This document shows positions 1 to 35,691 of a DNA stretch of 35,691 nt, in pieces; position 1 is the stretch's first letter; the number at the start of each line of letters is the position of its first letter. The position numbers and the translations under genes are program-made. The stretch comes from Halothiobacillus sp. (GTDB lineage Bacteria > Pseudomonadota > Gammaproteobacteria > JAAZVP01): NCBI GenBank assembly GCA_018623495.1, contig JAAZVP010000023.1:1-35691 (forward strand), written 5' to 3'. The notes beneath the pieces are model-generated. The model made no database searches, was not told the origin of the DNA, and saw only the letters and a program-made list of their open reading frames with translations.

Positions 1-53
1 ATCGTGCCCACGTTTACGTGCGGTTTCTTGCGCTCAAACTTTTCCTTGGACAT
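1..53 (-). CDS. tuf: Elongation factor Tu, N-terminal fragment (cut by window edge)
   Basis: EF-Tu delivers aminoacyl-tRNA to the ribosome as a GTPase. Only the first 17 codons lie inside the window, reading MSKEKFERKKPHVNVGT on the minus strand, which is the conserved EF-Tu N-terminus just before the G1 region. The ATG at 53-51 is preceded by a GGAG ribosome binding site about 7 bases upstream. It follows four tRNA genes in the order thrU-tyrU-glyT-thrT-tufB known from Escherichia coli, so this is probably the tufB copy co-transcribed with those tRNAs. The rest of the gene is outside the window, so integrity cannot be judged. Confidence 0.93.
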   Translation of the reverse strand, partial: MSKEKFERKKPHVNVGT

Positions 54-96
54 CTCGATTCTCCGAAAAAGCCCTAGGCCACTGACCGAAAAATAA

Positions 97-171
97 TGGA
101 GCCCATGGGCGGATTTGAACCGCCGACCTCACCCTTACCAAGGGTGTGCTCTACCCCTGAGCTACATGGGC
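97..171 (-). tRNA. thrT: tRNA-Thr (anticodon GGT)
   Basis: The minus strand folds as a full cloverleaf. The acceptor stem GCCCATG (171-165) pairs with CATGGGC (107-101), the T-arm contains GGTTCAAATCC, and the anticodon loop CTTGGTA gives GGT, which reads ACC threonine codons. The CCA tail is encoded (99-97) after discriminator T. It is the last tRNA before tuf. Confidence 0.96.
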
Positions 172-178
172 GGAAAAC

Positions 179-252
<74 letters not shown>

Positions 253-276
253 CGAGGCCTACCAAGCAGCAAAATA

Positions 277-361
277 TGGTGGTGGGGGAAGGATTCGAAC
301 CTTCGAAGGCTGTGCCAGCAGATTTACAGTCTGCCCCCTTTGGCCGCTCGGGAACCCCACC
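277..361 (-). tRNA. tyrU: tRNA-Tyr (anticodon GTA)
   Basis: At 85 bases including CCA this is a class II tRNA with a long variable arm, as expected for bacterial tRNA-Tyr. The acceptor stem GGTGGGG (361-355) pairs with CCCCACC (287-281). The anticodon within ACTGTAAATC is GTA. Discriminator A and encoded CCA lie at 280-277. Confidence 0.96.
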
Positions 362-430
362 TGAATTTTGAGCGGACGATTCTAACGAAATGTGCCCGCT
401 TGTCAACGACGCCTCGGTCGTCGGAGTTTC

Positions 431-506
431 TGGTGCCGGCAGTAGGAGTCGAACCCACGACCTACTGATTACAAATCAGTTGCTCTACCAACTGAGCTAT
501 GCCGGC
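431..506 (-). tRNA. thrU: tRNA-Thr (anticodon TGT)
   Basis: The acceptor stem GCCGGCA (506-500) pairs with TGCCGGC (441-435). The anticodon stem-loop CTGATTTGTAATCAG gives TGT, reading ACA/ACG threonine codons. Discriminator A and CCA are encoded at 434-431. This is the first gene of the tRNA-tuf transcript. Confidence 0.96.
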
Positions 507-519
507 GAACAGGCGCTGC

Positions 520-548
520 ATTCTAGGTACCCGGCCGGCAGAGTGCAA
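520..548 (-). promoter_or_regulatory. Sigma70-like promoter of the tRNA-tufB operon
   Basis: On the minus strand TTGCAC (548-543) and TAGAAT (525-520) are separated by exactly 17 bases, with a probable start near 513, a few bases before the first tRNA at 506. The bases between the -10 box and the start are GC-rich (GCAGCGC), the discriminator type typical of stringently controlled stable RNA promoters. The boxes are read from sequence; the stringent control is inference. Confidence 0.7.
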
Positions 549-561
549 CCCCTCCCCGCGC

Positions 562-1173
562 TCAGGGACAGGGCCGGTGCACGAGCGTCACCCCGTCGGT
601 GTCGATACGGGACGGACCCTCGGCCAGCGGGTAGTGGAAGTCGATCCAGAAGAAACGCTGCGGACTGAGAACGGGCTGCAGCCGGGCCGGCAGGCCTGCG
701 CCGCGGGCCTGCTCCAGTCGCCTGAGCGCGTTTTCCCGGCCCTCGAAATACCCCAGCGAGACCGCCCCGGCCCGCGGTCCCTCGGTGAGCAGGAAGGCAT
801 CGGAGAAGCCGGCGCTGCGTGCGCGCATCAGCGCCAGGCCGGCATCCCCGGCCGCCTGCTGGTAGACGCGGTAGGCCTCGACTTCCCGGGAACGGGCCTC
901 GCGAACCACCTGTTCGCGGGCGTCCGGGAGGTGGCGGGAGGCGAACACCAGTGCCGCCTCGCTGGAATCGAAGGGACCGACCACGTAACAGGCCCGCTCG
1001 GTGGACACCTCGGCGAGTGGTACCGGCGCCTCGACCTCGCTGGCAAGGGCGATCGGGAGAACCTCGGGACCGGCCGCCCCCGGGGCGGGCAGCGGTGGCT
1101 GCTGCGCCAGCCACCAGAGCGGCAGGAGCAGCACGACGAGCAGCAGCCCGTAGACCACCGCCCGGGGGATCAC
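562..1173 (-). CDS. SPOR-domain-like inner-membrane protein
   Basis: A 203-residue protein with one N-terminal membrane helix (about residues 5-23, VVYGLLLVVLLLPLWWLAQQ), a proline/alanine-rich linker, and a C-terminal region of about 110 residues. That region, from CYVVGPF onward with its arginine-rich pairs of helices, resembles the SPOR fold, which binds glycan strands stripped of stem peptides. The start is GTG at 1173-1171, overlapping the coaX stop as GTGA, so translation is probably coupled. A short SPOR protein after coaX is a recurring arrangement in gammaproteobacteria. The domain call rests on pattern and context; no division role can be assigned from sequence alone. Confidence 0.68.
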   Translation of the reverse strand: MIPRAVVYGLLLVVLLLPLWWLAQQPPLPAPGAAGPEVLPIALASEVEAPVPLAEVSTERACYVVGPFDSSEAALVFASRHLPDAREQVVREARSREVEAYRVYQQAAGDAGLALMRARSAGFSDAFLLTEGPRAGAVSLGYFEGRENALRRLEQARGAGLPARLQPVLSPQRFFWIDFHYPLAEGPSRIDTDGVTLVHRPCP

Positions 1174-1907
1174 CCGCTGTCCACCATGCGCTTCACGCCC
1201 CGCAGGACCAGGTCGGGCATCACCCGCGCCGGCGTGCCCAGCAGGGGCGCGAGGGCCTCGGCGTCACCGCCGGTGACCAGCACCTCCAGGGCGTCGCCGG
1301 CCTCGGCCCGGATCTCGCCCACCAGGCGGTCGAGGGCCGCCACCAGCATGAACAGGGTGCCCCCGTTGACGGCGCTGCCGGTGTCGCGGGCCAGCAGGCC
1401 GGCGGGGCGCTCGCCCTCGGCCCGGATGCCCGCGGTGCCCTGCTCCAGCGCCCGCCGGCTCATCGCCAGCCCCGGCATGATCAGCCCGCCGTGGTGGCGC
1501 CCCTTGCCGTCGAGGTAGTCCACCGTCACCGCCGTGCCGCAATCGATCACGCAGGCGGGGTTGCCGGTGAGCTCGCGCGCGCCCACCAGGGCCGCCCAGC
1601 GGTCGGCACCCAGGCGCGCCGGCGAGGCATAGCCATTGGTGACGCCGCAGCTCTTCGCCCGGGCCCGCATGAAGCGGACCGGGAGTCCGTCACCCCAGGC
1701 CGCGCGCAGGCCCGCGCGCAGGGCCTCGGTAGCGGCGCGGCCAGCCACGCTCACCCCGGTCACCGCCTCCGGCGCCTCTCCCAGGGCCTGCGTGATGCGC
1801 TCCACGCAGGCCGTCATGCCGTGCTCGCCGTGGTCGCAGACGCCCAGGCCGTTGCGGTCGGTACGCCACTTGACGGCCGTGTTGCCCACATCCAGAAACA
1901 GTCTCAC
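1170..1907 (-). CDS. coaX: Type III pantothenate kinase
   Basis: It phosphorylates pantothenate, the first step of coenzyme A synthesis, in the cytoplasm. The 245-residue protein starts MRLFLDVGNTAVKW, giving the ASKHA phosphate-binding motif DxGNT. It continues with GADRWAALVGA (about residue 97) and IDCGTAVTVDYL (about 120), the diagnostic CoaX motifs holding the catalytic aspartates. The start is GTG at 1907-1905, chosen because homologues begin right at this motif. It overlaps the birA stop as GTGA, and its own stop overlaps the next start in the same way. Type III kinases typically need a monovalent cation such as K+ or NH4+ and resist CoA feedback (family knowledge). Confidence 0.94.
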   Translation of the reverse strand: MRLFLDVGNTAVKWRTDRNGLGVCDHGEHGMTACVERITQALGEAPEAVTGVSVAGRAATEALRAGLRAAWGDGLPVRFMRARAKSCGVTNGYASPARLGADRWAALVGARELTGNPACVIDCGTAVTVDYLDGKGRHHGGLIMPGLAMSRRALEQGTAGIRAEGERPAGLLARDTGSAVNGGTLFMLVAALDRLVGEIRAEAGDALEVLVTGGDAEALAPLLGTPARVMPDLVLRGVKRMVDSG

Positions 1908-2857
1908 TGAATCACTCTTAATGTCGCTTCGCTCGTGGTGACGCGGGCCACGCCCTCGTCGCCCTCGACGAGCAGGCCGCCATCCGGCCCCACCCCCCGA
2001 CAACGACCGACGAGCGTGGCTCGCGCCGTCGTGATGCGCACCCGCCGACCGGCGAGTGCATCGAATGCTTGCCATTGGCCGGCCAACCAGTCCGCCGGCC
2101 GCCGCGGGGCGCGCTCGAGTGCCTCGATGGCCGCGCCCAGAACGCGCTCCACCATCGACTGGCGCGCGGGCGGCGCCTGCGCCACGGAACGAACGTCCGT
2201 CCACGGCTGATCGACGCCGCGCAAGGCCCGCGGGGGCATACGGTAATTGATCCCGATACCGCAGACCAGCCAGACCGCCTCCGCCTCCCGGCCGGCCACC
2301 TCCACCAGCAGGCCACCGAGCTTGCGTCCCCCCGCCTGCAGGTCGTTGGGCCACTTCAGGCCCACGGGCACGCCACAGTCACGCAACGCCCCGGCCACCG
2401 CCACGCCCAGCAGCTGCGCCACCGGCGGCAACGCCTCCGGCCGGCGCGGCAGCCGCCAGAGCACCGAGGCCCACAGGCCGGCCATGGGCGGGGCCGCCCA
2501 GGCGCGCCCGCGCCGTCCGCGCCCGCGCCCCTGGTGCTCGGCCACCACCAGGCGCGGGGCCCGCAAGCCCGCCCGCCAGGCCGCCTGCAGCCGGTCGCTG
2601 GTGGAATCCAGCGACCAGTGCAGCTCCACCGGCAGGGGCAGCGCGGCCTCCAGCCGGGCGGCGTCCAGCGGCAGCCAGCCCGCCTCCAGGGCCAGCCGAT
2701 CACCGGCAAGGCGCGCCAGCGGCAGCCCCTGGGCCAGGAGTTCGGCCTCGCAGGCGGCCAGCTCGGACCGCGAGCACCCCAGCCGGGTCGCCAGCCGGTG
2801 GCGCGGGCAGGAACCGCGGCCGGCGAGGGATTCGACCAGTCGGGCGGGTTGCGTCAC
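1904..2857 (-). CDS. birA: Bifunctional biotin-[acetyl-CoA-carboxylase] ligase / biotin operon repressor
   Basis: BirA makes biotinyl-AMP and transfers biotin to the AccB subunit; versions with an N-terminal winged helix also repress biotin genes. The 317-residue protein has an N-terminal helix-turn-helix-like region (about residues 8-60: ESLAGRGSCPRHRLATRLG). The catalytic domain has STSD (about 86), the biotinyl-AMP loop HQGRGRGRRGRAW (about 112-124), LKWPNDL (about 170) with the catalytic lysine of the KWPND motif, and GIGINY. A small C-terminal beta domain follows. No upstream ATG is in frame near the conserved start, so GTG at 2857-2855 is the likely start. It heads the birA-coaX-SPOR operon. 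Confidence 0.93.
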   Translation of the reverse strand: MTQPARLVESLAGRGSCPRHRLATRLGCSRSELAACEAELLAQGLPLARLAGDRLALEAGWLPLDAARLEAALPLPVELHWSLDSTSDRLQAAWRAGLRAPRLVVAEHQGRGRGRRGRAWAAPPMAGLWASVLWRLPRRPEALPPVAQLLGVAVAGALRDCGVPVGLKWPNDLQAGGRKLGGLLVEVAGREAEAVWLVCGIGINYRMPPRALRGVDQPWTDVRSVAQAPPARQSMVERVLGAAIEALERAPRRPADWLAGQWQAFDALAGRRVRITTARATLVGRCRGVGPDGGLLVEGDEGVARVTTSEATLRVIQ

Positions 2858-2890
2858 ACTGAGGGCCTCATGATTCTGTCGTGGGCGCCG

Positions 2891-2898
2891 ATTATAAT
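2891..2898. promoter_or_regulatory. Self-complementary -10 element between birA and pomA
   Basis: The 8-mer ATTATAAT is its own reverse complement, so a consensus TATAAT reads toward pomA (2893-2898) and another reads toward birA (2896-2891). It is the only AT-rich island in the 127-base divergent spacer. No good -35 box is visible for either direction. It lies about 87 bases before the pomA start and about 34 before the birA start, so both transcripts could begin here. Confidence 0.45.
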
Positions 2899-2984
2899 GG
2901 CGCGGGCGGCGGCGCGGGGCGAAGACCCGGCGATCCCGCGCCCCGCCCACCGGCAAGAGCAGGCTCAAGCGGGAGAGATCGACC

Positions 2985-3746
2985 TTGGACATCGCCACAC
3001 TGATCGGGATCATCGGCGCCTTCGGGGTCGTCTTCGCGGCGATCTTCCTCGGGGGCGAGGTAGGCACCTTCTTCAACCCCCCGGGGATCCTGATCGTCAT
3101 CGGCGGCACCTTCATGGCCACCCTCGCCAGCGTGACGCTGGGGCAGTTCCTGGGGTCGTTCAAGGTCGCCATGAAGGCCGTCTTCGCCAGCGACGACGAC
3201 CCGGAAGAGATCATCGAGAACGCCTTCGAGCTGGCCACCATCGCCCGCAAGGAGGGGATCCTCGCCCTCGAGGACCAGGAGATCGACAACCCGTTCCTGG
3301 AAAAGGGCATCCAGTTCTGCGTCGACGGCCACCCCCCCAACCTCGTGCAGTCGATGCTCCAGCGCGACATCAACCTCGCCACCGAGCGCCACGAGATCGG
3401 CCAGAAGATGTTCACCAACATCGCCGACGTGGCCCCGGCGATGGGCATGATCGGCACCCTGGTCGGCCTGGTCCAGATGCTGGCCAACATGGACGACCCG
3501 AAGAAGATCGGCCCGGCCATGGCCGTGGCCCTGCTGACCACCCTCTACGGCGCGATCATCGCCAACGCCTTTGCCAACCCCATGGCCAACAAGCTGGCCA
3601 TGCGCGGCGAGAAGGAACAGATCAACAAGCGCATCATCCTCGAGGCGGTCTCCGGCATCCAGGAAGGAATGAACCCCAAGGTCCTGCGCCAGCTGCTGAC
3701 CACCTTCCTGCCGGAAAACCAGCGCGACAGCGAAGAGGAGGGCTGA
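2985..3746 (+). CDS. pomA: Flagellar motor stator protein PomA (sodium-type MotA homologue)
   Basis: PomA and PomB form the inner-membrane ion channel that turns the flagellum. The 253-residue product begins MDIATLIGIIGAFGVVFAAIFLGG and has four membrane segments, at about residues 5-24, 33-50, 148-170 and 182-200. The charged cytoplasmic loop between the second pair carries the rotor-facing residues. MGMIGTLVGLVQML and the conserved prolines of the third helix are present. The start is TTG at 2985-2987 with GGGAGAG 8 bases upstream, chosen because PomA proteins begin MD(L/I)ATL. pomB follows after 7 bases. Assignment to the Na+-coupled PomA branch over MotA rests on N-terminal likeness and length; ion use is not proven. 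Confidence 0.9.
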   Translation: MDIATLIGIIGAFGVVFAAIFLGGEVGTFFNPPGILIVIGGTFMATLASVTLGQFLGSFKVAMKAVFASDDDPEEIIENAFELATIARKEGILALEDQEIDNPFLEKGIQFCVDGHPPNLVQSMLQRDINLATERHEIGQKMFTNIADVAPAMGMIGTLVGLVQMLANMDDPKKIGPAMAVALLTTLYGAIIANAFANPMANKLAMRGEKEQINKRIILEAVSGIQEGMNPKVLRQLLTTFLPENQRDSEEEG

Positions 3747-3753
3747 GCCGAGC

Positions 3754-4569
3754 ATGGCCGACATGCCGCGCAAGAAACGCTGCCCCCCCAAGGGCGCCCC
3801 GCCCTGGATGGCCACCTTCGCCGACCTCAGCACCCTGCTGATGTCGTTCTTCGTGCTGCTGCTGTCGTTTTCCGAGATGGACGTGCAGAAATACAAGCAG
3901 ATCGCCGGCTCGCTGAAGTTCGCCTTCGGCGTGCAGCGCGAGGTCAAGGTCAAGCAGCCGCCCAAGGGCACCAGCATCATCGCCAAGGAGTTCTCGCCCG
4001 GCAAGCCGACCCCGACGGCGATCAAGGTGATGCGCCAGAACACCACCGACGAGACCAAGCGCAACCTCGACTTCGCCGAGGCGATCACCAAGACCAAGGC
4101 GGACGCGGACAAGATCAGGGAAAACCTGCGCGAGGAAATCGAGAAAGGCCTCGTGCAGGTGAATACCGTCGAGGACCGGATCATCATCCGCATCCGCGAG
4201 CGGGCCTCCTTTCCTTCCGGCAGTGCCAGCACCAAGGGCAGCTTCGGCCCGATCATGGACAAGATCGCGGCCTCGGTGGCCGAGACCCGGGGCGAGATCA
4301 TCGTCGCCGGCCACACCGACAACATCCCCATCGCCACCCGGCGCTTCCGCTCCAACTGGGAGCTGTCCGCCGCGCGCGCGGTCACCGTGCTCCACGAGCT
4401 GATCCAGCGGCGCGCCATCGCCCCCGAACGACTGGAAGTGAAGGGCCTGGCGGACACCGAGCCGGTGGCCAGCAACGACACAGCCGAAGGCCGGGCCAAG
4501 AACCGCCGGGTGGAGCTGGTCATCGACCAGGGCCGGCTGCCCGACGACGACCAGCCGCCGGGGGCCTGA
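3754..4569 (+). CDS. pomB: Flagellar motor stator protein PomB (MotB/OmpA family)
   Basis: PomB pairs with PomA and anchors the stator to peptidoglycan. In the 271-residue protein a short positively charged tail is followed by one membrane helix (about residues 20-40, FADLSTLLMSFFVLLLSFSEMD). This holds Asp24, the ion-binding residue of MotB/PomB. A flexible plug/linker runs to about 150. The C-terminal OmpA-like domain has GHTDNIPI (about 183-190), NWELSAARA and NRRVELVI, the peptidoglycan-binding signature. The helix with FADL...SFFVLLLSFSEMDV and then KYKQIAGSLKFAFGVQ matches PomB more than E. coli MotB. It is co-transcribed with pomA, seven bases upstream. Confidence 0.92.
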   Translation: MADMPRKKRCPPKGAPPWMATFADLSTLLMSFFVLLLSFSEMDVQKYKQIAGSLKFAFGVQREVKVKQPPKGTSIIAKEFSPGKPTPTAIKVMRQNTTDETKRNLDFAEAITKTKADADKIRENLREEIEKGLVQVNTVEDRIIIRIRERASFPSGSASTKGSFGPIMDKIAASVAETRGEIIVAGHTDNIPIATRRFRSNWELSAARAVTVLHELIQRRAIAPERLEVKGLADTEPVASNDTAEGRAKNRRVELVIDQGRLPDDDQPPGA

Positions 4570-4626
4570 CCCGGCCATCGCAATCATCCGCCGCGACCGC
4601 GGCCAAGCACCTCGAGGGAGTCCCGG

Positions 4627-5211
4627 ATGGATAAGGAGAGAAGGCGCTATTTCCGGGTGGAGGACAGCGTGATCCTCCACTGGCGCCCGATCGGCGAACA
4701 GGAGCTGCCCGACGACCCGCAGGCGATCGAGGCGGCCCTGGCGGACGACGAACGCGAAATGGCCGAGCGCCTGATGACCCGCGACCCGGCCGACGCCGAG
4801 CTGCTGCGCGGCATCGCCGAGCACCAGCCGGAGGTGGCGAGCTACCTCGAGCGCCTCGAGCAGCGTCTCGCCAACCTGGCCCACACCCTGCTGATCGCGG
4901 GCGACGCGCTTCCGGCCACGCCCACCCACGACGTCGACATCTCCGCCTCGGGCATCGGCTTCGAGGCCGACGAGCCGCTGCCCGAGGGCCAGCTCATCGA
5001 GCTCAAGCTGGTGGTCTTTCCCTCCTACCTGGGCATCCTCACCTACGGCCGTGTGGTGCGATCCGAGCCCCTGGAACCGGACCAGGAGGGCCGCCGACGC
5101 TTCCACGTGGGCACGCACTTCACCGTCATCCGTGATGCCGACCGCGAGGCCCTGATCCAGCACATCCTGCGCCGCCAGCGCCAGAACCTGCGCGAACGCC
5201 AGTCGGACTGA
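4627..5211 (+). CDS. PilZ-domain protein with long helical insertion (probable c-di-GMP sensor)
   Basis: PilZ domains bind cyclic di-GMP through an RxxxR motif and a D/NxSxxG motif. Here RRRYFR sits at residues 5-10 and DISASG at 104-109, with the usual beta-barrel strands continuing to about 170. Between the motifs, where typical PilZ domains have 20-30 residues, there are over 90. They are rich in Glu, Ala and Leu and predicted helical, with heptad-like spacing in YLERLEQRLANLAHTLL (about 73-89). Such an insertion is reminiscent of the tetrameric tPilZ type from Xanthomonas (inference). It lies 57 bases after pomB with GAGGGAG upstream, in line with a role in motility control. Confidence 0.82.
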   Translation: MDKERRRYFRVEDSVILHWRPIGEQELPDDPQAIEAALADDEREMAERLMTRDPADAELLRGIAEHQPEVASYLERLEQRLANLAHTLLIAGDALPATPTHDVDISASGIGFEADEPLPEGQLIELKLVVFPSYLGILTYGRVVRSEPLEPDQEGRRRFHVGTHFTVIRDADREALIQHILRRQRQNLRERQSD

Positions 5212-5724
5212 TCACGACTCGCCGGTGTAGGAGGAGTCCTCCACCATCAGGTGGTGGCCGCCGGGATGCAGCCGGCCGTGCTTGATCTCGTCGGCATGGG
5301 CCTCGCGCACCGCCACCACCCGGACGTCGAAGTGCAGCTCGACGCCCGCCAGCGGGTGGTTGCCGTCGAGCACCGCGGTGTCCTCGCCCGCCTCCACCAG
5401 GGTAAAGTCGATCATCCCCTCGGGGCCCTGGACCTGCAGCGGCGTGCCCGGTTCGAGCGGGGTGTCGGGGTCCAGCCGGTCGCGGGGGACCTCGATCACC
5501 GCCTCGGCGACCCGCTCGCCGTACCCCTCCCCGGGCGGGACCACGGTGCTGAAGCGCTCGCCCTCCTCGCGGCCCTCCAGGGCCGTCTCCAGCCCGGGGA
5601 TGAGGTTGCCGTGGCCATGGATGTAGGCCAGCGGCCCGGCCCCCTCGGTGGTGTCCAGCAGCTCGCCCGCGTCGTCGGTGAGCGTGAACTCGATGTATAC
5701 CGCCCTGTCCTTCTCGATCTTCAT
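5212..5724 (-). CDS. slyD: SlyD-like FKBP-type peptidyl-prolyl isomerase
   Basis: It is a cytoplasmic proline isomerase/chaperone. The 170-residue protein has the FKBP core split by the insert-in-flap domain, as in SlyD: FTLTDDAGELLDTT, PLAYIHGHGNLIPGLETALEG (about residues 31-51), the GEGYGER flap (about 65-71) and HPLAGVELHFDVRV (about 118-131). Unlike E. coli SlyD (196 residues) it lacks a long His/Cys/Asp-rich metal-binding tail; only a few histidines remain near residues 148-157. The gene ends with no gap against the convergent PilZ gene: the two stop codons form TGATCA. It is 16 bases from the preceding AEC gene and probably co-transcribed. Confidence 0.86.
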   Translation of the reverse strand: MKIEKDRAVYIEFTLTDDAGELLDTTEGAGPLAYIHGHGNLIPGLETALEGREEGERFSTVVPPGEGYGERVAEAVIEVPRDRLDPDTPLEPGTPLQVQGPEGMIDFTLVEAGEDTAVLDGNHPLAGVELHFDVRVVAVREAHADEIKHGRLHPGGHHLMVEDSSYTGES

Positions 5725-5740
5725 GGTTCTCAGCCTCTTC

Positions 5741-6658
5741 TCAGGTCAGCCAGGCGAACCACAGCGGGAGGCTCGCCAGGCTCAACGCCGTGGATACCGT
5801 CACCGCCGTGGCATAGAGCCCCGTGTCCAGGCGGAAACGGTCGCAGATCACCAGCCCCAGCACCATCGACGGCATGGCCGCCTCCAGTACCGCGCCCACC
5901 CGGTAGTCGCCCGTCAGCCCGACGGCCCCGGAAAGCAGCCAGACCCAGGCCGGCATCAAGGCCAGCTGGATCACCAGCACCGGCAGGATCCGTATTACCG
6001 TGGCCCGGTTGATGTAGCGCGCCGACAGGCCCATGCCCAGCGCCAGCAGCATCAGCGGCGCCACGCCCACCGCCAGCCGCTCGAGGGTCTCGGCGAGCCA
6101 GGGCGACATGTCCACCCCGGCGACGTTGAGCGTGGCGCCGGCCGCCGCCGCCCACAGTGGCGGCACCCGCAGCAGGTCGGCGAACATCGCGCCCACGCTG
6201 CGCCCGCCGCTGCCGTAGCGGTCGGCCACCATCATCCCCACCGAGAGCAGCAGCGGCGTGCAGGCGAACAGGTCGTACTGCACCGCCAGGCTGCGGCCGG
6301 TCTCGCCGAAGGTGGACTCCAGCACCGGCAGGCCCAGGTAGGTGGCGTTGGGAAAGCCCGCCGCCAGGATCAGGGCCCCGGCCCGGTGGCCCGCCTGGTG
6401 GCTCGCCCGCCCCCAGGCCCACATCAGCGCCATGCCGCCGAGCACGCCGGCGGCGGCGACGAAGGCGATGCGCACCGAGTCCAGCCCCAGCGGGGCCTGC
6501 CAGAGCACCGAGAACACCAGCGCCGGAAGCAGCAGGTGGTAGACCAGGCCGGTCAGCGAACGCCGCAGGCTGTCGGCCTCCAGCCCGCCGGGCCGCAGGA
6601 CCCTCCAACCGGCCCCCAGAACCACCAGGGCGGCCATTTGCGCGATCACTGCCGTCAT
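5741..6658 (-). CDS. AEC-family (auxin efflux carrier type) permease
   Basis: A 305-residue integral membrane protein with about ten hydrophobic segments from the very N-terminus (MTAVIAQMAALVVLGAGWRVL) to the C-terminus. Family features are YHLLLPALVFSVLW in the second helix, AAGFPNATYLGLPV (about residues 98-111) with the Asn-containing helix break, and EAAMPSMVLGLVICDRF (about 258-274). Bacterial AEC members move organic acids or other small anions, or work by bile-acid-transporter-like exchange; nothing here tells the substrate. It lies downstream of trx on the same strand behind 184 bases that contain hairpins, so it may have its own promoter. Confidence 0.84.
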   Translation of the reverse strand: MTAVIAQMAALVVLGAGWRVLRPGGLEADSLRRSLTGLVYHLLLPALVFSVLWQAPLGLDSVRIAFVAAAGVLGGMALMWAWGRASHQAGHRAGALILAAGFPNATYLGLPVLESTFGETGRSLAVQYDLFACTPLLLSVGMMVADRYGSGGRSVGAMFADLLRVPPLWAAAAGATLNVAGVDMSPWLAETLERLAVGVAPLMLLALGMGLSARYINRATVIRILPVLVIQLALMPAWVWLLSGAVGLTGDYRVGAVLEAAMPSMVLGLVICDRFRLDTGLYATAVTVSTALSLASLPLWFAWLT

Positions 6659-6785
6659 TCCGAGAGCCTCTGCACGAACCGGTCACCGCGGGCGAAGCCG
6701 GCCCGGCCGGCGCCCGCTGCCAGGTGCGAGGCCGCACGGGCGAGAGGACGGGCGCGACAGCGGCGGGCCTTGGACTCGAAACACG

Positions 6786-6840
6786 GCGACCCGCGGGGAT
6801 GCGGGTCGCGCGGGGCGGGGATCACCGGCCGAACGGCCGG
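6786..6840 (-). terminator. Two GC-rich hairpins after thioredoxin gene (possible terminator)
   Basis: Just past the trx stop, CCGGCCG (6825-6831) and CGGCCGG (6834-6840) form a small hairpin. Further on, a perfect 9-bp stem GCGACCCGC (6786-6794) / GCGGGTCGC (6801-6809) has a 6-base loop. On the minus strand only a short T-run (GTGTTT) follows, so rho-independent termination would be weak. The rest of 6659-6842 shows no gene. Confidence 0.45.
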
Positions 6841-6842
6841 CT

Positions 6843-7208
6843 TCAGGGGGTGTCCTGCTGCTCGATTTCCTTGCGCACCTCGTCCATGTCCAGGTCGCGC
6901 AGCTTGCCCACCAGCTCCTCGAGCGCCGAGGCCGGCAGTGCACCGGCCTGCTGGAAGACACCGATCTGCTCCTTGAAGGCCATGATCATCGGGATCGAGC
7001 GCACCTGGAAATGCCCTGCCAGCTCCTGCTCCTCCTCGGTGTTCACCTTGGCGAAGACCACCTCCGGGTGCTTTTCCGAGACCTCCTCGAAGATGGGGCC
7101 GAAGCTCTGGCACGGACCGCACCAGGTGGCCCAGAAGTCCAGGATCACGATCTCGTTGTCCTGGACCAGCTGCTCGATATTGTCCTTGGTCGCCTTGACG
7201 GTTGCCAC
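6843..7208 (-). CDS. trxA: Thioredoxin
   Basis: A cytoplasmic disulfide reductase of 121 residues. It has the catalytic DFWATWCGPC (Cys30 and Cys33), the cis-proline motif RSIPMIMAF (Pro73) and the usual thioredoxin fold length, plus an acidic C-terminal extension (LDMDEVRKEIEQQD) beyond the typical 105-110 residues. The start is GTG at 7208-7206, with GGAGAG about 7 bases upstream giving MATVKATKDN. It stands apart from rho, the usual trxA neighbour in many gammaproteobacteria, so it may be a second thioredoxin (inference); the symbol marks family, not proven orthology. Confidence 0.88.
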   Translation of the reverse strand: MATVKATKDNIEQLVQDNEIVILDFWATWCGPCQSFGPIFEEVSEKHPEVVFAKVNTEEEQELAGHFQVRSIPMIMAFKEQIGVFQQAGALPASALEELVGKLRDLDMDEVRKEIEQQDTP

Positions 7209-7280
7209 GGGGCTCTCCTCGGTATTTTGCGAAACGATCCGGACAGGCTAAAAGGCGCGCCGCCCGGAGTAAAGGGCGCG

Positions 7281-7320
7281 GCCCGCGCGGGCATTCCCCG
7301 GGCACCGGGGCCGAGGCCCC
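7281..7320. terminator. Alternative GC hairpins between ubiX and trx
   Basis: Right after the ubiX stop (minus strand) lie two overlapping stems. GGGGCC (7307-7312) pairs with GGCCCC (7315-7320), and CCCCGG (7296-7301) pairs with CCGGGG (7305-7310). They share 7307-7310, so only one can form. A 12-base palindrome GCCCGCGCGGGC follows at 7281-7292. There is no T-run. It may stop or slow transcription leaving mpl-ubiX. Confidence 0.35.
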
Positions 7321-7324
7321 CACC

Positions 7325-7960
7325 TCAGCCGCCCGCCCCGGGCCCATCGCCCCCCTCGCCCCAGGGCGCCATCAGCGCGTGGTCCACCCCCAGCTGGTCG
7401 AGGATGCGGGCGACGACGAAGTCCACCACCCCGTCGATGTCCTGCGGCCGGTGGTAGAAGCCCGGGTTGGCCGGCAGCACCACCGCGCCCATCCGGGTCA
7501 GGCGCAGCATGTGTTCCAGGTGGATCTCGGAGAAGGGGGTCTCGCGCGGGACCACGATCAGCCGGCGACGTTCCTTGAGCACCACGTCGGCGGCCCGCTC
7601 CAGCAGGCTGTCGGAGAGCCCGCTGGCCACCGCCGCCAGCGTGCCGGTGGTGCAGGGGCAGATGACCATGGCATCGGGCGGGTTGGAGCCCGAGGCCGGC
7701 GGCGCGGTCCAGTCCTCGCGGCCGAAGACCCGCAGCCGCCCGGGAAACGGGCCCAGCCGCTCGCCGATCACCGCCTCCAGCTCGGCGGGCCGCGAGGGCA
7801 GCCGCCAGTCGGTCTCCAGCGCCGCCACCATCTGCGCGGCGCGACTGACCACCAGCTGCACCTCGACGCCGTCGGCCAGCAGGCACTCCAGCAGCCGCAG
7901 GCCGTACTGCAGCCCGGAGGCCCCGGTAAGGCCCAGTACCACGCGTGATGCCCGGCTCAT
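7325..7960 (-). CDS. ubiX: Flavin prenyltransferase
   Basis: UbiX joins dimethylallyl phosphate to FMN, making the prenyl-FMN cofactor that UbiD needs to decarboxylate the ubiquinone precursor. The 211-residue protein has the N-terminal LGLTGASGLQYGLRLLECL flavin-binding loop (about residues 9-27), MVICPCTTGTLAAVASGLSDSLLERAADV (about 98-126) with the conserved active-site region, and RETPFSEIHLEHM (about 139-151), all standard for UbiX/Pad1. Its ATG overlaps the mpl stop as ATGA, so translation is coupled. The C-terminus has a glycine-rich tail (GEGGDGPGAGG) of no known role. Confidence 0.94.
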   Translation of the reverse strand: MSRASRVVLGLTGASGLQYGLRLLECLLADGVEVQLVVSRAAQMVAALETDWRLPSRPAELEAVIGERLGPFPGRLRVFGREDWTAPPASGSNPPDAMVICPCTTGTLAAVASGLSDSLLERAADVVLKERRRLIVVPRETPFSEIHLEHMLRLTRMGAVVLPANPGFYHRPQDIDGVVDFVVARILDQLGVDHALMAPWGEGGDGPGAGG

Positions 7961-9312
7961 GCCTTCCCCTCCCGCAGTGCCGCTTCCAGGTGCCCGGCCA
8001 GGTTGCCGAAGCCGCCGTTGCTCATCAACACGGCGCGGTCACCGGCCCGCAGGCGCGGCGCCTCGCCCGCGGCCATGGCCGCCACGCCGGTGTAGACCCG
8101 CGTCGGCACGGTCAACTCGGCCGCCAGTGCGCCGGCATCCCAACCCAGCCCCTCGGGGGCGTGGACCACCACCGCGTCGGCCCCCGCCAGGGCCACCGGC
8201 AACCGGGCGCGGTGAACCCCGGCCCGCATGCTGTTGGAGCGGGGATCGAGAAACACCACCAGCCGCCCCGCCGGCGCCTGCTCCCGCAGGGCCTGGAGGG
8301 TGGCGGCGATGGCGGTGGGATGGTGGGCGAAGTCGTCGATGATCGTCACGCCGTTCACCTCGGCGCGCGCCTCCAGCCGCCGGCGCACCCCGCGAAAGCC
8401 CGCCAGGGCTGCCAGCCCCACTGCCACCGGCACGCCGGCGTGGCGCGCGGCGAGGATCGCGGCCAGGGCATTGCGCCGGTTGTGCTCACCGGGCAGGTCG
8501 AGCTCCAGCCGGCCATGATCGAGATCGCCCTGGCGGAGCCGGTGACCGTCCTCCGCGTCCCCGTCGACGCGCCAGTCCGCCCCGGGCCCGAAACGCTCCA
8601 CGGGGGTCCAGCAGCCCATCGACAACACCCGTTCCAGCTCCGGGTCGCCGGCGTTGACCACCAGCTGCCCCTGGCCGGGCACGGTGCGCACGAGGTGGTG
8701 GAACTGGCGGCGGATGGCGGCCAGGTCGTCGAAGATGTCGGCGTGGTCGAACTCCAGGTTGTTCATCACCAGGGTCCGCGGCCGGTAGTGGAGGAACTTG
8801 GAACGCTTGTCGAAGAAGGCGGTGTCGTACTCGTCGGCCTCGACCACGAAGAAGGCCCCGCCGCCGGCCCGGGCCGAGACACCGAAGTTGCCGGGCACGC
8901 CACCGATCAGAAAACCCGGCTGCATGCCGGCGTATTCCAGGATCCAGGCCAGCATGCTGGCGGTGGTGGTCTTGCCGTGGGTGCCGGCCACCGCCAGCAC
9001 CCACTGCCCGGCGAGCACCCGCTCGCCCAGCCACTGGGGACCGGAGGTGTAGGGCATGCCGGCATCCAGCAGCCGCTCGATCACCGGCATGCCGCGGCGC
9101 ATCACGTTGCCCACCACGGTCAGGTCCTGGCCCTGGTCCAGCTGCGCGGGATCGAAGCCCTCGATCAGCGCCACGCCGGCGTCGGCCAGCTGGGTGCTCA
9201 TGGGCGGGTAGACGCCGGCGTCCATGCCCGTGACCGTGTGGCCCGCGGCGCGGGCCAGACGGGCGACGCCGCCCATGAAGGTGCCGCAGGCCCCCAGGAG
9301 ATGGACGTGCAT
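7957..9312 (-). CDS. mpl: UDP-N-acetylmuramate:L-Ala-gamma-D-Glu-meso-DAP ligase (murein peptide ligase)
   Basis: Mpl attaches recycled murein tripeptide directly to UDP-MurNAc, saving three Mur ligase steps. The 451-residue protein begins MHVHLLGACGTFMGGVARLARAAGHTV, where Mpl has GICGTFMGG. It has the ATP-binding GTHGKTTTASM (about residues 110-120), the MurC/Mpl-type EADEYDTAFFDKRSKF (about 158-173), HRRNAL-like HNRRNALAA and the C-terminal DDFAHHPTAI, with SNSMRAG typical of Mpl. The length is normal. It sits one base after an unknown membrane protein gene and overlaps ubiX. It complements the AmgK/MurU sugar-recycling genes at 12178-13841. Confidence 0.95.
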   Translation of the reverse strand: MHVHLLGACGTFMGGVARLARAAGHTVTGMDAGVYPPMSTQLADAGVALIEGFDPAQLDQGQDLTVVGNVMRRGMPVIERLLDAGMPYTSGPQWLGERVLAGQWVLAVAGTHGKTTTASMLAWILEYAGMQPGFLIGGVPGNFGVSARAGGGAFFVVEADEYDTAFFDKRSKFLHYRPRTLVMNNLEFDHADIFDDLAAIRRQFHHLVRTVPGQGQLVVNAGDPELERVLSMGCWTPVERFGPGADWRVDGDAEDGHRLRQGDLDHGRLELDLPGEHNRRNALAAILAARHAGVPVAVGLAALAGFRGVRRRLEARAEVNGVTIIDDFAHHPTAIAATLQALREQAPAGRLVVFLDPRSNSMRAGVHRARLPVALAGADAVVVHAPEGLGWDAGALAAELTVPTRVYTGVAAMAAGEAPRLRAGDRAVLMSNGGFGNLAGHLEAALREGKA

Positions 9313-9313
9313 C

Positions 9314-9838
9314 TCAGGCGCCCGCCACCGGGAAGAGCAGGCTCACCACCGCCGTGGAGAGCACGAAGTAGCCCAGCGCGGCGAGCACGCCCAGCCCCAC
9401 CCGCAGCGACAGGGCGTGGCGGTAGATCTGGCCCACCACCGCGAGGTTCCAGAACAGCACCGCCAGCAGCAGCATGCCCACCCCGCCGGGGGCGACGGCG
9501 GTCTCGGCGTCCATGGGCGGCAGGGCCAGCATCAGCGGCCAGGCGATCAGCGAGAAGAGCACGTTGGCACCGACGATGGCCGACAGCGTCTGGGTCACCC
9601 GCTCGGGCCGGCCCGCCATGCCCAGGAGCCCCCAGGTGTAGAGAAACAGCACCGCCATGTCGGTGACGTTCTGCGCCAGGGCCACCATCAGGTCGCCCAC
9701 CCGCGGGCCGATCACCAAGGTGCCGATGAGCACGTAGACCGCCGCCAGCCCGCCGAGCACGGCCTGCGAGGCCGGCAGGTCCTGGGGCCCGCGGCGCAGG
9801 AGGACGATGGCGACGAGGTTGCTCAGCAGGGCGGACAC
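9314..9838 (-). CDS. Uncharacterised inner-membrane protein upstream of mpl
   Basis: I do not recognise a named family. The 174-residue protein (from GTG at 9838) starts MSALLSNLVAIVLLRRGPQDLPAS and then has about four to five hydrophobic segments: LGGLAAVYVLIGTLVIG, AVLFLYTWGLLGM, LFSLIAWPLMLAL, GMLLLAVLFWNLAVVGQIY and VLAALGYFVLSTAVVSLLF. GPQDLPAS near the N-terminus followed by transmembrane pairs suggests a small Yip1-like integral membrane protein (weak). An in-frame ATG at 9871 would add 11 residues. I prefer the GTG because a CATAAT box covers that ATG and the added residues look non-coding. The gap to mpl is one base, so the two are probably one operon. Confidence 0.66.
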   Translation of the reverse strand: MSALLSNLVAIVLLRRGPQDLPASQAVLGGLAAVYVLIGTLVIGPRVGDLMVALAQNVTDMAVLFLYTWGLLGMAGRPERVTQTLSAIVGANVLFSLIAWPLMLALPPMDAETAVAPGGVGMLLLAVLFWNLAVVGQIYRHALSLRVGLGVLAALGYFVLSTAVVSLLFPVAGA

Positions 9839-9939
9839 GGTTGGGGAACCCGGGTTGGATCGAGGCCACATTATGCCCAGCGCCCCGACCGATTGAAACG
9901 ACCGGCCGGCGCACCGGGCGACACCGGCGCCCCGGCACG

Positions 9940-9964
9940 AAAAAGCCCGGCGCGCGGGCCGGGC
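9940..9964 (-). terminator. Rho-independent terminator of the persulfide dioxygenase gene
   Basis: On the minus strand, 29 bases after the stop, GCCCGGC (9964-9958) and GCCGGGC (9951-9945) form a perfect 7-bp GC stem with a 6-base loop. Five T residues (9944-9940) follow directly. This is the best intrinsic terminator in the window. Confidence 0.75.
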
Positions 9965-9992
9965 GGGTCTCGGTCTGCCGGGCGGCGGCCGT

Positions 9993-10682
9993 TCAGGCCA
10001 CCTCGCCGCAGCGCTCGTTGGCCGGCACGGCCACGTCGATGCGCTTGGGCCTGGGCAGGTCGAGTTCGTCCATCATCCGGATGAAGGCCTCGCGGCTCTC
10101 GGCCCGGACATAGGGGTTGCGCAGTTTCTCCTGGCCCACGGAGCTGACCCGGCGATCGTTGTAGTCGTGGGCGGGGTACACCAGGTACTCGTCCGGGTAG
10201 GCCATCAGCTTCCGGATGGAATCGTAGAGGGCACCGGCGTCGCCCTCCTGGAAGTCGGTGCGGCCGGCCGCCTCGATCAGGATGGTGTCGCCGGTGAACA
10301 GCCGGTCGCGCCAGCGATAGCTCATGCAGCCGTTGGTATGGCCCGGCGTGGCGATCGCGTGGAGCACCTCGTTGCCGAAGGTCAGCGTATCGCCGTCGGC
10401 CAGCATCAGGTCGGAGCAGGACACGCCGGTGCCGATGCCGGCGACGAATTCCGCGCCGGTGGCCTTTTTCAGGCCGCTGCCGCCGGTGACGTGATCGGCA
10501 TGGACGTGGGTCTCGACGATGTACTTGAGCTCGAGACCCAGTTCCTCGATCACCTTCAGGTCGCGGTCGACCTGCTCGAGCACCGGGTCGATGATCACCG
10601 CCTCGCGGGTATCCGCGTCGGCGATGATGTAGGTCATGGTGGACGTGCCACCATCCTCGAAGAGCTGCTTGAAGATAGCCAT
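9993..10682 (-). CDS. ETHE1-like persulfide dioxygenase (metallo-beta-lactamase fold)
   Basis: Enzymes of this type oxidise glutathione persulfide to sulfite with one mononuclear iron, detoxifying sulfide. In the 229-residue protein the metal ligands are visible: THVHADH (residues 58-64), TPGHTNG with His115, FTGDTIL with Asp132 and YPAHDY with His172. GRTDFQEGDA (140-149) is the motif typical of ETHE1-type proteins as opposed to glyoxalase II. I start at ATG 10682 (MAIFKQLFED); the 28 in-frame codons upstream are arginine/glycine-rich and not conserved-looking. The gene is monocistronic, between a strong terminator and a promoter carrying an inverted repeat, as would suit a sulfide-responsive gene. 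Confidence 0.9.
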   Translation of the reverse strand: MAIFKQLFEDGGTSTMTYIIADADTREAVIIDPVLEQVDRDLKVIEELGLELKYIVETHVHADHVTGGSGLKKATGAEFVAGIGTGVSCSDLMLADGDTLTFGNEVLHAIATPGHTNGCMSYRWRDRLFTGDTILIEAAGRTDFQEGDAGALYDSIRKLMAYPDEYLVYPAHDYNDRRVSSVGQEKLRNPYVRAESREAFIRMMDELDLPRPKRIDVAVPANERCGEVA

Positions 10683-10738
10683 GACGAATCTTCCGCTTGC
10701 CGGCGGGCCGCGCGCCCGGCGCCGCCCGCGTGAGTGAA

Positions 10739-10785
10739 GGCGTGATCGACCCCCAAGGATAATCACGCCCCGACGTTATACGCAA
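10739..10785 (-). promoter_or_regulatory. Promoter with inverted repeat upstream of persulfide dioxygenase
   Basis: On the minus strand TTGCGT (10785-10780) and TTATCC (10762-10757) are 17 bases apart, with a TG before the -10 box. A perfect 8-bp inverted repeat, GGCGTGAT at 10739-10746 and ATCACGCC at 10762-10769 with a 15-base spacer, brackets the -10 box. Half-site centres are 23 bp apart, about two helical turns, as for a dimeric repressor. The repeat is seen directly; its role as operator is inference. Confidence 0.45.
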
Positions 10786-10885
10786 ATAACCCGGGCTTAT
10801 GGCCGGCGCGGGACCCGCCCCGGGGCACCAGCTGTTACCATCCGGGGAACGGCCACCGAGCGACGCGCCACCGGCGGGAGGGACC

Positions 10886-13841
<2,956 letters not shown>

Positions 13842-13887
13842 CTCCCGGCGGTTGCGCTATGCTGGGAAAAACCCCGGAGCAGCGAGC

Positions 13888-15321
13888 ATGGGACAGGAAA
13901 TCGACCGCGAGGACTTCAGCGAGGCCGACTTCCACGAGTTCCGCCGGCGCCTGGCCGCGGAGACCGCGATTCTCCAGGCGTGGCTGGAGAGTGGCCACCT
14001 GGACGAGGCCCCCGCCGCCATCGGCGGCTTCGAGGTGGAGGCCTGGCTGATCGACCCGCAGACGCTGCGCCCCGCCCCGCGAAACCGCGAGCTCATCGAA
14101 CGCGCCGACGACCCGCTGCTCACCCCCGAGCTGGCGCGCTTCAACATCGAGCTCAACACCACGCCCGAAGCGCTCGCCGGCGACGGCCTCGAGCGCATGC
14201 ACGCCGAGATGCAGGCCACCTGGGAACGGCTCGCGCGCACCGCCGGGGAAATCGGCTGTGCCACGGCCCTGGCCGGCATCCTGCCCTCGGCGCGGCATGC
14301 CGACTTCGGCGTCGAGAGCATGTCCGACATGACCCGCTACCGGGCCCTCAACCGCCAGTTGCTGCGCCTGCGCGAGGGACGCCTGCCGCACCTCGACATC
14401 CGCGGCCGCGAGCACCTGGAACTCGACCACCCCGACGTGATGCTCGAGGCCGCCGCCACCTCCTTCCAGATCCATCTCCAGGTGCCGGCCTCGCGCATTC
14501 GCCGCTTCTTCAACGCCTCGATGATCGCCTCCGGCCCGCTGCTCGCCGCCGGGGCCAACTCGCCCTACCTCTTCGGCCGCGACCTGTGGGCCGAGACCCG
14601 CGTCCCGCTGTTCGAACAGGCCGTGGAACTGGGCACCTACGCCCTGCGCGGGCCACTCAAGCGGGTCACCTTCGGCAGCGACTACATCGCCGAGAGCCCG
14701 CTGGAGCTGTTCCGCGAGAACCTCGAACACTACCCGCCGCTGCTGCCGATCCTCTTCGACGACCCGCCGGAGCGGCTTGCCCACCTGCGCCTGCACAACG
14801 GCACCATCTGGCGCTGGAACCGGCCACTGGTGGGAGTGGACGGCACCCCCCACCTGCGCCTTGAGCAACGGGTCTGCCCGGCCGGCCCCACGCTCGCCGA
14901 CCAGGTGGCCAACGCCGCCTTCTTCTTCGGCCTGGCCCAGTCACTGGCCGACCGGCCGTTCCCCCCCGCCGGCCAACTGGAGTTCGCCCACGCCAAGCAG
15001 AACCTCTACCAGTGCGCCCGCCACGGCCTGGCCGCGGACGTCCACTAGCTGGACCGCAAGCGCCACCCCGTGCGCCAGCTGATCCTCGACCAGCTCCTGC
15101 CCCGGGCGCAGAAGGGCCTGGAGGCGACCGGCATGGATCCCGGCGTGGCCCGGCGCTGGCTGGGCATCGTCTTCGCGCGGGTGCGCAGCCGCCGCACCGG
15201 CGACCGGTGGCAGCGTGCCTTCGTCGCCCGCCACGGGGCCGACATGGACCGCCTCACCGCGGCCTACCTGGAACACCAGGCCACGGGCGTGCCGGTGCAC
15301 GAGTGGCCCTGGCCGGAATGA
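13888..15321 (+). pseudogene. GCS2-family glutamate-cysteine ligase-like gene interrupted by an in-frame amber codon
   Basis: Read through the stop, this is a 477-residue protein of the GCS2 type (COG2170-like carboxylate-amine ligases). The first part (386 codons) has GGFEVEAWLID, FNIELNTTPEAL, the SFQIHLQV strand and AANSPYLFGRDLWAETR. The reading frame meets TAG at 15046-15048 after HGLAADVH. It then continues without another stop for 90 codons, LDRKRHPVRQLILDQLLP to GVPVHEWPWPE, which reads as the normal C-terminal helical tail. Family members commonly have Trp in this spot (V-x-W-[LM]-D), so one TGG-to-TAG change explains it. It starts at ATG 13888 with GGAGC upstream, 46 bases after murU. 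Alternatives are a truncated but active 386-residue protein (13888-15048), a sequencing error, or suppression. Substrate unknown. Confidence 0.8.
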
Positions 15322-15369
15322 TCCCCGGCCGATCGTCCACGCTCCGGGGCGAGCCCCGAACAAACCCGA

Positions 15370-15711
15370 TCAGCCCGCCAGCAACCCGTCGGTCCGGGCC
15401 GCCATCACGAAATCGTTGCGGTGCAGCCCCTGGATCTTGTGGCTCCACCAGGTGACCGTCACCTTGCCCCACTCGGTGAGGATGGCCGGGTGATGACCCT
15501 CGGCCTCGGCGATCTCGCCGACGCGGTTGGTGAAATCCAGCGCGGCGGCGAAGTCGTCGAAGGTGAACACCCGCTCGAGCTGCTTGACCCCGTCGCGCTT
15601 GACCACTTTCCACTCCGGGATCTCGCGGGAATACACCTCGATCTCCTCCGGCGTCACCCGCGGGGCGTCCGCTCGGCAGGCTTCGCAATGGGCACTCGCC
15701 AGTTCGCTCAT
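15370..15711 (-). CDS. phhB: Pterin-4a-carbinolamine dehydratase
   Basis: It dehydrates 4a-hydroxytetrahydrobiopterin, recycling the pterin cofactor of aromatic amino acid hydroxylases; bacterial forms also occur without such hydroxylases. The 113-residue protein has the PCD signature [21 protein letters not shown] (residues 71-91), with the catalytic histidines 73-74 and His91, and [27 protein letters not shown] before it. An N-terminal Cys pair ([10 protein letters not shown]) is common in the proteobacterial version. ATG 15711 is preceded by GAGGAG that partly lies in a hairpin (15721-15741). No phenylalanine hydroxylase gene is in the window. Confidence 0.93.
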
Positions 15712-15720
15712 GGATCGCTC

Positions 15721-15741
15721 CTCGAGGGGGTGTCCCTCGAG
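15721..15741 (-). promoter_or_regulatory. Hairpin touching the phhB ribosome binding site
   Basis: CTCGAGGG (15721-15728) and CCCTCGAG (15734-15741) form a perfect 8-bp stem with a 5-base loop. In the phhB leader the 3' arm ends in GAG, which runs into GAGCG, so the likely ribosome binding site GAGGAG is half inside the stem, about 10 bases before the ATG. Formation would hinder initiation. The structure is seen; regulation is inferred. No gene is seen in the rest of 15742-15872. Confidence 0.4.
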
Positions 15742-15872
15742 CCTAGCTGCCTTCTCCGCGGCCTTCCAGGCAACGCCGGGCAACGGTGGGCGCGGCCGCC
15801 CGGCCGCGAACATTCCCGGGTCGCTAAAGGGGCTTCCGCTTCGCGCCCGGGGATCGGCCCCGCCGACCGGTC

Positions 15873-16133
15873 TCAGGCCGGCCGGGTGGCCGCCTCGAGG
15901 GCCTCGATGCGCTCCAGGGCCTGCTCGCGCCGGTCCCCGCAGAGGGCCGGCGTGGCCGAGAAGGCCGCGCAGACCGCGGGCCGTTCCGGCCGGCCGAAGA
16001 GTTCGCAGCGGTAATCCGGGGTGAGGTGGGCACAGGGGACCCCGGCCGGCTTGCCCGCCGGCATGCCGGGCAGCGGCGAGGCGATGGAGGGGGCGATGCA
16101 GCAGGCCCCGCAGCCCGGCCGGCACTCCATCAC
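15873..16133 (-). CDS. YkgJ/UPF0153-type cysteine-cluster protein
   Basis: An 86-residue protein with eight cysteines: [11 protein letters not shown] (4, 8, 11, 12), VPCAHL (34), YRCELFG (43), PAVCAAF (55) and LCGD (65). The CxxxCxxCC head and the later CxxL...C pattern are those of the YkgJ family of putative zinc- or iron-chelating proteins, closest in size to YeiW. The role is unknown. The start is GTG 16133 in a GTGA overlap with the mazG stop, or the directly following ATG at 16130. It is very probably translated from the mazG message. Confidence 0.83.
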
Positions 16134-16909
16134 TCGCCCTCCCAGATCCGCTCCAGGCGGGCCGCCGGGGCCGATTCGGCGGTCTCGCCCTCCTCGGCGA
16201 GCGCCTCCTCCAGGTCGCCGAAGCGGGCCTCGAAGCGGTTGCTGGCATGGCGCAGGGCCTGCTCGGCGTCCACGCCCTGCTCCCGGGCCAGCGATACCGC
16301 GGCGAACAGTACCTCGCCCACGGCGTCCAGCCGGTTGCGATCGGTGGCCGTCTCCACGGCCGCCAGCTTCGCCTCCAGCTCCCCCGCCGCGGTGGGGAAC
16401 GGCGTGCCCACGCGGGCGGCGCGCTTTTGCAGCTTCTGCGCCCGCACCAGGGCCGGCAGGGCCCGGGCCACGCCGTGCAGGGCACCGGTGGGGAGCGAGT
16501 CGCCGGCACGGGCCTCGCGCTCGCGCTCCTTCTCGCGCTCCCAGGCGGCCTTGAGCTCGGCCTCGTCGCGGATCTCGGCGTCGCCGAAGACATGCGGGTG
16601 GCGCCGGACCATCTTGTCGACGATGGCCCGGGCGACGTCGGCAAAGTCGAAATAACCGGCCTCCTCGGCCATGCGCGCGTGAAAGACCACCTGGAAGAGC
16701 AGGTCCCCCAGCTCGCCCGGCAGCTCGTCGATGGCCTCGCGGTCGATGGCATCGGCCACCTCGTAGGCCTCCTCCACGGTGTAGGGGGCGATGGTGGCAA
16801 AGCGCTGCCGCCGATCCCAGGGACAGCCGTGCTCGGGATCGCGCAGCCGTGCCATCACCGCCAGGAGTTCCGCCATGGGCTCCAGGTCGAAGCCGCTCTC
16901 TTCGCTCAT
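16130..16909 (-). CDS. mazG: Nucleoside triphosphate pyrophosphohydrolase
   Basis: MazG hydrolyses (d)NTPs to monophosphates and pyrophosphate, and can lower (p)ppGpp levels and clear aberrant nucleotides. The 259-residue protein is two MazG modules in tandem. The first has [15 protein letters not shown] (residues 23-37), [13 protein letters not shown] (43-55) and [13 protein letters not shown] (66-78), giving the metal-binding ExxE...ExxD set. The second is weaker ([35 protein letters not shown]), as in E. coli Maz[13 protein letters not shown] is a standard family motif. ATG 16909 follows GGGAGG. The gene is divergent from the aspartoacylase-like gene. Confidence 0.94.
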
Positions 16910-16951
16910 CTCGCCTCCCTCGCCTGCTTCCCGGCCGGCGCCGACCGGGGC

Positions 16952-16957
16952 TATAGT
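16952..16957 (+). promoter_or_regulatory. Probable -10 box of the aspartoacylase-like gene
   Basis: TATAGT occurs 33 bases before the ATG at 16991 in the 81-base spacer between divergent mazG and this gene. No good -35 hexamer is visible (TTCCCG at 16928-16933 is 18 bases away). It is the only AT-rich patch in the spacer. Confidence 0.4.
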
Positions 16958-16990
16958 GATGCCCTCACGCCACCAGCGATCGCCGAAACC

Positions 16991-18016
16991 ATGCCCCGGA
17001 TTCTCGACCACCTGCCCGACGGCTTTCTCGATACCCCCGCCCGCGAACTGCACCGGGTCCTGGACGGCCCCACGCTGATCCATCTCGACGGGCGGCGCCG
17101 CCCGCCCCTGTTCGCCTCCGTGCTCCTCCACGGCAACGAGGACGTGGGGCTGGTGGCCATCCAGCGCCTGCTGCGCGACTACGCGGGCCGCGAGCTGCCG
17201 CGGGCGCTGTCGATCTTCGTGGGCAACGTCGCCGCCGCCCGCGAGGGCCGCCGGCGCCTGGACGGGCAGCCCGACTTCAACCGGGTGTGGTCGGAGGACG
17301 TCCCCGACTCCCCCGAGCGACGCATGGCCCGCGAGGTGACCGAGCGGATGCAGGCGACCGGGGTGTTCGCCAGCGTGGACGTGCACAACAATACCGGCAT
17401 CAACCCCCACTACGGCTGCATCAACCGCCTGGAACCGCAGTTTCTCCATCTGGCCGCGCTTTTCAACCGCACGGCGGTCTACTTCATCCACCCGCCCCAG
17501 GTGCAGTCCATGGCCTTCGCCCGCTTCTGCCCGGCGATCACCCTGGAATGCGGCAAGACCGGCTCGCCGGGCAGCGAGGCCCATGCCCACGAGTACCTGG
17601 ACGCCTGCCTCAACCTCGCCGGGATCCCCGACCACCCGGTCGCCGAGCACGACCTGGACCTCTACCACACGGTGGCCCGGGTCACCGTCCCCGACCACCT
17701 GCGGATCGGCTTCGCCGACCCCGGGGCCGACGTCAGCTTCCTGCCCGAGCTGGACCACCTCAACTTCCGCGACCTGTCCGCCGGCACCCCGATCGCCGAT
17801 TTGCGCGAGGCCACCGGTCCCTGCCCGGACGTGCACGACGAGCACGGCCGGGCGGTCACCGGCCGCTACTTCGAGTGCCGCGACGGGCGCCTCTACACCC
17901 GCCGGCCCTTTCTGCCCGCCATGCTCACCCGCGACACCCGCATCATCCGCCAGGACTGCCTGTGCTACATCATGGAGCGCTACGACTGGCGCGAGGGGCC
18001 GGTGTCGAGCGAATAG
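16991..18016 (+). CDS. Aspartoacylase/succinylglutamate desuccinylase-family metallohydrolase
   Basis: A 341-residue zinc-dependent amidohydrolase of the M14-like AstE/ASPA family. The zinc site is seen in SVLLHGNEDVG (His47, Glu50) and SVDVHNNTG (His132). DFNRVW (95-100) supplies the substrate-binding arginine, and ITLECGKTG (about 182-190) the catalytic glutamate. A C-terminal beta domain follows. Unlike AstE it is not beside an arginine succinyltransferase operon, so the substrate is unknown; N-acyl amino acids are a reasonable guess. The ATG is at 16991. The last 37 bases overlap the convergent DUF218 gene. The stop is TAG. Confidence 0.85.
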   Translation: MPRILDHLPDGFLDTPARELHRVLDGPTLIHLDGRRRPPLFASVLLHGNEDVGLVAIQRLLRDYAGRELPRALSIFVGNVAAAREGRRRLDGQPDFNRVWSEDVPDSPERRMAREVTERMQATGVFASVDVHNNTGINPHYGCINRLEPQFLHLAALFNRTAVYFIHPPQVQSMAFARFCPAITLECGKTGSPGSEAHAHEYLDACLNLAGIPDHPVAEHDLDLYHTVARVTVPDHLRIGFADPGADVSFLPELDHLNFRDLSAGTPIADLREATGPCPDVHDEHGRAVTGRYFECRDGRLYTRRPFLPAMLTRDTRIIRQDCLCYIMERYDWREGPVSSE

Positions 18017-18759
18017 CGCACCCGGTACCAGGCCAGGCCCAGGTACTCGTGGAGCAGGTCGCGGGTCGCCAGCAGGTTGCCGGCGTCCGGCACCCAGGCC
18101 AGCAGCCCGCGATCCCCGGCGTCGGCGGTGTGATAGCCGGTCGGCGCGGGATGGACCGCCAGCCCCTGCGCCCGGAAGCAGGCAGCAGCGCGGCGCATGT
18201 GGGCGGCGTGGGTCACCAGCACCACCCGCTCCAGGCCCGCCGCCTCCAGCCGATGCGCCGAGAACACGGCGTTCTCCCAGGTGTTGCGGCTCTCGGGTTC
18301 GGTCCAGCGCACCGGGGTGTCCAGCACCCGTTCCAGGGTCCGTTCCATGAGCCGCGCACCGGCGGCATCCTCGCCCAGCGGCTTCCCGCCGGAGACCAGC
18401 ACCGGCAGACCGGTGGCGCGGTGGACGTGGCGGGCATGCAGCAGGCGGCGCAACTCGACGACACCGGCGCGGTCCTCGCCGCCGTACTCCGGGGCGTCGG
18501 CGTAGCGGCCACCGGAGAGGACCACGATGGCGGCGTTCTCCGCCGGCCAGGCGGTCCCGGCGGGGGGTTCGAGACCGCCGGCCAACCAGCCGGTGGTGGC
18601 GGGGATGGCCGCCAGGTAGAGCGTGACGATGCCGGTTGCCAGCAGGATCCGGGCCGGGCGGCGCCAGCGCCAGAGCAGCAGGGCCAGGAGCAGGAGAACC
18701 AGCGGCCCACCGGGGGGCAGGATCAGCGACTTGGCGACCCGGACCAGCAGGATCTCCAT
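17980..18759 (-). CDS. YdcF/ElyC-type DUF218 membrane protein
   Basis: A 259-residue protein with two N-terminal membrane helices (about residues 8-30 and 37-60) and a DUF218 domain. Family motifs are IVVLSGGRYADAPEYGG (about 78-94), LPVLVSGGK, ESRNTWENAVFSA (about 155-167) and RVVLVTHAAHMRRAAACF (about 178-195). E. coli ElyC with this layout affects peptidoglycan and lipid-carrier metabolism at low temperature (established for that protein; here inference). ATG 18759 lies 11 bases after the lipA stop, so it is probably at the end of the long wall/lipoate operon. Its 3' end overlaps the convergent aspartoacylase-like gene. Confidence 0.84.
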   Translation of the reverse strand: MEILLVRVAKSLILPPGGPLVLLLLALLLWRWRRPARILLATGIVTLYLAAIPATTGWLAGGLEPPAGTAWPAENAAIVVLSGGRYADAPEYGGEDRAGVVELRRLLHARHVHRATGLPVLVSGGKPLGEDAAGARLMERTLERVLDTPVRWTEPESRNTWENAVFSAHRLEAAGLERVVLVTHAAHMRRAAACFRAQGLAVHPAPTGYHTADAGDRGLLAWVPDAGNLLATRDLLHEYLGLAWYRVRYSLDTGPSRQS

Positions 18760-18770
18760 GCCGCGTTGAC

Positions 18771-19721
18771 CTACAGGACCTGGCTGGCCATCAGGTCGGC
18801 ATGGTAGGAGGAGCGCACCATGGGGCCACTGGCCACGTGGTCGAAGCCCATGCGGTCGCCGGCCTCGGCCAGCCAATCGAACTCGTCGGGATGGACGTAG
18901 CGGATCACCGGCAGGTGGTGGGCGCTGGGCTGGAGGTACTGGCCGATGGTGAGCATGCCCACCTGGTGATCGCGCAGGTCGGCCATCACCTGCTCGACCT
19001 CGGCGATCTCTTCGCCCAGCCCCACCATCAGGCCCGACTTGGTGGGCACCTGCGGATGGCGCTCGCGGAAGGCGGCCAGCAGGTCCAGCGACCACTGGTA
19101 GTCGGCACCGGGGCGGGCCTGGCGGTAGAGGCGCGGAACGGTCTCGAGGTTGTGGTTGAACACGTCCGGCGGGGCCTCGCCGAGCACCTCCAGGGCGATC
19201 TCCATGCGCCCGCGGAAGTCCGGGGTGAGGATCTCCACGCGGGTCCCGGGCGTGCGTGCACGGATGGCGCGGATGCAGTCGACGAAGTGCCCCGCCCCGC
19301 CGTCGCGCAGGTCGTCGCGGTCCACCGAGGTGATCACCACGTAGTCGAGCTCCATGGCCTCCACGGTGCGGGCGAGGTTCTCCGGCTCCTCGGGGTCGAG
19401 GGGATCGGGGCGGCCGTGGGCCACGTCGCAGAACGGGCAACGCCGGGTGCAGATGTCGCCCATGATCATGAAGGTGGCCGTGCCGTGGCCGAAGCACTCG
19501 CCCAGGTTGGGGCAGGCCGCGTCCTCGCAGACGGTGTTCAGCCGGCTCTCGCGCAGCATGCGCTTGACCCGCTGCACCCGCGGGCTGGAATGCGGTTTGG
19601 CGCGGATCCAGCGCGGCTTGCGGGCCGGGCGCGTGGTGGGCTCCACCTTGACCGGGATGCGCGCGACCTTCTCCGCGCCCCGCTGGTGCCTTTCGCCGTA
19701 CTGCTTCTTGGTCTCGGTCAT
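18771..19721 (-). CDS. lipA: Lipoyl synthase
   Basis: A radical-SAM enzyme that inserts two sulfurs into octanoyl groups on lipoyl domains. In the 316-residue protein the auxiliary cluster cysteines are Cys65, Cys70 and Cys76 ([12 protein letters not shown]). The radical-SAM CxxxCxxC is at 91-98 (CTRRCPFC). [20 protein letters not shown] and the C-terminal [11 protein letters not shown] with its conserved RSSYHA serine are typical. I start at ATG 19721 ([13 protein letters not shown]); an in-frame upstream ATG at 19778 would overlap the lipB end and adds unlikely residues. It is paired with lipB upstream. Confidence 0.96.
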
Positions 19722-19746
19722 GCCGCTGCCCCGATGGAAAGTCGCG

Positions 19747-20355
19747 TCATTCTTCCAGAACCGCGGCAAGCCGGGCAACCAGCGCCTCGGCCACCGCTCC
19801 CGGCTCGACCCCGGGGACGAGCTCGGCGAGCTGGCAGACGGCCATGCCGGCGTGCCCGCAGGGATTGATGCGGGCGAAGGGCTCGAGGTCCATGGCGACG
19901 TTGAGGGCCAGGCCGTGGTAGCTGCAGCCGCGCCTCACCCGCAGACCGAGCGCGGCGATCTTGGCGCCGTCCACGTAGACCCCGGGCGCATCGGCCCGCG
20001 GCGCGGCGGCCACGCCGTGGTCGGCGAGCAGTTCCACCACCGCCCGCTCCAGGCGATGGACGGTCTCGCGCACCCCCAGGCCCCGGCGACGCAGGTCGAT
20101 CAGCGGATAGACCACCACCTGCCCGGGACCGTGGTAGGTCACCTGCCCACCGCGGTCGATGGGCACGACGGGGATCTCGCCGGGGGCGAGCAGGTGCGAG
20201 CGGTCGGCGTTGCGGCCCAGGGTGAAGACCGGCTCGTGCTCCACCACCCAGAGCGCGTCGGGCGTCTTGGGGCCGCGCTCGGCGGTGAAGGCCTGCATGG
20301 CCTCCCAGACGGGGCGGTAGTCCCGTCGGCCGAGATGGCGGACGCGCCAGTTCAT
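19747..20355 (-). CDS. lipB: Octanoyl-[acyl-carrier-protein]:protein N-octanoyltransferase
   Basis: LipB moves octanoate from acyl carrier protein to lipoyl domains, giving LipA its substrate. The 202-residue protein has [21 protein letters not shown] (residues 68-88), DGAKIAALG with the catalytic Lys132, and NPCGHAGM with the acyl-accepting Cys166. [13 protein letters not shown] links them. The length is normal. It lies between ybeD and lipA on one strand, the conserved ybeD-lipB-lipA order. Confidence 0.96.
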
Positions 20356-20377
20356 CGAGAGGGCATGCCCACCGGGG

Positions 20378-20644
20378 TCACACGCTCGCCAGTACCCGCT
20401 CGGACTCGCGCAGGCTCGCGGAGATGGCCTCGAGCTGGTCGCTGGAGGTGGCGCGGATGGTGATGGTCACGGAGATGAAGCGGCCGTTGCGGCTCTCGCG
20501 GATGCGCATGTCGGCCGCACTCACCTCGGGTGCGTGGGGCTTGAGCAGGGCCTCGACGTGGGCGTCGAAGTCGCCGTCGGACCGGCCCATCACCTTGATG
20601 GGATAGTCGCAGGGGAATTCCAGGAGTTGTTCTCGATCGCTCAT
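20378..20644 (-). CDS. ybeD: DUF493 protein YbeD
   Basis: An 88-residue protein, the same size as E. coli YbeD, with the ferredoxin-like ACT-type fold (family knowledge). It has [33 protein letters not shown] and a C-terminal [29 protein letters not shown]. Its position between the D-amino acid aminotransferase/dacA genes and lipB is conserved; the exact role is not known. ATG 20644 overlaps the dat stop as ATGA. Confidence 0.92.
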
Positions 20645-21513
20645 CGGCTTGCCACGAAATGCTGCTTGTATTCCTGGTAATAGGCCATCATCCGCCGCCA
20701 GAGTTTCCCGGGACGGCCCTCGCCCACCGGCTCGCCGTCGATCTCGACCACCGGCAGCAACTCCCGGGTGGAACTCGACAGCCAGACCTCCTCGGCCCGG
20801 TCCAGCTCGGCGCGCGTCACGGGCCGTTCCTCGCAGGGCAGGTCGAAGCGCCGGGCCAGCTCCACCACCAGGTCGCGGGTGATGCCCGGCAGGATCAGTG
20901 CGTTCTTGGGCGGGGTGACGATGGTGCCGTCGATCACCGCGAACAGGTTGCTGGCGGCGCCTTCCACGGCCCGACCGTCGCGGATCAGGATGGCCTCGGC
21001 ACAGCCGCCGGCCACCGCCTCCTGGCGCAGCAGGACGTTGGCCAGCAGGGCGGTGGCCTTGATGTTGTTGCGCTGCCAGCGGACGTCGGCGGCGGTGATG
21101 GCGCAGACCCCGTCGAACTCGGGCCCCGGCGGCGCGGGCAGCGGCGAGCTCATGGCGAAGACCGTGGGCTCGGGCCGCTCGGGGAAGGCGTGGTTGCGCC
21201 GCGCCTGCACCCCGCGGGTGACCTGCAGGTAGACGGCCTGGTCGCCGCCGCCGTTGCGCTCCACCAGCCCGGGCAGCACCGTGCGCCAGTCGAGATCCGC
21301 CGGCGGCTTGATGGCCACCGCCGCGAGGCTCGCCGCCAGGCGGTCGAGGTGCTCATCGAGGCGGAACAGGTGGCCGGCGTAGGCCGGGATCACCTCGTAG
21401 ACCCCGTCGCCGAAGAGAAAGCCGCGGTCCATGACCGACACGCGGGCCTCGCCGGCGGGCAGAAAGCGGCCGTCGAGAAAGACGACTGGTTCGGCCGCGC
21501 AGGACTCGGTCAT
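20641..21513 (-). CDS. dat: D-amino-acid (D-alanine) aminotransferase
   Basis: A fold-type IV PLP enzyme that interconverts D-alanine and D-glutamate with their keto acids, feeding D-amino acids to murein. The 290-residue protein has VSVMDRGFLFGDGVYEV (residues 25-41), YLQVTRGVQARRNHAFP (95-111; the RxxRxHAFP pattern is typical of D-specific members), NNIKATALLANVL with the PLP lysine 152, GAASNLFAVIDG (about 186-197), and a STREL motif near the C-terminus. It overlaps dacA upstream and ybeD downstream by ATGA, fitting a wall operon. Discrimination from branched-chain aminotransferase rests on these motifs and context. Confidence 0.92.
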   Translation of the reverse strand: MTESCAAEPVVFLDGRFLPAGEARVSVMDRGFLFGDGVYEVIPAYAGHLFRLDEHLDRLAASLAAVAIKPPADLDWRTVLPGLVERNGGGDQAVYLQVTRGVQARRNHAFPERPEPTVFAMSSPLPAPPGPEFDGVCAITAADVRWQRNNIKATALLANVLLRQEAVAGGCAEAILIRDGRAVEGAASNLFAVIDGTIVTPPKNALILPGITRDLVVELARRFDLPCEERPVTRAELDRAEEVWLSSSTRELLPVVEIDGEPVGEGRPGKLWRRMMAYYQEYKQHFVASR

Positions 21514-22661
21514 TGGAACATCATCCAGAGGCTGTCCATCGCCTTGCCCACCAGGCCGGCCTCGGCCACGCCGGCGAGCGCCACCAGCGGGCGCTGGGCG
21601 ACGACCTGGTCGCCCAGCGCCACGCGCACCCGGCCGCGCTCGTCACCGGCGTTCACCGGGGCGACGATCTGCTTTTGCACGTCCACGGTGAGATCGAGCC
21701 TGTCGAAGCGGCCGCGGGGAATGGTCACCCACAAGTCGCCGTCCAGGCCCAGCGGCACCTGCTCCTGCTCGCCCTTCCAGACGCGCGCCTCGATCAGGGT
21801 CTCGCCCTGCTGGCGCAGCCGGTGGGTCTCGAAGAAGCGGAAGCCGTAGTTGAGCAGCGCCTGGCTCTGCTCGGCCCGGGCATCCTCGCTGGCCGCACCC
21901 AGGACCACCGAGATCAGGCGCATGCCCTCGCGCTCGGCCGAGGCGGTGAGGCAGTAGCCCGCGGACTCGGTGTGGCCGGTCTTGCCGCCGTCGACGCTGC
22001 TGTCGCGCCAGAGCAGCTTGTTGCGGTTGTACTGGGTGATGTCGGCGTAGGTGTACTCGCGGGTGGCGTAGAGCTTGTAGCGGTCGGGGAAATCGCGGAT
22101 CAGCGCCGCCATCAGCGTGGCGATGTCGCGGGCGGTGGTGTAGTGGTTCTCGGCCGGCCAGCCGGTGGAGTTGACGAAATGGGTGTTGTTCATCCCCAGC
22201 TGCTCGGCCTGGTGGTTCATGTAGTTGGCGAAGGCCGACTCGGTGCCGGCCACGTACTCGGCCAGGGCCACGGCGGCGTCATTGCCCGACTGGACCACCA
22301 GCCCCTTGAGCAGCTCGCCCACGGCGACCTGCTCGCCCACCTCGAGAAACATCTGCGAGCCCTTCATCTTCCAGGCCTTCTCGCTGATGGGCACGACGTC
22401 GTCGAGGGCGATATCGCCGCTGGCCAGGCTCTGGTAGACCACGTAGGCGGTCATCAGCTTGGTGATCGAGGCCGGCTCCATCCGCGCGTCCGCCCGGTTT
22501 TCCGCCAGCACCCGGCCGGAGTGATAATCCACCAGGATATGGCTCTTCGCCCCCAGTTCGGGCGGTGCAGGCACCGGCATCGCGGCCCGCGCGGGCCCGG
22601 TGAACAACGTGACCAGGGTGACGACGACGGCAAACAGGCTTCGGACGAGAACAGGCTTCAT
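21510..22661 (-). CDS. dacA: D-alanyl-D-alanine carboxypeptidase (penicillin-binding protein 5/6)
   Basis: It trims the terminal D-alanine from pentapeptides in the periplasm. The 383-residue precursor has a signal peptide (to about ARA, residue 27). The three serine-peptidase motifs are SITK (Ser65-Lys68), SGN (125-127) and KTG (227-229, within DGGKTGHTESAGYC). The C-terminal beta domain ends in a likely amphipathic membrane anchor (VAEAGLVGKAMDSLWMMF). The gene probably has its own promoter (22698-22706) besides read-through from rlpA, and it overlaps dat by ATGA. Confidence 0.95.
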   Translation of the reverse strand: MKPVLVRSLFAVVVTLVTLFTGPARAAMPVPAPPELGAKSHILVDYHSGRVLAENRADARMEPASITKLMTAYVVYQSLASGDIALDDVVPISEKAWKMKGSQMFLEVGEQVAVGELLKGLVVQSGNDAAVALAEYVAGTESAFANYMNHQAEQLGMNNTHFVNSTGWPAENHYTTARDIATLMAALIRDFPDRYKLYATREYTYADITQYNRNKLLWRDSSVDGGKTGHTESAGYCLTASAEREGMRLISVVLGAASEDARAEQSQALLNYGFRFFETHRLRQQGETLIEARVWKGEQEQVPLGLDGDLWVTIPRGRFDRLDLTVDVQKQIVAPVNAGDERGRVRVALGDQVVAQRPLVALAGVAEAGLVGKAMDSLWMMFQ

Positions 22662-22697
22662 GGTTGCTTTGCTTCAGGTTGGCCGGGAAAAGCGGAA

Positions 22698-22706
22698 ATG
22701 GTAGCA
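22698..22706 (-). promoter_or_regulatory. Possible extended -10 promoter for dacA
   Basis: TGCTACCAT on the minus strand (22706-22698) fits an extended -10 (TGnTAnnaT), about 37 bases before the dacA ATG in the 69-base gap after rlpA. No clear -35 is seen, which extended -10 promoters can do without. Confidence 0.35.
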
Positions 22707-22730
22707 GACTCCGGGAATCGACAGACCGGC

Positions 22731-23543
22731 TCAGCAGCCGCCGGCGCTGCAGTCGTCGATGACCACGTGCTGGCCGGACAGTCCCTGCGAGAACAACGAC
22801 TCGAGCAGACGGTCGGCCTGCGCCGACGAGGCCACCGGCCCCACTCGCACCCGGTGCAGCACCCGCCCGCCGCGCTCCACGGTCTGGACGCCTACCGGGG
22901 CGCCCAACCGCGCCTGCAAGCGATCGCGCAGGCGGCGGGCGTTGCCGAGGTCGCCGAAGGCTCCCACCTGGATGTAGACATTGCGCCCCCATTGCGGTTC
23001 CGCACCGGCGGAAACCGGCCGGTTGGCGGCCTGGCGCCCGCCCGGCTGGACGACCTCCACCTCCACCCGGGCGGTCCCCTGGTCCGCCATGCCCAGCCGC
23101 TCGGCGGCGGCGTAGGAGAGGTCGATCAGGCGGTTGCCGTGGAACGGCCCGCGATCGTTCACGCGCACCACCACGCTGCGACCGTTCTCCAGGTTGGTCA
23201 CCCGGGCGTAGGCCGGCAACACCAGCGAGCGGTGGGCGGCGGTCATGGCGTACATGTCGAAGGTCTCGCCGCTGGAGGTGCGCTTGCCGTGGAACTGCGG
23301 GCCGTACCAGGAGGCGGTGCCCCGCTCGCGGTAGCCGGCGTTGTTCTGGCGCACGTAGTAGCGCTTGCCGTGGACCACGTAGGAGGCCGGGTTGCCGTAC
23401 TTCGACGGCGGCTCGTAACGGGGGGTGGGTTCCGGGCCCAGGGCGCGGTCGCCGTCGGGCATGTCGGGCGTCGAGGAGCAGCCCGCCAGCAGCGACAGGG
23501 CCAGTCCGATCAGCAGGCCGGCCGCCGTGCGCAGCGGGGTCAT
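22731..23543 (-). CDS. rlpA: Septal ring lytic transglycosylase / rare lipoprotein A
   Basis: RlpA cleaves glycan strands lacking stem peptides in several species. The 270-residue protein has a lipoprotein signal with lipobox LLAGC (Cys22), a double-psi beta-barrel domain (GTASWYGPQFHGKRTSSGE at about 76-94, ARVTNLENGRSVVVRVNDRGPF at about 114-135, with the catalytic-type Asp), and a C-terminal SPOR domain (IQVGAFGDLGNARRLRDRLQ to HRVRVGPVASSAQADRLL). A CSAGGC tail with two cysteines is unusual. ATG 23543 overlaps the mltB stop. The order mltB-rlpA-dacA is conserved. Confidence 0.94.
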   Translation of the reverse strand: MTPLRTAAGLLIGLALSLLAGCSSTPDMPDGDRALGPEPTPRYEPPSKYGNPASYVVHGKRYYVRQNNAGYRERGTASWYGPQFHGKRTSSGETFDMYAMTAAHRSLVLPAYARVTNLENGRSVVVRVNDRGPFHGNRLIDLSYAAAERLGMADQGTARVEVEVVQPGGRQAANRPVSAGAEPQWGRNVYIQVGAFGDLGNARRLRDRLQARLGAPVGVQTVERGGRVLHRVRVGPVASSAQADRLLESLFSQGLSGQHVVIDDCSAGGC

Positions 23544-24547
23544 CGCCCGGCCCCCCGGTCCCGGTCGTGGGCCTCGCGGATGGCCTGGCTGAGCTGGTGG
23601 ACGGCCATGGAGTACAGGGCGCTGTGGTTGTAGCGCGAAATCACGTAGAAGTTGGGAAAGGTGAGCCAGTATCTCGGCCCGTCATCGGCCTGCAGGCGCA
23701 GCAACGCGGCCGGCTGGTCGTCGGGGATCGCGGCGTCGACCTCCACGCCCTGCTCGCGGAACGCACCCACGGTGCCGGTGGCCTTCTGCGGCCGGCGGGA
23801 GGCCGTCCCGGGCTCCGCGCCCGTGAGCCTTGCCGGTGCCGCCACCGGGGCGCCGGCCTGCCAGCCGTGGCGGGCGAAGTAGTTGGCCACGCTGCCCATC
23901 ACGTCGGCCTCGCTGGTCCACAGGTCACGGCGACCGTCGTCGTCGAAGTCCACCGCGTAGCTGCGGTAGCTCGAGGAAATGAACTGGGGCATGCCCATAG
24001 CCCCGGCATAGGAGCCCATGGCCTCGCGCGGGTCCACCTGCTCCTCCCGGGTGAGTAGCAGGAAGTGCTCCAGCTCGCTGGTGAAGAAATCCGCCCGCGG
24101 CGGGTAGTCGAAGGAGAGGGTGGCCAGCGAGTCGAGGATGGGGTAGCGGCCGGTGTAGGCCCCGTAACGGGTCTCCACGCCGAGGATGGCGACGATCACC
24201 TCGGGGGCCACGCCATATTCCTCGGCCACGCGCCCGAGCAACTCCTCGTGCTCGCGCCAGAAGGCCACCCCGCGGCGGATGCGATCCTCGGTGAGAAAGA
24301 TCGGCCGGTACTCGTGCCACGGCTTGGACTCGGCGGGCCGGCGCATGGCCTCGAGGATGCTTTCCTGGCGCTCCGCGGTGGCCAGGAAACGCTTCAGCCG
24401 CTGGCGGTCGAAGCCATGCTCGCTGGCCATGCGCTCGATGAAGGCCCGCGCCCTGGGATGCTCGGTATAGTCCGCCTGGGCCGGGGCCATCGCCACCGCC
24501 CCGACAATCGCCGCCAGCGCGGCCCGCAACCCGTTGATCCTGCTCAT
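23540..24547 (-). CDS. mltB: Membrane-bound lytic murein transglycosylase B
   Basis: It cleaves the MurNAc-GlcNAc bond, forming 1,6-anhydroMurNAc, the source of material for the recycling enzymes in this window. The 335-residue protein has a signal peptide ending AQA (residue 25), the catalytic Glu125 in AILGVETRYGAYTG, SYAGAMGMPQFISSSYRSYAVDFDDDGRRDLW (about 180-211, the family EF-hand-like metal site), and the NFYVISRYNHSALYSMAVHQLS C-terminal motif. No lipobox is seen, so it is probably soluble or anchored otherwise; slt35-like naming would also do. Confidence 0.94.
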   Translation of the reverse strand: MSRINGLRAALAAIVGAVAMAPAQADYTEHPRARAFIERMASEHGFDRQRLKRFLATAERQESILEAMRRPAESKPWHEYRPIFLTEDRIRRGVAFWREHEELLGRVAEEYGVAPEVIVAILGVETRYGAYTGRYPILDSLATLSFDYPPRADFFTSELEHFLLLTREEQVDPREAMGSYAGAMGMPQFISSSYRSYAVDFDDDGRRDLWTSEADVMGSVANYFARHGWQAGAPVAAPARLTGAEPGTASRRPQKATGTVGAFREQGVEVDAAIPDDQPAALLRLQADDGPRYWLTFPNFYVISRYNHSALYSMAVHQLSQAIREAHDRDRGAGR

Positions 24548-24576
24548 CTGTCGCCCTCACGCCGACGCTGTCCGCG

Positions 24577-25698
24577 TTAGCGCACCAGCAAAAAGCGCCG
24601 GTGCGTGTGTATCGACATCAGAATACCGAAGCCGGCCATGAGGGTCACCATCGAGGTTCCCCCGTAACTGATCAGCGGCAGCGGCACGCCGACCACGGGC
24701 AACAGCCCGGTGACCATACCGGTATTGACGAACAGGTAGACGAAGAAGGTAAGGCTCAGCGCCGCGCCCACCATCCGCGACCAGGCATCGCTCGCCTGGG
24801 TGGCGATGTAGAGCCCGCGCAGGACGATGAAGAGGTAGACCGCCAGCAGCGCGAGGATCCCCAGCCAACCGAACTCCTCGCCGTAGACGGCGAAGATGAA
24901 GTCGGTGGAGCGCTCGGGCAGGAAGTCGAGGTGCGACTGGGTGCCGTTGAGCCAGCCCTTGCCGAACATCCCGCCCGAACCGATGGCGATCTTGGACTGG
25001 ATGATGTGGTAGCCCGCCCCCAGGGGATCGTTCTCCGGGTTGAGGAAAGTCAGCACCCGCTGGCGCTGGTAGTCGTGGAGCAGGAAATGCCAGGCCAGCG
25101 GAGCGGCGGCCGCGGCCAGCCCGGCCAGGAGGAACAGCAGCCGCCAGGCGATGCCGCCCACGAATAGTGCGAAAAAACCGGCACTGCCCACCAGCAGCGC
25201 GGTACCCAGGTCCGGCTGGAGGACGATCAGGACCATGGGCACGGCGATGAAGGCCGCCGCCCCGGCCACCCTCCAGAGACTGGGCGGCAGCGGTCGCTGC
25301 GCCAGGAACCAGGCCACCATCATCGGTACCAGCAGCTTCATCAGCTCCGAGGGCTGGAAGCGGATCACGCCCAGGTCCAGCCAGCGCTGGGCCCCCTTGC
25401 CGCTCACCCCGAATCCCCATACCGCCAGCAGCAGGCCCACGCCCCCGGCGAACAGCCAGGGGGTCCACTGGGTGAGGTTGCGCGGCGGGATCTGGGCGAG
25501 CACGAACATCACCCCGAAGGCCACCCCCAGGCGTACCAGTTGGCGGATCAGCGCGCCCTCGTCCTGGCCGGCGGCGCTGTAGAGCACCACCAGCCCCAGC
25601 CCCGACAGGGCCAGCAGGCCGAGCAGCAGCACCGGGTCGAGGTGCAGCCACTTCAGCAGCGGGTGGGATTCACGCGGATTCTCGATCGTCGTTTCCAT
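24577..25698 (-). CDS. rodA: Peptidoglycan glycosyltransferase RodA (SEDS family)
   Basis: RodA polymerises lipid II for cell elongation together with PBP2. The 373-residue protein has ten hydrophobic segments and SEDS motifs: RFQPSELMKLLVPMMVAWFLAQR (about 113-135), VLIVLQPDLGTALLVG (about 156-171), with the functional Asp in QPDLGTA, NGTQSHLDFLPERSTDFIFAVYGEEFG (about 231-257), and VGVPLPLISYGGTSMVTLMAGFGIL near the C-terminus. It overlaps the mrdA end by 29 bases, so the pair is made from one message. Confidence 0.96.
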   Translation of the reverse strand: METTIENPRESHPLLKWLHLDPVLLLGLLALSGLGLVVLYSAAGQDEGALIRQLVRLGVAFGVMFVLAQIPPRNLTQWTPWLFAGGVGLLLAVWGFGVSGKGAQRWLDLGVIRFQPSELMKLLVPMMVAWFLAQRPLPPSLWRVAGAAAFIAVPMVLIVLQPDLGTALLVGSAGFFALFVGGIAWRLLFLLAGLAAAAAPLAWHFLLHDYQRQRVLTFLNPENDPLGAGYHIIQSKIAIGSGGMFGKGWLNGTQSHLDFLPERSTDFIFAVYGEEFGWLGILALLAVYLFIVLRGLYIATQASDAWSRMVGAALSLTFFVYLFVNTGMVTGLLPVVGVPLPLISYGGTSMVTLMAGFGILMSIHTHRRFLLVR

Positions 25699-27511
25699 GG
25701 CGCTGCATCCAGTAGTCGATCACCTCGCGGGCGATGGGCGCGGCCACCGAGGAGCCGCTGCCGCCGTTCTCCACCACCACCGCCACGGCGATGCGCGGAT
25801 CGTCCACCGGCGCGAAGCCCACGAACAGGGCGTGGTCGCGCAGGCGCTCGGCGATCGCCTCCTCGTCGTATTCCTCGTCCTGGCCCAGGCCGAAGACCTG
25901 GGCCGTGCCGGTCTTGCCGGCCATGTGATAGTCCATGCCCTCGGCGATCCGGCGGGCCGTGCCGTAGCTCGCGTGGACCACGTTCTCCATGGCCTCGACG
26001 GCTTCGCCCCAGAGCGACTCGCGGCGCAACTCGATCGCCGGCGTCCCCTCCTCGGCGGGCACGGCCTCGGCCAGCAGGCGCGGCCTGACCGGCTCGCCGC
26101 GGTTGGCCAGCACGGCGGTCGCCGCGGCCATCTGCAACGGCGTGGCCAGCATGTAGCCCTGGCCGATGCCGGCGATCAGGGTCTCGCCGGGGTACCAGGG
26201 GAGGTTGCGGGTACGGCGCTTCCAGTCCCGCGAGGGCAGCAGCCCGCTGACCTCGCCGGGCAGGTCGATGCCCGTCTTGCGACCGAGACCGAAGCGACCG
26301 AGGAAGGCATGCATGCGGTCGATGCCCATGCGGTGGGCGAGATCGTAGAAGTAGACGTCGCAGGACTGGGCGATGGCCTTGTCCAGGTCCACCCAGCCGT
26401 GGCCGTACTTCTTCCAGTCGCGGTAGCGATGATCGTTGTTGGGCAGCTGGTAGTAGGGGCCGGCGAAGAACTCCTCGTCCGGGTCCACCAGCCCGTATTC
26501 CAGCCCCGCCAGGGCCATGAAAGGCTTGATCGTGGAGCCGGGAGGGTACTGGCCGGAGAGCGCGCGGTTGAACATCGGCCGGCCGCGGGCCGAAACCAGC
26601 GCCAGGTAGTCCTCCCGCGAGATCCCCGAGACGAACGGGTTGGGGTCGAAGGTGGGCATGCTGACGAACGCCAGCACCTCGCCGGTGCGCGGGTCCAGCG
26701 CCACCACCGAGCCGTCGTAGTCGCCCAAAGCCTGCTCGGCGAGCCGTTGCAGGCCGAGATCCAGGGTCAGCTGGATGTCCTCGCCCGGCACCGCCGGCTT
26801 GCGGTCGAGTTCGCGCAGCACCCGCCCCTGGGCGTCCACCTCCACCTTGCGGTAGCCCACCTGGCCGTGGAGACGCTTCTCGTAGTATCTCTCGATGCCC
26901 ACCTTGCCGATGTGGGTGGTGGCCCGGTAGTTCACCGCGTCCACCCGCGCCAGCTCGCGCTCGTTGATCCGGCCGACGTAGCCCAGGGCATGCACCCCGT
27001 GACCGCCGTGGGGATAGTGGCGCAGCAGCCGGGCGCTCACCTCGACACCGGTGAAGCGCGGCCGGTTGGCGGCGAAACGCGCCACCTCGGCGTCGGTGAG
27101 ATTGAACTTGAGCGGCACGGCATCGAAGGGCTTCTTGTGCCGCAGGGTCTTCTCGAAGCGCTTGAGATCGGTCTCGGAGATCGTGATCAGCTCGCGCAGC
27201 CGCGCCAGGGTCGAGGCCATGTCCTCGACCTCCTCGGGGGTCACCACCAGCTGGTAGCTGGGGCGATTCTCCGCCAGCACCTCGCCGTTGCGGTCGAAGA
27301 TCAGGCCGCGGGTAGGTGCCACCGGCATCAGCCGGATGCGGTTCTGTTCCGAAAGGGTGGAGAAGTGGCGGTGGTCCTCGACCTGCAGGAACCAGGCCCG
27401 CGCCGCCACCAGGCCGGTGAGCAGGAACACGGCCAGCACCGCCACCAGCACCCGGCGCACGACCATTCCCTGTTCCTGGCGATCGTCACGGATCTGTGGC
27501 TGGGCGGGCAT
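25670..27511 (-). CDS. mrdA: Penicillin-binding protein 2 (peptidoglycan DD-transpeptidase)
   Basis: PBP2 cross-links new murein during elongation with RodA. The 613-residue protein has one N-terminal membrane helix (about 20-42), a pedestal domain (RGLIFDRNGEVLAENRPSYQL, about 68-88) and the transpeptidase domain, with PPGSTIKP (Ser326-Lys329), SCD (383-385) and KTGTAQVF (533-540). The QSCDVYFYDLA motif marks the PBP2 class as opposed to PBP3. It heads the mrdA-rodA-mltB-rlpA-dacA-dat-ybeD-lipB-lipA series, 80 bases after ppa. Confidence 0.96.
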   Translation of the reverse strand: MPAQPQIRDDRQEQGMVVRRVLVAVLAVFLLTGLVAARAWFLQVEDHRHFSTLSEQNRIRLMPVAPTRGLIFDRNGEVLAENRPSYQLVVTPEEVEDMASTLARLRELITISETDLKRFEKTLRHKKPFDAVPLKFNLTDAEVARFAANRPRFTGVEVSARLLRHYPHGGHGVHALGYVGRINERELARVDAVNYRATTHIGKVGIERYYEKRLHGQVGYRKVEVDAQGRVLRELDRKPAVPGEDIQLTLDLGLQRLAEQALGDYDGSVVALDPRTGEVLAFVSMPTFDPNPFVSGISREDYLALVSARGRPMFNRALSGQYPPGSTIKPFMALAGLEYGLVDPDEEFFAGPYYQLPNNDHRYRDWKKYGHGWVDLDKAIAQSCDVYFYDLAHRMGIDRMHAFLGRFGLGRKTGIDLPGEVSGLLPSRDWKRRTRNLPWYPGETLIAGIGQGYMLATPLQMAAATAVLANRGEPVRPRLLAEAVPAEEGTPAIELRRESLWGEAVEAMENVVHASYGTARRIAEGMDYHMAGKTGTAQVFGLGQDEEYDEEAIAERLRDHALFVGFAPVDDPRIAVAVVVENGGSGSSVAAPIAREVIDYWMQRHGNDDRESA

Positions 27512-27556
27512 GGGCTATCCGACGGCGGGGAAAGGGGTGGGCGTGGACGACGCGAC

Positions 27557-27577
27557 CCGCCGGCCGGACACCGGCGG
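27557..27577 (-). terminator. GC hairpin after ppa (weak terminator candidate)
   Basis: CCGCCGG (27557-27563) and CCGGCGG (27571-27577) form a 7-bp stem with a 7-base loop in the 80-base gap between ppa and mrdA. No T-run follows on the minus strand, so termination would need Rho, or the hairpin may only protect the ppa 3' end. Confidence 0.3.
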
Positions 27578-27591
27578 CGGGCCCGCAAGCA

Positions 27592-28122
27592 TCACTGCTC
27601 CCGGTGGCGCCGGACGCTCTCCTCGATCTCGCGGCGCGCGGCCTCGGGGCCGTCCCAGTCTTCGACCTTCACCCACTTGTTGGGTTCCAGCGCCTTGTAC
27701 TGCTCGAAGAAGTGCTTGATCTGCTGGACCAGGGCCTCGGGCAGGTCCTCGGGACGCTCGACGTGCTCGTACATGGGCGTGAGCTTGGTCAGCGGCACGG
27801 CCACCAGCTTGGCGTCCACGCCGGCCTCGTCGGTCATGTTGAGCACGCCGATGGGGCGGCAGGGGATGATGCTGCCGGGCATCAGGGGGGTGGGGGTGAC
27901 CACCAGCACGTCCACGGGATCGCCGTCCTCGGAGAGGGTGTGGGGGACGAAACCGTAGTTGGCCGGGTAGTACATGGCCGTGCTCATGAAGCGATCCACC
28001 TCCAGGGCGCCGCTGTCCTTGTCCACCTCGTACTTCACGGGCGACCCCTGGGCGGGGATCTCGATGACCACGTTGATCTGGTTGGGGATGTCCTTGCCGG
28101 CAGAGACTTTGTCCAGGTTCAT
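27592..28122 (-). CDS. ppa: Inorganic pyrophosphatase (soluble, family I)
   Basis: It hydrolyses pyrophosphate from biosynthetic reactions in the cytoplasm. The 176-residue protein has the family I metal-binding signature [11 protein letters not shown] (about residues 66-76, with the three aspartates), [26 protein letters not shown] (about 21-46), [12 protein letters not shown] and [21 protein letters not shown]. It starts at ATG 28122 ([23 protein letters not shown]), as in homologues. The -10 box TATACT lies about 35 bases upstream. Confidence 0.96.
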
Positions 28123-28156
28123 CGGGCTCACTTGCGGTTGGAATTCGGAGCCCGAC

Positions 28157-28162
28157 AGTATA
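28157..28162 (-). promoter_or_regulatory. -10 box of ppa
   Basis: TATACT (28162-28157 on the minus strand) lies 34 bases before the ppa ATG. The best -35 candidate, ATCGAA (28186-28181), is 18 bases away and poor. The match to the -10 consensus in this GC-rich context makes it likely. Confidence 0.5.
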
Positions 28163-28230
28163 CCCGTCCAGCGGGGGTGCTTCGATCCCCGCCGACCACC
28201 GGCGATTCGCGCCCGCGGGCGCGGCCCGAC

Positions 28231-28261
28231 TTGCCCCGCGGCCGTCATCGGGGTTTACAAT
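28231..28261 (+). promoter_or_regulatory. Possible promoter of adk
   Basis: TTGCCC (28231-28236) and TACAAT (28256-28261) are 19 bases apart, slightly long for sigma70. The probable start lies about 55 bases before the adk ATG at 28324. It faces away from the ppa promoter. Confidence 0.4.
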
Positions 28262-28323
28262 GCAGGCTTTGTCCGGGCGCCGGCAGCCGGCGCGACGAAC
28301 CCCTTCCAGAGGATTGACAGAGC

Positions 28324-28884
28324 ATGCGTATCGTACTCCTCGGGGCCCCCGGCTCCGGCAAGGGCACCCAGGCCGAGAAGCTCGTCGAGCACTACCGGCT
28401 CACCCACATCTCCACGGGCGACCTGCTGCGCGCCGAGGTGGCGGCCGGGACCACGCTCGGCCAGGAGGCCAAGGCGATCATGGACGCCGGCAAGCTGGTC
28501 TCCGACGAGATCGTGCTGGGCATGATCGACGCCAAGCTGGAAAACGACGTGGGCCCGGAAGGCTTCATCCTCGACGGCTTCCCGCGCACCCTCGACCAGG
28601 CCCGGGGCCTCGATGGCCTGCTGGAAAAGCTGGGCGAACCCCTGGACGCGGTGATCTACCTGGAGGTCGACGAGGAAGAGATCGTCGAGCGGCTGCTGGC
28701 ACGCAAACGCGAGGACGACACCGAGGAGACCATCCGCAAGCGCATCGAGGTCTACCGCGACCAGACCGAGCCGCTGGTGCGCCACTACGAGAACGAGGGG
28801 CTGCTCAAGCGCGTTCAGGGCATGGGCGGCATCGACGACATCTTCATGCGCATCCTGGAAGCGCTCCAGGACGCCCGCTCCTGA
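28324..28884 (+). CDS. adk: Adenylate kinase, short (LID-less) type
   Basis: It catalyses ATP + AMP to 2 ADP. The 186-residue protein has the P-loop GAPGSGKGT (7-15), THISTGDLLRAEV (AMP site, about 28-40), GFILDGFPRTLDQA (about 79-92) and the C-terminal arginine region. Between LLARKREDDTEETIRKRIEVY the roughly 25-30-residue LID insertion of E. coli Adk (214 residues) is absent, as in the short class. ATG 28324 is preceded by AGAGGA. lptD begins 11 bases after the stop, though adk and lptD are not usually paired. Confidence 0.95.
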   Translation: MRIVLLGAPGSGKGTQAEKLVEHYRLTHISTGDLLRAEVAAGTTLGQEAKAIMDAGKLVSDEIVLGMIDAKLENDVGPEGFILDGFPRTLDQARGLDGLLEKLGEPLDAVIYLEVDEEEIVERLLARKREDDTEETIRKRIEVYRDQTEPLVRHYENEGLLKRVQGMGGIDDIFMRILEALQDARS

Positions 28885-28895
28885 TCCTCCCGGGC

Positions 28896-31103
28896 ATGCG
28901 GCCGGGCCGGCAAAGGGCTTGGTTGGCCATGCTGGCGCTGGCCGTGGTCCCGGCCGCGCCGGCCGCCGACTTCGGGCTCTGCGGACCCTTCGGGCCGGCC
29001 CAGCCCGCCTACTCCCCCCTGCCGCCCGGCTCGGGCACCCGCCTGGAAGCCGACCGCCTCACCGGCAACCCCGACACCGGCCTGTCGCTCACCGGTGACG
29101 TGGTCTATCGCAACGGGCCGGCCTGGGCGCGCAGCCCGTTCGTCGACTACCGGCTCGACCCGCGCCGGCTGGAACTCACCGGCGGGGTCAGTGCCCGCCA
29201 CCGGGACCTGGCCCTGGAGGCCGACTCGGCGGTGATCCGGCCGGACGCGGACACCGCCGCGTTCCGTGCCGCCCACTACTGGCTCTTCCCGGCCCACGGC
29301 TACGGCTATGCCGACCTCGCCCGCCAGCTCGACCCCGAGCGCTACCGGCTGGACGGGGCCACCTTCTCCACCTGCCCGCGCGACGACCAGGACTGGCAAC
29401 TGCGCGCGGCCCGGGTGGAGATCGACCAGGCCAGCGGCGTGGGCCGGGCACGCCACGCCCGGCTGGCCCTGCGCGGGGTGCCCGTGCTCTACAGCCCGTG
29501 GCTGAGTTTCCCCATCGACGACCGCCGCAAGTCCGGCTTTCTCACGCCCAGCTTCGGCAGCTCCACCCAGCGCGGCAACGAGCTGGCCACCCCCTACTAC
29601 CTCAACCTCGCGCCCCACATGGACGCCACCATAACTCCCCGCTACATGAGCGACCGCGGGGTGATGCTGGGGGGCGAGTTCCGCTACCTCCATCCCCGGG
29701 GCCGCGCCCGTGCCGCGCTGGACTACCTGCCCGAGGACCGCGCCACCGACTCGGCCCGCCACCTGCTGGAGGTCGAGCACCGGGGCCGGTGGTCGGCCCA
29801 CTGGGGCAGCCGCCTGGAGCTGCGGCGGGCCTCCGACGAACGCTACATGGAGGACTTCGGCGCCGATCTCGTCGGCATCAGCACCAACCACCTGGAATCG
29901 GTGCTCGACGTGGTCCACCGGCGGGGCGGCTGGACCAGCCGCCTGCGCCTGCAGGACTTCCAGACCGTCGACCCGGACATCGCCACCTTCGACGAGCCCT
30001 ACTCGCGCCTGCCGCAGCTGCGGGTGACCGGTCACCAGCGCCTCGCCGGCGGCCTGCGGCTCGACCTGGCCGGCGAGTGGAGCCACTTCGACCATCCCGC
30101 CGCGGACCGCCCCACCGGCCACCGCCTCGACCTGCGCCCGCGCCTCTCGCTGCCCTGGCGCCGCCCGGGCCTGTACCTGGAACCGGCGGCCCTGTTCGAC
30201 TACACGCTCTACCGGCTGGAGCGCGGCGACGGTGGACCCGAATCCATCGAGCGCAGCCTGCCGGGGCTTTCGCTCGACGGCGGCCTGGTCCTCGACCGCC
30301 GGCCGGCGGCCGGCGGTCGCTACCTGCGCACCCTCGAACCGCGACTGTTCTATCTCTACCGCCCGGCCGAGGACCAGGCCGCCATCCCGCTGTTCGACAC
30401 CAGCCGCTATTCCTTCGGCTTTGCCCAGCTGTTCCGCGAACGCCGCTACACCGGACCCGACCGGGTGGGCGACGCCAACCGCCTGACCACCGCGCTCACC
30501 TGGCGCTGGAGCGACCTGGCCACCGATCGCGAAGCCTTCAGCGCGGGCCTCGGCCGCATCCACTACTTCGACGACCAGTCCGTGGGCCTGGAACCCGGCG
30601 CGGACCTGCGCGAGGCCGGCCAGTCCAACGTCGTCGGCGAGCTCGGTCTGCGCACCGCAGATGGCTGGCAGGCCCGCGTGACCGCGGAATGGGACCCCGA
30701 AGACAACCGCGTCCCGCAATGGCGCGGACACCTGGGCTACCGGGACGGGCACGGCACGGTGGCCAACCTCGGCTACCGCGCCCGCCGGCAGAGCACCGAC
30801 GGGGAACCACTGCGCCAGAGCGATGTCTCCTTCGCCTACCCGGTCGGCCCCCGCTGGACCCTGCTCGGCCGGCACAACTACTCGTTCGCCGACGACCGGC
30901 TGATCGAGGCCCTCGCCGGGGTGGAGTACGAAAGCTGCTGCTGGGCCCTGCGCGGGGTCTGGCGCCGCTACGTCACCGACGAGGCCGATTTCTCCGACAG
31001 CATCTTCCTCCAGCTGGTGCTCAAGGGCCTGGGTGACGTGGGCCAGGAGGCCGGCGGGGTGCTGGAACATGATATTCTCGGCTACCAATCCGGATCGCAC
31101 TAG
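28896..31103 (+). CDS. lptD: LPS-assembly protein LptD
   Basis: LptD is the outer-membrane beta-barrel that inserts lipopolysaccharide with LptE. The 735-residue precursor has a signal peptide (to about APA, residue 23), the N-terminal OstA jellyroll domain (about 45-200: LEADRLTGNPDTGLSLTGDVVYRNG, YWLFPAHGYG, YSPWLSFPIDDRRKSGFLTPSFG), and a barrel rich in alternating polar/aromatic strands. The four cysteines of the LptD disulfide network are present: Cys29, Cys160 and the adjacent Cys681-Cys682 in YESCCWALRG. It stops at TAG. surA follows 20 bases later. The ATG at 28896 lacks a clear ribosome binding site; a later ATG (28929) would shorten the signal. Confidence 0.94.
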   Translation: MRPGRQRAWLAMLALAVVPAAPAADFGLCGPFGPAQPAYSPLPPGSGTRLEADRLTGNPDTGLSLTGDVVYRNGPAWARSPFVDYRLDPRRLELTGGVSARHRDLALEADSAVIRPDADTAAFRAAHYWLFPAHGYGYADLARQLDPERYRLDGATFSTCPRDDQDWQLRAARVEIDQASGVGRARHARLALRGVPVLYSPWLSFPIDDRRKSGFLTPSFGSSTQRGNELATPYYLNLAPHMDATITPRYMSDRGVMLGGEFRYLHPRGRARAALDYLPEDRATDSARHLLEVEHRGRWSAHWGSRLELRRASDERYMEDFGADLVGISTNHLESVLDVVHRRGGWTSRLRLQDFQTVDPDIATFDEPYSRLPQLRVTGHQRLAGGLRLDLAGEWSHFDHPAADRPTGHRLDLRPRLSLPWRRPGLYLEPAALFDYTLYRLERGDGGPESIERSLPGLSLDGGLVLDRRPAAGGRYLRTLEPRLFYLYRPAEDQAAIPLFDTSRYSFGFAQLFRERRYTGPDRVGDANRLTTALTWRWSDLATDREAFSAGLGRIHYFDDQSVGLEPGADLREAGQSNVVGELGLRTADGWQARVTAEWDPEDNRVPQWRGHLGYRDGHGTVANLGYRARRQSTDGEPLRQSDVSFAYPVGPRWTLLGRHNYSFADDRLIEALAGVEYESCCWALRGVWRRYVTDEADFSDSIFLQLVLKGLGDVGQEAGGVLEHDILGYQSGSH

Positions 31104-31123
31104 AAAGGGATCACCTCATCGCC

Positions 31124-32425
31124 ATGCTGTTGCGCAACCTCCTCCTCGGCCTGCTGATCGCGGCCGCCACCCTGCCCGCGCGGGCCGCCGAAGAGCAGTT
31201 CCTCGACCAGGTCATCGCCGTGGTCAACGACGACGTGATCACCGAACGCCAGCTGGTGGGCGAGATGCAGAGCATCGTCGACCGCCTGCGCGGCCAGGGC
31301 ATCCAGCTGCCCCCGCGGGACGTCCTCACCCGCCAGGTGCTCGACCGCATGATCAATACCCGGCTGCAAATGCAGAAGGCCCGCGAGCTGGGCATCCAGG
31401 TGGACAGTATCACCCTCAACAACGCCGTCCGGGGCATCGCCCGCGACAACGGCATGAACCTCGAACAGTTCCGCCAGGCGCTGGCCGCCCAGGGCATGGA
31501 GTACACGCAGTTCCGCGAAGACGTGCGCACGCAGATGACCCTCGACCGCCTCCGGGAACAGGCGGTGGAACGCCGCGTGTCGGTCTCGGAAAAGGAGATC
31601 GACGACTTCCTCGCGCGCCGCGACCAGCAGTCCGACCGCAACACCGAGTATCGCCTGGAGCACATCCTCGTCGCCCTGCCCGAGGCCGCCTCGCCCGACG
31701 AGATCGACGCGGCCCGGGAGCGGGCCCGCGAGATCCTCGCCGAGCTGCGCGACGGCGCCGATTTCGCCGCCACCGCCATCCGCGTCTCCGACGGCCAGCA
31801 GGCCCTGCAGGGGGGCGACCTGGGCTGGCGGCCGGTGGGCCGCCTGCCCAGCCTGTTCGTCGACGCCGTCGACCGGATGGCCGTGGGCGAAATCCGCGGC
31901 CCCATCCAGGGCCCCAGCGGCTTCCACATCATCCGCCTGGCCGACCTGCGCAGCGGCGAACAGCGCCAGGTGATCACCGAGACCCGCGCCCGCCACATCC
32001 TGGTCCGCCCGGGCGACCAGGTCTCCGACACCCAGGCCCGCCTGCGGGTAGAGGAACTGCGCGCGCGCATCGAGGAAGGCGCCGATTTCGGCGAGCTCGC
32101 GCGCACCTACTCCGACGACCCGGGCTCGGCCGCCGAGGGCGGCGACCTGGGCTGGGTCACGCCGGGCGCCATGGTCGAGCCCTTCGAGAAGGCCATGGAC
32201 GCCACCGCGGTGGGCGCGCTCAGCGAGCCGGTGCGCTCGCGCTTCGGCTGGCACGTGATCGAGGTGCTCGACCGCCGGCAGGTGGACAAGACCGACGCGC
32301 TGCGGCGCAAGGAGGCGCGCGAAGCCCTGCGCCAGCGCAAGATCGAGGAGGAAATGGAACTGTGGTTGCGCCGCCTGCGCGACGAGGCCTACATCGAGCT
32401 GGTCGATGCCCGGGACGCGGGCTGA
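31124..32425 (+). CDS. surA: Periplasmic chaperone / peptidyl-prolyl isomerase SurA
   Basis: SurA escorts outer-membrane barrels, including LptD, across the periplasm. The 433-residue precursor has a signal peptide cleaved near ARA (residue 21), then the N-terminal chaperone region [20 protein letters not shown]. Two parvulin (PpiC) domains start at about residues 175 ([11 protein letters not shown]) and 287 ([11 protein letters not shown]), the second ending [12 protein letters not shown]-terminal helix completes the chaperone core. The ribosome binding site GAAAGGGA lies upstream. It is between lptD and pdxA, the conserved order. Confidence 0.96.
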
Positions 32426-32429
32426 CACC

Positions 32430-33422
32430 ATGCTTCCCCGCCTGGCCCTGACCCCCGGCGAACCCGCCGGCATCGGCCCCGACCTGGCCGTGGCCATCGC
32501 CCAGGGTCCGCTCGACGCCGAACTCGTGGCCGTCGCCGACCCCGGCCTGCTGCGCGACCGGGCACGCCGGCTGGGTCTGCCGCTGGCCATCGAACCCTTC
32601 GACCCGGCCGCCCCCCGCCGCCGGCATCGGCCGGGACACCTGCCCGTGCTGCCCGTGGAGCTGGCCCGGCCCGCCCGGGCCGGCCGCCTCGACCCCGCCA
32701 ACGGCGCCTACGTGGTCGATACCCTGGAACGCGCCGTGGACGGCTGCCTGGCAGGGCGCTTCGACGCCCTGGTGACCGCCCCCGTGCACAAGGGCGTGAT
32801 CAACGATGCCGGCATCCCCTTCACCGGCCACACCGAGCTGCTCGGCGAGCGTACCGGCGGGCGGCCGGTGATGATGCTCGCCGCCGGCGACCTGCGCGTG
32901 GCCCTGGTCACCACCCACCTGCCCCTGCGCGCGGTGGCCGAGGCCATCACCCCCGGGCGCCTGGAGCGGGTGCTCACCGAGCTCGACGCCGGCCTGCGGC
33001 GCGACTTCGGCCTGGCCGAACCGCACATCCGCGTCTGCGGCCTCAACCCCCATGCCGGCGAGGCCGGCCACATCGGCCGCGAGGAGATCGAGGTCATCGG
33101 CCCCGCGCTCGACCGCCTGCGTGCCCGCGGCATCCGCCTGGAGGGGCCGCTGCCGGCGGACACGCTGTTCACCCCGCGCCACCTCCAGGGCGCCGACGCG
33201 GTACTGGCCATGTACCACGACCAGGGCCTGCCGGTGCTCAAGCACGCCGGCTTCGGCCGCGCGGTCAACATCACCCTGGGACTGCCCATCGTGCGCACCT
33301 CGGTGGATCACGGCACGGCGCTGGAACTCGCCGGCACCGGCCGTGCCGAGAGCGGCTCGCTGGCCCAGGCGGTCACCACTGCCATCGCCATGGTCGGCCA
33401 CCGCCGCGGGGCAGGCGGATGA
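32430..33422 (+). CDS. pdxA: 4-hydroxythreonine-4-phosphate dehydrogenase
   Basis: PdxA carries out an NAD-dependent step of the DXP-dependent pyridoxal phosphate pathway. The 330-residue protein begins [19 protein letters not shown]. It has [30 protein letters not shown] (about 113-142), with the metal-binding histidine in GHTE, and the second site in LNPHAGEAG (about 204-212) and [13 protein letters not shown] (about 262-274), with [15 protein letters not shown] near the end. I start at ATG 32430 because homologues begin at the TPGEPAGIG motif. The gap to surA is four bases; the end overlaps rsmA by ATGA. Confidence 0.96.
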
Positions 33423-34213
33423 GCCACCGCCCGCGCAAGCGCTTCGGCCAGCACTTCCTCCACGACGCCGGCGTGATCCGGCGCATCATCCGCCACGTGG
33501 ACCCGCGCCCCGGCGACCGGATCGTGGAGATCGGCCCGGGCCTCGGCGCCCTCACCGCCCCCCTGCTGGAGACCACCGGGCGGCTCGAGGTGGTGGAACT
33601 CGACCGCGACGTCATCCCCCATCTCGAAAAGCGCTGCGCCGGGCTGGGCGAGCTGGTGGTCCACCAGGGCGACGCCCTGGGCTTCGACTTCGCCGCCCTG
33701 GCCGCGGCGGGCCAACCGCTGCGCCTGGTGGGCAACCTGCCCTACAACATCTCCACGCCGCTGATCTTCCACCTGCTGGAATCCGCCACCGGCATCCGCG
33801 ACATGACCTTCATGCTCCAGGAGGAGGTGGTGCGCCGACTGGGGGCCGAGCCCGGGGGCAAGGACTACGGCCGACTGTCGGTGATGGTCCAGTACCGCTG
33901 CCGCGTGCGCTACCTGTTCCGGGTGCCGCCCGGGGCCTTCCGCCCGCCACCGCGGGTGGACTCGGCGGTGGTCTCGCTGGTGCCCTTCGACGAACCGCCG
34001 GTGGCGGTGGGCTGCGAGCGCCGCTTCGCCGAGATCGTCGCCCGGGCCTTCGGCCAGCGGCGCAAGACCCTCCGGCGCAGCCTGCGCGAGCGCCTGGCGC
34101 CGCCGGTCTTCGAGGCCGCCGGCATCGACTCGGGCCGCCGGCCGGAGACCCTCACGGTGGCAGAATTCGCCGCCCTCTCCCGCGCCGCCGGCGAAACCGA
34201 ACGGGACGGGTAG
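33419..34213 (+). CDS. rsmA: 16S rRNA (adenine1518-N6/adenine1519-N6)-dimethyltransferase
   Basis: RsmA (KsgA) dimethylates two adjacent adenines in the 3' hairpin of 16S rRNA. The 264-residue protein has [13 protein letters not shown] (residues 4-16), [15 protein letters not shown] (SAM motif I, about 36-50), [30 protein letters not shown] (the NLPYNIS catalytic motif, about 104-120), and [17 protein letters not shown] (about 176-192). ATG 33419 overlaps the pdxA stop. It stops at TAG, inside a small hairpin (34205-34220). Confidence 0.97.
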
Positions 34214-34220
34214 GCCCGTC
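34205..34220 (+). other. Small hairpin across the rsmA stop
   Basis: GACGGG (34205-34210) and CCCGTC (34215-34220) form a 6-bp stem with a four-base loop covering the rsmA TAG stop. No T-run follows, so it is not a proper terminator. A TACATT box (34242-34247) about 40 bases before apaG may be a weak secondary promoter. Confidence 0.25.
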
Positions 34221-34287
34221 GAACCACCGCAACGGTTCTGGTACATTCGCGCCCTCCGCCCGCCCAAACCGCGAACGCGCAGACCCC

Positions 34288-34668
34288 ATGGCCGAAGCCG
34301 ACCACCACATCGAGATCCAGGTGGACACCCGCTACCTGGAAGCCCGCTCCGACCCGGACCAGGACCGCTACGCCTTCGCCTACACCGTCACCCTCACCAA
34401 CCGGGGCCGCCAGGGGGCCCGGCTGCTGTCGCGCCACTGGGTGATCCGCGATGCCCACAACCGGGCGCGCGAGGTCTTCGGCGAGGGCGTGGTGGGCGAG
34501 ACCCCCTACCTCGCCCCCGGCAAGAGCTACCGCTACTCCAGCGGAGCGGTGCTGGAGACCGAGCTGGGCACCATGGAGGGCGAATACCAGATGGTCGCCG
34601 ACGACGGCGAACCCTTCGAGGCCGAGATCCCCCGCTTCACCCTCTCCATCCCTCGGACGTTGCACTAA
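34288..34668 (+). CDS. apaG: ApaG protein (DUF525)
   Basis: A 126-residue protein of the ApaG family, an immunoglobulin-like fold reported to bind or hydrolyse polyphosphate compounds and CoA in places; its true role in bacteria is not settled. It has the family signature HIEIQVDTRYLEARSDPDQDRYAFAYTVTLTNRG (about 7-40), LLSRHWVIRDAHN, VVGETPYLAPGKSYRYSSGAVLET and GTMEGEYQM. ATG 34288 is chosen because homologues start shortly before this motif. It is 2 bases before apaH, so translation is likely linked. Confidence 0.95.
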   Translation: MAEADHHIEIQVDTRYLEARSDPDQDRYAFAYTVTLTNRGRQGARLLSRHWVIRDAHNRAREVFGEGVVGETPYLAPGKSYRYSSGAVLETELGTMEGEYQMVADDGEPFEAEIPRFTLSIPRTLH

Positions 34669-34670
34669 TC

Positions 34671-35501
34671 ATGGCCATCTACGCCGTCGGCGATCTGCAG
34701 GGCTGCCTGGACCCGTTCCGTCGCCTGCTCGACCGGCTCGCCTTCGACCCGGCCGAGGACCGGCTCTGGCTGGTGGGCGACATCGTCAACCGCGGGCCGC
34801 AGTCGCTGGAATCCCTGCGGTTCGTGCGCGAGCTGGGCGAGGCCGCGGTCACCGTGCTGGGCAACCACGACCTGAACCTGCTGGCCGTGGCCTTCGGCAA
34901 CCGCCGCCCGCGCAAGAAGGACACCCTCGACCCCATCCTCGAGGCCCCGGACCGCGACCCGCTGCTCGACTGGCTGCGCAGCCGCCCGCTGCTCCACCAC
35001 GACCCGGCACTGGGCTTTGCCATGGTGCATGCCGGATTGGCGCCGGAATGGGACCTGGCGCAGGCCCGGGCCATGGCCCGCGAGGTGGAGGCCGCGCTTG
35101 CCGGGCCGGATTTCCGCACCCTGCTGGTGCAGATGTACGGCGACCGCCCGGATCGCTGGGACCCGGAACTGGAGGGCATCGAGCGCCTGCGTTTCGCCAT
35201 CAACTGCTTCACCCGCCTGCGCTATCTCTCCCGCGACGGCGCCCTGCGGCTGGAGACCAAGGCCGCCCCGGGCCAGCAACCCGCCGACGAGCTTCCGTGG
35301 TTCGAGGCGCCCGGGCGGCGCTCGGCGGACACGCGCATCGTCTTCGGCCACTGGTCGACACTGGGGGCCCTGGAGAAGAACAACGCCTTCGCCACCGACA
35401 CCGGCTGTGTCTGGGGCGGACGCCTCACCGCCCTGCGCCTGGACGCGCCCGAGCCGCGCTGGCTGGACGTGGACTGTCCCGGGGCGCAGAAACCGGGCTG
35501 A
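34671..35501 (+). CDS. apaH: Bis(5'-nucleosyl)-tetraphosphatase (symmetrical)
   Basis: ApaH hydrolyses diadenosine tetraphosphate to two ADP and removes Np4 caps from RNA in E. coli. The 276-residue protein has the metallophosphatase motifs GDLQGCLDPF (7-16), GDIVNRGPQSLESL (about 37-50) and LGNHDLNLLAV (about 62-72). It also has MVHAGLAPEW (about 119-128) and VFGHWSTLGAL with DTGCVWGGRLTALRL at the C-terminus, matching ApaH rather than generic PrpE. It ends the lptD-surA-pdxA-rsmA-apaG-apaH run. Confidence 0.96.
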   Translation: MAIYAVGDLQGCLDPFRRLLDRLAFDPAEDRLWLVGDIVNRGPQSLESLRFVRELGEAAVTVLGNHDLNLLAVAFGNRRPRKKDTLDPILEAPDRDPLLDWLRSRPLLHHDPALGFAMVHAGLAPEWDLAQARAMAREVEAALAGPDFRTLLVQMYGDRPDRWDPELEGIERLRFAINCFTRLRYLSRDGALRLETKAAPGQQPADELPWFEAPGRRSADTRIVFGHWSTLGALEKNNAFATDTGCVWGGRLTALRLDAPEPRWLDVDCPGAQKPG

Positions 35502-35543
35502 ACACCGGCCGTGGGAGCGCCGTCCCCGGCGCGAATTCGCCAA

Positions 35544-35691
35544 GGAACCTCTGCACGAATCGATAGTGTCTCTGCGGGACCGCCAAGGGTCCAGATGCAA
35601 GGCGCAGCTCGCAGTGAATGGCCGTCGTTCCAGCTCCGCTGCGCTCCGCGCTCCGGCAGCATGCGGAGCAACCCGTGTTGCTCCGGTCTGC
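35544..35691. repeat. Gene-free tail with hairpin, possible edge of a repeat or mobile element
   Basis: After apaH, 35502-35691 has no convincing gene. From 35544, GGAACCTCTGCACGAATCG looks like the outer end of a short repetitive or IS-type terminal sequence (recollection of pattern, not shown by a second full copy here). Near the edge a perfect 9-bp hairpin, CGGAGCAAC (35664-35672) / GTTGCTCCG (35677-35685) with loop CCGT, precedes the window end. It could belong to a repeat unit or act as the operon terminator. The element, if any, is cut by the edge. Confidence 0.3.

Follow-up and report, generated by a model that had tools for sequence, protein, structure and literature searches.

The amber codon and its setting

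The locus raises the question of what a single amber codon is doing inside an otherwise undamaged ligase gene: it could record the recent death of that gene, an error in the assembled sequence, a shortened protein that is still active, or a stop that is read through locally. These four options were listed in an earlier note on this DNA, and the present analysis supports the list, with a recent nonsense mutation placed first and a consensus error second. The window, meaning the whole stretch of 35,691 nucleotides that was analysed, is the entire contig C11 of a draft genome of 110 contigs (2.46 Mb, 98.97% complete), and the genomes used for comparison include no other member of the host's order. 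The relevant features are:

13140..13841, plus strand: murU, encoding N-acetylmuramate-1-phosphate uridylyltransferase, with an approximate start (lies upstream of the ligase in 56 of 99 fetched relatives)
13888..15045, plus strand: GCS2/YbdK-fold carboxylate-amine ligase, part before the stop, 386 codons (reading frame, Pfam, homologues, Foldseek)
15046..15048, plus strand: in-frame TAG, codon 387 (98 homologues compared, of which 97 have TGG for Trp and one has Gly)
15049..15321, plus strand: remainder of the ligase, 90 codons and the true TGA stop, encoding the last four helices (homologues, coding score, model)
15370..16909, minus strand: three genes between the ligase and the amidohydrolase (gene calls in the window), namely
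15370-15711, minus strand: phhB
15873-16133, minus strand: small Cys-rich ORF
16130-16909, minus strand: mazG
16991..18016, plus strand: AspA/AstE-like amidohydrolase (PF24827), undamaged; obligate partner of the ligase in the genomes surveyed (flank survey, co-occurrence)

The frame opened by the ATG at 13888 meets TAG at codon 387 (15046-15048) and then continues through 90 sense codons to a TGA at 15319-15321, which gives a protein of 477 residues if the TAG is read through; no other lesion is visible within the gene when the frame is read. Since 22% of the stop-to-stop gaps in this GC-rich window span at least 90 codons, the open stretch is unremarkable in itself and the case depends on homology.

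Homologues across the stop codon

Two sources supplied relatives of the ligase, 56 genomes of the class and the GTDB contig collection, and a few records are present in both. At the column of codon 387, 97 of 98 gammaproteobacterial homologues carry Trp, always encoded by TGG, and the remaining one (L030) carries Gly, so that the conserved Trp which the earlier note had named is indeed there. The homologues can be aligned past codon 387 and on to the last residues of the tail, and their lengths (mostly 471-483 aa, the intact ones reaching about 477 aa) match the 477 residues that had been predicted for the restored protein. A family that naturally ends at codon 387, which would have explained the stop without any lesion, is ruled out by the same alignment, as no homologue stops there. 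Nor was a TAG at this codon found in any of the 98 aligned loci, and a search of viral contigs for closer relatives returned one partial, distant match only.

Single-stop lesions nevertheless recur in this gene, as a second copy (L075; NZ_JAAXLT010000065.1) has one in-frame TAA in place of a conserved Gln at query position 442; about 2% of ligase copies, in a set that is mostly metagenome-derived, carry one stop. The contig bearing this TAA is filed under a cyanobacterial MAG and its ligase locus is of gammaproteobacterial type, possibly a binning contaminant. A contig titled Halobacteria archaeon (L024; JABDRC010000159.1) likewise holds a close gammaproteobacterial-type ligase copy (56% identity) together with the partner gene, and is likely mis-binned.

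State of the sequence beyond the stop

The 90 codons beyond the TAG bear no mark of decay. Among columns conserved in at least 90% of homologues, the host sequence departs at 8 of 120 before the site (relatives average 3.5, with a maximum of 32) and at none of 14 after it. Relative to the front, the tail has an identity of 0.84, a value that 85 of 96 relatives do not reach. The GC3 values on the two sides of the stop are 0.93 (before) and 0.96 (after), and the coding score, for which all five competing frames served as reference, is 0.58 upstream of the stop and 0.49 downstream. Two marks of a recent pseudogene, a sense codon at the site in orthologues and little further decay, are present.

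The partner gene and the glutathione pathway

An AspA/AstE-like gene lies in the flank of the ligase in 90 of 99 fetched loci, generally as the next gene, and murU lies upstream in 56 of the 99. Each of the 56 genomes of the class comes from a different family, and ligase and amidohydrolase are confined to the same 20 of them, a coincidence with a probability of about 1e-15 under independent placement with phylogeny ignored. The amidohydrolase occurs without the ligase in 0 of the 55 other genomes, and the association holds where the two genes are not neighbours, lying on two contigs in G005 and 1.65 Mb apart in G019. A TGA seemingly inside the partner gene of G026 proved to be that gene's own end. 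This strict co-occurrence is new here, and the literature searched held nothing on a pairing of GCS2 and aspartoacylase genes. It suggests a make-and-cleave pair; the two genes probably form a two-gene module in which an amide is made and then cleaved. Elsewhere in the host genome (L218; G000:C89, 754-3082), a RimK-type ATP-grasp ligase gene is directly followed by an AstE/AspA-like gene, a second such pair.

A role for the ligase as the sole source of gamma-glutamylcysteine is ruled out by an intact gshA (TIGR02049, 514 bits) that adjoins gshB on contig C99; a gshA of the PF04262 type was not found in the genome. With this pair intact, glutathione synthesis is not the task of the ligase in the window. 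As it is also accessory, being present in 20 of the 56 genomes of the class, its loss can be tolerated.

An intact partner that is never seen without the ligase in 55 other genomes fits any of three situations: the ligase gene still works, its lesion is very young, or the base is wrong. Together with the undecayed tail, it says that the ligase worked until very recently, or still does, and hence that the lesion is either recent or not real.

Fold of the ligase and the cost of truncation

The designation GCS2-like, given from the letters alone, stands at the level of the fold and falls short at the level of the family. Pfam GCS2 (PF04107) is matched with 37.5 bits against a cut-off of 21, over the N-terminal motif region only, whereas the NCBIfam YbdK model TIGR02050 yields 43.9 bits against a cut-off of 176.4 and no NCBIfam model of the GCS2/YbdK family reaches its cut-off; the protein thus has the same fold and superfamily but is not filed as YbdK. 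A search of the PDB by sequence gave no matches, so a fold search was needed. The read-through protein was modelled with high confidence from 64 aligned relatives (pLDDT 94.2, pTM 0.94), and its nearest Foldseek match was YbdK 1r8g (TM-score 0.82 on the length of YbdK, over 433 columns; E 4.5e-14), with plant and yeast glutamate-cysteine ligases next. In this model, codon 387 comes directly after a short strand (384-386), and the part lost to the stop comprises a strand (392-394) and four helices (395-413, 418-434, 438-449 and 453-464).

How much activity could survive without this part bears on the proposal that the 386 residues function alone, or are complemented by a peptide of 62 residues started at the ATG at 15133. 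In its favour, most of the invariant residues that are charged or polar are found upstream of codon 387, and the superfamily is described as having four conserved C-terminal helices that lie outside its catalytic motifs (PMC2588565); the ATG at 15133 is moreover preceded by GGAGG eight bases upstream. Against this, no homologue stops near codon 387, all 14 conserved tail columns are retained, and R431 and W441 in the tail are invariant, as are P469 and W473. A restart at 15133 would leave out residues 388-415, the first tail helix among them, and its GGAGG falls within an ordinary run of Leu-Glu-Ala codons. Losing the C-terminal helices should mainly harm folding. A shortened active protein is unlikely, as the stop takes away all four of these helices; together with the split form, it retains very little probability.

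Decoding of TAG in the host

Genome-wide recoding of the amber codon, which had been judged unlikely from the use of TAG as a genuine stop, finds no support in four lines of evidence. Release factor 1 is intact (prfA, 542 bits). TAG is a common real stop: of 492 stop-bearing ORFs picked by coding signal, 76 end in it (about 15%, beside 380 TGA and 36 TAA), a sample drawn from the window and further stretches amounting to about 0.85 Mb of the 2.46 Mb. The pyrrolysine and suppressor tRNA genes that the earlier note had wished to see looked for did not appear: a CUA anticodon is carried by none of the 36 tRNAs found, a list that lacks His and Ile and could therefore miss a suppressor, and a pattern search for such a tRNA gave only the D-loop of a tRNA-Glu and two non-tRNA sites. 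PylS is absent, its model (cut-off 178) giving just two weak matches, one of 24.7 bits and one of 19.4 bits, the latter inside lysS.

A codon-usage model trained on the host genome and built from the ligase gene was used to look for other in-frame stops in the same 0.85 Mb, roughly one third of the genome, gene junctions being separated by eye. One was found, in a REP-associated (RAYT/Y1) transposase gene (L109; G000:C8, 4872-5474), with TAG at 5256 and an intact frame beyond. Homologues of the transposase vary freely opposite this codon (C, G, A, N, D, Q, K, R). Transposases are often broken, and real lesions are common in them. An apparently broken lysS on the same contig was a false alarm, the gene being intact (10213-11718) and the downstream fragment a duplicated tail by a fic gene. 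In that region (about 9230-10213, minus strand), just downstream of lysS, a small ORF lies upstream of a gene for a fic-type adenylyltransferase (9380-9988), and a second, degraded lysS tail follows: an insertion that duplicated the 3' end of lysS.

A more local form of read-through would have a near-cognate or undetected suppressor tRNA decode codon 387 at a rate that suffices for a working level of the ligase. It would account for a frame that is constrained past the stop as in intact genes and for the retention of the partner gene, and there is precedent in the reported bacterial cases of a conserved in-frame stop whose downstream sequence is under purifying selection (PMC7918605). Both in-frame stops found are TAG, though TAG makes up only about 15% of stops; two of two is a mildly suggestive hint, but the sample is much too small to argue from. 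The tRNA and pattern searches, the intact RF1 and the missing PylS weigh on the other side, as does the position of the second TAG, in a RAYT transposase and at a variable site. No relative shares the stop in the ligase, and the TAG itself is thus without evolutionary conservation. Local amber decoding is very improbable, and it is equally improbable that the codon is usefully read through and that the ligase still works despite a stop in its C-terminal domain.

A probable recent nonsense mutation, or possibly a wrong base

The reading that we favour, with a probability somewhat under 0.6, is a young single nonsense mutation, fixed or polymorphic, in a two-gene accessory module, which leaves a truncated and probably inactive ligase. 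A single nonsense mutation would have arisen recently at codon 387, whether now fixed or still polymorphic, and RF1 would terminate translation there. The product would be a protein of 386 residues without its last short strand and four C-terminal helices, probably unstable and inactive, and the remainder of the gene would have been cut off too recently to have decayed. The codon, the homology across it, the undecayed tail, the fold, RF1, the partner gene and an independent gshA-gshB pair are all shown by the analysis; we infer the presence of the base in the living cell, the youth of the mutation and the death of the truncated protein.

The undecayed gene and the intact partner also fit a consensus error, in which a wrong base or a minor strain variant was called and the ligase gene of the organism is intact. 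The assembly is a draft in 110 contigs, the damage amounts to one substitution in a ligase gene that shows no decay elsewhere, and the obligate partner, which no other genome has without the ligase, is intact. Substitution errors are, however, rare in a short-read consensus, and the surrounding sequence looks clean, the only further in-frame stop in some 0.85 Mb being that in a transposase-type gene. We regard such an error as possible and the foremost alternative, tentatively ranked below a recent nonsense mutation.

As an in-frame stop, the case is an ordinary one, since a draft genome here carries a single lesion in a single accessory gene. Its useful by-product is the strict co-occurrence of a GCS2-fold ligase with an AspA/AstE-like amidohydrolase. 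Should the lesion be real, the host would be the sole sampled genome that has the amidohydrolase without a working ligase.

Comparison with known systems

The protein resembles the YbdK/GCS2 ligases (PF04107, TIGR02050, 1r8g) in fold and scores above the Pfam GCS2 cut-off, but it is about 100 residues longer, has 16% identity, and is a predicted ligase in a genome with a separate gshA. An in-frame TAG is shared with systems of pyrrolysine or amber recoding, whereas here RF1 is present, TAG is widely used as a stop, and neither PylS nor a CUA tRNA was found. The conserved in-frame stops of the bacterial survey (PMC7918605) differ in that the stop here is not conserved in relatives, so that the argument made there for selected read-through does not apply. 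What the locus shares with the bacterial pseudogenes and in-frame stops that arise by a single nonsense change (PMC7918605) is one stop interrupting a frame that is otherwise intact.
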